From an uncultured Cellvibrionales bacterium (GTDB taxonomy: Bacteria > Pseudomonadota > Gammaproteobacteria > Pseudomonadales > Cellvibrionaceae), in assembly GCA_913050115.1 (NCBI GenBank), contig CAJWZU010000004.1, positions 1-64,000 of the forward strand: a stretch of DNA of 64,000 nt, in the 5' to 3' direction. The notes beneath the pieces were generated by a model that worked only from the letters and a program-made list of their open reading frames with translations, was not told the origin of the DNA and did no database searches. Positions 1 through 64,000 of the stretch are shown piece after piece; the stretch's first letter is position 1; each line of letters opens with the position of its first letter. Position numbers and translations under genes: made by a program.

Positions 1-1694
1 GGGATGCGTCCGACCGGCAGGTCCACCCCCAGCTGTTCAACATTTGTCGCTACCTCGTCGAGGCCTAACTGCATCCCTAAACGCACGGCGGCCTGATTAT
101 ATGAGTGCGACAAAGCCTTGAACAAAGGGACTTTACCATGGCTAGCATGATCAAAATTCTGCGGCTGCCACAGACTACCATTGGGGCCCTGAACTTTCAC
201 TGGGCTGTCATCGACACTACTCGCTAGTGTTTTTCCCTGCTGTAATGCCGTCAAATACAGCGCCGGTTTAATTAACGAACCAACGCTGCGACGTGCATCT
301 AGGGCTCGATTAAAACCGGGGTAGCCGCGCTGTCTATCGCCCACCAGCGCCAGCACCTCACCACTGCCAACGGCCACGGTGACTACAGCGGCTTGCAGGC
401 TTTTTTGAGGCAGATTATGAACACCTTCGAGTTTAGTCAGCCGACGCTCAACGCTCTGTTCGGCTCGCTGCTGTGCTCGTAAGGAAAAACTGGTAAATAT
501 ACGCAGACCCGCACTCCTCAAGTCCTGTTCACGATAATCGTCCAGCAGCTGCCGTTTAACCAAATCGAGAAACGCCGGATAGTTGCGACGAGTTATTTTT
601 TTTGCGCTGACCACTCCCAGACTACTCGCCTGCGATGTCAGAAGATCTGACTCCGTGATTAAGCCGCTGTCGAACATTACTTGAAGTACCAGGTTACGAC
701 GGAGGCGAGAACGCTCTGGCTGGCGCCAAGGGTTGTAATATGACGCGCCTTTGACTAACCCTACTAGAAGAGCCACTTGAGCCGAATTAAGCTCACTAAC
801 AGTTTGATTAAAGTAATGCTCGGCAGCCAACCCAAAACCATGAATCCCGCGCGGACCGCTCTGTCCTAAATAGACTTCGTTAATATAGGTTTCGAGGATT
901 TCACGCTTCGAGTAATGCAACTCCAGCAACAATGACATTAGCGCCTCTTTTACCTTGCGGGTAAATCGCTGTTCATGAGTCAAATAAAAGTTTTTAACGA
1001 GCTGCTGGGTAATCGTACTGCCGCCTTGCACCACTGCGCCCGCCTTAATATTGGCCAGTGCCGCACGCGCAATTGAAGACGGCGACAAACCATAGTGGTC
1101 AAGAAAGCTGCCGTCTTCTATAACCATTAAGCTTTCACCCAATAATGGTGGAATGTCCTCTAACCGCACCAACAGACGGTCCTCTTTGAGCGCAGGGTAG
1201 ATTCCACCAATTTCAGCAGGTTCCAAGCGCAGTAGCGACAGCGGCTCGCCATTGGTTAGCGTAAGGGAGTCGACAGAACCGCGACGCAGTTGTAACTGCA
1301 AGCGCCGCGCTGGCTCTTCGCCGTCGGAAAACGTAAAACCACGGCTATGGATATGAAACAGCGAAGCATTGCGGCTAAATTGTCCGGGCCCCGACAGTCG
1401 CCTTACCGGCCGATAACCCAGCGCTTGAAGCTCTGCATTCAACTCATCAGGGCTCAAATGCAGGCCCTCATACAATTCCAGTGGCTGTGCATAAACTCGC
1501 GCTGGCAACGCCCACTTGCGCCCATCAAATTTACTCCGCAACTGCACATCAAGGATTAAGATCCACACGAGTAATGCCAGCACTGCTATAAATAGCGGCC
1601 AGCGCAACCAAAAGTACAGGAACCCCATAACAGTAGGTTTTTTTGCGGAAGATTTTTTCTTTTTACGGCGAGTGGCTTTCTTGCGGGGCGGCAT
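1..1694 (-). CDS. mrcB: Penicillin-binding protein 1B, bifunctional (3' end cut by window)
   Basis: Class A PBP that polymerises and cross-links peptidoglycan at the inner membrane. Read on the minus strand, the protein starts with a short basic cytoplasmic tail (MPPRKKATRRKKKK), then one membrane anchor (about residues 28-48), a UB2H-like region, and a GT51 transglycosylase domain with the EDSSFLDHYG and QGGSTITQQLVKN motifs. The transpeptidase domain begins after that and its active-site SLIK (SxxK) is present near position 320 of the window. The remaining C-terminal part lies beyond base 1. The ATG at 1694 is the first in frame and is followed directly by the typical poly-basic tail. It is divergent from the kinase gene at 1828. 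Family assignment is secure; PBP1B rather than 1A follows from the tail and UB2H-like segment. Confidence 0.93.
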   Translation of the reverse strand, partial: MPPRKKATRRKKKKSSAKKPTVMGFLYFWLRWPLFIAVLALLVWILILDVQLRSKFDGRKWALPARVYAQPLELYEGLHLSPDELNAELQALGYRPVRRLSGPGQFSRNASLFHIHSRGFTFSDGEEPARRLQLQLRRGSVDSLTLTNGEPLSLLRLEPAEIGGIYPALKEDRLLVRLEDIPPLLGESLMVIEDGSFLDHYGLSPSSIARAALANIKAGAVVQGGSTITQQLVKNFYLTHEQRFTRKVKEALMSLLLELHYSKREILETYINEVYLGQSGPRGIHGFGLAAEHYFNQTVSELNSAQVALLVGLVKGASYYNPWRQPERSRLRRNLVLQVMFDSGLITESDLLTSQASSLGVVSAKKITRRNYPAFLDLVKRQLLDDYREQDLRSAGLRIFTSFSLRAQQRAEQSVERRLTKLEGVHNLPQKSLQAAVVTVAVGSGEVLALVGDRQRGYPGFNRALDARRSVGSLIKPALYLTALQQGKTLASSVDDSPVKVQGPNGSLWQPQNFDHASHGKVPLFKALSHSYNQAAVRLGMQLGLDEVATNVEQLGVDLPVGRI

Positions 1695-1827
1695 ACAAAC
1701 TCAATTTATTGTCAGGATCTACAACTTTACTTAGCGGCCACTTTATCAGGCTCCAGAAAAACAGGATAATAGGGGCAATTTCATTATTGCCGCACTTACC
1801 TTGGCGGCCCATTAACAGGATACAGCA

Positions 1828-2826
1828 ATGACTTCATACAATCTCTATGGCGTAGGCGCCGCTCTCGTCGACACTGAAATTGAAGCCAGCGACCAAGATC
1901 TGGCCCAATGGCAAGTCGACAAAGGCTTAATGACACTTGTCGATGAGTCTCGTCAACAAGAACTGATGACATTAATGAGCAGTCACTTGGTAGCATCCAA
2001 ACGCGCCAGCGGAGGCTCTTGCGCCAATAGCATAATAGCTGCCAGCTACTTTGGTGCCAGCACGTTTTACTCCTGTAAAGTGGCTGATGATGACAATGGT
2101 CGCTTTTACCTTAACGATCTAAAAGCGGCCGGAGTCGACTACCCCTCCGAGCGCGAACTGCAGGCAGGCATCACCGGCAAGTGCTTGGTACTGATTACCC
2201 CCGACGCCGAGCGCAGCATGAATACTTTTCTCGGCATCAGTGAAACTGTTAGCTCAGCTGAATTGCACAGCGACGCTATCGCAGCCTCAGAATACGCCTA
2301 CCTAGAGGGCTATCTGGTTACCTCTGAGACCGGTCGTGCCGCCGCCATTGATTTACGCCAGCAGGCCGAGCAAGCCAATGTAAAAACCGCCATTAGCCTG
2401 TCCGACCCGGCCATGGTGCAGTTCTTTAAAGAGGGGCTAGAGGAGATGATCGGCGCCGGTGTCGACCTACTGTTTTGCAATAAAGACGAAGCGTTGGGCT
2501 TTACTGGCACCGATAATATCGAAGCGGCGGCCGAGGCGCTGAAGCAAACCGCCAAGACCTTTGCCATCACTCTCGGTGCAGAGGGTGCGCTGATTTTCGA
2601 CGGAGCAGATTTTTTTCAGACTGCGCCATACCCAGTGACGGCCATCGACAGCAATGGTGCTGGGGATATGTTTGCCGGCGCCTTTTTATTCGCCATTACT
2701 AATGGTTATAGCTTTCAGCAAGCAAGTGATTTGGCCAGTAAGGCATCGTCGGTGGTTGTTTCCCAATATGGCCCGCGTCTTAATCCTGAACAGCACGCCG
2801 ACATATTAAAAGAAGTCTTCGCATAA
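1828..2826 (+). CDS. PfkB-family carbohydrate/nucleoside kinase (adenosine kinase-like)
   Basis: A 332-residue ribokinase/PfkB-fold kinase that would phosphorylate a sugar or nucleoside with ATP in the cytoplasm. The N-terminal GGSCANSI glycine-rich substrate motif is at about residues 62-69. The C-terminal PfkB signature with the catalytic Asp and anion hole, NGAGDMFAGAF, is at about 276-286. The length and these motifs fit the adenosine kinase-like branch common in gammaproteobacteria, but the substrate cannot be read from sequence. It is a single gene, divergent from mrcB, and is followed by a good terminator. A small inverted repeat (GGCAAT/ATTGCC, 1774-1791) lies in its leader. Confidence 0.9.
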   Translation: MTSYNLYGVGAALVDTEIEASDQDLAQWQVDKGLMTLVDESRQQELMTLMSSHLVASKRASGGSCANSIIAASYFGASTFYSCKVADDDNGRFYLNDLKAAGVDYPSERELQAGITGKCLVLITPDAERSMNTFLGISETVSSAELHSDAIAASEYAYLEGYLVTSETGRAAAIDLRQQAEQANVKTAISLSDPAMVQFFKEGLEEMIGAGVDLLFCNKDEALGFTGTDNIEAAAEALKQTAKTFAITLGAEGALIFDGADFFQTAPYPVTAIDSNGAGDMFAGAFLFAITNGYSFQQASDLASKASSVVVSQYGPRLNPEQHADILKEVFA

Positions 2827-2841
2827 CAGCCTAGCACCGGA

Positions 2842-2877
2842 AAAGGCGAATCTTTATTAACAAGATCCGCCTTTTTT
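2842..2877 (+). terminator. Rho-independent terminator of the PfkB kinase gene
   Basis: A 12-bp imperfect stem, AAAGGCGAATCT pairing with AGATCCGCCTTT, ends in a T run. It starts 16 bases after the stop codon. Confidence 0.85.
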
Positions 2878-3216
2878 GGGTAAAGGTTAGCGCTTGTATG
2901 ACACTCACGCGCCAGCTACGTTCTACAGCAATCAACATTTCAAAATCCTTGATATAAGGTCGAGTTCAAAAATTCAAATAGTTTCATGGTGCTGCTTGTA
3001 AAATCCCAGCAGAGCATAAGCGCGACTCTATTTCCCTATAACACCACAAATAATCGCAACGGCTATGGTGGGGTAAACATCGTCCGACGCTATCAAATCT
3101 TGCAAAAACTGACCCGATCAATTGAGTGATTTTATAAAGAGTAACTCCGATCAATACGTTGCTGGACGTATTTCTACAGAACTCATAACGCAGCGGACTG
3201 ACTACTTAGGTCCACC
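2878..3216. other. Intergenic stretch between convergent genes, nothing recognised
   Basis: About 340 bases between the terminator of the PfkB kinase and the stop codon of polB. I see no reading frame with a ribosome site, no tRNA and no clear hairpin with a T run for the minus-strand polB transcript. Confidence 0.5.
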
Positions 3217-5574
3217 TTAAAACAAGCCTATCTGCTTATCGACAACCTCGGCAAAGGAGGTGCCAACAAACTGCAAAATACTGTCGGCCACCGGTGCCAG
3301 CTGGCGTTCAATATAACGAGGGTAATCGATTGGGCTAGTGAGTGCTTGTATCGGTTCCGGCCCGTTCAGCGTAAAAGCATACTCGATCCAGTCACCACGG
3401 CGTACATCTGCCCGACACTCTAACACCCACTTTTTAGCCGCGATTACCTGCGGCGGTATATTTCGTTTGTATTCATGCAGCTGCCGCCGAAGACGCTTGC
3501 GATAGACCAACTGCTCGTCACATCCGCCCGCTTGCAAAAGGTTGACGCTGGCACGAATAAACTCTTCGAAGGGCTCCCCTGCAAATATGCGCCGATAGAG
3601 CTCGCGCTGAAAGTCCTTAGCCAAGTCGGTCCAGTCCGTACGCACTGTTTCCAATCCTTTAAACACCATCTCCATCTCACCATTTTTAACAATGGTTCCG
3701 GCATAGCGTTTTTTACTACCCTCCGCTGAACCGCGAATAGTGGGCATTAAAAACTGGCGATAAAGGGTTTCAAATTCCAATTCCAGTTCAGACTCCACCC
3801 CAAAGCGCCTTTGAATATCATTGTTCCAACGCTTATTGAGCGATATGGCCAGCTCGGCACCTATGGCCATGGCCTCATCAATGGTGCAGTCACGGTTGAG
3901 CCAGACAAAAACGGAGTCAGTATCACCATAAATCACCTGCAGACTGCGTTCTTCAATCCAGCGCTTGGTCGTCTGCAGTATTTCATGACCGCGCAAGGTA
4001 ATTGAACTGGCTACGCGTGGATCGTAAAAACGGCATACAGGCGACCCGAGCACACCGTAAAATGAATTCATGAGAATTTTAATGGCTTGCGACAATGGCT
4101 TGTTGTGCTCTTTCTTAGCTTTATCACGCTCCGACCAAAGTTCGGTGATAATCTGCGGAAGTAAATGCCCTTGCTTAGAAAAGTATGCGCCATTAAAACC
4201 CTGTACCACTTTAGAGCCACTGAGCTTTTTATCCTCAGCCATCCAAAAAGCAGCCGGATCAATTTTAAAAGTACGGATAATACTCGGGTATAGACTCTTG
4301 AAATCAAGTACCAACACATTGTCATAAAGACCGGGCGCAGAGTCCATTACATAGCCGCCAGGACTAACAATATCGGACTGTAAATCGCCGAGAGTCGGCG
4401 CCACATAACCAGCGCGATGCAGTTTAGGCAAATAGGCATAATCAAAAGACGCCGCCGAGCCGCCAACGCGATCGAGCTTCATGCCCGTAATCTGACTGCG
4501 TTCAATGGCAAAGTCGAGCAAATCTGTAATAGCAAATATATCCCATACCAACTTGCAGTCTTGTAAATTATAACGAGCCAACTGCAGTTTATCGCTATCA
4601 AATAACTGTGATATTTTCTCGCCCCGTCCAGAGTCCGATAATAACTTTTTATCAGCCAACAATTCATTGGCAACAAACTGCAAAGTAAAACTCGGAAAAT
4701 TATAAAAGGCCGTTTTAAGTAGCTCTATACCATCGAGTACTACCCGGCCAGCCAATGTCATAAAGCGAAAGTCACTGCCTATATCTTGGCGCCAATATGG
4801 CGTTTGAGCATTGCGGCCCAGAGTAAATTTTAACTTAAGGCGTTGGCATATTTGCTCGAGTACCCACAGATCGAACTGCACAATATTCCAGCCGATTATA
4901 ATGTCGGGGTCAAAATCTTGTAGCCATGCCAAAAATCTCTGCATACAGATACGCTCGGTGGCGCAATAATGCAGGTTAAAGTTCTCTGATATTGAAGCTC
5001 CCGCCCCCACCATAAATACAATCTTTTCGCTCTCACTCCAAACACCTATAGAAAATAGCCTGCGCGCATCGAGTGAGGTTTCAATATCAAGCGATATCAC
5101 CTTTAACGTAGGCTTGTAGCGACTTGGGGCGATCTTAGGATTTTCTAATGCGCCGGTTGATGACCTCTCAGTAGGTGTCACCTCGATACCGGCAAAAATA
5201 GAGCGTTCCATCAGCAGTCGTTCCGGCGGGCGTATATCAGATTCCCAACAGCTCAAGTCCTGCCCCTGCAGCAACTGCTTAGCCTGTAATAGACGTTTGT
5301 GACTGCGAAAATAGAGTGCATTAACGGCCAAATTGCGCGGTGTTTTCAAATTGACTTCAGCCCAGCGCAAATCATTTACGTTATAACTCTGTTGCTGTAA
5401 CAGTGCGATTATTTTGTCGCACTCGCGCCGCAGCACAAAAAAGACCGACTCACGCGCCAGTAACTGAATTTCCTGCGGGCCTTGGTCTGTAGCCAGCCAT
5501 AGGTCGACGCGGACACCTTGAGAGGTGTCGCGCCAGTGGCGAGTAAGAATGAAAGCTGGGAAAGAATCAGACAT
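3217..5574 (-). CDS. polB: DNA polymerase II (family B)
   Basis: Family B DNA polymerase with 3'-5' proofreading, SOS-linked and used in replication restart and lesion bypass in E. coli. At 785 residues it matches Pol II length. Exonuclease motif I (LDIETS, about residue 163) and motif II (GWNIVQFDLWVL) are intact. The polymerase motifs follow in order: A (DFKSLYPSII, about 420), B (KILMNSFYGVLG, about 490) and C (YGDTDS, about 547). All catalytic Asp residues are present, so it should be active. It stands alone, convergent with the PfkB kinase; I saw no convincing LexA box in the short upstream region. Confidence 0.96.
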   Translation of the reverse strand: MSDSFPAFILTRHWRDTSQGVRVDLWLATDQGPQEIQLLARESVFFVLRRECDKIIALLQQQSYNVNDLRWAEVNLKTPRNLAVNALYFRSHKRLLQAKQLLQGQDLSCWESDIRPPERLLMERSIFAGIEVTPTERSSTGALENPKIAPSRYKPTLKVISLDIETSLDARRLFSIGVWSESEKIVFMVGAGASISENFNLHYCATERICMQRFLAWLQDFDPDIIIGWNIVQFDLWVLEQICQRLKLKFTLGRNAQTPYWRQDIGSDFRFMTLAGRVVLDGIELLKTAFYNFPSFTLQFVANELLADKKLLSDSGRGEKISQLFDSDKLQLARYNLQDCKLVWDIFAITDLLDFAIERSQITGMKLDRVGGSAASFDYAYLPKLHRAGYVAPTLGDLQSDIVSPGGYVMDSAPGLYDNVLVLDFKSLYPSIIRTFKIDPAAFWMAEDKKLSGSKVVQGFNGAYFSKQGHLLPQIITELWSERDKAKKEHNKPLSQAIKILMNSFYGVLGSPVCRFYDPRVASSITLRGHEILQTTKRWIEERSLQVIYGDTDSVFVWLNRDCTIDEAMAIGAELAISLNKRWNNDIQRRFGVESELELEFETLYRQFLMPTIRGSAEGSKKRYAGTIVKNGEMEMVFKGLETVRTDWTDLAKDFQRELYRRIFAGEPFEEFIRASVNLLQAGGCDEQLVYRKRLRRQLHEYKRNIPPQVIAAKKWVLECRADVRRGDWIEYAFTLNGPEPIQALTSPIDYPRYIERQLAPVADSILQFVGTSFAEVVDKQIGLF

Positions 5575-5643
5575 AAAACATAAGGCCCTGCCTGTATTGG
5601 CAAAAAAAAGACCTATCTAACAAATCCAAAGGAAGTATTTTTC

Positions 5644-5853
5644 GTGGAAGCACCAATAATAGCCGCCCTAAGCGAGGAGATACTGCGCGCAAGACGGGGT
5701 GAATGGCGCCAAGGAAGGCCTGCAAGTAGCTATTTTAAGTGCAAAAAAACTCACTATCGCGACAAAAGTGCATTTTTAACCTTGGTCGAGCAAGCTGCGC
5801 AAATCAATGATTGCCGCATTAGCACGCGAGATGTAAGAAGCCATCACCAGTGA
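5644..5853 (+). CDS. Possible small protein of 69 residues, unrecognised
   Basis: I do not recognise this protein. It has a GTG start preceded at 8 bases by AAGGAAG, a strong Shine-Dalgarno sequence. The first 45 residues are plausible for a helical, basic soluble protein (RARRGEWRQGRPASSYFKC). The last 26 codons overlap, antisense, the 3' end of the DUF2333 gene, which argues against it. It lies between two minus-strand genes. It could equally be a chance frame. Confidence 0.3.
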   Translation: MEAPIIAALSEEILRARRGEWRQGRPASSYFKCKKTHYRDKSAFLTLVEQAAQINDCRISTRDVRSHHQ

Positions 5854-6825
5854 ATGGTTAGCTAATAGACCAAACCCTGAGCCATTCAAAATCATCGGGC
5901 TGTAAACGGTTTGCTGTGAAGCTTCCAGTTCACGAATAATCTGACTCAGGCTAACACGAGCGTTTTTCTTTTGTAATACGGCGGCAAAATCTACCTCTAC
6001 CGCTCGCAAAAAATGCGCTAGCGCCCAAGCGGCACCGCGGGCTTCATAAAACACATTATCTATTTCGGTCCATGGTGTTTTTACCAACATCTCGCCCGGC
6101 GCAGGGGTGGCCTGTAAAGCATCAGATTCACCCGCCAGATCTGTATTCAGGCGGCGTTGACCGACACTGGCACTAAGCCGCTGCGACAGGTTGCCAAGTC
6201 GAGTTTCAACGGTTCGCAGCCAGTAATTCAGGTTGTCGGCACGAGCATAGAACTGCGCATCGACATTTTGATTGGAGACCAAACGGACTAGATAGCGATC
6301 TAAAAACAGAATACCATCGCGATATTCAGACTCAGAGGAAGGCATGGCCCAGCTATCGCTGTTAAAATTAAAGCGCGATTCCGACTTGGCCAAATCAGTG
6401 TCTTCGAGCGATTGAGACTGCGAGCGACTAAACGACTCACGCATCGCTTTGCTCATATCGCGCAATTGAATCAGCACGCCGTATTCCCAGCTCGGCATAT
6501 TATCAAGCCAGATACCCGGTGGACTAATATCATTGGATATAAGACCGCCAGGTTTATCCAGTAAAGACTCCGCAACCTGAATGATGGTTGACGTGGTAAC
6601 CGCCCCAGTTACAGACTGCTGCTGGCTATTCAACTTTAAGGCCGCATTAGCTGTCACTGAAAATGATTGTGGCACCAAACTCCAGTAAATACCGATGGCC
6701 ATCATCAATAACAGGTAAAGCGCTAGAACAATGGCTGCAATTTTAAGCCAGCCACTCTCTAGAACTAAGTCCGCACGATAATCTCGAAATTTAAGACGCC
6801 ATTGAGTTATAAACGAAGCTGCCAT
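5776..6825 (-). CDS. DUF2333 family inner-membrane protein
   Basis: A 349-residue protein of the DUF2333 family, known mainly from marine and pseudomonad gammaproteobacteria; function unknown. One transmembrane helix lies near the N-terminus (about residues 29-49, AAIVLALYLLLMMAIGIYW). The rest is a predicted periplasmic helical domain with conserved Trp-rich segments (DNMPSWEYG, ARADNLNYWLRTVE) and an alpha-helical C-terminus. Monocistronic in appearance. The start at 6825 precedes the short cytoplasmic tail expected for the family. Confidence 0.8.
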   Translation of the reverse strand: MAASFITQWRLKFRDYRADLVLESGWLKIAAIVLALYLLLMMAIGIYWSLVPQSFSVTANAALKLNSQQQSVTGAVTTSTIIQVAESLLDKPGGLISNDISPPGIWLDNMPSWEYGVLIQLRDMSKAMRESFSRSQSQSLEDTDLAKSESRFNFNSDSWAMPSSESEYRDGILFLDRYLVRLVSNQNVDAQFYARADNLNYWLRTVETRLGNLSQRLSASVGQRRLNTDLAGESDALQATPAPGEMLVKTPWTEIDNVFYEARGAAWALAHFLRAVEVDFAAVLQKKNARVSLSQIIRELEASQQTVYSPMILNGSGFGLLANHSLVMASYISRANAAIIDLRSLLDQG

Positions 6826-7024
6826 GGGATATCACTTATCGCTAGTAGAAAATAGAATGAATTTTTGGAAGTGGAGTCTGCCAGACTTAGCCGAACTAAA
6901 GCTAGCGAAAGCGACTCTCGATCGACCTAAATTTTCTCAAACACATGTATCACAACGCCCTTCTCAAATTTTAATAGGTTATTAACACGCTAATAAAGAT
7001 GCTGTGTTGGGGTATTACTTATTG

Positions 7025-7477
7025 CTAATGATCGTGTGTATGAGACTTTAAAGTTGAGTCGGCTAAAGATTGGAGCTCCAATGTTACTGGCAGGCGTTCG
7101 CCATTAATAAATATCAAGACTAGACATCTATCTTTAGCATTAAGGCGTTTATCCATACCATACAACATGATGTGATGACCTCCGGCGGTAAATACAACTG
7201 TCTCAAAAGCACCAATGTCGAGTTTATCCAACTTGCGCATCCGCATCATGCCATCGGTCATAATCTGTGTATGCATTTCTGCCCGCTGGGCAAAATTGCT
7301 TTCGACTGCAATCAGTTGACGCCCTTCGAGACCACTATTATGCAATTGCAAATACGCCACGGTGTTATTTTGACCGGGAATGAGCTCACGCAACCCAGCA
7401 TTTGTTACTTGAATATCTGCTGTAACAACTGCGGAAGTCATTAACAACGCCAAAAGCACGCATACACGGGCCATCAT
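7025..7477 (-). CDS. PCu(A)C-type periplasmic copper chaperone
   Basis: A periplasmic Cu(I)-binding protein of 150 residues, of the family that delivers copper to the CuA/CuB sites of cytochrome oxidase or handles periplasmic copper. A signal peptide occupies residues 1-20 (cut after VVTA). The family copper motif H-x(n)-M...H-x-M is complete: EMHTQIM and MMRM near the middle and HHIMLYGM about 25 residues later. The C-terminus ends in HTHDH, a possible extra metal ligand cluster. The ATG overlaps the stop of the LapD-like gene by 4 bases, so the two are translationally coupled. Confidence 0.85.
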   Translation of the reverse strand: MMARVCVLLALLMTSAVVTADIQVTNAGLRELIPGQNNTVAYLQLHNSGLEGRQLIAVESNFAQRAEMHTQIMTDGMMRMRKLDKLDIGAFETVVFTAGGHHIMLYGMDKRLNAKDRCLVLIFINGERLPVTLELQSLADSTLKSHTHDH

Positions 7478-9441
7478 TTCGGCAACGCCTGATCTGGCCT
7501 CGCTAAGAAATAGCCTTGTCCACCATCAAGCCCAAGTGCCTGTAATTGCTGCCACTGCGCCGCCGTTTCAACACCATCGGCGAGAATTTTGATATCGCAA
7601 CTGTGAGCGATTTGCACTAGCGATCTAACAAAAAACTGATTATCCGCATCGCTATTAATACGCTGGATAAAACTTCGGTCGACTTTCATGTGGGAGAGCG
7701 GCAAGCTCTGCAAGTAGTTGAAAGCCTTGCCGGCCACACCAAAGTGATCGAGTGACAGTGCTGCGCCCCGCTCGCGTAATAACAACGCCAAACTGCGCAC
7801 AGCCTCTTCATCGATTGACACAGCTTTTTCAGGCAGCTCAAAAATGAGTTGTGCTGCAAATTTAGGATCGAGTAATAAAAAGTTATCCAGCCAAAGGCAA
7901 AAGTCGCTGTTAACAATTGAGCGGGGGGATAAATTAACGCATAAGGTCGGCCGGCTCTGCGGTTGGCTCGCAAGCTTACTCTGTAGCAATTCCAACACTA
8001 AGCGATCGACCTTAACCGATAGGTCAAAGCGCTCAACCATCGGCCAAAACTCCGCCGCATTAATTAACAAGCCTTTATCGCTAATACGGCACAGCACCTC
8101 AGTCATTAGAATGCGTTTACTATCGGTGTCCGCGGAATACACCGGCTGAAAATGCAATTTCATGGCACGTTCATCAATCAGCCGCTGCAACAAAGCCTTC
8201 CATTCACCCGCTGGTCGACTCTCAGCTTGATCTTCGCTATAAACTTCCCAGCCATTGCGACTTTTAGTTTGCGATGTGCGCAGCGCCATATCGGCCTGAC
8301 TGAGGAGTTTGTTACCCAGCTGCACACTGGCAGAGTGAGCCATTCCGATGTGTACATGCGCATCGTTAGCAACCGAGAACCACGGCAAAGCTGCCAGAGC
8401 CGTGTAAAGAGAAGCCGCTACATTGTGCGTTTCATTGGCATCCATTATCGGTACAAACAAACAAAAATCTGTGCCACCACGACGCGACAAAAGGGCGCCA
8501 TCGCGCCCGTCGAGCTGTTGGCGCAAAACATTCGCTACGTCACAAAGGCATTTATCACCCGCTTCTCGGCCTATCGAGTCATTTAACGATTGCATATTGG
8601 ACAGTTGAATAAGGGCTAAAACGCCACTACCGCCACCCAATTCTGAATGCAAAAAAGCCTCGAAGCGAGCATCAAAGTCACGGCGATTAGACAGATCGGT
8701 GACAGGATCTAGGTGAGACTTACGGTGTAAACTTTCGCTCAACGCTACCTGTTCTTGAAACATCGCCTGAATTTTTTGTACCATGCGGTTCATGGCGACG
8801 ACCATACGCCTGAACTCTGGTGTGCGCGGCAGCTGATCTTGAACATGAAACTCACGCCGACAAATTGCTTCAGCCTGCCGTTCTACCATTGTGAGTGGCG
8901 CCAATAAAAAACGCAGGCCAAATGCAGCAAGTAAATAACAGATGCACACGGCGATGCCGAACAACAACAACTGAGTTTTCAAAATTTGCCAAAGGCTGGT
9001 GTAGGCGTAAGCAGGATGAGCCACTAATTCGATTCGCCCCAAACGCTGCCAACCAGACATCACTTCAGCACGGCCAATCACAGGGTCAAAGTCAATTAAC
9101 TCAACAAACCACAGCGGCACCAGGCTTGCACTCAGCGAGCGCATGCGCTCTGTTAGCACCTCATCGTAGACATCGAAATAACTAATGCGCTTATAAAAAC
9201 CACTGTCGTTGAGCAGGTTAAAGGTTGTTTCAATGCTGGCTAGATCGTCGCCTCCAGTGGATAGCTGCAAACCGAGTGAGGTGGTGGCATCTTGCACCTG
9301 AACCTCCATTTGGCTTTGAAAAAAATCGCGGGCGTTGTAAATACTATTGATTAGGCTGACCGTTAACACAAAGGCCACCAAAGCCATCATAGCTAAGAAT
9401 AATTGTCGACGCAGACTCACTCTAACCTTCCTTTTAATCAA
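7474..9441 (-). CDS. lapD: LapD-like c-di-GMP receptor with degenerate GGDEF and EAL domains
   Basis: An inner-membrane signalling protein of 655 residues with the LapD plan: TM1 (about 14-34), a periplasmic LapD/MoxY-type domain (35-150), TM2 (about 154-176), HAMP, GGDEF and EAL. Both enzymatic domains look inactive. The GGDEF signature reads RRGGTDF. The EAL motif reads TEVL. The paired Asp motif DDFG reads DHFG, and AEGVE reads ADGVE. LapD of Pseudomonas fluorescens is likewise degenerate; it binds c-di-GMP with the EAL domain and sequesters the periplasmic protease LapG, thereby keeping a large adhesin on the surface. No lapG or adhesin gene is next to it. Coupled to the PCu(A)C gene downstream and 5 bases after the putative lipoprotein gene. 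Confidence 0.82.
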   Translation of the reverse strand: MIKRKVRVSLRRQLFLAMMALVAFVLTVSLINSIYNARDFFQSQMEVQVQDATTSLGLQLSTGGDDLASIETTFNLLNDSGFYKRISYFDVYDEVLTERMRSLSASLVPLWFVELIDFDPVIGRAEVMSGWQRLGRIELVAHPAYAYTSLWQILKTQLLLFGIAVCICYLLAAFGLRFLLAPLTMVERQAEAICRREFHVQDQLPRTPEFRRMVVAMNRMVQKIQAMFQEQVALSESLHRKSHLDPVTDLSNRRDFDARFEAFLHSELGGGSGVLALIQLSNMQSLNDSIGREAGDKCLCDVANVLRQQLDGRDGALLSRRGGTDFCLFVPIMDANETHNVAASLYTALAALPWFSVANDAHVHIGMAHSASVQLGNKLLSQADMALRTSQTKSRNGWEVYSEDQAESRPAGEWKALLQRLIDERAMKLHFQPVYSADTDSKRILMTEVLCRISDKGLLINAAEFWPMVERFDLSVKVDRLVLELLQSKLASQPQSRPTLCVNLSPRSIVNSDFCLWLDNFLLLDPKFAAQLIFELPEKAVSIDEEAVRSLALLLRERGAALSLDHFGVAGKAFNYLQSLPLSHMKVDRSFIQRINSDADNQFFVRSLVQIAHSCDIKILADGVETAAQWQQLQALGLDGGQGYFLARPDQALPK

Positions 9442-9446
9442 TCAAT

Positions 9447-10142
9447 TTAAATAGCTGGCCAAATCACAACCTTTGGATACTGGCCCACCTGAATATTACC
9501 GCGCAAACGATACCCAGGTACTGCCTGACGCATTTGTTGGTAAATCCAGCGCCCCTCTTTGTCGTTGCGCGCCACGATAAGCACCGTCTCCCCGCTCAGT
9601 TTCAATCGTTCGGCCAAGACACCCAGCGTTGATATAAGCTGTGGATGATGGGAGCTGAGTTGGACAACATCCAGCGGCCACTCATTGTTATTTAACGCTT
9701 GCGGTGGCTGCTTCAGTATAGGAGATTCATAGTCTCGAATATGATTTGCCAGTTTTATTACCTCAGCACTTTCAGGCTTTACTGCTCGAGCCTTGGCCAC
9801 CATTATCGCCGCACGCGTAGGATCTCCTCGGTTAATACTCGCTTGCGCCCACTCCAAATAGCGTTCTGTAATAAACGCTAAACCCCGCTTAGCCTGAGCA
9901 TTGCCATGATCCAGAACCAATACGGCTTGATAGCGGTCGAAGGCGTTGTCACTCAAAGGCGTCGTTAGGCGATTACCCAATATCGCATCTTCAGCTGCCC
10001 TCAATAACGTTGCAATGACCTTTTCTTGTGCACGGCTAAGACTGTTAGCAGCGGGTTCCTTAACGGCTGCAGACGCTAGCCAGCAAGCCTGCAAAGAAAA
10101 AATAGCGACTATAAAAATCAGCGCTCTATATAATTTCATCAT
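9447..10142 (-). CDS. Hypothetical exported protein, TPR-like helical repeat plus LytR-C-like end
   Basis: I do not recognise this 231-residue protein by name. It begins with a signal sequence; LQAC at about residues 17-20 could be a lipobox, although the following residue is Trp. Residues 65-135 contain two TPR-like helical pairs (DRYQAVLVLDHGNAQAKRGL, then RGDPTRAAIMVAKARAVKP). The C-terminal 65 residues (VIVARNDKEGRWIYQQMRQ) resemble small alpha/beta domains of envelope proteins. It lies 5 bases upstream of lapD and is probably the first gene of that operon, so a role in the same envelope signalling is an inference. Confidence 0.6.
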   Translation of the reverse strand: MMKLYRALIFIVAIFSLQACWLASAAVKEPAANSLSRAQEKVIATLLRAAEDAILGNRLTTPLSDNAFDRYQAVLVLDHGNAQAKRGLAFITERYLEWAQASINRGDPTRAAIMVAKARAVKPESAEVIKLANHIRDYESPILKQPPQALNNNEWPLDVVQLSSHHPQLISTLGVLAERLKLSGETVLIVARNDKEGRWIYQQMRQAVPGYRLRGNIQVGQYPKVVIWPAI

Positions 10143-10232
10143 AAAAAAATAACTTACGTTACAATCTGCTGAAACTCTGCCTCATTCTATGAGTCAAAGC
10201 AATGCATTCAACAATTAGATAACTTTAATCTT

Positions 10233-11993
10233 ATGCTGATAAAACATATTCAATGTCTGTTTTTTGCCTTTTTATTACTTTTTTCTTTTGGTATTGCGGC
10301 ACAGGTTCAAAATCCGTTTACAACGTCTGCGCCACAACAGAGCCTTTTAGGGCTGCCTGTCGCCAATGAATTTCTGCCGGTCGAGCAGGCCTATCAGCTC
10401 AATATCGATATTAATGAACGAGCAATGCTGCTTAGTTGGGATATAAAACCCGGCTATTATCTATACAAAAACCGCTTTGCTTTTTCTCTGATCGAAAACA
10501 ATGATACTTTAAAGCCAAGCTACCTCACCGACGGCAAGGTAATATACGACGATTACTTCGAAAAAGAACTAGAGGTATTTTACGATTTGGCCGAAGTCGA
10601 ATTCGACCGCAACCATCTAAGTACAGGCACCCTTAAAGTATCCTCACAAGGCTGCGCCGACGCGGGCCTGTGCTATCCACCGCAGAATCAGTTTTTTCAT
10701 ATTAATGTGGCTACTGGCACCGTTATTACGGTTGAACAACCGAAGCCTCCGGCCAAAACTAAATTAATAGACCCCAACCAAAGCGAAGACAGCAAGAGCC
10801 TTTGGCTAGCCCTTATACTTGCTATCGCTGGCGGCAGCCTGTTAAATTTAATGCCCTGCGTATTTCCTGTTCTGTCGATTAAAGCACTAAGCTTGACAAA
10901 AAATGGGGGCCATAATTTAGTCGCCCACGGCTGGACCTATACCGCCGGCGCAGTCGCTACTTTTGTCGGCATAGCCGCGGCTATGCTGCTAGCTCGGACC
11001 AGTGGCGAAGCGATTGGCTGGGGCTTTCAACTGCAATCGCCCTTTTTAATTGCCCTACTGGCCTATCTCTTTTTTGCCATGGGGTTATCGCTTTCTGGCT
11101 TGGCCAGTTTTGGCAGCCGCCTAATGGGTGCAGGGCAAAGTCTCACCGGTGGTCATGGGCTACGCTCATCGTTCTTTACTGGAGCACTGGCGACAGTTGT
11201 GGCCAGTCCCTGTACTGCGCCGTTTATGGCCACCGCTCTGGGCTACGCCTTAACACAGCCTCCGGCTGTGGCTCTGTTGGTGTTCGCCGCACTCGGCTTT
11301 GGCATGGCTCTACCCTTTTTATTACTGTGCTATTCACCCAAACTGGCGAAAAAGTTACCCCAGCCGGGCGCCTGGATGGACACCCTTAAACAATTTCTCG
11401 CCTTCCCTTTATATTTGAGCGCCATTTGGCTGCTGTGGGTTCTCGGGCGCCAAGCAGGCAGTGATGCCATGGCGCTGGCTATCATAGGTTTATTGCTCAT
11501 CGCCTTTGCGTTATGGCTGACACACCTACCGGAAAAAACAGTCAGTGGTCACCGCCTGCGTTATCTCACCGCATTCCTGTGTATTGGCGCGGCCTTAGTA
11601 CTTGGCAACAAGCTGAGCAATGGCGTAGATAACAGCGAAAGCATCTGGCAACCCTACAGCCGCTCAAGCCTTGTTGAGTTACAAAACCAGCAGCGTCCGG
11701 TATTTATTAACCTTACTGCTGACTGGTGTCTGACTTGTCTGGCAAATGAAAAACTTACCCTCGACACCGACGAACTGGAGGCGCTATTTACCGAACATAA
11801 TGTCGCTGCCCTTAAAGGCGACTGGACCAACTACAACGCCGAGATCACCGAATTATTAGAAGAGTATCAGCGCTCAGGTGTGCCTCTGTACCTGTATTAT
11901 TCCGCCGGCGAGAGTCGCGCCACTGTTTTGCCGCAACTGCTGTTGCTTAAACATATTGAAACGGCCATCGCCAAAACGGCCAATCAACAATAA
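10233..11993 (+). CDS. dsbD: Thiol:disulfide interchange protein DsbD
   Basis: An inner-membrane protein that moves electrons from cytoplasmic thioredoxin to periplasmic DsbC, DsbG and CcmG. At 586 residues it is of full length. In order: signal peptide (1-23), periplasmic alpha domain with a Cys pair (SQGCADAGLCYPP, about 139-150), an eight-helix membrane domain with NLMPCVFPVLS and ASPCTAPFM (the redox Cys pair), and a C-terminal thioredoxin-like gamma domain with TADWCLTCLANE (about 490-501). All six redox cysteines are present. It is divergent from the lapD operon; in pseudomonads dsbD likewise precedes aroQ-accBC. Confidence 0.96.
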   Translation: MLIKHIQCLFFAFLLLFSFGIAAQVQNPFTTSAPQQSLLGLPVANEFLPVEQAYQLNIDINERAMLLSWDIKPGYYLYKNRFAFSLIENNDTLKPSYLTDGKVIYDDYFEKELEVFYDLAEVEFDRNHLSTGTLKVSSQGCADAGLCYPPQNQFFHINVATGTVITVEQPKPPAKTKLIDPNQSEDSKSLWLALILAIAGGSLLNLMPCVFPVLSIKALSLTKNGGHNLVAHGWTYTAGAVATFVGIAAAMLLARTSGEAIGWGFQLQSPFLIALLAYLFFAMGLSLSGLASFGSRLMGAGQSLTGGHGLRSSFFTGALATVVASPCTAPFMATALGYALTQPPAVALLVFAALGFGMALPFLLLCYSPKLAKKLPQPGAWMDTLKQFLAFPLYLSAIWLLWVLGRQAGSDAMALAIIGLLLIAFALWLTHLPEKTVSGHRLRYLTAFLCIGAALVLGNKLSNGVDNSESIWQPYSRSSLVELQNQQRPVFINLTADWCLTCLANEKLTLDTDELEALFTEHNVAALKGDWTNYNAEITELLEEYQRSGVPLYLYYSAGESRATVLPQLLLLKHIETAIAKTANQQ

Positions 11994-12161
11994 ACCTAAC
12001 TTTAACCGACGTTAGCTACACCTTTAACGATTTTACAGCAAACTTGCTAAACTTTAGGTCGAAAAACAGGTTACTCGCCGCTAATAGCAACTAACTGGCG
12101 GCGATTGTGCAAGATTTATTGAAAGAAGAAGCTTTGGCAACTAGTTTTCACCGTTATATAT

Positions 12162-12231
12162 CGCTGAACTTCGGCAAACGTGCAGCGATATGAAGCAATT
12201 CCAATTAATTCGCGCTTTGCCGTGGACAGCG
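12162..12231. repeat. Long imperfect hairpin in the dsbD-aroQ gap
   Basis: The 378-base gap (11994-12371) holds no gene. It holds a stem pairing CGCTG and CGGCAAA (12162-12178) with TTTGCCG and CAGCG (12216-12231). The left arm can alternatively pair with CCGAAGCTC at 12252-12260. A smaller hairpin (TCGCCGC/GCGGCGA, 12075-12104) lies nearer dsbD. None has a T run, so these are not simple terminators; leader RNA structure for aroQ-accBC or a decayed repeat is possible. Confidence 0.45.
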
Positions 12232-12371
12232 CCATTCTTTTGCGGCAAAATCCGAAGCTCATTTTTGATCCATTTAAGTACTGTTTCAGCATTTAAACCA
12301 GATATTGACTCTTTTTAAGGTTTTTATCTGCATTTTTGCTTGAATCCTCAGACTCAAGAGCAAGCGTTAAT

Positions 12372-12809
12372 ATGGCAACCATTCTGCTACTCAACGGACC
12401 CAACCTTAATTTACTGGGTAGTCGCGAGCCAGAAGTTTACGGCGCTACAACGCTCGACCACATCAATGAAAAACTAAGCAGTCTTTGCAACGATGCAGGC
12501 CACCACTTTCAAACACTGCAGAGCAATGCCGAATACGTATTAATCGACCGCATTCACGCAGCTCGGGACAAGGGAGTGGACTTTATTCTGATTAATCCTG
12601 CCGCTTTTACTCATAGCAGCGTAGCCCTGCGCGATGCTCTTCTCGCCGTTGATATACCGTTTATAGAATTGCACTTATCCAACGTGCATAAACGTGAAGC
12701 CTTTCGTCAACACTCTTATTTTTCCGATGTCGCCGTTGGCGTCATCGCAGGTTTTGGCGCTAAAAGCTATGAACTCGCTTTAGCTGCAGCATTAGATCAC
12801 CTGAAATAA
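12372..12809 (+). CDS. aroQ: 3-dehydroquinate dehydratase, type II
   Basis: Catalyses the third step of the shikimate pathway, 3-dehydroquinate to 3-dehydroshikimate, as a cytoplasmic dodecamer. The type II signature [20 protein letters not shown] (with the catalytic Tyr) is at the N-terminus. [16 protein letters not shown], the [18 protein letters not shown] region with the catalytic His and Arg, and a helical C-terminus follow. I start at the ATG at 12372, giving 145 residues as usual for the family, instead of the 12-codon extension from 12336, whose sequence is not conserved-looking. First gene of the aroQ-accB-accC cluster. Confidence 0.96.
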
Positions 12810-12864
12810 AAAACATCCCAACCATTCGCGCTACAGCGCAGAACTATTAAAGAAGAGGAATACC

Positions 12865-13305
12865 ATGGATATTCGCAAGATCAAAAAACTAATTGAGCTG
12901 CTGGAAGAATCCGATATCGGCGAACTGGAAATTAAAGAGGGCGAAGAATCTGTCCGCATAAGCCGCAACAAGACCACTGTTGTTGCCGCTCAAATGGCTG
13001 CCCCCATTGCAGCACCTGCAGCTACTGCGCCAGTTGCCGCTGCAGCTGTACCAAGTGCGCCGGTGATCTCTGGCCACACCGTTAACTCGCCAATGGTCGG
13101 CACCTACTACGGTTCACCAAGCCCAAGCTCACCAGCGTTCGTTACTGTTGGTCAGAGCGTTAAGCAGGGCGATGTGATCTGCATCATTGAAGCCATGAAG
13201 ATGATGAACCAAATCGAAGCCGACAAGTCTGGTGTTATTGAGGCCATCTTAGTAGAAGACGGCGAGCCGGTAGAGTTTGACCAACCTTTGGTTACCATCG
13301 TTTAA
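12865..13305 (+). CDS. accB: Biotin carboxyl carrier protein of acetyl-CoA carboxylase
   Basis: Carries the biotin that shuttles CO2 between biotin carboxylase (AccC) and carboxyltransferase (AccAD) in the first step of fatty acid synthesis. It has 146 residues: a conserved N-terminal helix region ([15 protein letters not shown]), an Ala/Pro-rich linker (about 46-72) and the biotinyl domain with EAMKMMNQI, where the Lys at about 112 is biotinylated. AAGAGGAA lies 8 bases upstream of the ATG. It sits 55 bases after aroQ and 23 bases before accC, so the three are likely one operon. Confidence 0.98.
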
Positions 13306-13328
13306 GCAATTCTTAAGGAACTGGCACT

Positions 13329-14669
13329 ATGTTTGATAAAGTTCTGATCGCCAACCGCGGCGAGATTGCCCTGCGTGTTTTGCGCGCCTGTAAAGAATTG
13401 GGCATCAAGACCGTTGCTGTGCACTCAAAAATTGATAGCAACTTAAAGCATGTCCGCCTAGCGGATGAGTCTGTGTGTATCGGGCCCAACCCGTCACCCA
13501 AAAGCTACCTGAACGTTCCGGCGATCATTAGCGCCATGGAAATCACTGACTCTGTCGCCGTGCACCCAGGCTATGGTTTCTTGGCTGAAAACGCTGATTT
13601 CGCTGAACAGGTACAAAAAAGCGGCTTCACTTTTATTGGTCCCGATCCTGAGACCATCCGCACTATGGGTGACAAGGTTGCCGCCATTGCGGCCATGCGT
13701 AAAGCCGGTGTGCCTACTGTCCCCGGTTCTGACGGCCCGCTGCCCGAAGATCGTGAGGAATGTATGGCTATCGCCAAGCGTATCGGCTACCCAATCATCA
13801 TCAAGGCTGCGGCCGGTGGTGGCGGCCGCGGCATGCGAGTAGTTCATACTGAGGCTGCATTGGTCAACGCCATCCAGCTGACCAAGACCGAAGCCGGAAC
13901 TATTTTCGGTGACGACTGCGTTTATATGGAGAAGTTTCTTCTCAATCCACGGCACGTCGAAGTACAGGTAATGTCTGATGGCCAAGGCAACGCCGTACAT
14001 TTGGGCGATCGAGACTGCTCACTGCAACGCCGTCATCAGAAAGTACTAGAAGAGGCACCGGCTCCGGGTATACCCGCTGATGTGCGTGACGCTTGCGCTA
14101 CCTCCTGCGTGCAGGCCTGTATCGATATTGGCTACAAGGGTGCAGGCACTTTTGAGTTTCTTTATGAGAACGGCGGTTTCTACTTTATCGAGATGAACAC
14201 TCGTATTCAGGTAGAGCATCCAGTGTCGGAAATGGTCACAGGCATCGATCTAATTAAAGAACAAATTCGTGTCTGCTCTGGCGAAAAACTGTCCATTACT
14301 CAAGCTGATGTAAAGATTCAGGGTCACTCCTTTGAGTGCCGTATCAATGCCGAAGATCCTGTCACCTTTATGCCTTGCCCTGGCAAAATCGACACCTTCC
14401 ACGCCCCTGGAGGCTTGGGTATTCGGGTCGACTCGCATATCTATTCTGGCTACACAGTGCCACCAACTTACGACTCTATGATCGCCAAGATCATCAGTTA
14501 TGGCGACACTCGTGAAGAAGCGCTGACGCGTATGCGCAACGCTTTGGACGAGATTGTTATCAGTGGTATTCGCACCAACATCCCGCTGCAGAAGGATCTG
14601 GTGCGCGATGAGGCCTTTAAACAGGGCTGTGTCAATATTCACTACTTGGAAAAAAAGCTGGGCATGTAA
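13329..14669 (+). CDS. accC: Biotin carboxylase subunit of acetyl-CoA carboxylase
   Basis: ATP-dependent carboxylation of biotin on AccB. At 446 residues it has the standard length. It contains the N-terminal Rossmann-like domain ([19 protein letters not shown]), the ATP-grasp domain with the glycine-rich loop [13 protein letters not shown] (about 163-175), the [14 protein letters not shown] active-site segment (about 288-301) and the biotin carboxylase C-terminal domain. Catalytic Glu, Asn and Arg residues are all in place. Last gene before a strong terminator. Confidence 0.98.
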
Positions 14670-14690
14670 CCCTCGGATTACCGTCATGCT

Positions 14691-14718
14691 AAAAACGCCC
14701 CGCTCTGCGGGGCGTTTT
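14691..14718 (+). terminator. Rho-independent terminator after accC
   Basis: A perfect 10-bp GC-rich stem, AACGCCCCGC/GCGGGGCGTT, has a 3-base loop and is followed by T residues. The A run before it makes it weakly bidirectional. Confidence 0.9.
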
Positions 14719-14756
14719 GCCATTAGTCATTAACACCGTTTTTTTGGAAGCACCCC

Positions 14757-15638
14757 ATGCCTTGGCTACAAATCAAAATAGACAGCAACAAAACCGATGC
14801 AGAATCTATCGAGGACGCGATACTCGCAGCTGGAGCCGTGTCGGTGACCTTAGAGGATAGCGCTGACCAGCCTATTTTAGAGCCAGCTTTAGGCGAGACA
14901 CCGCTGTGGGACAAGACCCGTATCACCGGCCTGTTCGATGCTGAAACCGATACCGACGAAGCCTCAAAGTTAGCAGAATTAGAACTGGGCCAAACACTAC
15001 CTCAGCATCGCTGGGAACTGCTTGAAGACAAAGATTGGGAGCGTGAATGGATGAAGAATTACCACCCGATTCAGTGTGGTGACAATCTCTGGATCTGCCC
15101 CAGTTGGATAGCACCACCCGAACCCGACAAAATCAATTTGATGCTCGATCCTGGCCTAGCCTTTGGCACCGGCACCCACCCCACCACTTTTTTATGCCTG
15201 CAGTGGATCGACCAACTGGATGCACAGGGCAAGACTTTATACGATTACGGCTGCGGTTCCGGCATTCTCGGCATAGCGGCATTATTAAAAGAGGCCGAAC
15301 AGGTAATTGGCGTCGATATCGACCCGCAAGCACTTGTGGCAACCGCCGACAACGCAGAGCGCAACAAGCTACCCACTGATGCCATGCCGGTATTTCTTCC
15401 CAAGGACTGCCCCACTGAACCCGCCGACATTATGCTGGCCAATATTCTCGCTGGTCCTTTGGCAGAATTAGCCCCAAGCCTTAATGCACTGACCAAGCCA
15501 GGCGGCCTATTGTGCCTATCCGGTATTCTCGACAGTCAGGCTGAAACGGTCATGGCAGCCTACACCGAATGGTTTGTTTTTGATCCGATCGCTCAAAAAG
15601 ATGAGTGGGTGCGCTTAACCGCACGCAAAAAGCGCTAA
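14757..15638 (+). CDS. prmA: Ribosomal protein L11 methyltransferase
   Basis: SAM-dependent methyltransferase that trimethylates ribosomal protein L11. It has 293 residues: an N-terminal L11-recognition domain (1-100, PWLQIKIDSNK at the start), then a class I methyltransferase domain with DYGCGSGILGIAAL (SAM motif I, about 162-175), GVDIDPQAL (motif II) and the NILAGPL catalytic motif (about 229-235). It lies between the accC terminator and a DUF3426 gene, as in pseudomonads. Its last 14 codons are repeated twice downstream in decayed form. Confidence 0.96.
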   Translation: MPWLQIKIDSNKTDAESIEDAILAAGAVSVTLEDSADQPILEPALGETPLWDKTRITGLFDAETDTDEASKLAELELGQTLPQHRWELLEDKDWEREWMKNYHPIQCGDNLWICPSWIAPPEPDKINLMLDPGLAFGTGTHPTTFLCLQWIDQLDAQGKTLYDYGCGSGILGIAALLKEAEQVIGVDIDPQALVATADNAERNKLPTDAMPVFLPKDCPTEPADIMLANILAGPLAELAPSLNALTKPGGLLCLSGILDSQAETVMAAYTEWFVFDPIAQKDEWVRLTARKKR

Positions 15639-15794
15639 AACCGGTTTGATTTTGATGCTGCCTCAGATCTCGCTCAATAAGATGAGTGGCTACGCCTAAC
15701 CGCACGTCATAAGAGCTAAAACCGGTTTGATTTTGTACACAGATCATCAACAAAAGACTAACGGATACATCTAACACGGCGCAAAAGAATGTGA
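15591..15794 (+). repeat. Three tandem, decaying copies of the prmA 3' end
   Basis: Copy 1 is the true prmA end, 15597-15638, encoding KDEWVRLTARKKR-stop. Copy 2, 81 bases on at 15678-15719, reads stop-DEWLRLTARHKS-stop. Copy 3 at 15753-15794 reads KD-stop-RIHLTRRKRM-stop. All three are exactly 14 codons and align without gaps. Copies 1 and 2 also share the following ACCGGTTTGATTTTG (15640-15654, 15721-15735). Copies 2 and 3 have in-frame stops, so they are not translated as such. Confidence 0.8.
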
Positions 15795-15864
15795 GCTAAA
15801 CACTAAAGCCGTTCAGGGGAAATGTACCCAGACGGCCGAAACGACTACACTTGTCAGCTACAAA

Positions 15865-15912
15865 GCTTTCGGGCTTAGATTAACGAAAGCAAAGATTTTT
15901 CTCAAAATCTTT
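15865..15912 (+). promoter_or_regulatory. Two stem-loops just upstream of the DUF3426 start
   Basis: GCTTTCG/CGAAAGC (15865-15890) is followed at once by a perfect 9-bp A/T stem, AAAGATTTT/AAAATCTTT with loop TCTC (15891-15912), which ends 13 bases before the ATG. It may be an end-of-transcript structure or may occlude the ribosome site; neither can be decided here. Confidence 0.4.
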
Positions 15913-15925
15913 TTGGAATGGCTTT

Positions 15926-17236
15926 ATGACAGACATGCTAACGCGCTGCCCGCAGTGCAAAACATCCTTTCGCATCACCTCCGCGCAATTAAAAACTGCT
16001 CGGGGCGCAGTGCGATGCGGCTCTTGTTTGAGCATATTTAAAGCCGATGAAAATCTCGTCAATAACGATATTAGCAGCACTCAGCAAGAGCTTTCAGAAA
16101 TAACTGCCGACCCTAATACGTCGCTAACAACCGAGCCAAAAGTTAAAATCAATGCACTCAGTCCTTCAAAATTAGACGATAATGAGCAACTGAACAGCGA
16201 AGAATTACGCAAAGATACCGCCACACTATCCAATGTGGTCGACAGCGTTATTGATGATGGCACACTTAACTGCAGCGATGTCAGCAGTTCACCGTTGTTT
16301 GGTCACAAGCCTAAAGCGATTAAAGACGACCTACTAGATCATGCAGATGAGTCCTGGGCAGTCGATTTATTAGAAGAATCCGAGGAAGGTGTCACGCCTA
16401 AGCAGCAGGCATACCAAGCCATAAAAAAACAACCTAGTAAGTACCCACTAACAAGCGATGCTTTAGATCAATATTCCCAGTACAACGCCGACACAACCGA
16501 CACCGCGGCCAACAAACATACCAGCAGTTTCACTTTGGTTGCAGACGATGACAGAGACATTGGCAACCTCGATGACTTACCAGAGTACGAAGAGTCCGAC
16601 AGCGATCCACTCGCCCAACTAAAAGCCATAGAGCAGCAAGCCAGTGCAACGGAGACTATCGCACCACAACCCCTCCACGCCTTCGACCCCGAGCGCGCGG
16701 CACTGCTGCAAAACATTGAATCAGACCCTGTCGTAATGGCCTTTCGGGTAGAAGCGCGCACTTGGCCGAAAAAAGTGCTCTGGGCCGGGCTGTCGTTACT
16801 CGCCATTTTGGCACTCTATATTCAATGGAATATATACAACTTTGACGATTTAGCACGCCAACAGCCCTACCGCAGCTGGTACAGCACTTTGTGCCCGCTA
16901 GTAGGTTGCCAACTGCCGCCACTAGCCGCACCGGAAAAAATTATTAGCTACAATCTGGTGGTTCGCAGCCACCCCAGCATCGAGCAAGCCCTCATTGTCG
17001 ACACTATTATTCTCAATCGCGCCTCTTTTGAACAACCCTTTCCCAAATTAGAGCTGACTTTTAGCGATCGAGAGCACGCACCCATTGCGAGTCGCCAGTT
17101 TACACCCGCCGACTACTTACGCGGCGAACTGGCCGGCCGCAAACAAATGCCATCAGAGCGACCCATACATATTGTTCTGGAATTAACCGATCCTGGGCCC
17201 CATGCGGTTAATTACAGCGCAACGATCGCTCCCTAA
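15926..17236 (+). CDS. DUF3426 protein with N-terminal MJ0042-type zinc ribbon
   Basis: A 436-residue protein of a family widespread next to prmA and dusB in gammaproteobacteria; function unknown. The N-terminus is a CxxC-CxxC zinc ribbon (RCPQCKTSF ... VRCGSCLSIF, residues 8-33). Then comes a long acidic, low-complexity cytoplasmic region (about 40-270), one transmembrane helix (about 287-305, VLWAGLSLLAILALYIQW), and the DUF3426 domain in the periplasm (PLVGCQLPPL onward, about 325-436). The layout suggests a membrane-anchored sensor or adaptor, but that is inference. Confidence 0.85.
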   Translation: MTDMLTRCPQCKTSFRITSAQLKTARGAVRCGSCLSIFKADENLVNNDISSTQQELSEITADPNTSLTTEPKVKINALSPSKLDDNEQLNSEELRKDTATLSNVVDSVIDDGTLNCSDVSSSPLFGHKPKAIKDDLLDHADESWAVDLLEESEEGVTPKQQAYQAIKKQPSKYPLTSDALDQYSQYNADTTDTAANKHTSSFTLVADDDRDIGNLDDLPEYEESDSDPLAQLKAIEQQASATETIAPQPLHAFDPERAALLQNIESDPVVMAFRVEARTWPKKVLWAGLSLLAILALYIQWNIYNFDDLARQQPYRSWYSTLCPLVGCQLPPLAAPEKIISYNLVVRSHPSIEQALIVDTIILNRASFEQPFPKLELTFSDREHAPIASRQFTPADYLRGELAGRKQMPSERPIHIVLELTDPGPHAVNYSATIAP

Positions 17237-17445
17237 TGCAGTACTTTAAGAAACTTTCATGCAGCGTTTGCCTAAAGCTAATTATCCATGGCTCACCGCG
17301 CTAAACTCCAAACATCGTCGTTCTTATGGAGCCAACTGCCAAACTCGCTCGAATCATCAACAACGCAACATTTATTGCGCATCCAATCACATCGATGATT
17401 CGCGAGAAATAAGCACAAAAAATCATCAAATTGTGCATTTTCTGC

Positions 17446-17474
17446 TTTCCCGACACCCTGCATACGGGTATCAT
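17446..17474 (+). promoter_or_regulatory. Candidate dusB-fis promoter with GC-rich discriminator
   Basis: A candidate -10, TATCAT (17469-17474), has a weak -35, TTTCCC, 17 bases upstream and an A/T-rich stretch (17416-17443) in the UP-element position. The bases following the -10 are GGCGACC, a GC-rich discriminator as in stringently controlled promoters such as E. coli fis. The 485-base gap 17237-17721 holds no convincing gene. Confidence 0.45.
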
Positions 17475-17481
17475 GGCGACC

Positions 17482-17513
17482 CTTTTTAGAGGACAGTAAC
17501 AGTCCCTAAAAAG
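17482..17513 (+). promoter_or_regulatory. Strong hairpin at the predicted 5' end of the dusB-fis transcript
   Basis: CTTTTTAG-A-GGAC pairs with GTCC-CTAAAAAG, a 12-bp stem with a single bulged A and a 7-base loop. It has no T run, so it does not look like a terminator. It begins about where transcription would start from the candidate promoter. Confidence 0.5.
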
Positions 17514-17733
17514 ATAGTCACAGGCAGCGTTCTACCGGCTTAACATCATAAAATCAGCCTGACAGTCATCTTGGGATAACACGTGCGTTATACGGACTCT
17601 AATATTGTCTTTTTCAAGACCGCCAAAAGTTGCAAGGCCGCTCATGCCGCGCTCAGCATAGGTCCGCACCCCAACACAACGCAGCTGTTTTTTGCTCCAC
17701 TGAGCAGACCGGTAAAGACCGATGAGGTTAGCA

Positions 17734-18738
17734 ATGATCTCATTTAATATCGGCCGCTTTGAAATCAAGACACCGCTCATTCTTGCACCGATGGCTGGTA
17801 TTACTGACCAACCCTTTCGTCAACTTTGTCGCGACATGGGCGCCGGTCTTGTCGTGTCAGAAATGGTTACCTCTGATCCCAGTCTTTGGAACAGCCGAAA
17901 ATCTCAGACTAGACTCAACCACACTGGTGAGCCAGAGCCCCGATCGATTCAGATTGCCGGTGGTGACCCCGAGATGATGGCTGAGGCCGCGCGCTTAAAT
18001 GCCGAACGCGGCGCACAAATTATCGACATTAATATGGGCTGCCCGGCAAAAAAAGTGTGCAAAAAATCTGCGGGCTCTGCATTACTTAAGGACGAGCCAT
18101 TAGTTGAGGCCATTCTCAATGCTGTTGTTAGTGCTGTGGACATCCCGGTGACACTGAAAATCCGTACCGGCTGGGATACAGATAACAGAAATGCCCTCAA
18201 TATTGCTCGCATAGCCGAAGATGCAGGTATTTCTGCTCTGGCTGTGCACGGAAGAACCCGCGCCTGTGCTTTTAAAGGCGCCGCAGAATACGACACTATT
18301 GCGCGCGTGGTAGATGCTGTTGATATTCCGGTATTTGCCAACGGCGATATCAATACGCCCCAACAAGCCAAACATGTATTCGCACAAACTGGTGCCGCCG
18401 CCGTTATGATTGGCCGTGCCGCTCAGGGTCGTCCCTGGATTTTTCGGGAAATTGCTCACTATTTAACAACTGGTGAGCTATTACCCAACCCCGCCCTGAC
18501 AGAAGTTAGGGATATTCTCTGCTCGCACCTCACTCATCTGCACCAGTTTTATGGTGAGTTTCTAGGACCAAGAATCGCTCGCAAACATGTGGGCTGGTAC
18601 CTCAAGACTCTCGGTTCAAACGAGTGGTGTGCAGCATATCGCAGTAAATTTAATAAAATTGAGCTTGCTCAAGACCAACATGCCAGCGTTCAAGGGCTAT
18701 TTGAACGACTGATAAAACTAGAGGACATAGCGGCATGA
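17734..18738 (+). CDS. dusB: tRNA-dihydrouridine synthase B
   Basis: FMN-dependent reduction of uridine to dihydrouridine in the D-loop of tRNA. Hallmarks: [13 protein letters not shown] near the N-terminus, [20 protein letters not shown] with the catalytic Cys (about residues 95-114), [18 protein letters not shown] and the FMN-binding NGDI and [12 protein letters not shown] prefer the ATG at 17734 (334 residues), which has GAGG 6 bases upstream, over the ATG at 17722, which has only a weak site. The stop overlaps the fis start by 4 bases, as in the conserved gammaproteobacterial dusB-fis operon. Confidence 0.95.
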
Positions 18739-19046
18739 ACACAGCGGAAACTTTTATGGCAGAAGTGCCAGTGGAAATGGCTCCAACCCCTGTTGAGGCT
18801 TTTACCGGCATCAATCCTAACCAGTCGCTACGCGACTGCGTTGAACAGGCCATGGACAATTTCTTTAAACACCTCGACGGCGCTCAAGTCAGTGAAGTGT
18901 ACGATATGGTAATGGCCGAAGTTGAAGCGCCAATGCTAGAGATCGTGATGAAGTACACCCGTCACAATCAGACTAAAGCCGCCCATGTACTTGGACTGAA
19001 TCGCGGTACTTTGCGTAAAAAACTAAAGCAGTATGGCCTGCTTTAA
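18735..19046 (+). CDS. fis: DNA-binding protein Fis
   Basis: Nucleoid protein and transcription regulator that bends DNA and is abundant in fast growth. It has 103 residues: an N-terminal variable region with the beta-hairpin segment, then four helices. The C-terminal helix-turn-helix ([20 protein letters not shown], about 79-98) is nearly identical to that of known Fis proteins. Translationally coupled to dusB. A terminator follows directly. Confidence 0.96.
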
Positions 19047-19067
19047 TTCTTTACCGATGCACTACTT

Positions 19068-19094
19068 TAGGGGTGAATAATAATTCACCCCTTT
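19068..19094 (+). terminator. Rho-independent terminator after fis
   Basis: A 9-bp perfect stem AGGGGTGAA/TTCACCCCT with loop TAATAA runs into TTT, 22 bases after the fis stop. Confidence 0.9.
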
Positions 19095-19146
19095 TGCGTT
19101 TTAAACCCTTTATCTTTTACCACCCGTTTAGGAAATCCATCAACTC

Positions 19147-20718
19147 ATGTCTCAAGACCTAGTCCAGATCAAACGCGCCTTAATCAGCGTATCTGACAAA
19201 ACCGGTATCGTTGATTTTGCCAAAGCCTTAAGCGCCCAGGGCGTCGAAATTCTCTCTACGGGTGGCACTTATAAGCTTCTATGCGAGAACAACGTTGCTG
19301 CGATTGAAGTGTCCGACTACACCGGCTTCCCTGAGATGATGGATGGCCGAGTTAAGACCCTACACCCGAAAATTCACGGCGGTATACTCGCCCGTCGCGG
19401 TATTGACGACGCTGTAATGGCCGAGCACGGTATTGACCCTATCGATATGGTTGTGGTTAACCTGTACCCGTTCGAGCAAACGGTCGCTAAAGACGGCTGC
19501 AGCATGGAAGACGCTGTTGAGAATATCGACATCGGCGGCCCCACAATGGTTCGCGCTTGCGCCAAAAACCACGCCTTTACCAACATAGTCGTTAAAGCAT
19601 CAGACTATAGTGCCATTCTAGATGAGATGACCGCCAACAAGGGCGCCACCACGTTTAAGACCCGCTTTAACTTGGCCATTAAAGCCTATGAGCAGACCGC
19701 CGCCTACGACGGTGCCATCGCCAACTACTTCGGCAAGATGGTTGAGGGCGGCACCGAGAACTTCCCGCGCACCTTTAACGCGCAATTCCAACAGGTAGGC
19801 GAGTTGCGCTACGGCGAGAACTCACATCAGAAAAGCGCCTTCTATGTTGAGCAAAACCCGGCTGCTGGTTCTATCGCCACCGCGACTCAACTGCAGGGTA
19901 AAGAGCTGTCTTACAACAATATCGCCGACACTGACGCGGCGCTAGAAACCGTTAAGCAATTTGACGCGCCTACCTGCGTTATTGTTAAGCACGCCAACCC
20001 TTGCGGCGTAGCCACAGCGGATACGATTGTCGAGGCCTACGAGCGCGCCTTTGCCACCGATCCAGAATCATCCTTCGGCGGCATCATTGCCTTTAATCGC
20101 GAGCTTGATGCTAAAACGGCACAAGCGATTGTCGACAAGCAATTTGTCGAGGTGATCATCGCCCCGACCATTACCGATGAAGCGGTAGAAATTGTGAAAG
20201 CCAAGAAAAATGTACGCTTGCTGGCCTGTGGTCAGTCCGATACCGCGGCGCAAGGCTTCGACTTTAAGCGCGTTAACGGCGGCTTGCTTGTACAGGATCG
20301 CGACACCGCGATGGTTAACCAGAGCGATCTGAAAGTCGTCACCAAGCGTGTGCCAACTGACGAAGAGTTGCGCGACCTGATGTTCTCTTGGAAAGTGGCC
20401 AAGATGGTTAAATCCAACGCCATTGTCTACGTTAAAGACGGCGCCACCATCGGTGTAGGCGCGGGTCAAATGAGCCGCATCAACTCTGCCCGTATCGCCG
20501 GTATCAAAGCCGAACACGCTGGCCTTGAAGTTCCGGGTTCGGTAATGGCCAGCGATGCCTTCTTTCCATTCCGCGACGGCTTAGAAGCCGCTGCAGCAGC
20601 GGGCATTAAGGCCGTTATTCAGCCGGGTGGTTCTATGCGCGATGAAGAAGTTATTGCCGCAGCCGATGAGTATGGCATTGCTATGGTGTTCACCGGCATG
20701 CGCCACTTTCGTCACTGA
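19147..20718 (+). CDS. purH: Bifunctional AICAR transformylase/IMP cyclohydrolase
   Basis: Carries out the last two steps of IMP synthesis. It has 523 residues. The N-terminal IMP cyclohydrolase (MGS-like) domain has [14 protein letters not shown] and STGGTYKLL, with [15 protein letters not shown]. The C-terminal AICAR formyltransferase has KHANPCGVA with the catalytic Lys-His, [10 protein letters not shown] and AGQMSRINS. Complete and apparently functional. Followed by a repeat element and then purD, an order (purH-purD) shared with most gammaproteobacteria. Confidence 0.98.
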
Positions 20719-20729
20719 TAAAAATGCGC

Positions 20730-20828
20730 TTTTTGCGCGATAGCGGTGTCGGTTCCGTGCTCAGTCGGTCATGTACAGTTTGTACACTCCCTCCTTGTGC
20801 GCGGTACCTCCTAGCTCTCACGCAAAAA
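20730..20828. repeat. 99-bp symmetric imperfect palindrome (element 1), purH-purD gap
   Basis: Bounded by TTTTTGCG (20730-20737) and CGCAAAAA (20821-20828). The exact midpoint, 20779, coincides with the central TGTACA-GTT-TGTACA. The arms between are partly complementary. Similar in size and plan to elements at 31191-31290 and 56350-56449. Non-coding. Confidence 0.6.
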
Positions 20829-20870
20829 ACACAATTTTTCTTCAGCGACTATAAAATAAAGTTTTAAAAG

Positions 20871-20896
20871 AGGGAGCCTTTAAAGGGCTCCTTTTT
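20871..20896 (+). terminator. Terminator or attenuator-like hairpin upstream of purD
   Basis: GGAGCC (20873-20878) pairs with GGCTCC (20886-20891), extended by the flanking A and T, and is followed by TTTTT. It lies about 30 bases before the purD ATG, so it probably ends the purH transcript and could also tune purD expression. Confidence 0.75.
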
Positions 20897-20927
20897 CGCA
20901 TCTGATTAAACAGATTGAGAGATAAAA

Positions 20928-22220
20928 ATGAACGTATTGATTATTGGTAGCGGCGGCCGTGAGCACGCCCTGGGTTGGAAAGCGGCTCAGAGTGCCGGGG
21001 TTGAGAAAGTATTTATTGCACCGGGTAATGCCGGTACCGCGCTGGAAGCGGGTCTTGAAAATGTCGCTATCGGCGTGTCTGATTTCGAGCAACTGGCTCA
21101 ATTCGCAGCGGAAAACAATGTCGGCATGACGATTGTTGGCCCTGAAGTCCCGCTAGTTGACGGTGTTGTCGATTTCTTTCAAAGCAAAAACCTGAAGTGC
21201 TTCGGCCCATCTAAGGGTGCCGCACAACTTGAAGGATCCAAGTCTTTCACCAAAGACTTTCTCGCCCGCCACAAGATTCCTACCGGCAGCTACGGCAACT
21301 TCACCGAAGTTGAACCGGCTCTAGCTTACCTGCGCGAACACGGTGCGCCGATTGTAGTTAAAGCCGATGGCTTGGCTGCAGGTAAAGGCGTCATAGTCGC
21401 CGAGACTCTTGAGCAAGCCGAAAATGCCGTAACCGATATGCTTTCTGGCAATGCTTTTGGCGAAGCCGGTTGCCGCGTAGTCATCGAAGAATTTTTGGCC
21501 GGTGAAGAAGCCAGTTTCATTGTTATGGTCGACGGCAAGAACATCCTGCCAATGGCCACCAGCCAAGATCATAAGCGCGTTGGCGACGGCGATACCGGCC
21601 CCAACACTGGCGGCATGGGTGCCTATTCTCCGGCCCCAGTAGTGACCCCTGAAATTCACGATCGCATTATGGCTGAGGTAATTCGTCCCACCGTTGACGG
21701 TATGGCGGCCGAAGGCAATGACTACACCGGTTTCTTGTACGCTGGCTTGATGATAGATGCTGACGGCACGCCCAAGGTTATCGAATACAACTGCCGCTTT
21801 GGTGACCCTGAAACCCAGCCAATCATGTTGCGTATGCAAAGTGATTTGGTCGCTCTGTGCGACGCAGCCTTGGCAGGAAAACTCGACCAATGCGAGACCT
21901 CTTGGGACCCACGCGCGGCCATTGGCGTTGTACTGGCCGCAGGCGGCTACCCTGGCGATTATGCTAAGGGTGATGTGATTTCGGGCCTGCCGACTGATTC
22001 CAACAAAGACCAAAAGGTTTTTCATGCAGGAACTGCTGAGAAAAACGGCAAGGTTGTGACTAACGGCGGCCGCGTTTTATGCGCCACCGCCCTTGGCAAC
22101 ACTGTGCTCGAAGCTCAGCAAAAAGCCGTAGCATTGGCCCGGCAGATTAGCTGGGATGGTGTATTCACTCGCTCAGATATAGGCTACCGCGCGATTGCGA
22201 GAGAGCAGGGTAAGCGCTAA
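20928..22220 (+). CDS. purD: Phosphoribosylamine-glycine ligase (GARS)
   Basis: Second step of purine synthesis: ligates glycine to phosphoribosylamine with ATP. It has 430 residues: N-domain (MNVLIIGSGGREHALGWK), ATP-grasp domain with PIVVKADGLAAGKGVIVA (about 140-157), the family signature with RFGDPETQ (about 289-296) and a C-domain with FHAGT. All normal. AGAGA lies upstream of the ATG. A strong terminator stands between purD and the kinase downstream. Confidence 0.98.
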   Translation: MNVLIIGSGGREHALGWKAAQSAGVEKVFIAPGNAGTALEAGLENVAIGVSDFEQLAQFAAENNVGMTIVGPEVPLVDGVVDFFQSKNLKCFGPSKGAAQLEGSKSFTKDFLARHKIPTGSYGNFTEVEPALAYLREHGAPIVVKADGLAAGKGVIVAETLEQAENAVTDMLSGNAFGEAGCRVVIEEFLAGEEASFIVMVDGKNILPMATSQDHKRVGDGDTGPNTGGMGAYSPAPVVTPEIHDRIMAEVIRPTVDGMAAEGNDYTGFLYAGLMIDADGTPKVIEYNCRFGDPETQPIMLRMQSDLVALCDAALAGKLDQCETSWDPRAAIGVVLAAGGYPGDYAKGDVISGLPTDSNKDQKVFHAGTAEKNGKVVTNGGRVLCATALGNTVLEAQQKAVALARQISWDGVFTRSDIGYRAIAREQGKR

Positions 22221-22385
22221 TATCGTTTGGATCTCGCTGAGCCATTCTACCGAAGTCACCGCGGCATGCGGCCATCATGGATGAGAAAGTACTGAGAGCA
22301 CATCGTTACAGGGATGTAACTTAATAGGGCAATGCATGGAGCAATTTGCCAAAGAGCGGTTTTTTCTGCGTCCATGCTGAATATA

Positions 22386-22423
22386 AAGGCCCCGCTGGCA
22401 TTGCTAGCGGGGCCTTTTTTTTT
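22386..22423 (+). terminator. Rho-independent terminator after purD
   Basis: GGCCCCGCT (22388-22396) pairs with AGCGGGGCC (22406-22414), followed by nine T residues. It lies 165 bases after the purD stop; the sequence between includes GTTACA-GGGA-TGTAAC (22304-22319), a small palindrome. Confidence 0.92.
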
Positions 22424-22490
22424 CCGTTACTATCAACTATAAAAGACGCAAACGACGTCGTAAATCCCTAATAATAAGATCGAGATTACT

Positions 22491-24350
22491 ATGCAGGACG
22501 CATTTATCGGCAGTGCCTACGGCATTGCCGCGATAAGTTTCTTTTTTGGCGCGATGTCCATTCTTATAATGACTAATTTGGTCCAAGCCGCGATTGAAAA
22601 AGAGCGTAAATATTTAAGCTACGGCTGCTATCTGCTTCTAGCGGCCGCCAGTTGCGCTTATTGGCTATACCTGTCTACCGTCAGTACAGTGTTAGCGGCT
22701 ATGCTGCTACTAACCTGCAGCGCTCATATCACCTTTAGCCGCTACTACTTTCACTGCAAGAAAAATATGCCTAGCTGGCATCGCTATTTAACGGTTTTAG
22801 GTATAACAGGGCTGATCTTCGTGCCTTTAATGCTGATTGATTCCATTCAAACAGGTTTACTCTGCACGTTCGGCCTCGCCACATTCATTAGCACCTTTGT
22901 ACTGGCGATCTACGCCAGTAGCCGCGGTTTTGGTCGCTCGCGCAGCTACATTCTCACTCGCTTCTGCACCACCCCCATTGTCTTAATGCTGATAGCCATG
23001 ATCACGGGAGTTATTGCCACCGACAACACCATTTTTAGTGCCGCATTGTTGGCGCTGCTACTCGACGCCGCCAGCACCACCTATACCTTGGTGCAGCGTC
23101 AGATTAGACATATGCATGAGCGACTGCTAACCCACTACAACCTCAGTGTCGAGCGCGCGCAAAAACGCCAGCAGGGTAATAGCCTGCGTCAAATTAGCCA
23201 TGATATTCGCACCCCCATCAGTGGTGTTTTAGGTATGTCTGAGCTGTTATTAGAAACGTCACTAAACCGCAACCAACGCGATCAGGTAGAAATTATTCAC
23301 CGCACCGGCGAGTCTCTGTTGCGCTGGCTCAACGGCGTCTCCGACTGGGCCGCCCTCCAAGCTGGGCGGCTAAAATTTAAAAATGTACCGTTCGACTTTG
23401 TCGGGGTCATCCGCGACTGCACCGATGCCTTAAAGGAGGTCGCCAGCGCACGTCAAGTCAATATTCAAACGGTGCTCGACCAGCGACTGCCAACACTGGT
23501 TAAAGGCGATCCAGAGCGTTTACAACAGGTGTTACGAGGTTTATTCGATTTCGCACTCTACTACTCAGAGCAGGGCCAATTGAATTTTTGTGCCACTTTA
23601 ACCGGTGAAAAAAATCGCTGGCTGCTGGAATTAACCGACACCCATAGCGGGCTGCGCCCAGAAGACTTAAACGGCCTCGACAGTGTTTTTGACGAGCAAA
23701 ACCCGAGCGAGCTAAGCCCTGTGGAGATGAGTGTTCACCAGCGCAACTGGAGCGTGGCTGCGCGTCTGTGCGAGATGATGCAGGGCCGTCTGAATGTCAG
23801 CTTCGACCCCGCGTCCAACAAGGACACCGTACGCTATCGCTGTGAACTACTGCTGCCACGCCACACGCTGCTATCACATTCCGAAGCCAAGTATGATGAA
23901 CTACTCAAAGGTAAACGCCTACTCGTTATCGACGACAGCCACTCTAGCCGCAAAATTGTCGCCAAGCGTGCGGAGCAATGGCAGATGCGCGTAAGCGCTG
24001 CCCCCAATGGCGAAGAAGCGCTGGCAATGATGCGCACTGTAGTGGGGCTGGGTGGTCACTTTGACTTAATCATTCTTGATTACGATTTGCGGGGTCTGAA
24101 TGGGCTAGAGCTAGCCGAGACGATATCCCGCGACCTAACGCTCGGCAATCCGGCGATTATTATGCTTTCCGGTGCCAGCACCGCACCCAACAGTGACACC
24201 GCCGCCGCCTCAGGCATACGCCGAGTACTGTCAAAACCTATTAGCACACAGTCCTTAAAGATCACTCTGGCCGAAGAGTTAACTGTCAACAAGGTTCGCC
24301 CCAGAACGTGTACTCCAGCCCAGCCTGGAACTACCGCATCAAAGGCATGA
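22491..24350 (+). CDS. Hybrid histidine kinase at the retS position, degenerate ATPase domain
   Basis: A 619-residue membrane hybrid kinase. Seven predicted helices occupy about residues 9-200, with no large periplasmic domain. A HisKA domain follows with the H-box RQISHDIRTPISGVLGMSEL (phospho-acceptor His237). The HATPase domain is damaged: where the N-box should read GNA, the sequence is LFDFALYYSEQG, with Phe in place of the Mg-binding Asn; the G1 box reads DTHSGL in place of DTGIGI. The C-terminal receiver is intact (DD at the start, Asp530, Lys in SKPIS). In Pseudomonas the gene after purD is retS, whose product restrains GacS by direct binding. RetS has a periplasmic DISMED2 domain and two receivers, both features reduced here. 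A RetS-like non-catalytic regulator is a reasonable inference. Confidence 0.82.
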   Translation: MQDAFIGSAYGIAAISFFFGAMSILIMTNLVQAAIEKERKYLSYGCYLLLAAASCAYWLYLSTVSTVLAAMLLLTCSAHITFSRYYFHCKKNMPSWHRYLTVLGITGLIFVPLMLIDSIQTGLLCTFGLATFISTFVLAIYASSRGFGRSRSYILTRFCTTPIVLMLIAMITGVIATDNTIFSAALLALLLDAASTTYTLVQRQIRHMHERLLTHYNLSVERAQKRQQGNSLRQISHDIRTPISGVLGMSELLLETSLNRNQRDQVEIIHRTGESLLRWLNGVSDWAALQAGRLKFKNVPFDFVGVIRDCTDALKEVASARQVNIQTVLDQRLPTLVKGDPERLQQVLRGLFDFALYYSEQGQLNFCATLTGEKNRWLLELTDTHSGLRPEDLNGLDSVFDEQNPSELSPVEMSVHQRNWSVAARLCEMMQGRLNVSFDPASNKDTVRYRCELLLPRHTLLSHSEAKYDELLKGKRLLVIDDSHSSRKIVAKRAEQWQMRVSAAPNGEEALAMMRTVVGLGGHFDLIILDYDLRGLNGLELAETISRDLTLGNPAIIMLSGASTAPNSDTAAASGIRRVLSKPISTQSLKITLAEELTVNKVRPRTCTPAQPGTTASKA

Positions 24351-24500
24351 AAACGCTCTTGCTAAAGTTAATTCAAGGTTCGTTTTTATACCTATCGAAG
24401 CCAAAAAATTGCCCGCCTTCAACAACTATTAGAAAAATAGCAGCTCAGATTGCTGGCAACGCACAGCAACGGCTGCATAAATTGTCAAAATAACTGATTA

Positions 24501-26015
24501 TTAGTTCGCCAGCACGGTTCTTTCCGCTGCCCAGTGCCGCAGCTCCGCTACTTTCTCCGCCATGACTACCGATAAAGGGCTAGTATGATTGATCTCATTG
24601 AGAATATGGGCATCAACGAGCATGTCTTGAGTGGCCGCGGCGGTATAAATAGCCGCTACTATCGCCTGCTCTATCTCGGCACCAGAGAAGCCATCACTGG
24701 CGTGAACTAAATCGATCAAATCAAAGTCCAGTGCACTGATCGAGCGTTTATTGAGGTGAATATTAAAAATTTCCCGCCGTGCCTCGGCGTCGGGCAAATC
24801 GACAAAAAAGATCTCATCCAGCCGTCCCTTACGCACCAACTCTGGAGGCAAACCGGTGATGTCGTTGCTGGTACAGACCATAAATACTTTACTTTTGCGC
24901 TCAGCCATCCAAGTTAACAGCGTGCCCAGCACGCGCTTAGAGGTGCCACTTTCGCCGCTATCCTGACCCATGCCCTTCTCGATTTCATCCAGCCACAAAA
25001 CGCAGGGCGACATAGTATCGGCCAATGCCAACGCCTCGCGTAAATTGCGCTCGGTCTCGCCAAAAAACTTGTTATAGAGTGCGCCAAAGTCGAGCCGCAA
25101 CAGTGGTAATCCCCAAAGACCCGCAACTGCCTTGGCAGCCAAACTTTTACCCGCGCCCTGCACACCTAACAGCATAATGCCTTTGGGTCGGTCTAAAGCT
25201 GGCTTATTTGCAGCGCTACTGTGGGTACTAATAAAACTGTCTCGGCGCTGCTGTAACCAGCGTTTGAGATTATTAAGACCACCGACATGGCCAAACTCTT
25301 CGGTGTTGAACTCAAAACTCATCACCCCCTCCATATCCATTAACTCGAATTTGGCCTTATTAATATCGGGCAGGTCGTCGTCAGTAATGGCGCCATCGTC
25401 AATAATGGCACCGCGCACCAAACGCCGAACATCGCCTGCGGGCAGCCCTTGCAGATTGGCTACCATTTTTTTCAAAATAATATTGTCGGTCTTAACGCGG
25501 CTTCCCCCGTGCTGGTTAGACCAGCTCTTGGCCTCTTCGCGGACGATCGACATGATTTGCTCGTCGCTCGGCAGAGACAAACGAAATAAGGCGCTATAAC
25601 GGCTAAGCTCTGGCCGCAGGGTAAATTTATGGCTGAGAAATATCAGCGTATGTGGCACCGAGTGGTAATTCAGAGCCATGTCTTTGATCAAGCGGACTAT
25701 GCGTGGGGCATTCTCGGAGTGCGGAGCCTCAAAGTAGGGATGAAAGTCGCAGAGTACAAACACGCCCGGCTCACTCATCTCCTTGATGTGCTCAAGTACT
25801 GCTTGCGGATCATCGTGTTCCGAACTGAACGCAATGGAGGGCCCGAAGCTCTGCCGAGACAGACCATCGGTACAGGACCAACGATAAATATTCTTGTGCC
25901 TTTTCGTCGCTACGCGCATCAACATATCAAGCGCACGCTTCTCCTCAAAAGTTTCTATCACCACCAAAGGCACTCTAGAGTCCAGTATTAAACCGAGATC
26001 GCGTACATCCTGCAT
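24501..26015 (-). CDS. AAA ATPase of the Ycf46 type
   Basis: An AAA-family ATPase of about 504 residues, related to the chloroplast/cyanobacterial Ycf46 proteins; its target in bacteria is not known. The N-terminal half (1-245) carries a second, degenerate P-loop-like fold without a Walker A. The C-terminal module has Walker A GVQGAGKS (about 281-288), Walker B CVLWLDEIEKG, sensor 1 CTSND and arginine-finger segment RKGRLDEIFFVDLP, followed by the AAA lid. I chose ATG 26015 (MQDVRDLG), with AGGA about 8 bases upstream. Pseudomonads also carry this ATPase beside coq7, osmC and crp. Divergent from coq7. Confidence 0.85.
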   Translation of the reverse strand: MQDVRDLGLILDSRVPLVVIETFEEKRALDMLMRVATKRHKNIYRWSCTDGLSRQSFGPSIAFSSEHDDPQAVLEHIKEMSEPGVFVLCDFHPYFEAPHSENAPRIVRLIKDMALNYHSVPHTLIFLSHKFTLRPELSRYSALFRLSLPSDEQIMSIVREEAKSWSNQHGGSRVKTDNIILKKMVANLQGLPAGDVRRLVRGAIIDDGAITDDDLPDINKAKFELMDMEGVMSFEFNTEEFGHVGGLNNLKRWLQQRRDSFISTHSSAANKPALDRPKGIMLLGVQGAGKSLAAKAVAGLWGLPLLRLDFGALYNKFFGETERNLREALALADTMSPCVLWLDEIEKGMGQDSGESGTSKRVLGTLLTWMAERKSKVFMVCTSNDITGLPPELVRKGRLDEIFFVDLPDAEARREIFNIHLNKRSISALDFDLIDLVHASDGFSGAEIEQAIVAAIYTAAATQDMLVDAHILNEINHTSPLSVVMAEKVAELRHWAAERTVLAN

Positions 26016-26055
26016 GCTAAGCGTCCTAATAAATTGACAAGTATTTACACAAGTT

Positions 26056-26071
26056 TGCCCATTAATGGGCA
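26056..26071. promoter_or_regulatory. 16-bp perfect palindrome between divergent ATPase and coq7 genes
   Basis: TGCCCATTAATGGGCA is self-complementary and sits inside a wider imperfect inverted repeat, GTTTGCC (26053-26059) with GGCAAAC (26076-26082). It lies 40 bases upstream of the ATPase start and 73 bases upstream of coq7. Operator-like; no regulator can be named. Confidence 0.45.
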
Positions 26072-26144
26072 TTCTGGCAAACAACACTGAACACATAGTG
26101 AGAACTCAGTTAACATAGCGTTAACTAACATAGAGTATTGCTTT

Positions 26145-26789
26145 ATGAGCCATTTACACCTTTCTCCCCTTGACAAGCTATTGGTACAAGCTGACAAAGC
26201 TCTGCGTACCCTGGCGCCTGGCGCGCCCTGTTGTGAGAGGCCAACACCGGCAACCAAACTCAACGAAGGGAATTTGAGCGATAGCGAGGCTAAGCATGCA
26301 GCGGCATTGATGCGTGTTAATCATGCCGGTGAAGTCTGTGCTCAAGCCCTATATCAAGGTCAGGCTCTAACCGCCAAACTGCCCCATATACGTCGAGAAA
26401 TGGAGCATGCAGCCGCTGAAGAAATTGACCACCTAGCCTGGTGTGACCAGCGCATAGACGATTTAGGCGGTCATACCAGTGTCTTAAACCCACTCTGGTA
26501 CGGTATGTCATTTGGCTTGGGCGCTGTGGCGGGCCTTATCGGTGATAGAGTAAGTCTCGGTTTTGTTGCCGCTATTGAAGACCAAGTTTGTGAACATCTG
26601 GAAGAGCATTTGCTAGAGCTGCCTGAGCAAGACGGCAAGAGCCGCGCTGTGGTAGAGCAAATGCTAATCGATGAGGCTGAGCACTCAAACATGGCCATAG
26701 CCGCAGGCGGCATAGCGTTTCCCAAACCCATTAAGGCCGGAATGAGCTTGGTCTCAAAAGCGATGACCAAGAGTAGTTATTACCTTTGA
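26145..26789 (+). CDS. coq7: 3-demethoxyubiquinol 3-hydroxylase
   Basis: Di-iron hydroxylase of the last hydroxylation in ubiquinone synthesis, associated with the inner membrane. It has 214 residues, the usual length for bacterial Coq7. The iron ligands are in two repeats: [12 protein letters not shown] with [12 protein letters not shown], and [15 protein letters not shown] with [10 protein letters not shown]. Complete. Monocistronic, with its own terminator; in pseudomonads it stands in the same neighbourhood. Confidence 0.96.
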
Positions 26790-26811
26790 TGGTATAGAGG
26801 GGTACTTAAAC

Positions 26812-26844
26812 CAAAAAGCCAGAGCATGTGCTCTGGCTTTTTTT
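26812..26844 (+). terminator. Rho-independent terminator after coq7 (probably bidirectional)
   Basis: An approximately 13-bp stem, AAAAGCCAGAGCA/TGCTCTGGCTTTT, closes on a very tight loop and has T residues after it and A residues before it. It could also end the convergent osmC transcript. Confidence 0.92.
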
Positions 26845-26867
26845 ACGCTGCATCACTCAGCGATCCA

Positions 26868-27299
26868 TCAACTCGCTTCGCGCACCTCGTGCGAATGACT
26901 CAACTCAACACCCGCCGCTTCAAGCATAATAGAGGCCGAGCAGAACTTTTCCGCCGACATAGTCACGGCCTTTTCTACCTGTTTCTCTTTCAGGGCACGA
27001 CCGGTAATCACAAACTTCATATCAATTTTGGTGAAAGGTGAAGGCACCCCCTCGGCGCGTTCGGCCGACAGTTCAACCCAACAGTCACTCACTTGCTGAC
27101 GGCTTTTCTCGAGAATACTCATTACATCGAAACTGGCACAGCCGCCAAGGCCAAGCAAAATCATCTCCATTGGACGCACACCTAAATTGCGACCGCCATG
27201 ATCTGGTGGGCCATCCATTACCACAGTGTGACCGGAGCCGCTCTCACCAAGAAACATACGGCCATCAACCCACTTCACTTTCGCTAACATTGTCATCAT
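26868..27299 (-). CDS. OsmC/YhfA-family peroxiredoxin-like protein
   Basis: A 143-residue OsmC-fold protein, likely a thiol peroxidase or acyl/sulfur-related enzyme in the cytoplasm. The two reactive Cys are present: GLGGCASFDVM (about residues 49-59) and AEKFCSASI (about 115-123). E. coli carries the homologue yhfA next to crp, and pseudomonads also keep an osmC-like gene beside vfr; here it is divergent from crp by about 260 bases. The start may be at 27299 or one of the next two in-frame ATGs; GGAG lies just upstream. Confidence 0.88.
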   Translation of the reverse strand: MMTMLAKVKWVDGRMFLGESGSGHTVVMDGPPDHGGRNLGVRPMEMILLGLGGCASFDVMSILEKSRQQVSDCWVELSAERAEGVPSPFTKIDMKFVITGRALKEKQVEKAVTMSAEKFCSASIMLEAAGVELSHSHEVREAS

Positions 27300-27559
27300 T
27301 CGCTCCGGAACTGACTATAAGAGTTGAACACGAGAGGGCATTCAATGCGGCTAGAATAACAAAATCCATGCTACCGCGCATCGGCACAAGCGGCACGCTT
27401 TCATGATAACGGTGTTTTCCGGTTATAAAGCCCAGAGTAAAGTATATTACTGGGTCACAAAGTGTATTTCGTGCCACTTTAGCCCCTAGTACCCAAGGGG
27501 TTTTAGACGCATAATCGAATCACATAATAAAAGTTCGGTCTAGGCCGAGGAGAAAACTC

Positions 27560-28195
27560 TTGGTTTCTGTACCACTCACGCCCCATATTAAAAACGTCGA
27601 CGACTTTCTTTCACACTGCCATCGCCGTCGCTATCCCGCTAAAAGCACCATCATCTATGCAGGTGATAAAAGCGACTCTCTCTACTATATAGTCAAGGGT
27701 TCGGTCACTGTATTGATCGAAGATAACGAAGGCAGGGAGATGATTGTCACCTATCTCAATGATGGCGACTTTTTTGGCGAGATAGGTTTGTTCGACGATA
27801 AAGATTCTCGCAGTGCTTGGATTCGAGCCAAAACCGAATGTGAGGTCGCTGAAATCAGTTACACCAAATTTCAAGAAGTGGCCGAACAACACCCTGAAAT
27901 TATGTTTGCCCTCAGTACGCAGATGGCGAAACGCCTGCGCAATACCACGCGTAAAGTCGGGGACTTGGCGTTTCTCGATGTTACCGGCCGCGTCGCCCGC
28001 ACCCTGCTCGATTTAACCAAAGAGCCAGATGCTATGACTCACCCCGACGGCATGCAAATTAAAATCACTCGCCAGGAAATCGGCCGCATTGTCGGCTGCT
28101 CACGCGAGATGGTTGGGCGGGTACTCAAAACATTAGAAGAACAGGGTTTGGTATCGGTAAAAGGTAAAACCATGGTGGTATTTGGTACTCGCTAG
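27560..28195 (+). CDS. crp: cAMP receptor protein (CRP/Vfr)
   Basis: Global regulator that binds cAMP and activates or represses catabolic and virulence genes. It has 211 residues. The cNMP domain shows [12 protein letters not shown] and [16 protein letters not shown] with the phosphate-cassette Arg and Ser. The C-helix is followed by a helix-turn-helix, [20 protein letters not shown] (about 170-189), with the recognition RE-GR pattern of CRP. The start codon is TTG, supported by GAGGAG seven bases upstream and by the CRP-like N-terminus; no in-frame ATG exists before the cNMP domain. The upstream gap holds a small CCCC/GGGG hairpin (27483-27500). Confidence 0.95.
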
Positions 28196-28252
28196 CAGGT
28201 ATTACTTCTAAGAGCCTAGGTCTCTGCAGACGAAGTTAGATAGTATTTTAAA

Positions 28253-28276
28253 AAGAGTCGGCTATGCCGGCTTTTT
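28253..28276 (+). terminator. Terminator after crp
   Basis: AGTCGGC pairs with GCCGGCT (one G-T pair), with loop TAT, followed by a T run, 58 bases after the stop codon. Confidence 0.75.
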
Positions 28277-28297
28277 TGATATTCAAAGGGATCAAAA

Positions 28298-28603
28298 ATG
28301 AGCGTTGATATATTACTGGCCGAAGCAGGGCTCTACTTTACTCAGGGTAAGTTCGAACAGGCTGAGGCCGCGTTTGAAAAAGTATTAGCACTGCAACCAC
28401 TGCACCCTGTGGCCAGCTCAGGGTTATTCAACACGCTCTGGTCCATGGATACTAACGTATCAAAATTGACCGCCCAAAAAGTGATCGAGAACTTTTTAGG
28501 CAATGCCAATCGCGATGATAGCGAAGTAAAACCGGTGGCCATCAGCTTCATTAGGATTAAAATTGGCTTGCTGCAAAAAGATGCATGGCTACTGCATAAA
28601 TAA
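28298..28603 (+). CDS. Small TPR-like protein, hypothetical
   Basis: I do not recognise it by name. It has 101 residues with one clear tetratricopeptide motif at the N-terminus (LAEAGLYFTQGKFEQAEAAF ... VLALQPLHPVA, about 6-42), followed by helices with no obvious motif. It has no signal peptide, so is cytoplasmic. AAAGGGATC lies upstream of the ATG. It sits between crp and the convergent trp operon, where pseudomonads have no such gene that I know of. Its stop codon lies within the terminator stem. Confidence 0.7.
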   Translation: MSVDILLAEAGLYFTQGKFEQAEAAFEKVLALQPLHPVASSGLFNTLWSMDTNVSKLTAQKVIENFLGNANRDDSEVKPVAISFIRIKIGLLQKDAWLLHK

Positions 28604-28625
28604 AGCGACTGCGTCGCCTTATTTA
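28597..28625. terminator. Bidirectional terminator between the TPR gene and trpC
   Basis: A 13-bp stem with one mismatch, TAAATAAAGCGAC/GTCGCCTTATTTA, has a 3-base loop and A/T-rich feet on both sides. It includes the stop codon of the small TPR gene and lies 5 bases beyond the trpC stop. Confidence 0.75.
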
Positions 28626-28629
28626 GCCA

Positions 28630-29445
28630 TCAAAAAAACAATTCGGCGAGTTTATCGCCCGGCTGCTCACAGCGCATAAAAGTTTCGCCAACTAAAAAGG
28701 CATTCACTTGATGCTCACGCATTAACTGTACATCGGCAGGCAAAGCAATCGCGCTTTCGGTCACCACTATACGCTCGCTCGAGTCCTCAGCAATACGTGG
28801 CAACAAGTCGATAGTATTTTGCAGTGACACCTCAAAGGTATGTAAATTGCGGTTGTTAATACCAATCAATTTATTCGGCAAGTCCATGGCAACTTCGAGC
28901 TCACGTGCATCATGAACCTCTACCAACACATCCATACCCAATTCCAGCGCTTGCTGATTGAGATCAGTTAACTGCGTTTTATTCAAAGCTGCGACAATAA
29001 GTAGTACACAGTCTGCACCAATACTACGCGCCTCGGTAATCTGGTACTCATCGACCAAAAAATCTTTGCGAATAACTGGCATCGAACAAGCGGCACGCGC
29101 CTGTAATAGATAGTCTTCATGGCCTTGGAAAAAATCGGCATCGGTCAGCACCGACAAACACGCCGCGCCGCCCTGCTGATAACTTTTAGCGATGTCAGCA
29201 GGAATGAAATTCTCACGAATCACGCCTTTACTGGGCGACGCCTTTTTTGCTTCAGCAATTACCGCAGACAGACCCGCGTCTAATTTTGCCTGCATGGCCG
29301 CAACAAAACCGCGTGGGTTTTGGCTGCTATCTAATCCCTGAATACGGGCATTAAGCGCGGCCACACTATCGCGACTTGAACGCATGGCAATTTCTTGATG
29401 TTTACGAGCAATAATTTTTTTCAATACTGTAGGAGTGTCGGTCAT
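28630..29445 (-). CDS. trpC: Indole-3-glycerol phosphate synthase
   Basis: Converts CdRP to indole-3-glycerol phosphate in tryptophan synthesis. It has 271 residues, a (beta/alpha)8 barrel with [19 protein letters not shown] (about 60-78), [10 protein letters not shown], the [12 protein letters not shown] catalytic Lys motif (about 125-136) and [10 protein letters not shown]. Monofunctional, not fused to TrpF, as in pseudomonads. Last gene of trpGDC, 13 bases after trpD. Confidence 0.97.
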
Positions 29446-29458
29446 AGTATTTTCTCAA

Positions 29459-30499
29459 TTAAGCGCTGACTTTCAGGCAGTCGGTAAAAGCCACTAATTC
29501 TTGCAACTTGCCTCCGGCAAGACCGGAGCCAATAGCATCTTTGGCCAATTCAACACCTTCGGCTAAAGAGTCAGCCACACCGGAAACATAAATAGCCGCG
29601 CCGGCATTTAGGGCAATAATATCAGCGGCTTTGTCGCCCTCGGGTGTTTTGCGTTTACCCAGAGCATCCTTGATCAGAGCCAGAGACTCGGCCGCCGAGT
29701 CGACGCTTAAACCGTCAAGATCGCGCGCGTCTATATCAAAATCACTGGCATTAATTCGGTACTCACGCACCGCGCCATCTTTTAGTTCCGCTACTTGCGT
29801 ATCTCCGTGCAGGCTGATCTCGTCGAGACCATCGAGGGCATGCACCACCATTACATGCTCACTGCCGAGTCGGCCGAGCACCTCAGCCATGGGTACGCAT
29901 AAGTCGGCACTAAACACACCAATAACTTGGCGTTTAACTCCGGCGGGATTGGTCATAGGGCCCAACAAATTAAAAATGGTGCGTTGGCCTAAGTCGCGGC
30001 GTGGCCCTATGGCGTGTTTCATGGCGCTGTGATGCGCAGGAGCAAACATAAAACCGACGCCAATTTCATCGACACAACGCGCCACTTGTTCTGGGCTAAT
30101 ATCGAGGGTTATCCCTGCGGCTTCTAACACGTCGGCACTGCCAGTAGAGCTCGAAACCGAGCGATTACCGTGCTTTGCAACGCGGCCACCAGCAGCGGCC
30201 ACGACAAAGGCCGAAGCCGTAGAAACATTAAATAAATTGGCGCCGTCACCGCCTGTACCACAGGTATCGACTAGATGCTCTTGATTGATTTCAACCTTAG
30301 ATGCCAACTCACGCATCACCGTAGCCGCTCCGGTAATCTCATCGATGGTCTCGCCTTTAATACGCAGCGCGATAAGAAAACCACCAATTTGCGCAGGTGT
30401 CGCCTCACCCGTCATCACCTGACGCATCACAGCTATCATCTCGTCAGTGGATAAGTTCTTGCCATCAATCAGCGCACCTACGGCTTGTTGAATATTCAT
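29459..30499 (-). CDS. trpD: Anthranilate phosphoribosyltransferase
   Basis: Transfers phosphoribose from PRPP to anthranilate. It has 346 residues with the PRPP-binding [20 protein letters not shown] (about 80-99), [10 protein letters not shown] (about 108-117) and [12 protein letters not shown] helical N-domain precedes the alpha/beta domain. Not fused to TrpG. It lies 9 bases after trpG, in the same operon. Confidence 0.97.
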
Positions 30500-30508
30500 A
30501 ATAATTCC

Positions 30509-31087
30509 TTATCTCTCGACGAAGTTACGCAGTAAATCGTGGCCGTGCTCAGACAAAATAGACTCAGGGTGAAATTGTACGCCTTCAACATCTAAGGTCT
30601 TATGGCGCACCCCCATAATCTCTTCAATTTCACCGCTGTCAGTTTCCGTCCAGGCAGTAATTTCCAAACAATCGGGCAAAGTATTTTTATCGATGACCAG
30701 CGAATGGTAGCGAGTGGCGTTAAATGGATTTGTCAGGTGACAAAATACACCGGTTTTTTTATGGTGCATGGCTGACACTTTGCCGTGCATTACTTTGCCC
30801 GCGCGAACAATATCGCCACCAAATGCCTGACCGATACTCTGGTGGCCGAGGCAAATTCCTAGCAGCGGAATTTTACCGGCAAATTTCTCGATCACCGCCA
30901 GCGATATACCCGCTTCATTAGGCGTGCAGGGCCCGGGAGAAATCACGATCTTATCCGGTGCCAACGCTTCGATTTCAGCCAAAGTGATTTCATCGTTACG
31001 ATACACTTCAATCTCGGCACCAATCTCACCTAAATACTGCACAACGTTATAAGTAAACGAGTCATAGTTATCAATCATCAGTATCAT
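30509..31087 (-). CDS. trpG: Anthranilate synthase component II (glutamine amidotransferase)
   Basis: Supplies ammonia from glutamine to TrpE; may also serve PabB. It has 192 residues of the class I amidotransferase type with [11 protein letters not shown], the nucleophile loop [15 protein letters not shown] (Cys about 79) and [13 protein letters not shown] (catalytic His and Glu, about 170-182). First gene of trpGDC. The leader on the minus strand carries repeat element 3 and a candidate palindrome near 31165-31186, but no clear leader peptide rich in Trp codons was seen. Confidence 0.96.
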
Positions 31088-31190
31088 TGTTTATTACCTG
31101 CTCGCTTGGCTTTTTTGCTCTAGCTACCGGGATTCTTTATCCGAGAGTTATTGGTTAATTTTTATACTACTAAACTCGACAAGTAGTGGT

Positions 31191-31290
31191 TTTTTCGTGA
31201 GTACGAGGAGTCACTGCGCGCAAAGCTAGAATGTACATATAAGTATATGATCGACCTGATCGCGCCATAACTCGATGTCACACCGACATA
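31191..31290. repeat. About 100-bp imperfect palindrome (element 3) in the trpG leader region
   Basis: Nested inverted pairs share nearly one centre: GTGA/TCAC (31197, 31281), CGAG/CTCG (31204, 31274), GCGCG/CGCGC (31216, 31265), and central CATAT-AAGT-ATATG (31236-31249). On the minus strand the core, GTCGATCATATACTTATATG, resembles the cores of elements 1 and 2. Confidence 0.5.
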
Positions 31291-31319
31291 TCGTTCATGC
31301 TAAACACAAGCACAGCACC

Positions 31320-31342
31320 AAAACGACCGCCAAGGATGGCGG
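31320..31342 (-). terminator. Weak terminator of trpE
   Basis: On the minus strand, CCGCCA and TGGCGG (31342-31327) form a 6-bp GC stem followed shortly by TTTT. It lies about 60 bases past the trpE stop. Confidence 0.55.
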
Positions 31343-31403
31343 CAGTGTAGGTTTTGCAGGAGCAAAAACTGCCAATAATCGCGAAAAAAGCGCGTATCGG
31401 CAC

Positions 31404-32882
31404 CTACAACACCATCTCTACGGCTCGAAATACGGCACGGGCTTTGTTCATTGTTTCTTTCCACTCTAAATCAGGCACCGAATCGGCCACCACCCCTGCA
31501 CCCGCTTGAATATAAAGCTGACCATCTTTAATAACAGCGGTGCGAATAGCGATAGCGGTGTCCATGTTGCCATTCCAAGACAGATAACCGATCGCGCCGC
31601 CGTATACACCGCGCTTAACATTTTCCATTTCGTCGATAATTTCCATGGCGCGTATTTTGGGCGCACCAGAAAGAGTACCCGCCGGCAGTGCCGCGCGGAG
31701 CACGTCCATAGCGCCGAGACCATCTTTTAACTGCCCGGTAACATTAGAAGTAATATGCATCACGTGCGAGTAGCGCTCTACCACCATTTTATCAGTGAGC
31801 TGAACGGTACCAATTTTAGACACACGGCCAGCATCGTTGCGGCCCAAATCAATAAGCATTAAATGTTCGGCAATTTCTTTCGGGTCGGCAACCAGTTCTT
31901 TCTCTAGCGCTAGGTCTTCTTCTGGAGTGTGCCCGCGACGGCGAGTTCCGGCAATCGGCCGCACAGTCACTTCACCGTCTTCTAATCGTGCCAAGATTTC
32001 TGGACTCGCCCCCACCACATGGTGGTCGCCAAGATCGAGATAGTACATGTAGGGCGATGGATTCAAATTTCGCAAAGCACGGTATAAGTTGATCGGCTCG
32101 GCGGCAAACGGAATCGATAAACGCTGCGAGATAACGACCTGCATGGTATCGCCCGACAAAATATAGTCTTTAATTTTGTTTACGGCACCGTGAAAGTTTT
32201 CTTCACCAAAGCTGGAGCTAAACTGACTTTCCATTTCGCCACTAGCGCTCAACGATAAAGGCGGCAACACAGGCTGTGAGCTGTTTAAATCTGCCTCGAG
32301 CTGATCGAGTCTGGCCACAGCTTTATCGAAAGCGTTTTCTGTACTACCGCAAGAGTCGGGATTAGCGTGTACGACCAGAATCAATTTACCGCCGAGATTA
32401 TCGAACACCAGCACTTCATCGGACACCATCAAGAAGATATCCGGCGTGCCGATGTTATCCTCGGGCTCAGAATCTCGCAGTTGCGGTTCGACATAGCGCA
32501 CGCAGTCATAGCCAAAGTAACCGACTAAGCCGCCATTAAAACGCGGTAACTCTTCAAGCTCTGGCGCACGATAGCGGTTTTTAAACTCTTCAACAAAGGC
32601 TAGGGGGTCTTCACACTGGTGTTCCTCTACCACCTCACCGTCGCGCTCAACTACTACATAATTACCGTAGGCTTTCATTAAGGTGCGCGCCGGCAAACCA
32701 ATAATCGAGTAGCGGCCCCACTTTTCGCCGCCTTGTACCGACTCAAACAAGTAGGAGTATGGGCCGCGAGCCAACTTTAAGTAGCTCGATACCGGCGTAT
32801 CGAGATCCGCCAATACTTCACGCACAACTGGAATACGGTTATAGCCCTCGCGGGCCAAATCAGAGAACTGCTGAAGATTCAT
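31404..32882 (-). CDS. trpE: Anthranilate synthase component I
   Basis: Converts chorismate to anthranilate using ammonia from TrpG. It has 492 residues. The N-domain carries the tryptophan feedback site ([20 protein letters not shown] near residues 31-50, LESVQ-type motif with Ser). The chorismate-binding domain has [31 protein letters not shown] and [17 protein letters not shown]. It is full length and complete. It is separated from trpGDC by 316 bases containing a terminator and element 3, so it is likely its own transcript. Confidence 0.97.
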
Positions 32883-32943
32883 GGGATCGCTCTTATAGAG
32901 GGTGCGATATTTCGCTTATGATCAATATAATGCCTGCTACCGA

Positions 32944-32958
32944 TAATCATAGTGATTA
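32944..32958. promoter_or_regulatory. Palindrome upstream of trpE, possible operator
   Basis: TAATCA-TAG-TGATTA is a perfect inverted repeat 62 bases upstream of the trpE start. Just downstream on the minus strand is a TATATT that could be a -10 box. It does not match the E. coli TrpR operator. The rest of the 391-base gap (32883-33273) between rpe and trpE holds no gene. Confidence 0.4.
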
Positions 32959-33273
32959 CGGCAGCAATTTATAGAGGGCAGGTGCTTTTATGAATAAAAA
33001 TACTGCCCCAATGGGAATTTAGCGACGCCATCGCTCTAAGCGAGGGATACTTTGATCGTAGAGGTCAAATCTCACAGTCTAACTCCAATATATATGGCCT
33101 CAGTCTACCTAGTTATTGAGTGGATATACAGGTTGGCTTAACGCGTATGTTTAACACCAAAGTAAAGCAGCCGCAACTGACGAAGTTACTAGCGTTACTC
33201 AATGCCACACCAACACCGTTGGCGCTGAAAACTTATTACTTCATACTGGCTTAACTGGCGGCCAACTTTGCGG

Positions 33274-33942
33274 TTACTTTCCCTCCAGTTCTGCCCGCAT
33301 AGCCGCAATAGCGGCCGCGTAATCTGGTTTGGAAAAAATAGCGGAACCGGCCACAAACGTATCGGCACCGGCAGCGGCGATGGCGCCAATATTATCGGCG
33401 GTCACGCCTCCGTCAACTTGAAGACGGATATTCTTACCGCTGGCATCGATCAAAGCACGCGCATCGCGCAACTTATCAAGGGTGTAGGGAATAAATTTTT
33501 GCCCGCCAAAACCCGGGTTTACCGACATTAATAACAACATGTCGAGTTTATCGAGCACATATTTCACTTCATCAAAGCTACTGGCGGGATTAAGAACTAG
33601 ACCCGGTTTACAGCCGTAATCTCGAATCAACTCTATGGAACGATCGATATGTCGACTGGCACCGGGGTGAAAAGTAATATAGGTCGCACCTGCCTCGGCA
33701 AACTTGATGATTAGGTCGTCCACTGGCTCCACCATCAGATGCACATCAATAGGCGCGCTAATACCATAGTTGCGCAGAGCCTTGCAGACCATCGGCCCAA
33801 CCGACAGGTTCGGCACATAGTGATTATCCATCACATCAAAATGCACTATGTCGGCACCAGCGGCCAATACGGCATCGACATCTTCACCTAAGCGAGCAAA
33901 GTCAGCGGCTAATATCGAGGGCGCAATTTTAAAATCAGACAT
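33274..33942 (-). CDS. rpe: Ribulose-phosphate 3-epimerase
   Basis: Interconverts ribulose-5-phosphate and xylulose-5-phosphate in the pentose phosphate pathway. It has 222 residues from the ATG at 33942 ([19 protein letters not shown]), the family's usual start; the 17-codon extension to 33993 is not conserved-looking. Motifs: [25 protein letters not shown]-like [22 protein letters not shown] and VDGGVTADN, with the metal-binding His and Asp residues present. In pseudomonads rpe is followed by gph and trpE; gph is absent here. Confidence 0.97.
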
Positions 33943-34317
33943 AAAGATCAATCCATAGTGAGTCGACTGTAATTCGCCCGTATAATAAAACAATTTACCG
34001 AATAACTAATTGCTTTTTTTCTGATTTTGGCAGTATTGGTTGATTTTAAACCATAGCCTAAAGGCACCCCAATGGTACAAGCAGCTGAAACACTTACGCA
34101 CAACTCTCATCGCCTAAAATCGCCTACAACTAGACCAAAATGTAAGCCGCATTGCCCTGTGAGGAATTAGCCATCGCAATACAGATACAATTAAAACTGT
34201 GGTTACTAAAAACTCGACTTTGGCCACTTTTAGCCCTACTCATCGGCGAACAGAACAACTGCACTCACCTATTGCATACAACATGGTAGCAACACTTATC
34301 ACCCTCGCTGCGAACGA
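33943..34317. other. Intergenic stretch between murU and rpe, nothing recognised
   Basis: About 375 bases with no credible gene. A short GGTT/AAACC inverted repeat near 34039-34054 is the only local structure I noticed. The rpe promoter should lie at the left end. Confidence 0.45.
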
Positions 34318-35010
34318 TCAAGTCTGACCGGTTCCTACACTTAGCTGCAATTCTTGCAACCGCTCGGGCGTACCAATGTCGCGCCATTCACCGCTATACA
34401 ATTCGGCCGTTAACGCCCGCTGAGCCAACGCCCAGTCGAAAACTTCTTTTAAAGCGAATACTTCACGCTTTTTAGGGTAAGTCGCTATTAACTCGGGCCG
34501 TATAACGCTGATGCCAGCAAAGGTAACACCCACAGTTGTGCCAACACAAAGCAGCAAGAAACCCTGCGCATCTATTTGAAAATCTCCGCGCACCTTAAAT
34601 TCTGGATTTGGCACCATTAACAAGTGCCCCAATTGCTCGGATTTTAGTGACAACTGACACAAATCGCGCAAAGCAAATTCACACCAGACATCACTGTTAA
34701 CCAATAAAAAAGGCTCAGTGCCCAGCAGCGCGAGTGCGCGATGAATGGCGCCAGCAGTTTCCAATGGTATGGATTCCTCTGAATAACTGATGACAACGCC
34801 ATAGCGGCTGCCATCACCGAGATGGGCACGAATTTTCCCGGCTAAGTAAGAAACGTTAATTACCACTTCGGTAATACCTGCCGCCGCCAAGCGCTCTATT
34901 TGATACTCAATCAGCGTTGCCCCCGCCACTGGCAACAATGGTTTGGGCAAGTTGTCGGTCAGTGGCCGCATACGTTTACCGAGGCCAGCGGCGAGGATCA
35001 TCGCTTTCAT
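34318..35010 (-). CDS. murU: N-acetylmuramate alpha-1-phosphate uridylyltransferase
   Basis: Makes UDP-MurNAc from MurNAc-1-phosphate in the peptidoglycan recycling route that bypasses MurA and gives intrinsic fosfomycin tolerance in pseudomonads. It is a nucleotidyltransferase of 230 residues with the signature MILAAGLGKRMRPLTDNLPK at the N-terminus, ETAGAI and VNSDVWC (metal-binding Asp). I start at the ATG at 35010, which overlaps the amgK stop by 4 bases; the longer frame from 35049 runs into amgK. The amgK-murU pair supports the assignment. Confidence 0.93.
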   Translation of the reverse strand: MKAMILAAGLGKRMRPLTDNLPKPLLPVAGATLIEYQIERLAAAGITEVVINVSYLAGKIRAHLGDGSRYGVVISYSEESIPLETAGAIHRALALLGTEPFLLVNSDVWCEFALRDLCQLSLKSEQLGHLLMVPNPEFKVRGDFQIDAQGFLLLCVGTTVGVTFAGISVIRPELIATYPKKREVFALKEVFDWALAQRALTAELYSGEWRDIGTPERLQELQLSVGTGQT

Positions 35011-36083
35011 ATTAACCCCTGACCGGCAACACGATAATCTTGATACCAAGGTTGTGACTCTATGCGTGGCAATAATTTTGCTTTAAACCAAACCCCAAAT
35101 TCACGCAACTCGGGGTTGGCGGCAGCATTCGCATCAAGCACTTCAAGCACATAGCGCATCACCAGTGGTAAATCTTGCAGGTAAGTATTCTTGCCATCGC
35201 GCAAGGTCAAACGAGCAAAGATTCCCAACACTTTAATATGACGCTGCAACCCCATTAAATCGAACCAGCACAAAAATTCGGTTTCAGAAACCGGCGACAA
35301 AATACCTACCTCAACGGCCATATTGGCATAGGCCAGCGCCCAGCGTTTTACATCTTTCTGCGGCCAGCGAATATAACAGTCGCGCAGCAGTGAGACTAAA
35401 TCGTAAGTAACAGGGCCAATTAAAGCGCCCTGAAAATCTACCACTCCCGGCGCCCCACCCTCGGTAACCAGTAAATTTCTCGAGTGGTAGTCACGATGTA
35501 CCAGCACTTGCGGCTGCGCGCAGGCTGAGTCCTCTAAACATCCAAAGGCAGCCGTCAGCATGTTCTGCTCCACCTCGGACAGCGAGTAACCGAGCAGTTT
35601 TTGCACAAACCAGTCGCCAAATATATTCAGTTCCAGTCGTAAAAAATCTCGATCATAGTTAGCCACCAGCGCTGGCGGTTGCTGACACTGCTGCAAGCGT
35701 AATAAGGTCATTAAGCTCTCGCCATAAAGCAACTCAACCGAGTCTTTATTCAGTGCACGCTGCAGTAATTCATCACCAAAATCCTCCACCAGCAAGAAAC
35801 CACGGTCTATATCGGCGGCAATAATTTCGGGGGTATGCACACCGTTCTTGCGCAGATATTCACCCAGCGCAACAAACGCCTGGCTATCTTCTTTTTGCGG
35901 CGGCGCATCTACGGCTAACAGCCGAGGAGGCGCTTCCTTGAAATTGGCACCCAAACGAAAATAGCGCCGACAACCGGCGTCACCCGCCAACGGCAGCAAT
36001 TTGAGCAGCCCAGAATAAGTCCACTGATGGGCAATTAATTGCTCGCCAACCCAGTCGGTAAAGCCGTCTCTAGACTCTGACAT
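35007..36083 (-). CDS. amgK: N-acetylmuramate/N-acetylglucosamine kinase
   Basis: Anomeric sugar kinase that phosphorylates MurNAc and GlcNAc released from cell-wall turnover, feeding MurU. It has about 358 residues and an aminoglycoside phosphotransferase-like fold: GDAGCRRYFRLG near the N-terminus, LVEDFGDELL, the catalytic VLVHRDYHSRNLLV (about 204-217) and GVVDFQGALIGPVTYDLVSL with the Mg-binding Asp. I prefer the ATG at 36083 over 36104 because AAGAG lies upstream at usable spacing. Divergent from lptD, as in pseudomonads. Confidence 0.92.
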   Translation of the reverse strand: MSESRDGFTDWVGEQLIAHQWTYSGLLKLLPLAGDAGCRRYFRLGANFKEAPPRLLAVDAPPQKEDSQAFVALGEYLRKNGVHTPEIIAADIDRGFLLVEDFGDELLQRALNKDSVELLYGESLMTLLRLQQCQQPPALVANYDRDFLRLELNIFGDWFVQKLLGYSLSEVEQNMLTAAFGCLEDSACAQPQVLVHRDYHSRNLLVTEGGAPGVVDFQGALIGPVTYDLVSLLRDCYIRWPQKDVKRWALAYANMAVEVGILSPVSETEFLCWFDLMGLQRHIKVLGIFARLTLRDGKNTYLQDLPLVMRYVLEVLDANAAANPELREFGVWFKAKLLPRIESQPWYQDYRVAGQGLI

Positions 36084-36246
36084 ATTGCACACTCTTATTA
36101 TCATTTTTTTTGATTTTAACCCAATTGCTAAGCTGGTAAAGCTATTGCTATAAAAAAGAGGCTGACGTCGGCCAGTAATTCTGGCTAACTCGACCTCAGC
36201 CCAGTAGAATCGCTGCTTTTGTTTTAATGCTGTAGGCTAAGAACGG

Positions 36247-39087
36247 ATGCTCAACAACACCCACCATCTCAGACGCGCAATCAGCGTTCATATTCGCGCT
36301 CGCAACACAATCGCAGCCGTCAATACCAGCCTGCTTATTTCGCTGGGAATAGCCAGCGGCAGCGCTTTAGCGCAGACCGATTCACAGGTTGACCGCCGTT
36401 TGGCCGAAAGGCCCATGCATTACGGCTGGGAGTGCCAACCACTGGGTGAAGACTGGGACTGCCATGAAAAACTCTTACCCGGTGCCGTTGGCAACCGCCC
36501 TATTATCGCCGGCGCAGCCGCAGCCCAACCTCAACAACATCATTTAGACTGGATACCGGAAGAGTTCCTCAGCGAAGATCAGCGCCAGCAACTCGACACC
36601 AACTGCTGCGGTGCCTATATAGAACCTACCCAGGATTACGAAGACGCCGAACTGGCGCCAGAAGATGCGCCCATGCGCGCCACGGCCGATAAGTCCGAAT
36701 ATTTAAACGAGACGGAAGCGGTGTTAGAAGGCGACGTTGCTATTACCCAAGGTTATCGTCAGTTGCATGCCGACAACATTAGCCTCAACCAAAGTACTGA
36801 ACAAGCGAGTCTAGAGGGCAGCGTTACTATTCGCGAGCCCGGCCTGCTACTGACCGGTGAGCGCGGCGACATTGATATGGCGGCCAACAATAGTAATCTG
36901 GACAGCGCTGAATTTGTTCTGCATCAAGCTCATATTCGCGGCAGCGCTGAAAAAATTGAAAAGCTCGGCGACAATATTGTTCTGCTTACTGACGGCGGCA
37001 TTACTAGCTGCGAACCCGCAAGCAATACTTGGTTTTTGAAAGCCTCTGAGATTGAGCTAGACCAAGAAGCTGCTGAGGGTACCGCCAAGCACGTGCGCCT
37101 TAAGATAAAAGACATACCAGTGTTTTACTTTCCGTACATGACCTTTCCAATTGGCGATGCGCGCAAAAGCGGTTTTCTCTATCCGGCTCTAGCCATTAGC
37201 GACAAAAATGGCTTCGAAGTCGCCGCACCTTACTACTTCAACTTAGCACCTAATTATGATGCCACATTAACACCACGTTACCTGAGCGAACGTGGTGTGG
37301 TGACCGAACTAGAAGCACGTCACCTATCAAAGCATTTTGCCACCACGGTTTCTGGCTCTTATCTCAGCAATGATAACGGTGGCGCCATTAGTGATGGCGA
37401 CCAACAGCTAATTGACGAGGGTTTGATAACCGAAGCCCAAGCCACCCCCTATGAAGATCAAGATCGCTGGCTAATTGACGTCGATCAACGCGGTGGTATG
37501 GGTGAGCGCTGGCGCACCGACATTGATTACACCGAAGTTAGCGACAAAGACTTCTTCCGCGATTTAGATACCCAGAGCATTGAGGTTAATAGCCAAACAC
37601 ACCTGCTACAGCGCGGTATGGCGGGTTATAGTTTCAATAACTGGACTACCCGTATTCGCGCGGAACAATACCAAACTGTCTCAACGGCAGCTGAGCAATA
37701 TCGTCTGCTACCGGCAATCGATTTAGATGGTCGCTATCGCTTTGGCGATATTGAAGTGAGCTTACTGAACGAATTTTCCAGCTTCGATCACAAAGACAAA
37801 GATGAAAATATCAATCGCATCACCGGTGATCGAGCTCGTGCAGATTATAAAATCGCCTGGGATAAACGCTGGGTATGGGGCCACTTCAAACCCGCCGTCG
37901 GCGGCAGCGCCCTACATTATCAGTTAGATGACAACAATCTAAAAGCAGGGGCCAATGATGCCCCGTCTGCGGCCGCCGGCATGGCCAGCTTAGACATGGG
38001 CTTGAACTTCGAACGCGACGGTAACCTTTTTGGCAGCAGCTATTTACAGACCTTTGAGCCGCGAGTGTTCTCCCTATATCGTGATTATGATGAAGATCAA
38101 ACTGAGTTTTACAATCTGACTAAGAACAATTCCGACATAGATTTCGATACCTCAGCCCCCAGCTTCAGCTACGGCCAATTGTTTCGCGACAGCCGCTTTG
38201 TCGGTGGCGACCGCATCGACGATGCCAACCAGACCTCGGTCGGCCTAACTACTCGCTTTATCAGCGCCGATAGCGGTGCCGAGCGCCTGCGTTTGAGCAT
38301 TGGTCAGATCTATTATCATCAAAACCGTCGAGCAAATCGTTCCTATTATGACAATTTTGATAACATTAGTGAATGTATTGAAAATACGAGCGCAAACAAG
38401 GAGATTGATTGTTTTAATAGTCGCACAGGTAACTCTGAAGTTGCGATCCAAATAGCAGGTAAGCTAACCGACAATTGGCGCCTCAGTTCAGATGTTTTAT
38501 TTGATCCTTACACTGATGACCTTTTAAATAGTGAATACGTTAAAAGTCGCTGCGAAAATAATTTAGGTGGTTGCTATGATGACAACACCAGCGAAATAAG
38601 CCGTGCCAGCATTGCCCTGCGCTATCTCGATGACGACTATCGCATATTTAATCTCGCCTATCGTTTTACCCGTAATGCTATGGTATTGGACAGCAGCGAC
38701 AGCAATAGCGATGGTGATGCTACCGATCTGATCGATGGCAATATCGAGCAACTCGACGCCTCGTTGATACTTCCCATTATCGGCAACTGGAACCTAATCG
38801 GTCGCAGCTTGTACGATATAAACTACGACCGGGAACTTGAGACCTTTGCTGGGTTCGAATATGACAGCTGCTGTTATAGATTCCGTCTGGTGGGTCGCAA
38901 GTGGCTCGACAACACTCTGCACACTCAGGTGCCTGATCAAGATCTTGAATACGATCAAGGTATTTTCTTTGAGATCCAGTTCAAGGGCTTGGGTAGCACC
39001 AGTAAAGAAGTAAGTAATATTCTCACTGACGGCATTCTCAATTACGACCGCCGAGAACAAGCCTTAAACGGCACCAACAATTTCTAA
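36247..39087 (+). CDS. lptD: LPS-assembly outer membrane protein LptD
   Basis: Outer-membrane beta-barrel that inserts lipopolysaccharide into the outer leaflet with LptE. It has 946 residues: signal sequence (about 1-42, cut after ALA-Q), an extra N-terminal segment with three Cys (WECQPLGEDWDC, NCCG), the OstA/LptA-like beta-jellyroll (about 150-270, DNISLNQSTEQASLEGSV) and the barrel. The conserved adjacent Cys pair near the C-terminus, YDSCCYRFRLVGR, needed for interdomain disulfides, is present. The leader contains a nested hairpin (GGCTGA/TCAGCC and GCCAG/CTGGC, 36160-36201). First gene of lptD-surA-pdxA-rsmA-apaH. Confidence 0.96.
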   Translation: MLNNTHHLRRAISVHIRARNTIAAVNTSLLISLGIASGSALAQTDSQVDRRLAERPMHYGWECQPLGEDWDCHEKLLPGAVGNRPIIAGAAAAQPQQHHLDWIPEEFLSEDQRQQLDTNCCGAYIEPTQDYEDAELAPEDAPMRATADKSEYLNETEAVLEGDVAITQGYRQLHADNISLNQSTEQASLEGSVTIREPGLLLTGERGDIDMAANNSNLDSAEFVLHQAHIRGSAEKIEKLGDNIVLLTDGGITSCEPASNTWFLKASEIELDQEAAEGTAKHVRLKIKDIPVFYFPYMTFPIGDARKSGFLYPALAISDKNGFEVAAPYYFNLAPNYDATLTPRYLSERGVVTELEARHLSKHFATTVSGSYLSNDNGGAISDGDQQLIDEGLITEAQATPYEDQDRWLIDVDQRGGMGERWRTDIDYTEVSDKDFFRDLDTQSIEVNSQTHLLQRGMAGYSFNNWTTRIRAEQYQTVSTAAEQYRLLPAIDLDGRYRFGDIEVSLLNEFSSFDHKDKDENINRITGDRARADYKIAWDKRWVWGHFKPAVGGSALHYQLDDNNLKAGANDAPSAAAGMASLDMGLNFERDGNLFGSSYLQTFEPRVFSLYRDYDEDQTEFYNLTKNNSDIDFDTSAPSFSYGQLFRDSRFVGGDRIDDANQTSVGLTTRFISADSGAERLRLSIGQIYYHQNRRANRSYYDNFDNISECIENTSANKEIDCFNSRTGNSEVAIQIAGKLTDNWRLSSDVLFDPYTDDLLNSEYVKSRCENNLGGCYDDNTSEISRASIALRYLDDDYRIFNLAYRFTRNAMVLDSSDSNSDGDATDLIDGNIEQLDASLILPIIGNWNLIGRSLYDINYDRELETFAGFEYDSCCYRFRLVGRKWLDNTLHTQVPDQDLEYDQGIFFEIQFKGLGSTSKEVSNILTDGILNYDRREQALNGTNNF

Positions 39088-39100
39088 GTAGATTGCGAAC

Positions 39101-40387
39101 ATGATAAATAAAAAGATTACCCGCTTTGTCGGTGTACTAGCACTTTTGAGCGGCAGCGCTCTCTTTACACTCTCAAGCCAAGCCGCCACTGTGCCGCTGG
39201 ACCGCATTGTTGCCGTGGTAGACAACGATGTGGTTCTAGAAAGCGAACTGATGTCCACCGCTCGGGATATTGTTAGGCAGTTACGCGCCAACGAAACACC
39301 ATTGCCACCACAGGAAGTGCTGCAAAGCCAAATATTGGAAAAGCTCATTCTCGATCGCCTGCAACTGTCGCGAGCCGAGCGTATCGGTGTGCAACCTAGC
39401 GATCAACAAGTGAACGCCACCATCGCGCAAGTCCAAAAAAGGCAGGGATTAAACGATTTACAGTTCCAGCAAAAGATGCAACAAGATGGCATGACACTGA
39501 CAGATTTACAGCACAAAGTGCGCCAAGAACTGACCATCAAACAGGTTCAGCAAGGCAATGTCAGCCGCCGTATCCGCATCACCAAACAAGAGGTTATCAA
39601 CTTCCTCGACTCCACCGAAGGCAAGTTTTGGAACTCTCCCGACTACCACCTCGGTCACATATTAATCCCCATGAGCGAGGGTGAAGAAGTCGCCAAAAAT
39701 AAGGTCAAAAGTTTACAGACTCAGTTAAAAAATGGCGCTGATTTTCGCAAATTAGCAATTTCCAACTCCTCGGGGCAATTCGCGTTGCAAGGTGGTGACC
39801 TAGGTTGGCGTAAAAATTCTCAGTTACCAGGATTATTTGCCGAGCAAGCTGCCACCTTAAGTAAGGGCGCTGTTAGCGAGCCTTTTAAAAGCGGTGCCGG
39901 TTTTCACCTGCTGAAACTCTACGATCAGCGCGGCGGCGGCGAGCAGCTGGTTGAACAAACCCACGTTAGCCATATTTTATTAGAGACATCGGCGATAATG
40001 ACCGACGAACAGGCCGTGAGCAAACTGAACAAAATGCGCCAAAAAATACTCTCTGGAACAGACTTTGCGTCTGAAGCCAAAGAGAATTCTGACGATATAG
40101 GTACTATGCTCAAAGGCGGTGATATGGGCTGGAGCAACCCCGGCATGTTTGTACCTGTATTTGAAAAAGTAATGGCCGACACCGCTATTGGCGATATCAG
40201 CGAACCCTTTAACACCCAGTTTGGTTGGCATATACTAAAAGTGGTCGATCGCCGCCAAGAAGATATGAGCGAAGACATGATTCGTAATCAGGCTCGCAAC
40301 CTTTTGCAAAGCCGCCGCTATCAAGAAGAACTACAAAGTTGGTTGCAAGAAATTCGTGCCAGCGCCTATGTCGAAGTAAAGCTATAA
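39101..40387 (+). CDS. surA: Periplasmic chaperone and peptidyl-prolyl isomerase SurA
   Basis: Escorts unfolded outer-membrane proteins, including LptD, across the periplasm. It has 428 residues: signal peptide (1-29, cut after SSQAA), the N-terminal chaperone domain with DRIVAVVDNDVVLESEL, two parvulin domains (about 183-280 and 290-390, each with the HILI/HILL and GGDLGW/GGDMGW motifs) and the C-terminal helix. Thirteen bases after lptD, so co-transcribed. Confidence 0.97.
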   Translation: MINKKITRFVGVLALLSGSALFTLSSQAATVPLDRIVAVVDNDVVLESELMSTARDIVRQLRANETPLPPQEVLQSQILEKLILDRLQLSRAERIGVQPSDQQVNATIAQVQKRQGLNDLQFQQKMQQDGMTLTDLQHKVRQELTIKQVQQGNVSRRIRITKQEVINFLDSTEGKFWNSPDYHLGHILIPMSEGEEVAKNKVKSLQTQLKNGADFRKLAISNSSGQFALQGGDLGWRKNSQLPGLFAEQAATLSKGAVSEPFKSGAGFHLLKLYDQRGGGEQLVEQTHVSHILLETSAIMTDEQAVSKLNKMRQKILSGTDFASEAKENSDDIGTMLKGGDMGWSNPGMFVPVFEKVMADTAIGDISEPFNTQFGWHILKVVDRRQEDMSEDMIRNQARNLLQSRRYQEELQSWLQEIRASAYVEVKL

Positions 40388-40405
40388 ATTATGCAATTAT
40401 AGGGC

Positions 40406-40434
40406 GATAGAGTATTCACCATAAATACTCTATC
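40406..40434 (+). terminator. Hairpin after surA
   Basis: An 11-bp perfect A/T-rich stem, GATAGAGTATT/AATACTCTATC, has a 7-base loop and a poor U tail (TATTTA). It starts 19 bases past the surA stop and may be only a partial terminator. Confidence 0.55.
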
Positions 40435-40495
40435 TATTTACCACACCCATGTGGCTCGGCGTTGTTCATCCTAGCCACCGATAGAAATCGTCGCC

Positions 40496-41536
40496 ATGAT
40501 AAATACCCCGCTTCGTATTGCCTTCACCCCTGGCGAACCCGCCGGTATCGGGCCAGACCTCGCTATTCAATTAGCTCAAATTACACATACACACGAAATT
40601 GTCGTTTTTGCCGACCCAGATCTGCTGCGCCTGCGCGCAGCTGATCTGCAATTGCCGCTAACCCTGCGTCAAGTGAATTGGCAGGGCCCGATACAAGCGA
40701 GCTCTGCCGGCGAGTTGAGTTACAGCCCTGTACCACTTAAAACGCCCTCTATTGCTGGCCAAATTAATAGCGATAACGGCGGCTATGTCCTCGATACGCT
40801 CGACGCCGCTTTAAAAGCTTGCTGTGACACGCGCTGCGCAGCGCTGGTGACAGGCCCTGTGCAAAAAAGCGCCATCAATGACTTTATTCAGGCCGGCGCA
40901 GCTTCACAGAAAAATAATATGCCCCTATTTAGTGGCCATACCGAATATTTAGCCGAGCATACTGGTACTGAAAAAGTAGTAATGATGCTCGCTACCGAAG
41001 GCCTTCGCGTATCGCTGGCGACCACACATTTGCCATTAAAAGATGTCGCTGCCGCCATCAACGAGCCGGAGCTCAGCCAAGTTATTCGCATTCTGGATAA
41101 AAGCCTGCGGCAACAATTTGGTATAGCAACGCCACGTATCTTAGTGTGCGGCCTCAACCCTCATGCGGGTGAAGGCGGACATATGGGCCGTGAAGAAATT
41201 GACATTATTGAACCGGCGCTGGTCAAACTGCGCCTTGAGGGCATCACTCTAATTGGCCCGCTACCCGCCGACACGCTATTCACCCCCAAATACCTCGATA
41301 ACGCCGATGCGGTATTGGCGATGTACCATGATCAGGGCCTGCCCGTGTTAAAATACAAAGGCTTTGGCGGTGCAGTGAATATTACCTTGGGATTACCAAT
41401 AATAAGAACCTCGGTCGATCACGGCACAGCACTGGACTTAGCGGGCACCGGCACTGCCAATTTGGGCAGTCTTAATACTGCACTTCACTACGCCATCTCA
41501 ATGGCTCTTTCACCCATAGCCCTTTCATCTAAGTAA
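40496..41536 (+). CDS. pdxA: 4-hydroxythreonine-4-phosphate dehydrogenase
   Basis: NAD-dependent step in pyridoxal 5'-phosphate synthesis. It has 346 residues, with [19 protein letters not shown] at the N-terminus, [12 protein letters not shown], the [13 protein letters not shown] zinc-ligand region (His about 149), [16 protein letters not shown] and [20 protein letters not shown] with metal-binding His. Complete. The next gene, rsmA, begins 7 bases after the stop. Confidence 0.97.
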
Positions 41537-41543
41537 GCAATTT

Positions 41544-42407
41544 ATGAACAACCGACGCAGTAACGGCAGAAATCAGGGTTCCTCTCAAGCCCACACTCAA
41601 AAAGGCGAACTCAGCCACAAGGCGCGCAAACGCTTCGGCCAGAATTTTTTACACGATGCGGGTATTATTGAAAGTATTGTACGCTCTATTCGCCCACAGG
41701 CTGACGACTGTTTAGTAGAAATTGGGCCGGGTAAAGGTGCTATTACCGAAGGCTTAATTGACGACTGCCACAGCCTGCATGTGGTGGAACTGGATCGCGA
41801 TTTAATTCCCTGGTTGGTGATTAAATTTGAGCGCCATCCACAGTTTAACATTCATCAGGCCGATGCTCTTAAATTCGACTTTGAGAGCATTATGGAAGAC
41901 GACAAGCCGCTGCGTATTGTCGGTAACTTGCCTTACAATATATCCACACCACTGATCTTCCATCTACTCAGCTACCACGAGCGGGTGCAAGACATGCACT
42001 TTATGCTGCAAAAAGAAGTGGTTAAACGCATGGCGGCACAGGCAAGCGAAAAAGCTTATGGTCGCCTAGGCATCATGGTGCAGTACTTTTGTAAGGTAGA
42101 ACATTTGTTTGACGTGCCGCCCGAATGCTTTGACCCCGCACCTAAAGTCGACTCGGCCATTGTTCGACTAATACCATATGACAAGTTGCCCTACCCCGCA
42201 GACGACTACAAAATATTTGATCGTTTAGTGAACACCGCTTTCCAACAGCGCCGCAAGACCCTGCGCAATACGCTCAAGCAGTTATTAACTGTAGAGCAAA
42301 TAGAACAGCTGACCATAGACACTAGTGTGCGCCCCGAAAATTTGAGCATGCAGGAGTTTGTTGAACTCAGCAATACCATCGGCCCAATGCTCGATCACGC
42401 AGAGTAA
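41544..42407 (+). CDS. rsmA: 16S rRNA dimethyladenosine transferase (KsgA)
   Basis: Dimethylates two adjacent adenosines at the 3' end of 16S rRNA, a late step in 30S assembly. It has 287 residues, with a slightly long basic N-terminal tail (about 1-27, NNRRSNGRNQGSSQAHTQKG) before KARKRFGQNFLHD. SAM motif EIGPGKGAITEGL (about 59-71), catalytic NLPYNISTPL (about 133-142) and the helical C-terminal domain follow. Two bases separate it from apaH; apaG, which usually lies between them, is missing. Confidence 0.97.
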   Translation: MNNRRSNGRNQGSSQAHTQKGELSHKARKRFGQNFLHDAGIIESIVRSIRPQADDCLVEIGPGKGAITEGLIDDCHSLHVVELDRDLIPWLVIKFERHPQFNIHQADALKFDFESIMEDDKPLRIVGNLPYNISTPLIFHLLSYHERVQDMHFMLQKEVVKRMAAQASEKAYGRLGIMVQYFCKVEHLFDVPPECFDPAPKVDSAIVRLIPYDKLPYPADDYKIFDRLVNTAFQQRRKTLRNTLKQLLTVEQIEQLTIDTSVRPENLSMQEFVELSNTIGPMLDHAE

Positions 42408-42409
42408 AT

Positions 42410-43228
42410 ATGGCCACCTATGCCATTGGCGATATTCAGGGCTGTTACCAACCCTTGGTATCGCTACTGCAACTAATTAACTTTGATCCTACTGAGGATC
42501 AACTCTGGCTTGCTGGCGACTTAATTAACCGCGGCCCAGAAACCCTGCAAACTCTACGCTTTATCACCCAGCTCGACCGCCAACATAACTGTATTAATGC
42601 CGTGCTCGGCAACCATGACCTGCATTTTTTAGCCGTAGCGCATGGTCATAAAAACCCCAGTCGCCTCGACACTCTTGACGAGCTACTCAATGCCCCCGAC
42701 CGTGCTGAATTAATGACATGGTTGCGCCAGTGCCCACTGATTCACAACGACAGTGACCTCGGCTACACCATGGTGCATGCGGGTATTGCCCCGCAGTGGT
42801 CAATATCAGAGAGCCTTGCGCGAGCCCGCGAGGTTGAAGAAGTATTACAATCAGAGGCATTGGATGACTTTCTCGCCAATATGTATGGCAATAAACCCAC
42901 TATTTGGCGCGAAGATTTAGACAGCTTTGATCGCTGGCGCTGCATTACCAATTATTTCACCCGCATGCGTTTTTGTGATGCCGATGGCCGCCTAGATTTA
43001 ACCTGCAAGACCGGTATTGACGAGACACCTGAGGGACTAGCCCCCTGGTTTTTACAACCGAACCGTGTCGCGAGTAAGAACAAAATACTATTTGGTCACT
43101 GGGCGGCATTGGAAGGTCATACCGGTACTGCAGAGAATGTTTTTGCACTGGATACCGGCTGCGTTTGGGGCGGTAAACTCAGCGCCTTAAGACTAGAGGA
43201 TGAGAGGTTATTTCAGGTCGATGGTTGA
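42410..43228 (+). CDS. apaH: Bis(5'-nucleosyl)-tetraphosphatase, symmetrical
   Basis: Hydrolyses Ap4A to two ADP. It has 272 residues of the calcineurin-like phosphoesterase family, with the metal motifs GDIQGCYQPL (residues 7-16), GDLINRGPET (about 37-46), GNHDLH (about 65-70), MVHAGI and GHWAALEGHTG. Complete. Last gene of the lptD operon, followed by a long A/T-rich hairpin. Confidence 0.97.
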   Translation: MATYAIGDIQGCYQPLVSLLQLINFDPTEDQLWLAGDLINRGPETLQTLRFITQLDRQHNCINAVLGNHDLHFLAVAHGHKNPSRLDTLDELLNAPDRAELMTWLRQCPLIHNDSDLGYTMVHAGIAPQWSISESLARAREVEEVLQSEALDDFLANMYGNKPTIWREDLDSFDRWRCITNYFTRMRFCDADGRLDLTCKTGIDETPEGLAPWFLQPNRVASKNKILFGHWAALEGHTGTAENVFALDTGCVWGGKLSALRLEDERLFQVDG

Positions 43229-43235
43229 TATAAAC

Positions 43236-43277
43236 GTCCAAAAAAACCACAGTGGTAAAGCTTTGGTTTTTTGGATG
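43236..43277 (+). terminator. Hairpin after apaH, probable terminator
   Basis: TCCAAAAAAACCA pairs imperfectly with TTGGTTTTTTGGA (43237-43249, 43263-43275), with a loop of about 13 bases. It is 8 bases past the stop. The T run lies inside the stem rather than after it, which makes it atypical. Confidence 0.55.
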
Positions 43278-43345
43278 TTGTCTCTTTAGCACTGCACAAT
43301 CAAGACACTCGCGTATCTCTAAGACGTTTAGCCTAGTGTTGCAAG

Positions 43346-44383
43346 TTACTCATAACCCTTCGGGTTATTGCTTTGCCAGCGCCAGGAATCAGCCACCATC
43401 CGCTCCAATCCCAATTCCGCCGTCCAGCCCAATTCATCGCGAGCCATAACAGGGTCGGCATAGCACTGGGCAATGTCGCCAGCGCGGCGCGGCATCACTT
43501 TATAGGGCACGCATACACCTGCGGCTTGCTCAAACGCTTTTACCATCTGCAGTACGGAATAACCCGAGCCGGTACCTAAGTTATAGGTCAAACAACAAGG
43601 CTGCTCGGTCATTAATTTATCCAACGCCTTAACATGGCCGATGGCCAGATCGACCACATGGATGTAATCGCGCACACCAGTACCGTCGATCGTGTCGTAA
43701 TCATCACCAAAAACACCCAACTGTTTGAGCTTTCCTACCGCTACTTGTGACACATAAGGCATTAAGTTATTGGGTGTTCCACTGGGGTCTTCGCCGATAA
43801 GACCGCTAATATGAGCGCCAACTGGATTAAAGTAGCGCAACAGGCACACCTTCCAGCCACTGTTAGGCACCTTGCAAACGTCGCGCAGTATATCCTCTAC
43901 CATTAACTTACTAGCGCCATAGGGGTTGGTGGTCGAGGTTGGGAAATCTTCGCTAATTGGCACACTTGCAGGGTCGCCATACACTGTGGCAGAGGAACTA
44001 AAAATCAGCCGCTCAACGCCACACTCCTGCATCACTTGGGCCAGCACCAGAGTCGCCGCAACATTATTTTGATAATAGCGCAGGGGTTGCGTCACCGATT
44101 CACCGACCGCCTTTAAACCGGCAAAATGTAGCACCCCTACAAAGTCGTAGCGCGAGAACACCTCGCGTAAAGCCTCGGCATTGCCAACATCCAGCGAGTA
44201 AAAAGGAATTTTTACTCCACTAATTGCGGCAACACGATCAAGAGAAATTTCGCGACTATTACAGAGGTTATCGACCACAACGGGCTGATAACCCGCCGCC
44301 AATAGTTCTATGCAAGTATGCGTGCCAATGTAGCCGGCGCCACCGGTCACCAATACAAATTTTTGAGCATTAGTATTTACCAC
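43346..44383 (-). CDS. galE: UDP-glucose 4-epimerase
   Basis: Interconverts UDP-glucose and UDP-galactose, for LPS or exopolysaccharide sugars. It is an extended SDR of about 345 residues with LVTGGAGYIGTHTCIELL (NAD-binding), SSSATVYGDP (catalytic Ser) and NPYGASKLMVEDIL (Tyr-x3-Lys). I start at GTG 44383, with AGGAG 8 bases upstream; the GTG at 44392 sits directly against that AGGAG and is unlikely. Convergent with apaH. No polysaccharide cluster adjoins it. Confidence 0.93.
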   Translation of the reverse strand: MVNTNAQKFVLVTGGAGYIGTHTCIELLAAGYQPVVVDNLCNSREISLDRVAAISGVKIPFYSLDVGNAEALREVFSRYDFVGVLHFAGLKAVGESVTQPLRYYQNNVAATLVLAQVMQECGVERLIFSSSATVYGDPASVPISEDFPTSTTNPYGASKLMVEDILRDVCKVPNSGWKVCLLRYFNPVGAHISGLIGEDPSGTPNNLMPYVSQVAVGKLKQLGVFGDDYDTIDGTGVRDYIHVVDLAIGHVKALDKLMTEQPCCLTYNLGTGSGYSVLQMVKAFEQAAGVCVPYKVMPRRAGDIAQCYADPVMARDELGWTAELGLERMVADSWRWQSNNPKGYE

Positions 44384-44656
44384 GCCTTTCACTCCTGAAT
44401 TAGATATATTATTTTATTATGGCATAAATAAATCTTAAAAATTATACGGGTTGTTTTTTTGTCATGGATAAAGAGCCTATAGCATAGAGAGTAAAATCGA
44501 AGTCATTAACGCTAAAGTAAATAAGGAATTCGGATGCATAAAAAAGTGCTATATGAGCACTAATCGAATGCATAATCCAAGCCAGATGGGCCCAACCTAT
44601 GAAAAGAGACAAAGAGCTTGCGCGGCCCAGTGAACAATAGCTGGCACAGTAAATTT

Positions 44657-45481
44657 TTATAGCGGCTGATACAAACGAATAAAACGGGCAAAGCGCGGCA
44701 GGCCTTGGTCAGTCAGACCATTGTATCTATAGGTGATTTTCGCCCCTATAACGGGAGGATCGTGGCGTTCGGCGTCTGTGAAGCCGCTGCCCACTTTAAA
44801 ATGAATGCCACTGGGCAGCACCACCCGCAGTGAGCCCATAGCGCCTAGGTATTTTCCCTTACCCGGCAAGTGCGCAACTACGACTCCTTCAGCGTCATCA
44901 TACTGCTTGAGTTTAATCAGGTCATCACTGCGACCGCCGCGATATAAACTGCTGCCCCGATGCAACATTAAACCTTCCGCGCCGCTGGTAACTACCGCCT
45001 TTAAATGTTCCATCAGTACAGCGGTCGAGGCAATTTTGTCTTGCTGAACAGCGACCAACCAAGTGATTTGCCTCGATTGCAGGAGGCTATTTAGCCGCGT
45101 TAGACGCTGGTCGAAAGAACCCTGTTCAGCGGGTAAATCAAACACCATAAAGCGCACTTGGCGCCAACGCGGATCGTCTTTATCGGCACTTTTTACCACA
45201 CTGGCTAGAGCCTGAAACTGCCCTCGGCCTAGCCATAACTCACCATCCATTGGTTGCTTAGGAAAATTCGCCACGAACCAGTCAGGTGTTAAAAATCGAT
45301 TACCGGCGCGCGACAATAATTGCTGCCCATCCCAATACGCACGATAGCCATCGTATTTTTCACTCACCCAGTAGTCGTTTAAATTCAGCTTATCAGAGTA
45401 GTTATTCGCCAGTATTAACGCTGCTGGCTCGGCCTGAGCAGTTCCAGTCAACAGTACCAACAACAGTAATAAAACAGCCAT
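44657..45481 (-). CDS. Secreted ATP-dependent DNA ligase (LigE-like)
   Basis: A minimal ATP-dependent DNA ligase of 274 residues with a signal peptide (residues 1-17, LLLLLVLLTGTAQA), placing it in the periplasm. Adenylation motif I is SEKYDGYRAYWDG (catalytic Lys about 42). Motif III (MVFDLP), motif IV (EGLMLHR) and motif V (LIKLKQYDD) follow, then a small OB-fold domain (about 185-274). Periplasmic Lig E proteins of Neisseria, Vibrio and relatives match this plan and are linked to extracellular DNA handling or uptake. It stands alone between galE and an EamA transporter. Confidence 0.9.
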   Translation of the reverse strand: MAVLLLLLVLLTGTAQAEPAALILANNYSDKLNLNDYWVSEKYDGYRAYWDGQQLLSRAGNRFLTPDWFVANFPKQPMDGELWLGRGQFQALASVVKSADKDDPRWRQVRFMVFDLPAEQGSFDQRLTRLNSLLQSRQITWLVAVQQDKIASTAVLMEHLKAVVTSGAEGLMLHRGSSLYRGGRSDDLIKLKQYDDAEGVVVAHLPGKGKYLGAMGSLRVVLPSGIHFKVGSGFTDAERHDPPVIGAKITYRYNGLTDQGLPRFARFIRLYQPL

Positions 45482-45505
45482 AGAGAATCCTTTCTCTAAA
45501 AAAAT

Positions 45506-46468
45506 TTATCTAGTGACACCTTTATGCGAGCGCAGCAACTTTAACGGCGACACGCCCTGATAAAACCCCAGCGCCACTACTATCATAGCGGCCCCCCACA
45601 ACAACCGCGCTGAGATAATCTCAGAGTCGAGCCAGTGACCTAAATACAGCGCTAACACGGGTGTTATCAGGGTCACTAGTGACAACGAGATTGGTGATAT
45701 ATTGCGCAGTAAATAATAGTAAAAGGTAAAACCCAGCAGCGAACCAAATAATGTTAAATACGCTATTGCCCAGAGCGATTTATCACTGACTTGCTGCAGC
45801 CAAGGATCGTCCCCAAAATACCAAGCTAGACCCCAAGTCAAAAATAGTGCCGGCACTGCAAACAAAAGAGCCCCGGTCGTCTGCTGCAAACTGCCTATCT
45901 GTTGGCTCTGCTGGGCCAGACTTTTTAGCAGCACACTGCTGCCGCCCATGATTGAACAAGCGCCAAGCGCCGCCAAAACACCCAAACCGGCATTGCTACC
46001 CAGTACCACCTGATCGCCAAAAATCACCACTAAACCCGCTATCGCCAACAACAGCGCCAGCAACTTAACGACAGTAAAAGGATTTTCTCGCAGAATAAAA
46101 ATTGATAATACACCAGTCGCTATCGGCGTCATGGCAAAAATTAATGCCAACATACCGGAACTAATATACTGTGCCGCCCAGTACACCAGCGGCATAGCAG
46201 GAAACAAGCCAAGTGATGCCACGGCATAAACCTTCCATGCCCCTTTTACAGAAAACAGCGGCCGTTGCAGCAACGCTAATAATAACAGTGCTAAAGCACA
46301 GGCCATAAACATCCGCAGCGATACCGCCGCGATAAAACTAAAACTTTCGTTACTCCATTTAATGGCCAGCGGCGTTGTTGACCACAAAAGCACCACCGAT
46401 ATATAAACTGCTACAACCTTCACCCAAACCCCCGAATATAATCTGTTAATATCTATTTTACCCTTCAT
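45506..46468 (-). CDS. EamA/DMT-family inner-membrane transporter
   Basis: A ten-helix drug/metabolite transporter of 320 residues with two EamA repeats (about 15-150 and 165-300), including LWSTTPLAIKW in TM1 and the CSIMGGSSVLLKSLAQ start of repeat 2. Probably exports a small metabolite or amino acid; substrate unknown. The ATG at 46468 has no good Shine-Dalgarno sequence, and a GTG a few codons inside is possible. It starts 23 bases from the divergent cca gene and lies 24 bases before the ligase, with which it may share a transcript. Confidence 0.88.
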   Translation of the reverse strand: MKGKIDINRLYSGVWVKVVAVYISVVLLWSTTPLAIKWSNESFSFIAAVSLRMFMACALALLLLALLQRPLFSVKGAWKVYAVASLGLFPAMPLVYWAAQYISSGMLALIFAMTPIATGVLSIFILRENPFTVVKLLALLLAIAGLVVIFGDQVVLGSNAGLGVLAALGACSIMGGSSVLLKSLAQQSQQIGSLQQTTGALLFAVPALFLTWGLAWYFGDDPWLQQVSDKSLWAIAYLTLFGSLLGFTFYYYLLRNISPISLSLVTLITPVLALYLGHWLDSEIISARLLWGAAMIVVALGFYQGVSPLKLLRSHKGVTR

Positions 46469-46491
46469 ACGATATCTAGACTAAAAACTTT

Positions 46492-47724
46492 ATGCACATT
46501 CTTTTGGTCGGCGGCGCAGTTCGCGACAAACTCATGCACTATCCTGTCGGCGATTGTGACTGGGTGGTGGTAGGCGCAACCCCTGCACATATGCAAAAAA
46601 TGGGTTACACCCCAGTCGGCAAAGACTTTCCGGTATTCCTGCACCCAGAGACCAAGGAAGAGTACGCGCTGGCGCGCACCGAACGCAAAACTGCACCGGG
46701 TTACGGCGGTTTTCAATTTCACTGCGCTCCCGACATCACCCTTGAGCAAGACCTTGTCCGGCGCGATCTAACGATTAACGCCATGGCAGAACACGCTGAC
46801 GGTACGCTGATAGACCCCTACAATGGCCAGCAAGACATCAAAGATAAAAAGCTGCGCCATGTATCCGCTGCCTTTGCCGAGGACCCTGTGCGCATACTGC
46901 GCGTGGCCCGTTTTGCCGCGCGCTATCATCATCTTGGCTTTACTGTTGCCAGAGAAACTACTCAGCTAATGATGAGTATGGTCAATAGCGGTGAGGTCGA
47001 TCATCTCGTGGCCGAGCGCGTGTGGAAAGAAATGAGTCGCGCCTTAGCGGAACAGTCGCCACAAGTTTTCATCCAAGTGCTGCGCGACTGCGGAGCTTTG
47101 GCGCGGATTATGCCAGAGCTAGACCACCTGTTTGGCATACCACAACCCGCTAAATACCACCCTGAAATTGACTGCGGCCTGCATGTAATGATGGTGTTAA
47201 AACAGGCGGCAATATTGACCCCTAACGTCAATGTACGCCTAGCTTGCCTGTTACATGACCTTGGTAAAGGCACCACCCCAGCCGAAATACTGCCGAGCCA
47301 TCGCGGTCACGAAAATCGCAGTGTGCCGTTAGTGGAACAACTATGCCAGCGCTTAAGTGTGCCCAAAGATGCGCGTGAACTGGCACTAAAAGTTGCTGAA
47401 TACCACACCAGCGTTCACCGTATTCGGGATCTAGATGCCGCTGCGCGCTATCATATACTCAAATCTCTAGACGCTTTTCGGCGTCCGGAAAAATTTAATC
47501 AATTACTGCTGTCATGCATTGCCGACGCTCGTGGCCGCAGCGGATTTGAGCACACCGAGTATCCGCAGGCATGCATCTTCAGAGCCAGCCTACAAGCCTG
47601 CAATAGCGTGCTGGTAGCCGATATTATTAGCGCTGGTTTCAAAGGTAAAGCCGTTGGCGATGAACTCGATCGCCGGCGCATAAAGGCCATCGAAAATGAA
47701 TCTATCGGCAACAAACATGAATAA
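46492..47724 (+). CDS. cca: CCA-adding tRNA nucleotidyltransferase (with HD domain)
   Basis: Adds or repairs the 3' CCA of tRNAs. It has 410 residues: the nucleotidyltransferase head with LLVGGAVRDKLMHYPVGDCDWVVVG split into GGAVRD and the DxD pair, RRDLTINAMA (motif B), EDPVRILRVARFAARY (motif D), and a C-terminal HD phosphohydrolase domain (LACLLHDLGKGTTP, about 243-256), as in E. coli. Its last 8 bases overlap the start of the pteridine reductase gene. The tRNA gene in this window already encodes CCA. Confidence 0.96.
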   Translation: MHILLVGGAVRDKLMHYPVGDCDWVVVGATPAHMQKMGYTPVGKDFPVFLHPETKEEYALARTERKTAPGYGGFQFHCAPDITLEQDLVRRDLTINAMAEHADGTLIDPYNGQQDIKDKKLRHVSAAFAEDPVRILRVARFAARYHHLGFTVARETTQLMMSMVNSGEVDHLVAERVWKEMSRALAEQSPQVFIQVLRDCGALARIMPELDHLFGIPQPAKYHPEIDCGLHVMMVLKQAAILTPNVNVRLACLLHDLGKGTTPAEILPSHRGHENRSVPLVEQLCQRLSVPKDARELALKVAEYHTSVHRIRDLDAAARYHILKSLDAFRRPEKFNQLLLSCIADARGRSGFEHTEYPQACIFRASLQACNSVLVADIISAGFKGKAVGDELDRRRIKAIENESIGNKHE

Positions 47725-48448
47725 AGTCGCACTAATTACCGGCGCCGCTAAACGCATTGGCGCCGCTATTGCACGCCAGCTTCACGGCCAAGGCATCAAT
47801 ATTGTATTGCACTATCGCCACTCAAAAAATCATGCGCAAGCACTGTGTAGCGAGTTAAATGTTCAGCGCAACAACAGCGCTACCATACTGCAAGCTGACC
47901 TCAGTGATCTAAAGGCTATTAACGAGCTAGCCATGCTCGCACAACAATACTGGGGACAAGTGGATATCCTCATCAATAACGCCTCCAGCTTTTATCCGAC
48001 CGAAATTGGTAACAGTACTGATCAGCAGTGGCAGGATTTATTTAACAGCAACCTCAAGGCGCCTTTCTTTTTATCTCAGGCTCTGGCGCCGGAATTAAAA
48101 AAACACCGCGGCTGCATTATTAACATGGCCGATATTCACGCCGAGCGCCCATTAAAAAATCACAGCATATACTGCTGCGCCAAAGCGGGTAATGTCATGC
48201 TAACTAAATCACTGGCGCGCGAGTTGGCTCCTGAGGTACGGGTTAACGGCGTTGCCCCAGGTGCTATTCTATGGCCAGAAGAAGCATTAAACGTTGATGA
48301 AAAGAATGAAATTATCGAGCGCACCGCGCTCAAACGCGCGGGCAGCGAAAGCGATATTGCCGCTACAGTGTGGTTCTTGGTCAACAGCTCGCCTTATATA
48401 ACGGGGCAAATCATCCCCGTAGATGGCGGCCGCACACTGAGTAATTAA
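47717..48448 (+). CDS. folM: Pteridine reductase (FolM-like SDR)
   Basis: A short-chain dehydrogenase of 243 residues with the pteridine-reductase version of the cofactor motif, TGAAKRIGAAIA (TGx3RxG, for NADPH), NNASSFYPTEIG and the catalytic YCCAKAGNVMLTKSLA (Tyr-x3-Lys). The C-terminal GQIIPVDGGRTLSN is typical of SDRs. It would reduce dihydromonapterin or dihydrofolate. Placement between cca and the convergent folK-folB supports a pterin substrate. The start at 47717 lies inside the cca 3' end; the ends of this gene and folK overlap by 4 bases. Confidence 0.88.
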   Translation: MNKVALITGAAKRIGAAIARQLHGQGINIVLHYRHSKNHAQALCSELNVQRNNSATILQADLSDLKAINELAMLAQQYWGQVDILINNASSFYPTEIGNSTDQQWQDLFNSNLKAPFFLSQALAPELKKHRGCIINMADIHAERPLKNHSIYCCAKAGNVMLTKSLARELAPEVRVNGVAPGAILWPEEALNVDEKNEIIERTALKRAGSESDIAATVWFLVNSSPYITGQIIPVDGGRTLSN

Positions 48449-48960
48449 ACCGCGTGCGAGATAGCTTGTCCGCACCACTCGAAATTGATAGGCCATAGCT
48501 GTTGTGAGCTTTTATCATAGCAAGCCCATAATTCGGCATAGTTTTTACCGGCTTGCGGATGTATGTCCTCAGAGGCAATTTCTGCCAGCGGCCAGAGCAC
48601 GAACGCATTGATTAATACTTCGGCGCGCGGCAATTCTACGCCATCAATAATGCCTAAAAAATAATCGTAGGTGAGTATATCGATATCGAGCGTACGACCC
48701 GAAAACTTAGGCCCCGAGCGCACGCGGCCATTAGTGTCTTCTATTTTCTTCAATAGAATAGATAACTCACCAACGGATAAGTCGGTATCAATGGCAACTA
48801 CTAAGTTGTAAAAATTATCGCCACGAAAACCCACCGCAACACTTTCAAATACTGACGATATTTGCAGATCAGTAAACTCCACAGCCAAAAAATCGAGTGC
48901 GGCAACAATATACTTAGTCGCTTCAATGTTGCTGCCAAGACTTAAATACACTTTTGCCAC
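48445..48960 (-). CDS. folK: 2-amino-4-hydroxy-6-hydroxymethyldihydropteridine pyrophosphokinase
   Basis: Transfers pyrophosphate from ATP to hydroxymethyl-dihydropterin in folate synthesis. It has 171 residues with VYLSLGSNIEATKYI at the N-terminus, RSGPKFSGRTLDIDILTYD (the RxxxxxxxRxxDxD motif, about 83-100) and LPRAEVLINAFVLWPLAEIA. Adjacent to folB with no gap, so the two are coupled. Confidence 0.93.
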   Translation of the reverse strand: MAKVYLSLGSNIEATKYIVAALDFLAVEFTDLQISSVFESVAVGFRGDNFYNLVVAIDTDLSVGELSILLKKIEDTNGRVRSGPKFSGRTLDIDILTYDYFLGIIDGVELPRAEVLINAFVLWPLAEIASEDIHPQAGKNYAELWACYDKSSQQLWPINFEWCGQAISHAV

Positions 48961-49329
48961 TTAGCTTGCACTCACAGGTTTTTCACCGCGCTCTATAATT
49001 AAACCCACATCGCGAGCACCACGAATAGCGCCAGGCTTTGACAAACGCATTTTAAGCCAAGGCACATTAAACTCTTCGCGCACAGTTTTAGCGACAGTCT
49101 CAGCCATAGTTTCCACCAGTTCAAATTCACTGTCTTCGATCAGGCGAATTAAGCGCTGGGAAACATCTTTATAATTAAGGGCGAACTGAATATCATCGGT
49201 CGCTGCAGCTGAACGAATATCGGTCGCCATTTCTAGATCGATACTGATCGTCTGGCGAACTTTTCTCTCCCAATCAAAAATACCAATAATGGTATCAATG
49301 CGGAGATCTCTGATATAAACAATATCCAT
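48961..49329 (-). CDS. folB: Dihydroneopterin aldolase
   Basis: Cleaves dihydroneopterin to hydroxymethyl-dihydropterin and glycolaldehyde. It has 122 residues from the ATG at 49329 (MDIVYIRDLRIDTIIGIFDW), the family's usual start; a GTG three codons upstream is less likely. It shows NYKDVSQRLIRLIEDSEFELVETMAE with the catalytic Glu region and RLSKPGAIRGARDVGL near the C-terminus with the catalytic Lys. In pseudomonads plsY is divergent from folB; here no plsY is present. Confidence 0.95.
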   Translation of the reverse strand: MDIVYIRDLRIDTIIGIFDWERKVRQTISIDLEMATDIRSAAATDDIQFALNYKDVSQRLIRLIEDSEFELVETMAETVAKTVREEFNVPWLKMRLSKPGAIRGARDVGLIIERGEKPVSAS

Positions 49330-49454
49330 GAACAACACTACCCCAAATATTCGAACTTAATATACATAGAATCGAGACGCACTCCCAATCCCCCGTTATA
49401 AAACCTTGCCAATGATTACGTCTATATGAAACTCTCTGCGGTGGACAGTATCTA

Positions 49455-49928
49455 TTATGTTCGTTTCCCTAATTTAAGCCGGCCGTCGCTGAAAAACTGC
49501 ACTGCCTGGGGGCGTTTCTTACCAATTAAAATCGGACCGTCGTCAAAGAATAAAAAGTTTTTCCACGCGCGCTGAAATACCGCCCAACGTGTCTCGATGA
49601 CATGCTCGGCATCAAAGCAAAAATACACCAGTGTCTCCGGCTGCCAATCGATAAACGCCTGTAATTCAGCCGGCAAATCCATATCTTCGCCTTCCCATGC
49701 GGTCTGCCAATCAGCACTCTCACACCAGCTGGATTCCTTAACGGGCCAGTCATTTTTATCGAAGTTTTCCACACCAACGGCTTCGGCACTAATATAAGTA
49801 CGCCAAATATCACCCGCCATCTGCGCCCCTAGGGGTTTAATCGCCGCTAAATCATCATCACTTAATGGTAGGTCTTGATGCCGAAAAACCCAGCCGTTTT
49901 TATAATCCTTGAGATCTATGTATTTCAT
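49455..49928 (-). CDS. DUF2947 family protein
   Basis: A 157-residue soluble protein of the DUF2947 family, found in Vibrio and other marine gammaproteobacteria; function unknown. It begins [20 protein letters not shown], is rich in Trp (nine) and acidic residues, and ends in a short basic tail. No signal peptide or membrane segment. Its start overlaps the tsaD stop by 4 bases, so it is co-translated with tsaD. It occupies the interval where plsY is found in pseudomonads. Confidence 0.8.
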
Positions 49929-50974
49929 ATTTTATCACCATGGCTAAGCAGTGGCGGTAACGTCTCCATATCCCAGCGCGGGGTCACGGTTAAAGCCAGA
50001 CCATCACTCTGACCGGCAACAAGACGCTGAGCGCCAGCATAGGCAATCATCGCACCATTGTCGGTGCAATATTCTGGTCGAGCGTAACGCACCTTGGCAT
50101 CAAATTTACCCAGCGCCGCCTCTAGATCTTCACGCAAGCGCGCATTGGCCGACACACCGCCGGCAATAACAAGGGTTTTAAGATCTTCTTGCTGCAGGGC
50201 ACGGCGGCATTTAATTACCAGCGTGGCGACTACAGCCTCTTCAAATGCACAGGCAATATCGGCGCAGGTTTGATCGTCGGGTAAACCGTCGGCCTCAGCA
50301 AATTTTGCCACAGTATTTAATGTAAAGGTTTTCAAACCACTAAAACTAAAATCAAGGCCGGGGCGGTCGGTCATAGGGCGCGGAAACTTAAAGCGGGTTT
50401 TGTCACCTCGCTTGGCCAGTTCGGCAATACGCGGGCCGCCAGGGTAATCTAAATCAAGCATCTTGGCGGCCTTGTCGAAGGCCTCACCGGCGGCATCATC
50501 TAAGGATTCACCCAGTAGTTTGTACTCGCCAATAGCATCCACCCGCACCAACTGAGTGTGGCCGCCGCTCACTAACAGTGCGACAAAAGGAAAGGCGGGC
50601 GGATTGGCTTCAAGCATCGGAGCCAACAAATGCCCCTCCATGTGATGAACGCCTACCGCGGGCACCTGCCATGCGTACGCCAGCGATCGCCCCACAGCGG
50701 CGCCCACCATTAAAGCACCCACTAAACCGGGGCCTGAGGTATAAGCGATACCGTCAATTTGGTCAGCCGTAAGGCCCGCCTCATCCATCACCTGCTGAAT
50801 CAGCGGCAAGGCTTTACGCACATGGTCGCGGGAAGCCAGTTCGGGCACTACGCCGCCATATTCAGCGTGAACCTCCACTTGCGAGTAGAGCGCCTCCGCG
50901 AGCAGCCCCTGCTCGGTGTCGTAAATGGCAACGCCAGTTTCATCACAAGACGTCTCTAAACCTAAAATCCGCAT
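49925..50974 (-). CDS. tsaD: tRNA threonylcarbamoyladenosine transferase TsaD
   Basis: With TsaB, TsaE and TsaC it makes t6A37 in ANN-decoding tRNAs. It has 349 residues of the ASKHA fold with [17 protein letters not shown], the iron-binding [11 protein letters not shown] (His-x3-His, about 111-121), [11 protein letters not shown] and [11 protein letters not shown] with the C-terminal Asp. Divergent from rpsU, as in most gammaproteobacteria. The products t6A and the downstream tRNA-Ile2 are related only in that tRNA-Ile2 carries t6A. Confidence 0.97.
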
Positions 50975-51169
50975 AGTTCTATCCGCATAGTTTCGTAGCC
51001 TCTTTAACCGGTTGCTGAAGTCAGTGCATTCAACAACCTATTATCGCTAACTTAGCTGCAAGTGGCGCATAATAATGCCACCCTGCCTTAAGAGCCAGTT
51101 CTGCTGATGTTTTTGCAAGCTTTCGCACTCTTTTAGGCACTATATTGATCGTATGGTGTAAATACACGG

Positions 51170-51198
51170 TTGCAGCTGGTAGACGAAATGTATAAAAT
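51170..51198 (+). promoter_or_regulatory. Candidate rpsU promoter
   Basis: TTGCAG, 17 bases, TAAAAT, followed by GC-rich CCGCACCCC, lies about 125 bases upstream of the rpsU ATG. The rest of the 351-base gap 50975-51325 between the divergent tsaD and rpsU holds no convincing gene. I saw no E. coli-type LexA box. Confidence 0.5.
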
Positions 51199-51325
51199 CC
51201 GCACCCCTGTTTTGTAGGAATTACTCTCTTCGGTGAAAACCGTGTGATTAAGGCCACATCGAAACTCGACGAGTTTTGAAAATATACGAACATTGAGTTC
51301 AGACACACTTATTTGGAATTAAGAC

Positions 51326-51541
51326 ATGCCATCAGTAAAGCTTAAAGAAAACGAACCTTTCGATATCGCTCTGCGTCGCTTCAAGCGCTCTTGCGAAAAA
51401 GCCGGTGTATTGGCTGAAGTACGTCGCCGCGAGCACTACGAGAAACCAACCTCAGTTCGCAAGCGTCAAGCGGCTGCCGCCGTTAAGCGTCACGCCAAAA
51501 AAGTTCAGCGTGAAACTAAAAAGTTCGTACGTCTGTACTAA
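51326..51541 (+). CDS. rpsU: 30S ribosomal protein S21
   Basis: Small basic protein of the 30S platform that aids translation initiation. It has 71 residues, starting [20 protein letters not shown] and ending in the basic [16 protein letters not shown], almost the same as other gammaproteobacterial S21. First gene of the macromolecular synthesis operon rpsU-(yqeY)-dnaG-rpoD. Confidence 0.98.
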
Positions 51542-51659
51542 TAGCTTCCAGCTACTAGTCTGAACTCCCGACCGGCGGCGCGAAAGCGTTACGCCGGTTT
51601 TGGACGTTGTGCTGCAAGATAATTTCCGCTTAAGAATAACTTATAAAGGACACCGCCTC

Positions 51660-52109
51660 ATGGCCTCAGCAATCCAAGCAACTATTAAGGTCGCAATGAA
51701 GGCCGCTATGCGAGCTAAAGCAAAAGTGCGTCTCGGGGTGATCCGCATGATTCAGGCAGAGTTCAAGCGCATTGAAGTTGATGAGCGTATCGAGCTAGAC
51801 GACGCCCGCGTACTGGCCGTGCTCGACAAAATGAGCAAGCAGCGCCGCGATTCAGAAACACAGTACCGAGACGCCGACCGTGCCGACCTGGCCGACATCG
51901 AAGCCTTTGAACTCACTGTTATTGCCGACTTCCTGCCCGCCGCACTGACCGATGATGAAATATCCGCACTCATCGACGAAGCGGTTACCGCAACGGGTGC
52001 CAGCAGCATGCAAGACATGGGCAAAGTTATGGGCATTCTCAAACCACAAACCCAGGGTCGGGCAGATATGGGCGCCATCAGCAAGCTGATTAAAGCCAAG
52101 CTGGGCTAA
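51660..52109 (+). CDS. yqeY: GatB/YqeY domain-containing protein
   Basis: A 149-residue protein of the YqeY family, related to the tail domain of GatB; a role in tRNA-dependent transamidation is suspected but unproven. It is helical, with LGVIRMIQAEFKRIEVDER, LTVIADFLPAALTDDEI and MGKVMGILKPQTQGRADMG, the conserved C-terminal motif. I start at the ATG at 51660, with AAAGGA 8 bases upstream, not the 20-codon extension at 51600. The rpsU-yqeY-dnaG order is that of pseudomonads. Confidence 0.93.
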   Translation: MASAIQATIKVAMKAAMRAKAKVRLGVIRMIQAEFKRIEVDERIELDDARVLAVLDKMSKQRRDSETQYRDADRADLADIEAFELTVIADFLPAALTDDEISALIDEAVTATGASSMQDMGKVMGILKPQTQGRADMGAISKLIKAKLG

Positions 52110-52253
52110 ACCAAGTCTACCTTAACCCTTTGGCAGCGTAACGATCGAGGGGCGATAAGGCGCAAGCTTCGCTTAAATGCGGAGTTTACATTGTGTAAAT
52201 AAGCAATTTGAGCGGGGTTTGCAACGCCGCATCACTGAGTGCAATAACTACAA

Positions 52254-54308
52254 ATGGCCGGTTTAATACCACAATCGTTTATTGATGGCCTACTCGACCG
52301 AGTCGATATAGTCGAGCTGGTCGACGGTCGCGTAAAACTTAAGAAAACTGGCAAAAATTACAGTGCCTGCTGCCCTTTCCACGACGAAAAATCTCCGTCC
52401 TTTACTGTCAGTCCTGAAAAACAGTTTTATTATTGTTTTGGTTGTGGCGCCAGCGGCAACGCCGTCGGTTTCTTAATGGAATACGATCGCATCGGATTTA
52501 TCGAGTCGGTCGAACAACTGGCGCATCGCGCCGGTTTGCAAGTCCCAAAGCTAGAGCGCAACCCCGCACAAGAACAGCGCGACCGTGCCCGCAACAGCAT
52601 TTACACCCTATTAGAAAAAGCCGATGCTTTTTACCAACAGCAATTACGCCAACACAAAACTCGCGAGCAGGCAGTGAACTACTTAAAAGGTCGCGGCTTA
52701 GACGGCAGCATTGCCCGCGACTTTGGCATCGGCTACGCACCTCCGGGCTGGGACAACTTACTGCAATCTCTAGGCGAGAAGCCCGAGCAGCGCCAGCTAC
52801 TAATCGACGGTGGCATGCTAGTCGATCGCAAAGGCGAAAATGGCGAGAAAGACAAACTCTACGACCGCTTTCGCCACCGCATACAATTTCCCATACGCGA
52901 TATTCGCGGACGCGTCATCGGCTTTGGCGGACGCGTACTCGGGGACGACAAACCCAAGTACCTAAACTCACCGGAGACACCCGTTTTCTCCAAAGGTCGC
53001 GAACTCTATGGGCTGTATGAAGCGCGTCAATTTTACCGCCAATTGCCGCGTCTACTCGTGGTCGAAGGCTATATGGATGTCGTCAGCCTAGCTCAGTTCG
53101 GCATTCGCTACAGTGTCGCCACTCTCGGTACAGCCTGTGGCGAAGACCATCTCGACCGCGCCTTTCGCCACACCACCGAAGTGGTGTTCTGCTTCGACGG
53201 CGACAATGCCGGCCGCGCGGCCGCCAGGCGCGCCCTAGAAAACAGCCTGCCCGCCATGAGTGATGGCCGCCAAGTGAAGTTTTTATTCCTACCCGACGGC
53301 GAAGACCCCGACACACTGGTGCGGCAAGTAGGCGCAGAAAAATTTGAAAACATGGTCGCACTGGCGGTGCCACTGGAAGACTTCCTGTTTGACGCCTGCG
53401 CCACCGACATAGACCCTCAGTCACTCGAGGGCCGGGCCCGAATCAGCAAGCTCGCCGCGCCAATGCTCGACAAACTGCCGACTGGCATTTTTAAAGAGTT
53501 AATGTTCGACAAGCTCGCCAGCCGCACCGGCGTTAACCGCGCGATACTAGATGAGCTGATAGTGCAGGCGCCCAAGGCAACGCCTGAAGTCGTGCCAACA
53601 ACCCGCAAAATCGAGAGTACTACTGCGGCCCACCCCCAGACCCACGACCAATACACCGAGACAACCACACAGGGTCACACGGAGAACCTCACAGATTACA
53701 ATCTCGACTACTATAATGATTACGCACCAAATAACGATTATGCAGATGGCCCAGCAGACAGCGAGTACCAACCCGCTCACACACATACCGCTACATCTAA
53801 TCAGACACAGAGTAACTACCTAGTACCACCGGCACGCAAAGCAATCGCACTGCTGCTGAGCGAACCAGCCCTCGCCGCCAAGTGCAATGACTACAGCGAT
53901 CTCTATCCCAGCTGGCAAGAATCCGAAAATAGCGATTTGAAGTTGCTCGGGCATCTACTGACCCTGCTGGGACAGCGTCCTCACTACAAACTATCCCATC
54001 TTATTAGCTATTGGCGCGGTGCCTACGGCGAAACCGAAATGCAACAGCTCAGCGATATCGCCGGCTCAGACCTCGTGCAAGCCACTTTACGCATGAGTAA
54101 GCGCGACACAGACGACCCAGAACGAACCAGTCAATACGACTTACAAACCGCACTGCTCGACACCCTTGCCAACCTAAAAAAGCATGGTAGAGAAAAACAG
54201 AGCCAAGCCTCACTGCAAAAACTCAAGCAAAGCGACTTCGCCTCACTGAGCCTAGACGAACACCGCCAACTGGTAGAGCAGGCCCTACAAAACAAAAAAC
54301 GCCGTTAA
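52254..54308 (+). CDS. dnaG: DNA primase
   Basis: Makes RNA primers for replication forks. It has 684 residues, longer than the E. coli protein. N-terminal CHC2 zinc finger: CPFHDEKSPSF and YYCFGCGASGNAV (about 40-66). RNA polymerase domain with FPIRDIRGRVIGFGGRV (about 215-231) and the TOPRIM VVEGYMDVVSLAQFG (catalytic Glu about 270) and FCFDGDNAGRAA. Then follows a Thr/Asn/Tyr/His-rich linker (about 443-520), unusual in length and composition, and the C-terminal helicase-binding domain. Co-transcribed with yqeY. Confidence 0.97.
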   Translation: MAGLIPQSFIDGLLDRVDIVELVDGRVKLKKTGKNYSACCPFHDEKSPSFTVSPEKQFYYCFGCGASGNAVGFLMEYDRIGFIESVEQLAHRAGLQVPKLERNPAQEQRDRARNSIYTLLEKADAFYQQQLRQHKTREQAVNYLKGRGLDGSIARDFGIGYAPPGWDNLLQSLGEKPEQRQLLIDGGMLVDRKGENGEKDKLYDRFRHRIQFPIRDIRGRVIGFGGRVLGDDKPKYLNSPETPVFSKGRELYGLYEARQFYRQLPRLLVVEGYMDVVSLAQFGIRYSVATLGTACGEDHLDRAFRHTTEVVFCFDGDNAGRAAARRALENSLPAMSDGRQVKFLFLPDGEDPDTLVRQVGAEKFENMVALAVPLEDFLFDACATDIDPQSLEGRARISKLAAPMLDKLPTGIFKELMFDKLASRTGVNRAILDELIVQAPKATPEVVPTTRKIESTTAAHPQTHDQYTETTTQGHTENLTDYNLDYYNDYAPNNDYADGPADSEYQPAHTHTATSNQTQSNYLVPPARKAIALLLSEPALAAKCNDYSDLYPSWQESENSDLKLLGHLLTLLGQRPHYKLSHLISYWRGAYGETEMQQLSDIAGSDLVQATLRMSKRDTDDPERTSQYDLQTALLDTLANLKKHGREKQSQASLQKLKQSDFASLSLDEHRQLVEQALQNKKRR

Positions 54309-54439
54309 TACAGCCGCATTACTCACTGAAGACACTTTTTTCTACGTAATTACAATATAAGGCTTGTATTCCTAGAACCAGACACCATATATCGTCTATA
54401 ATTTCTTGTTTCCATTTGTCCGCTTGTCACAGGTTTCGA

Positions 54440-56254
54440 ATGTCAGATCAAACCCAAAAACAGTCTCGAATCAAAGAGTTAATCGCATTAGGTAAAGAAC
54501 AGGGCTACCTGACTTATACCGAGGTTAACGATCACCTGCCGCAGGATATCTCCGACCCAGACCAGGTCGAAGACATTATCCAGATGATCAATGACATGGG
54601 CATCAAAGTGTTTGAAAAAGCACCCGATGCCGATGATCTACTGACCGAAGGTGATTCTTCCGCCGATGATATTGCCGCCGCTGAAGCCGCGGCCGCTCTT
54701 GCAGCAGTAGAGACCGAAGCCGGTCGAACTACCGATCCTGTACGCATGTATATGCGTGAAATGGGCACCGTAGAGCTACTGACCCGCGAAGGCGAAATCG
54801 TTATCGCAAAACGCATTGAGGAAGGGACTCGCGAGCTGATGCACGCCATGACCTACTGGCCACAATGCGTCGAAAAATACATTGCAGAATTCGATCTGGT
54901 CGCCGCCGAAGAACGCCGCATGCCAGATGTTATTGCGGGTTGGCTAAACCCTACCGACCATGTTCCGTCCGCGCAGCAACAAGCTGAAGAAGCCCAGCGC
55001 CGCGAAGAGAACAACGAGCCGGAGGAAGAAAAGCATCCGGGTGGTATCGACCCAGAAGAAGCTGCCGAGCGCGTTAAAAACCTACGTGCCCAGATGGTGA
55101 TAACTTCAGCGGCCATCGAAAAAGACGGCTGGGAAAGTAAGTCGGCACAGACAGAGGTTTGCGCTCTGGGCGATTTATTTAAGTACTTCAAGTTGCCACC
55201 GCGTCAATTTGATCCACTGTATAACGTTACTCGCAGCTATCTTGATCGTGTGCGCAAAGAAGAGCGCACCATCATGAATCTATGCGTGCGCTATGCCAAA
55301 ATGCCACGTAAAAACTTCATTAAAGAATTCCCTGGCAACGAAACTAACCCCGAGTGGATTGCCGACATAGTGGCTAAAAATCGCCCCTATTCAGAAGGCT
55401 TGAGCAATCAAGAAGTGGACATCATGCGTTCACAGCGCAAGCTGGGGCGCATCGAAAAAGAAACTAAGCTAAAACTGGCCGCCATTAAAGACATCAACCG
55501 TCGCATGTCGATCGGTGAAGCGCGCGCTCGCCGCGCCAAGAAAGAAATGGTAGAAGCTAACCTGCGTCTAGTTATCTCTATCGCTAAGAAGTATACCAAC
55601 CGCGGTCTGCAGTTCCTCGATTTGATCCAGGAAGGCAACATCGGCCTCATGAAAGCGGTCGACAAATTTGAATACCGTCGCGGCTACAAGTTCTCGACCT
55701 ACGCCACCTGGTGGATTCGTCAGGCCATTACCCGCTCTATTGCTGACCAAGCGCGCACCATTCGTATCCCGGTGCACATGATTGAGACCATCAACAAACT
55801 CAACCGTGTATCGCGGCAGATGCTGCAGGAAATGGGGCGCGAGCCCACGCCAGAAGAACTTGGCGAGCGCATGGAGATGCCAGAAGACAAGGTTCGCAAG
55901 GTATTAAAAATTGCCAAAGAACCTATCTCCATGGAAACTCCAATCGGCGACGATGAAGACTCTCATCTGGGCGATTTCATTGAAGACGTAGCGATTACCT
56001 CTCCGATAGAGTCGGCAACAGTTGAAGGTCTGACCGAAGCGACTCGCTCAGTACTGTCGGGGCTAACCGCCCGCGAAGCCAAAGTGTTACGCATGCGTTT
56101 CGGCATCGACATGAACACCGACCACACTCTTGAAGAAGTGGGTAAGCAGTTCGACGTGACCCGTGAGCGTATTCGTCAAATCGAAGCCAAAGCGTTGCGC
56201 AAATTGCGCCACCCTACACGCTCCGATCACTTGCGTAGCTTCCTCGACGAGTAA
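54440..56254 (+). CDS. rpoD: RNA polymerase primary sigma factor (sigma-70)
   Basis: Housekeeping sigma factor. It has 604 residues from the ATG at 54440 ([20 protein letters not shown]), the conserved start; the frame opens 8 codons earlier at 54416 without support. Region 1.1 (about 1-80), region 1.2 ([22 protein letters not shown]), the non-conserved acidic insert, region 2 with [20 protein letters not shown] and [16 protein letters not shown], region 3, and region 4.2 helix-turn-helix [19 protein letters not shown] near the C-terminus. A TATAAT at 54394-54399 in the dnaG-rpoD gap could be part of an internal promoter. Confidence 0.98.
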
Positions 56255-56269
56255 GTAATTCAGTAAAGT

Positions 56270-56300
56270 TTGTTTCCATAGTGAATTGCTATAGAAACAA
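56270..56300 (+). terminator. Stem-loop after rpoD
   Basis: A 12-bp stem with one mismatch, TTGTTTCCATAG/CTATAGAAACAA, with a 7-base loop, lies 15 bases past the rpoD stop. There is no T run after it; it may protect or end the rpoD mRNA. It overlaps the candidate -35 of the tRNA promoter. Confidence 0.55.
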
Positions 56301-56320
56301 TAAACGTGGCGCACTATAAT
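56292..56320 (+). promoter_or_regulatory. Candidate tRNA promoter with GC discriminator
   Basis: A consensus -10, TATAAT (56315-56320), is followed directly by GCGCCCC, a discriminator of the kind found in stringently controlled stable-RNA promoters. The -35 region 17 bases upstream (TAGAAA) is poor. Confidence 0.55.
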
Positions 56321-56349
56321 GCGCCCCTTAATTTCTACTTAGCGTAGGA

Positions 56350-56449
56350 TTTTTAAGTGCAAGCGAGTATCCGCACAGAAAATTGAAGGCGCATACATTA
56401 AGTATGTAACTGACGTTTTCGAGCAGGCATCGATGCAGACACTTAAAAA
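56350..56449. repeat. 100-bp symmetric imperfect palindrome (element 2) in the tRNA leader
   Basis: Ends are a perfect 10-bp inverted repeat, TTTTTAAGTG (56350-56359) and CACTTAAAAA (56440-56449). The exact centre coincides with CATAC-ATTAA-GTATG (56392-56406). The minus-strand core GTCAGTTACATACTTAATG resembles elements 1 and 3. It lies between the candidate promoter and the tRNA. Confidence 0.65.
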
Positions 56450-56459
56450 GACAAGTTAA

Positions 56460-56536
56460 GGGCCTTTAGCTCAGTTGGTTAGAGCATACGACTCATAATC
56501 GTCAGGTCCCCAGTTCGAGTCTGGGAAGGCCCACCA
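56460..56536 (+). tRNA. tRNA with CAU anticodon, probably tRNA-Ile2 (lysidine)
   Basis: A complete 77-base cloverleaf with encoded CCA. The acceptor GGGCCTT pairs with AAGGCCC. The D-stem is GCTC/GAGC. The anticodon loop is CTCATAA and the T-arm is CCCAG-TTCGAGT-CTGGG. The CAU anticodon could be elongator Met or Ile2. Acceptor pairs C4-G69 and C5-G68 and an anticodon stem with C29-G41 and G30-C40 match the Ile2 type recognised by TilS and not the Met type. Pseudomonads also have a tRNA directly after rpoD. Confidence 0.9.
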
Positions 56537-56544
56537 TATTGAAG

Positions 56545-56576
56545 ACCGCAGCCTGCGAGGGTTGCGGTTTTTTTTC
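56545..56576 (+). terminator. Rho-independent terminator after the tRNA
   Basis: ACCGCAGCC (56545-56553) pairs with GGTTGCGGT (56560-56568), one G-T pair, followed by a run of T residues. It starts 8 bases after the tRNA CCA. Confidence 0.88.
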
Positions 56577-56577
56577 G

Positions 56578-56653
56578 CCTGACGATTATGAGCCGTGCCA
56601 ACTCAGCTCTTTACCGACAAGATGGTCAGGTCCCCAGTTCGAGTCTGGGAAGG
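56578..56653. repeat. Rearranged partial copy of the tRNA (inverted 5' part, direct 3' part)
   Basis: 56625-56653 is an exact 29-base direct repeat of tRNA positions 56501-56529 (anticodon stem end, variable loop, T-arm). 56578-56592 is an exact 15-base inverted copy of 56492-56506 (CTCATAATCGTCAGG), continuing to 56612 with an inverted AGCTGAGTTGG that matches the D-arm at 10 of 11. The order is thus scrambled and no cloverleaf can form. Confidence 0.8.
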
Positions 56654-57242
56654 AGGTTTTTGCTCCAGGCAACACCTGCATTCACCACATCCCTGTGGCT
56701 CGGCCTTTATATTCTGTGGTGACACACGATAAAGAATGGAGATCATATCGAAAGATGTGCGCAGTAAATTTTAGGTAGGACGCACCGCCATAACTCGGAC
56801 AGGGCTTTATATCGCGCGGCCAATTGCTGGGTTTTCGTAAGGGTTAAAGTGACATTAGCTTGTTAACAACCCACACTTAAGGTGTAGAGTGCAACATCTG
56901 AGTACGACTTATCTTCAGATAATGATGCCGTTTATGCTCATTAATCGACCGAATGGAAGATCAAAAATATTGCTGCTCAAAAGTACGTTATTATTCAGCT
57001 TGGAGCTCGCTCTGCATCTGTACCGAGTGTTTATACAGATTCCTAGGCTCAAAATATTGGTGTTTAACTTAGCTCGAACCGACATTTAACGTTTAAGCGG
57101 TATTGGGTGAACAAATAATTAAGGCATCCTATTTTTTTACGGGCTCTATTTACCCATAACAGAGGGTTATCTGCAAAAAAAACGACAACACCCATAATAC
57201 CCCCTTAGCAGTAAATCTCTGCAGTCATAATAAACTTATACC
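56654..57242. other. Long AT-rich intergenic stretch, no gene supported
   Basis: About 590 bases. Frames here are short and start without ribosome sites. A hairpin, CCACA-TCCC-TGTGG (56685-56698), continues into CTCGG; a near copy of this 19-mer is at 40441-40459. Base composition becomes clearly more AT-rich to the right, as in the following gene. Confidence 0.5.
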
Positions 57243-58256
57243 ATGCCTAAAGTTACCGCCGAATTCACCTCTACTACCCCTCTTTTGCACAGAGGAGAAA
57301 ATATTATTGATTATTTAGTCCATAAATTTACCTATCAATCTAAAGATAAATGGTTGGAGAATCTCCAGTCTGGATTGATGACTGTCGATGGTAAAATTGT
57401 GGGTCCAGATTTTAAACTTTTAGGTGCTGATGAGCTGCTATTTATTATCAAAGACTTTGATGAACCCGATATAGACACCTCAGTTGAGAGTTTGCGCTCT
57501 ATGGGGGATTTGCATATCGTAGGCAAACCAGCTGGTGTTCCTATTCATCGCACCGGCCGAATCCTAGTTAATACCTTTACCAATAATGTTAAAAAAGCAC
57601 TGAAGGTAGACGCTTGGCCTTTACACCGCTTAGATAAAGAAACGTCAGGCCTGATGTTATTTTCAAGTTCTAAGGCGTTTTGTAAAAAACATCAATCTAA
57701 AATGGACGATTTACTAAAACGTAAACTTTACCTAGCGTTAGTACATGGAAAGTTTAGTGGTATTCAAACCATTGACGTTGCTATTGCCCAGAATGTGGGC
57801 GGTAATCTCCGTGCGAGGATGGTTCCCACAGCCGTTGACAGTGGCGGCAAACCGTCCAAAACAGTCGTGCACAAAGTGTGCACGGTTGATGATAACGAGA
57901 CTTCCGCTAAAACCTTAGTTCTGTGTGAAATTTTCAGTGGCCGTAAACATCAAATACGTGCGCATTTAGAGTCTATCGGATGCCCTATTGTAGGGGATAA
58001 AATTTATGGTACCGATGGCGTAGATTATGCCGAAATGTGTGAAACAGGATTGCCAAGAGAAGAAGTCTTGCGACGTTTCAGCTACCCACATCAAATGCTA
58101 CATTCACTGTGTTCTGAAATTCATTTAGCCGGTGAGAGTTTTTGGGTGCAGAGCGCATTACTGAGCGATGCCTTTATTCACGAACTGGGCCTCGTGCCAA
58201 ACTGGAGAGATATAGTGGAAGCTAAATTATTGGAGATTAAGAATATTAGAACCTGA
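57243..58256 (+). CDS. RluA-family pseudouridine synthase
   Basis: Converts uridine to pseudouridine in rRNA or tRNA. It has 337 residues: an N-terminal S4-like portion (about 18-72) and the catalytic domain with WPLHRLDKETSGLMLF (catalytic Asp about 131) and FSGRKHQIRAHLESIGCPIVGDKIYG (motifs II/III, quoted here as FSGRKHQIRAHL and GDKIYG). The exact target uridine is not evident; the extra C-terminal segment (EEVLRRFSYPHQML onward) is shared with some marine homologues. The gene is visibly more AT-rich than its neighbours and lies next to the tRNA repeat, both hints of transfer. No integrase is present. Confidence 0.87.
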   Translation: MPKVTAEFTSTTPLLHRGENIIDYLVHKFTYQSKDKWLENLQSGLMTVDGKIVGPDFKLLGADELLFIIKDFDEPDIDTSVESLRSMGDLHIVGKPAGVPIHRTGRILVNTFTNNVKKALKVDAWPLHRLDKETSGLMLFSSSKAFCKKHQSKMDDLLKRKLYLALVHGKFSGIQTIDVAIAQNVGGNLRARMVPTAVDSGGKPSKTVVHKVCTVDDNETSAKTLVLCEIFSGRKHQIRAHLESIGCPIVGDKIYGTDGVDYAEMCETGLPREEVLRRFSYPHQMLHSLCSEIHLAGESFWVQSALLSDAFIHELGLVPNWRDIVEAKLLEIKNIRT

Positions 58257-58439
58257 CTACAAATAGACGAGTTATTGTGAGTAGATAACTCCAAGTAAAG
58301 TGTACAAAGGGCAGGTAAGGATGTTTATTGCGCTAACGTCGTCGGTACTTTGCTCGGTCGCTCACAGATGGGGGGGTTGCCTTATAACCGGGCGCGATAC
58401 CTCGCCAGTAATGCACAATTAGATACCTGTCCCTTATGC

Positions 58440-58826
58440 TCACCCCTTTTGGCACTGCCTTAGCTGCTTGTTCAGCTCTCTGCGGCGCGCCCTAAGTGTG
58501 TTCCCTCTGGCCGCTTTATAACCGGCCCGCAACTGGCGCTGCACTTTATCAATACGGGTTTGATATTTACTGCAGTCCTCGCGTTTGCGAGTTCGCTTTT
58601 TATGGCGCTTTTTTTTAACCCTTTTAGGGCGCGGTTTAATATTGGCGGGGGGCGCGATGCGATTATCCGCTGGAGCATGATATTTAAGCGACGTTTGACC
58701 GCCCTTAGGAGGCGAGTCACTGTAGTGAGTGCGGCCGTGAGCATCGACCCACTTAAACAGCTCGGCCTGAGTGGGAGCTGTAACCAGTATTATCCAGAGC
58801 AACAACCACCGATTGTTGGATTGCAT
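58440..58826 (-). CDS. DUF4124-containing exported protein
   Basis: A 128-residue protein with a signal peptide (about 1-21, WLLLWIILVTAPTQA), a DUF4124 domain directly after it (ELFKWVDAHGRTHYSDSPP, about 22-40) and then a very basic, Lys/Arg-rich tail (RPKRVKKKRHKKRTRKRE) with a single late Cys pair. Such periplasmic proteins are common in gammaproteobacteria; their function is unknown. I use the ATG at 58826, with AAAGGAA 8 bases upstream, rather than 58850. Confidence 0.82.
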   Translation of the reverse strand: MQSNNRWLLLWIILVTAPTQAELFKWVDAHGRTHYSDSPPKGGQTSLKYHAPADNRIAPPANIKPRPKRVKKKRHKKRTRKREDCSKYQTRIDKVQRQLRAGYKAARGNTLRARRRELNKQLRQCQKG

Positions 58827-58902
58827 AGCCGAGTTCCTTTCGTCATCCATAACGAGTGTTTAGTGTAGATCACCCACGCTGTTACACTGCACCATTTTTA
58901 AG

Positions 58903-59655
58903 ATGTCCGTCTTTATGTCCAGCAACAGCAAAGAAATCTTTCGTGGTTTTGATGAATATGGCCCAGTGCAGGTATTAGACGATGGCAATCAACGCCGCCT
59001 AGCGTTTGGCGAGGGCGACCACCAGAGCTGCATGCTTAAAGCGGCGCCAACACAGCTGCACTACGACTACACCCGCGCTATGGTTCTGGCTCTATTGCTT
59101 AACCCATCGGCTAAACGCGCGCTGCTACTGGGTTTGGGAGCAGGCTCACTAGCAGGATTTTTATATCAACACAGTCAGCTACAGCTGACTGCAGTGGAAC
59201 TTCGTCAACAAGTCATTGATGTCGCTTTCCGCTATTTTGAGCTGCCTCGCTCAAAACGCTTAGCGGTCATCAATGAAAACGCCTTGCATTACTTACAGCG
59301 CAGCGAACCTGACGATTTCGACTTTATTTTTAGTGATATTTACACCGGTAATGGCGTCGATGATTTACAACTGCAGGAGTCATATCTGGATATGTGCCGC
59401 GAGTGTTTGAACCACCAGGGCTGGCTAATATTAAACTGCTGGCGCGAGCACCAAACCGATAGAGACTTAATTGAAATACTGCGCAGCCGCTTTAGCCAGC
59501 TTTACAGCTGCACTACACAAAGTGGCAACTGGATTCTTTTTGCTGGCAATAGTCCATTGCCAGGACAAAAAACACTGCAACAGGCGGCAAAAAAGCTGTC
59601 TGTGCGAGCGGGGTTTAGCTTACAGGGCGTCATTAAAAAACTGCATCCGCTTTAG
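58903..59655 (+). CDS. Spermidine synthase-like methyltransferase-fold protein
   Basis: A 250-residue class I Rossmann-fold protein of the spermidine synthase superfamily. LLGLGAGSLAGFLYQ (about 73-87) is the nucleotide-binding glycine loop, followed by TAVELRQQVIDVA, and FDFIFSDIYTGNGVDDL (about 143-159) corresponds to the catalytic Asp region. It lacks the N-terminal beta-sheet domain of true SpeE, so it may be a related transferase with another substrate. No speD in the window. Divergent from the DUF4124 gene. Confidence 0.78.
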   Translation: MSVFMSSNSKEIFRGFDEYGPVQVLDDGNQRRLAFGEGDHQSCMLKAAPTQLHYDYTRAMVLALLLNPSAKRALLLGLGAGSLAGFLYQHSQLQLTAVELRQQVIDVAFRYFELPRSKRLAVINENALHYLQRSEPDDFDFIFSDIYTGNGVDDLQLQESYLDMCRECLNHQGWLILNCWREHQTDRDLIEILRSRFSQLYSCTTQSGNWILFAGNSPLPGQKTLQQAAKKLSVRAGFSLQGVIKKLHPL

Positions 59656-59789
59656 ACAAGGTATAGCCGTCTGTTAACATTCTCCAAATTTCGACCGCCT
59701 GTCACCGCCACAAGGATGATGTGGTAACACCGAAGACGCATGAGTATCAGAATTTACTTTTGACGCTATTAAAAAGGCAGGGAACCTTT

Positions 59790-61136
59790 TCAATAGCCCT
59801 TTAATTGAGCCAAAGCGCCCGTCAAGTTACGCCACAGCATTCTGTTTTCAACCGCATAAAATATGGCTTCGTTACTGTCACCCGCCGCACAATAGGGTGA
59901 ATCAGGCTGCGGTAAGTCTCCCTCTAACAGCAACAGATCAGGCACGCCAGCATTACAGTCATATGCCTGTCGTAGCGCTTTATTGATAATAGCTGGCTTT
60001 GTTTGCAAAGCGATTAAACACAGGGCGCGGCTATAAGCCAGAAAAGCACTGTAGCTTAGCTCATCTGAATACTCGTCAATAAAGCTCAAAGTTTCATCAT
60101 AACGCCCCATTTCCATCAGTAAGGCTGGCAATAAATAGCGCGCACCCAAGTTATCACTCGGGCACAACTGCAGGCACTCTCGATAACAGACCAGGGATTT
60201 GTCGCGCATATGCGCCTGACGATAAGCGTCTGCAAGATTAACCAGTGCGCGCATAAAGGGCCGAGTTTCAATTAAGCCCCAAAAGAAACCAACGTTATCG
60301 TCAAAAAAATCAGCGCCCAACTGAGCCCGACCCAAATTAACCGCTTGCTCAAGAAGCTGGATACGGCGTTTTTTATCGCGTTCCAGTTCTGACTCTTGCA
60401 ACAACTGATCGACGATACCCAATGTTTCAGACTCAAACCCCTCCGGCGGCTGTGGCGGCATATTGTCGTCGGCCCCAGCTATTAACCCCGAAAAATCATC
60501 GCCCCATTCCACATCTGGGCCATCGGTAACGAGAATATAGGCCATCTCAATCAGCTCTTTAATATTTGACGGTAAACGCCTGCGCGCCTGTACCATCATC
60601 TCGGGCAGAGTCATAATCTCCTTCCAACTGGAATTGTCATATACTGCTCTGGCGACATCGGCATCAATAAAGACAAAGATACTCTCACACGCAAATGCCA
60701 GCAGGCGCTGATACACATCCACCAGCTCGACTTGATCCTCAGCTTCGGCTCGGCCCAGACAAAAACTTAAGCCGGTATGCACCCCTTTAGCCCAGTTGGC
60801 TATAGGGTTTTCATCGCCAAAATTTTGATCAAAATTAGCGACATCAAATTGCGTTTTGGGCGGTAACTTGTAACGATATTCGTAGAGTTCATCCATAGTT
60901 TGTGTGGTTAAACGATCAAACAAATCGACAAAATTAGTATTGTCATAAATATCATCGGCCAGCGAAGTTTTATCCCCCAACAGCATATGGTAGATAAAGT
61001 CCGCATTGGCACTACTGTCAACACAAGTAAAGGCTGTAATCAGGCCTTTAGTAAAATGTAAATCGACCGCACCGGCGCGCGCCAAGATTTGTTTCAATTC
61101 ACGTATTTCTGCGCCGCTGAGGCGAGCTTTAGACAT
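59790..61136 (-). CDS. TPR protein with ST7-like C-terminus, hypothetical
   Basis: A 448-residue soluble protein. The N-terminus (ARLSGAEIRELKQIL) and middle are predicted helical, with WGDDFSGLIAG around 220-230 and no enzymatic motif that I recognise. The C-terminal third is a TPR array containing GLIETRPFMRALVNLADAYR and CYRECLQLCPSDNLGARYLL, a pattern also seen in ST7-family proteins and their bacterial relatives. Start at ATG 61136, with GAAGAG 6 bases upstream. Divergent from the membrane protein at 61222. Function unknown. Confidence 0.7.
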   Translation of the reverse strand: MSKARLSGAEIRELKQILARAGAVDLHFTKGLITAFTCVDSSANADFIYHMLLGDKTSLADDIYDNTNFVDLFDRLTTQTMDELYEYRYKLPPKTQFDVANFDQNFGDENPIANWAKGVHTGLSFCLGRAEAEDQVELVDVYQRLLAFACESIFVFIDADVARAVYDNSSWKEIMTLPEMMVQARRRLPSNIKELIEMAYILVTDGPDVEWGDDFSGLIAGADDNMPPQPPEGFESETLGIVDQLLQESELERDKKRRIQLLEQAVNLGRAQLGADFFDDNVGFFWGLIETRPFMRALVNLADAYRQAHMRDKSLVCYRECLQLCPSDNLGARYLLPALLMEMGRYDETLSFIDEYSDELSYSAFLAYSRALCLIALQTKPAIINKALRQAYDCNAGVPDLLLLEGDLPQPDSPYCAAGDSNEAIFYAVENRMLWRNLTGALAQLKGY

Positions 61137-61221
61137 AGAGTACTCTTCAAGAATAAATAGCCGCTGCAATTGTCGACCTAATAAGGTAGTTTCTATTAAT
61201 TACACTCGTTTGGACACTAGA

Positions 61222-61875
61222 ATGGGCACTAAATTGATGCAATATGCTTATGCGCTGGTCACCGTACTCTCGCTGCTATTAGCACAGGGGGCACATGCAC
61301 AAATCGCCGCCGAATTAACCGAGCCACAAGACAGTGCTTACGTTCGCATCAATGTCGGTATTGAAACGGCTGGATTGACCTTAGCTGCAGACCGCATGAT
61401 ATTGGCCACACAGGAACTGGCTAAGAGCATTCGCCTGCTGGCCGAAAACCCTAATATGAGCGCAGAGCAGCAGCAACTGCTGGGCCAAACTCTGCTTAAG
61501 GTGGGGGAAATATCGACTTCGGTAAACCATACCCTGGCAGAGCTACCCAAAACAATGCAGGAAGTCGTGGATCGCAACCGTGAACCTGTCTTCAGTTTAG
61601 TAGAGGGTGTAGGTAATCAAGTAACCACGACACTCGCAATTCTGGGGCTATTGTTAATACTGTTGTTGGCTGTGGTACTGGGACTGGTGTATCAGTTTAT
61701 ACTCAAGCCCATTCAGTCGGCCATGGTAACCACATCCAATAACCTCAGCGTTTTATCACAATCGCTACAACATACCGCGCAACTGGTTGACGGCATTCAA
61801 CAGCAACAGCCACTGCCACTGCCAACCATTAGAAAAGGTCGTTTTGCGAAGGGACGCTATCAACCTCCAATGTAA
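61222..61875 (+). CDS. Inner-membrane protein with periplasmic helical domain, hypothetical
   Basis: I do not recognise this 217-residue protein. It has a signal peptide (about 1-25, cut after GAHA), a helical periplasmic region (26-130) with repeated hydrophobic heptads, one transmembrane segment (about 136-160, TLAILGLLLILLLAVVLGLVY) and a C-terminal cytoplasmic stretch with a predicted coiled coil (TTSNNLSVLSQSLQHTAQLV) and a basic tail. The plan (periplasmic helix bundle, one TM, coiled coil) is like methyl-accepting or linker proteins without a signalling domain. The 3' end overlaps the DUF1289 gene by 47 bases on the other strand. Confidence 0.6.
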   Translation: MGTKLMQYAYALVTVLSLLLAQGAHAQIAAELTEPQDSAYVRINVGIETAGLTLAADRMILATQELAKSIRLLAENPNMSAEQQQLLGQTLLKVGEISTSVNHTLAELPKTMQEVVDRNREPVFSLVEGVGNQVTTTLAILGLLLILLLAVVLGLVYQFILKPIQSAMVTTSNNLSVLSQSLQHTAQLVDGIQQQQPLPLPTIRKGRFAKGRYQPPM

Positions 61876-62080
61876 CCAGTTTAGCCTGGTTAGCTCGACG
61901 CTCGCGCTGGCCACACGCTTTAACAATTTGGCGTTTCACATCCTGTTCCAGCTCATTCCAATACTGGCGCTCTTCGCGCGATCGAAAGCAACCCTGACAA
62001 AATCCGCGCGGGCCATTCTGACACACACCGATGCAGGGGTTATTGATTTCAAAAAATTCAATCTGCTTCACAAGCCACAT
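61829..62080 (-). CDS. DUF1289-containing small zinc-binding-like protein
   Basis: An 83-residue protein of the DUF1289 family, with the four-Cys motif NPCIGVCQ ... GFCQGCFR (about 14-32). Such proteins are small, cytoplasmic and of unknown function; the Cys pattern suggests a metal site. The C-terminal part is helical and basic. Start at 62080 or GTG at 62071. Its 3' end overlaps the convergent membrane protein gene by 47 bases. Confidence 0.78.
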   Translation of the reverse strand: MWLVKQIEFFEINNPCIGVCQNGPRGFCQGCFRSREERQYWNELEQDVKRQIVKACGQRERRANQAKLVTLEVDSVPSQNDLF

Positions 62081-62352
62081 GCCTAATAGTGTACCTCCAG
62101 ATTACTTAGCTTTACCGCGAGAAGCCATAACTTGATCATTTTTACCTCTAAAAAAGATCAAGCCGAGTGATTACCAGCGATGAACAAGCCTTAATTGTCG
62201 CGACAGCATCTGGCATCCAAAATGCCATACCTTGAGATGAGGTTTGAAGCCGATATTAGATTAAAAAAAGTTTATAAGCCTTGCATTTTTTAAGCCCAAA
62301 GAAGATAAAGGCCATAAAATATGTGAGCACTCACACACATCTTTTATTCAGG

Positions 62353-62361
62353 ATATCCACA
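62353..62361 (+). promoter_or_regulatory. Near-consensus DnaA box upstream of nrdA
   Basis: ATATCCACA differs from the DnaA box TTATCCACA at one position. E. coli nrdAB also has DnaA boxes in its promoter. Single site and one mismatch, so tentative. Confidence 0.35.
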
Positions 62362-62369
62362 GGCTTTAC

Positions 62370-62415
62370 ACAACATATAGTGTTGCGAAGGCATCGAGCA
62401 CACCATATAGTGTGT
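62370..62415 (+). promoter_or_regulatory. Tandem NrdR boxes upstream of nrdA
   Basis: ACAACATATAGTGTTG (62370-62385) and ACACCATATAGTGTGT (62400-62415) share the core CATATAGTGT and lie 30 bases apart, about three helix turns. This is the paired NrdR-box arrangement used to repress ribonucleotide reductase genes when dATP is plentiful. They sit 138-183 bases upstream of the nrdA ATG. The remaining gap from 62081 holds no gene. Confidence 0.85.
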
Positions 62416-62552
62416 TGTATCAGGTTTGGGCCTATTTCTAATCAGTATCGGCACACACCTCCCGATTCACAAAGGATGTGTATTCAGGACGCAAGGACCG
62501 CTATCGTCCTCCTTTAATAAACACCCTGCTTCTAAAATATTTAAGGTTGGCA

Positions 62553-64000
62553 ATGAACAACAGTAATATAAAAATTACGAAGCGCGATGGCCGTTGTGAA
62601 GCCATTGACCTAGACAAAATCCACAAGGTAATCACCTGGGCTGCCGCCGGACTGGATCAAGTCTCTGTGTCTGAAGTGGCGCTGAAGGCACACCTGCATT
62701 TTACTGACGGTATTACCACCAGCGATATCCATGAGACAGTGATTAAGTCGGCCGCCGACTTAATCACTGAGTGGACACCAGACTATCAATATTTAGCCGC
62801 GCGGTTAAATATTTTTCACCTGCGTAAAAAAGCCTATGGCCGTTACACTCCGCCCAAACTGGCCGATCACGTCGCCAGCATGGTTGCTGCCAAGCGCTAT
62901 GATGCCTCACTAACCAGCGACTTTAGCGCCGAAGAATTTGATCAGATGGATGCCTTCATCGATCATAGCCGCGATTTGGACTTCAGTTACGCGGCCGTAA
63001 AGCAGCTCGAAGGTAAGTACCTGGTTCAAAATCGCGTCAACGGCGAGATTTATGAGAGCCCACAATTTCTCTATGTATTGATCGGCGCCTGCCTGTTTGC
63101 TTCTTATCCGCAAGACACGCGCATGGATTACATCAAGCGCTTTTACGACGCCGTATCCACCTTTAAGATATCTCTGCCAACACCTATTATGGCTGGTGTC
63201 CGCACGCCTACCCGCCAATTTAGCTCCTGCGTATTAATTGAATGCGGCGACTCGCTCGACTCTATTAGTGCCACCTCGTCGGCGATTGTGCGCTATGTCA
63301 GCCATCGCGCTGGTATTGGCGTTAACGCGGGTAGAATTCGTGGCTTAGGCTCAGAAATACGCGGCGGCGAAGCCTTTCATACCGGCTGCATTCCTTTTTA
63401 TAAGCATTTTCAAACCGCGGTTAAAAGCTGCTCCCAAGGCGGTGTACGCGGCGGCGCAGCGACCTTGTTCTATCCCATATGGCATATCGAAGCAGAGTCG
63501 TTACTGGTACTTAAGAACAACCGTGGCGTAGAAGAGAATCGTGTCCGCCACCTAGATTACGGTGTGCAGTTCAACAAGTTGATGTACGAGCGCTTGATCA
63601 AAGGCGGCAACATCAGCTTATTCAGTCCATCGGACGTCCCGGGCCTTTACGATGCCTTCTTTGCCGACCAAGTAGAGTTTGAGCGTCTTTACAATATCTA
63701 CGAGAACGACCCTGCGATTCGCAAGAAAACACTTAAAGCCGTTGAGCTGTTCTCGATGTTTATGCAAGAGCGCGCCTCTACCGGGCGTATCTATTTGCAA
63801 AACGTTGACCACTGCAATACCCACAGCCCATTTGATCCGGCCAAGGCCCCCATTCGCCAGTCTAATCTGTGTTTGGAAATTGCCCTGCCGACTAAAGAAC
63901 TAACCGATATCAACGATACCGAAGGCGAGATTGCCCTATGTACACTGGCGGCCTTTAACCTCGGTAAACTCAATGACTTGAGTGAGTTAGAAGAACTAGC
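62553..64000 (+). CDS. nrdA: Class Ia ribonucleoside-diphosphate reductase, alpha subunit (3' end cut)
   Basis: Reduces ribonucleotides to deoxyribonucleotides with NrdB. The first 482 codons are in the window. An N-terminal ATP cone (KITKRDGRCEAIDLDKIHKV, about residues 7-26) provides dATP feedback. The barrel begins after residue 90, with RQFSSCVLIECGDSLDSI (active-site Cys about 226), GIGVNAGRIRGLGSEIRGGE and the CNTHSPFDP and NLCLEI segment near the window end. Very close to E. coli NrdA through this part. AAGGTTGG precedes the ATG. Under NrdR control from the boxes upstream. Confidence 0.97.
   Translation, partial: MNNSNIKITKRDGRCEAIDLDKIHKVITWAAAGLDQVSVSEVALKAHLHFTDGITTSDIHETVIKSAADLITEWTPDYQYLAARLNIFHLRKKAYGRYTPPKLADHVASMVAAKRYDASLTSDFSAEEFDQMDAFIDHSRDLDFSYAAVKQLEGKYLVQNRVNGEIYESPQFLYVLIGACLFASYPQDTRMDYIKRFYDAVSTFKISLPTPIMAGVRTPTRQFSSCVLIECGDSLDSISATSSAIVRYVSHRAGIGVNAGRIRGLGSEIRGGEAFHTGCIPFYKHFQTAVKSCSQGGVRGGAATLFYPIWHIEAESLLVLKNNRGVEENRVRHLDYGVQFNKLMYERLIKGGNISLFSPSDVPGLYDAFFADQVEFERLYNIYENDPAIRKKTLKAVELFSMFMQERASTGRIYLQNVDHCNTHSPFDPAKAPIRQSNLCLEIALPTKELTDINDTEGEIALCTLAAFNLGKLNDLSELEEL

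Follow-up and report, generated by a model that had tools for sequence, protein, structure and literature searches.

A sensor-less, probably kinase-dead RetS descendant in Cellvibrionaceae that may restrain GacS by partner binding

A RetS descendant that has lost its periplasmic sensor and the motifs of its ATP site is encoded by an uncultured Cellvibrionales bacterium (family Cellvibrionaceae), and by analogy with RetS of Pseudomonas aeruginosa it seems to us fairly probable that this protein restrains GacS through the binding of one DHp domain to the other, perhaps with some help from phosphatase action. The gene for this 619-aa protein is located on contig CAJWZU010000004.1, in a stretch of 64,000 nucleotides (positions 1 to 64,000) that was analysed as a whole and is called the window below. 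RetS is a model for the control of one sensor kinase by another, and in P. aeruginosa, where it has been described to act on GacS as a phosphate sink through REC2, as a phosphatase and by blocking autophosphorylation (PMC5992135), the three mechanisms need to be separated by mutation. The ten-member Cellvibrionaceae clade described here may have separated them naturally: it has conserved the DHp surface but dispensed with kinase activity and the REC2 sink, and most of its members also with the phospho-accepting His. With these natural variants one can ask if GacS is restrained by binding and nothing else, and the members from the genus g22 permit asking what RetS does without GacS.

Gene and locus

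The coding sequence (22491–24350, + strand, 619 aa, ATG start) comprises a 7TM domain, a DHp domain, a degenerate CA domain and a single receiver, REC1. It directly follows purD (20928–22220, +, assigned by frame and locus comparison), the usual upstream neighbour of retS, as an earlier sequence-only reading of the window had recognised, and 270 bp separate the purD stop from the start of the frame. A terminator-like stem-loop in this gap (22385–22417, +, 15 pairs followed by a T tail) suggests that the gene is transcribed separately from purD; it is a match to a consensus only, of which five were found in the whole window and 2.9 were expected. On the other side lies a convergent frame (24501–26096, −) that we take, from its sequence alone, to be an AAA-type ATPase.

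The gene order conserved around RetS-type genes is dusB, fis, purH, purD, the RetS-type gene, an AAA ATPase in some genomes, coq7, osmC and crp. Gene names used for this and the other loci (recO, era, cysM, rlmD, relA, murB, coq7, osmC etc.) are our assumed assignments, made from the sequences with no library. Twelve RetS-type loci are named here, i.e., those of nine clade members and of three full-length proteins from other Pseudomonadales MAGs, and purD is found upstream in nine of these. In two others (L049/L019 and L053/L023) less than 1 kb of contig precedes the RetS-type gene, and in Aestuariicella hydrocarbonica (L055/L026) the 7.8 kb upstream contain other genes and no purD, with the AAA and coq7-like downstream genes kept. 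A relative of the AAA-type-ATPase-like frame adjoins the RetS-type gene in four of seven named clade loci (L048, L050, L052 and L055). Two clade loci have, some kilobases beyond the RetS-type gene on its downstream side, a further frame that weakly matches the 619-aa protein (L050:11718-14147, 4e-14; L051:11684-14026, 7e-34).

Descent from RetS

The three best PDB sequence matches of the protein are chains of the RetS kinase region. When 120 genomes of the family were searched, its own among them, nine relatives besides the protein itself stood out clearly (E 1.3e-139 to 3.4e-95), and the match after these was at 8.8e-49; a 25% match over residues 17–593 was found in genome G005 (E 2.1e-36). 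The named relatives come from Exilibacterium and Pseudomaricurvus, both members of the Cellvibrionaceae, from Aestuariicella and from Cellvibrionaceae or Cellvibrionales MAGs. Within 6 kb after purD, no RetS-type kinase was found in five other genomes of the family (G003, G004, G010, G018 and G034).

For a wider sample, purD was found in 148 of 155 genomes of the order (E <= 1e-60), and the 6 kb downstream of purD were fetched for 60 of them that had been chosen to span many families, two of these stretches being very short (L174 and L181). A kinase match (E <= 1e-3) was present downstream of purD in 29 of the 60 genomes, which became 27 as the weak L156 was dropped before tree construction and L145 grouped with kinases of other kinds. 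The tree has 53 rows, of which the 40 RetS-locus kinases, i.e., these 27, the ten members of the clade and three full-length sequences from MAGs, form one branch (100/100), and the clade with the 619-aa protein forms its own branch (100/100). Linkage to purD is shown for seven of the ten clade rows and for 37 rows of the whole branch. Five tree rows are Pseudomonas-type, among them L150, identified through PDB matches to RetS structures of both the kinase region and the sensor domains, and the seven other kinases of the own genome that were included (L002–L007 and L009) fall outside the RetS branch. Two of the rows, L022 and L023, are without the N-terminal part, and the identical L059 and L152 are both counted among the 30 other RetS-locus sequences with which the clade is compared below. 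Because this single, fully supported branch coincides with the synteny, the 619-aa protein is, on phylogeny and locus together, RetS by descent. The relationship to RetS that the sequence-only reading had proposed from the locus is thus borne out by a tree that places the protein inside, not away from, RetS.

The AlphaFold2 model (13 sequences) has a mean pLDDT of 81.4 and a pTM of 0.51, and on account of the latter the domain arrangement was not used as evidence. With this model, Foldseek placed RetS chains at ranks 3–17, behind ShkA and GacS, with 27–30% identity over the aligned kinase region. For the kinase region, the best VIA-align row was RetS (6dk7; Z 21.0, 216 residues, 5.5 Å rmsd, aligned mainly domain by domain), and GacS (7z8n) was aligned with Z 19.4 over 273 residues at 5.2 Å; the majority of the VIA-align rows cover the receiver.

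Loss of sensor and ATP-site motifs, and of the histidine in most relatives

Only 15 residues stand ahead of the 7TMR-DISM_7TM membrane domain (aa 16–202, 22536–23096, +; Pfam 33.2 bits, cut-off 29), which leaves no periplasmic DISMED2 domain, and no 7TMR-DISMED2 sensor was found in the protein with Pfam. This domain is present in the Exilibacterium sequences L048 and L049, in L057 and L059 and in the Pseudomonas-type L150, and absent from L051, L052, L054 and L056 of the genera g14 and g22. The periplasmic sensor is therefore gone in the 619-aa protein and in two other genera.

The degenerate CA (HATPase_c) domain (aa 300–460, 23388–23870, +; delimited by Pfam, alignment and AlphaFold2) is still recognisable, with 22.8 bits against a Pfam cut-off of 26.4 that is passed by one of six other clade members scanned (L052, 31.4 bits). 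Compared with an active HisKA kinase, the His is present and all three ATP-site motifs are missing, i.e., the N-box Asn, the DxGxG of G1 and the GxG of G2 (F354, DTHSG and QRN, respectively). In the alignment, the Mg-binding Asn is replaced by Phe354 (23550–23552, +) and the G1 box by DTHSGL (aa 383–388, 23637–23654, +; also read from the translation), both as described in the sequence-only reading, and QRNW (aa 417–420, 23739–23750, +) additionally replaces the G2 box, which is GLGL in the GacS of the own genome. The N-box Asn, Gly385 of G1 and both Gly of G2 are lost in all ten clade members, and Asp383 is kept in all ten.

The loss of these motifs is real, but the sequence-only reading needs correcting in that a dead ATPase does not set the protein apart from RetS. 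That of P. aeruginosa is already described as having a degenerate HATPase domain without G-boxes and as being unable to autophosphorylate (PMC5992135), and the N-box Asn is missing in 18 of the 30 other RetS-locus rows (two of which are identical). Since, moreover, N-box, G1 and G2 occur together in only three of the 30, the RetS-locus family seems, from these alignments, to have lost its kinase repeatedly. The three sequences with all ATP-site motifs (L155, L159 and L186, from the families f25 and f28) might still be active kinases.

The HisKA/DHp domain (aa 229–291, 23175–23363, +; Pfam 46.5 bits) carries an aligned H-box HDIRT (aa 237–241, 23199–23213, +). The presence of His237, which had been noted before, holds but counts for little, because only five of the 71 DHp columns vary more within the clade than position 237, with His in two members, Arg in four, Asn in two, Asp in one and Gln in one; it is His in 28 of the 30 other RetS-locus sequences. 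Around it, R240, P242, S244, G245 and G248 are invariant in the clade, position 238 is acidic (D or E) in all ten members and T241 is found in eight. The only other member with His is L025, which is not a neighbour of the 619-aa protein on the tree. Unordered parsimony gives four changes at this position over the RetS rows, and five losses of His are counted within the clade from the kinase tree if regain is impossible. The phospho-accepting His thus appears to be no longer needed in the clade.

Two further cases of an altered H-box were encountered. In the family f30, L183 (genome G186) and L161 (genome G148) represent a separate purD-linked RetS lineage in which the H-box His is replaced by Thr and Ser, and both genomes keep GacS. 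The own genome encodes a second degenerate hybrid kinase (L009:868-3087, −; G000:C61:5322-7541) with the H-box GREFRT (His to Arg), an N-box Asn replaced by His, a first receiver without Asp and an intact second receiver. Of 18 genomes searched for it, own included, 15 gave a match of at least this strength: 1e-70. The His is kept in 12 of 13 other sequences aligned.

Conservation and selection

Mean identity within the clade is highest for the DHp domain (0.58), followed by the receiver (0.55), the CA domain (0.43) and the 7TM domain (0.26). The DHp domain is also the most conserved one in the two other RetS groups compared, so the pseudokinase clade does not stand out in this respect. More distinctive are Trp279 and Trp286 in the second DHp helix (23325–23348, +; by alignment) and Trp420 in the CA domain, each found in all ten members; among the 30 other RetS-locus sequences, Trp occurs at these positions in 0, 1 and 0 cases, respectively.

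The nine relatives share the degeneracy at 31–43% identity to the 619-aa protein, which argues that its gene is not decaying in appearance. Omega (NG86) could be estimated from two of four pairs of relatives, the other two being saturated in DHp, CA and receiver and the 619-aa protein having no relative close enough. Across four domains and the two pairs it ranged from 0.04 to 0.43, as a rough measure given dS values of 0.6 to 1.8, and for the DHp domain it was 0.04 (L025/L026) and 0.23 (second pair). These low values thus suggest that selection acts on a DHp domain without the means to phosphorylate.

Partners, proposed action and alternatives

A GacS partner, for which a search had been suggested on the basis of the sequence-only reading, is present in the own genome. 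This GacS (952 aa) is flanked by recO and by cysM-rlmD-relA and has intact N-box, G1 and G2; its best NCBIfam match is BarA with 680 bits, under the cut-off of 890 bits that no BarA match in the 31 genomes searched reaches. The genome further encodes an intact GacA and three CsrA matches, two of them strong. GacS is found beside cysM in eight of the ten clade genomes, own included.

Binding to GacS, the direction of the effect and the phosphatase action are all inferred here from P. aeruginosa RetS, whose block of GacS consists of a DHp-DHp heterodimer (PDB 7N0E; PMC12148439); an interaction of RetS and GacS has also been reported by two-hybrid in A. vinelandii (PMC11330419). By analogy, the 7TM-anchored DHp domain of the 619-aa protein would pair with the DHp domain of GacS, and the heterodimer would replace the GacS-GacS interface and so block GacS autophosphorylation, leading to less phosphorylated GacA and, via small RNAs, to the release of CsrA/RsmA. 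Through its HDxxT motif the protein may in addition dephosphorylate the receiver of GacS, and REC1 may be retained for its fold, with a possible role in regulation or as a scaffold. Without DISMED2, the protein may be constitutive or responsive via its 7TM domain. As REC2 is missing and a DHp domain with HDIRT is kept, binding is the mechanism that we prefer, with phosphatase action as a possibility, and the protein probably works mainly by partner binding. Among the literature matches listed, no biochemistry on any clade member was found.

Phosphatase action of P. aeruginosa RetS needs T428 of the HExxT motif (PMC5992135). The corresponding residue in the clade is Thr in the eight genomes that bear GacS and Ser in the two without it, which would fit a strict coupling of this Thr to GacS. 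Such a rule was rejected, since outside the clade Thr is replaced in seven of 27 GacS-bearing genomes. It follows that ExxT is not required in every RetS-GacS pairing and that the Thr of HDIRT is weak evidence for phosphatase action here.

The single receiver (aa 475–598, 23913–24284, +) has D481, D482, D530, S560 and K582, which agrees with the intact receiver described previously; Pfam places Response_reg at aa 478–590 and found no second receiver in the protein. A tree of 61 receivers places the clade's single receiver among the first receivers (40 rows, 100/99), and the second receivers are separate (21 rows, two outside kinases among them); four frames run up to the limit of the sequence fetched (L155, L159, L177 and L186) and may have a REC2 beyond it. 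Judged from this tree, the remaining receiver is REC1 and REC2 is gone, and the absence of a large periplasmic sensor and a second receiver, as first proposed, is upheld by Pfam and the receiver tree. The phosphate sink known from RetS is therefore unavailable to the 619-aa protein. It is accordingly unlikely, although the best of the alternatives, that the protein is a phosphate shuttle in which REC1 and/or His237 accept a phosphoryl group from GacS or an Hpt protein with no kinase activity of its own. D481, D530 and K582 are found in all ten clade members, which for D530 and K582 would be odd if the receiver were never phosphorylated, and His237 is retained in the 619-aa protein and His in one other member, points that count against our main reading; HptB has moreover been reported to phosphorylate P. 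aeruginosa RetS (PMC5992135). Yet in P. aeruginosa it is REC2 that accepts the phosphoryl group from GacS, with Asp858 needed, and removal of the REC1 Asp left phosphorylation of RetS by GacS-P unchanged (PMC5992135), and in the clade the second acidic residue, D482, is kept in only six of ten members and the His is lost in eight. Of the three roles once envisaged, i.e., phospho-acceptor, binder or phosphatase, the first is thus the weakest, and the other two remain as parts of the proposed restraint of GacS by DHp binding.

Slightly less probable still is a partner other than GacS, with the protein as a membrane adaptor for a different hybrid kinase or response regulator. The location of GacS beside cysM in most of the clade speaks against it, and the invariant, clade-specific Trp279, Trp286 and Trp420, which suggest a remodelled surface, speak for it, as does the persistence of the gene in the two g22 genomes examined (G021 and G043). 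Both have recO and cysM on one contiguous contig with no gacS between them, and no BarA/GacS profile match in either reaches 1e-150. A gap in these draft genomes (88% and 83% complete) was considered as the cause and rejected, given that recO and cysM are joined on one contig. The absence is based on the recO-cysM locus and the profile search, both of which did find the GacS of genome G039 that was absent from another listing. Both g22 genomes keep CsrA and the RetS descendant, the H-box of which is REIRS. If the gene works there, GacS is not its sole partner across the clade.

In G021, a GacA-like frame (L222:2980-3702, −) was found between a murB-like gene and uvrC. Its DNA-binding GerE domain is intact, and Pfam found no receiver; in the receiver part, the two adjoining acidic residues and the Lys are missing and Tyr replaces the phospho-accepting Asp. 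Neither uvrC nor a relative of this GacA was found in G043, so the statement on a degenerate GacA applies to G021. The apparent persistence of the RetS descendant where gacS is missing is the most surprising lead from these genomes. It can be tentatively extended to the speculation, which we hold to be possible but rather doubtful, that Cellvibrionaceae RetS is a phosphorylation-free membrane adaptor holding a DHp surface, which in g22 outlived GacS and (in G021) the GacA phosphosite, and which may have a job bypassing GacS. RetS-type proteins could then have a GacS-independent job.

A weakly active kinase, in which the CA domain binds nucleotide in an unusual way, is very improbable. The AlphaFold2 CA domain is folded (ten-residue means 79–88, lower at 391–420, with a low-confidence stretch at 401–411 in the place of the ATP lid) and Asp383 is invariant, but the N-box Asn and the motif glycines are gone throughout the clade, a Trp occupies the G2 box and most members have lost the phospho-accepting His. 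Least credible of all is a decaying pseudogene without function, for which one could cite the loss of domains together with a draft genome of 2.7 Mb and which is contradicted by the full-length frame, the low omega in the measurable clade pairs and the residues invariant across genera.

Comparison with known systems

RetS homologs have been characterised by two receivers and a 7TMR-DISMED2 input domain (PMC11330419). The 619-aa protein shows neither hallmark and is for this reason filed as RetS-derived, not as canonical RetS. With P. aeruginosa RetS (6DK7, 6DK8, 7N0E) it shares the linkage to purD, the succession of 7TMR-DISM_7TM, HisKA, degenerate CA and receiver, the lack of usable G-boxes, the acid and Thr of the H-box and the presence of GacS in the genome. 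It differs in the absence of DISMED2 and REC2, in a G2 box that reads QRNW, in two clade-specific DHp Trp residues and in the loss of the N-box Asn, which is kept in the five Pseudomonas-type sequences; the acid of its H-box is also Asp (HDIRT) instead of the Glu of HExxT in RetS. A dead ATPase in RetS is already known (PMC5992135). Among the literature matches listed, no work on a RetS without sensor or on Cellvibrionaceae RetS was found, nor any report of the reduced architecture, the repeated His loss or the persistence without GacS.

Also close are the full-length RetS-type proteins of other Pseudomonadales (L057, L058 and L059), which have the same locus and fall in the same tree branch. 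L057, placed as the nearest sister with weak support (96/69), is already down to one receiver and its CA domain is dead, L057 and L059 keep DISMED2, unlike the 619-aa protein, and L058 and L059 keep two receivers and the G2 box.

Outside the RetS family, a parallel is offered by DivL of Caulobacter, which is not known to have a receiver or a 7TM domain. DivL, found among the fold matches (4Q20), is likewise a pseudo-histidine kinase that controls another kinase (PMC4211667), but it is alphaproteobacterial, acts on CckA (PMC9430884) and matches the 619-aa protein only weakly in sequence (phmmer E 7.5e-7). ChrS of Corynebacterium is a histidine kinase turned pseudokinase in a different system (PMC9491836).
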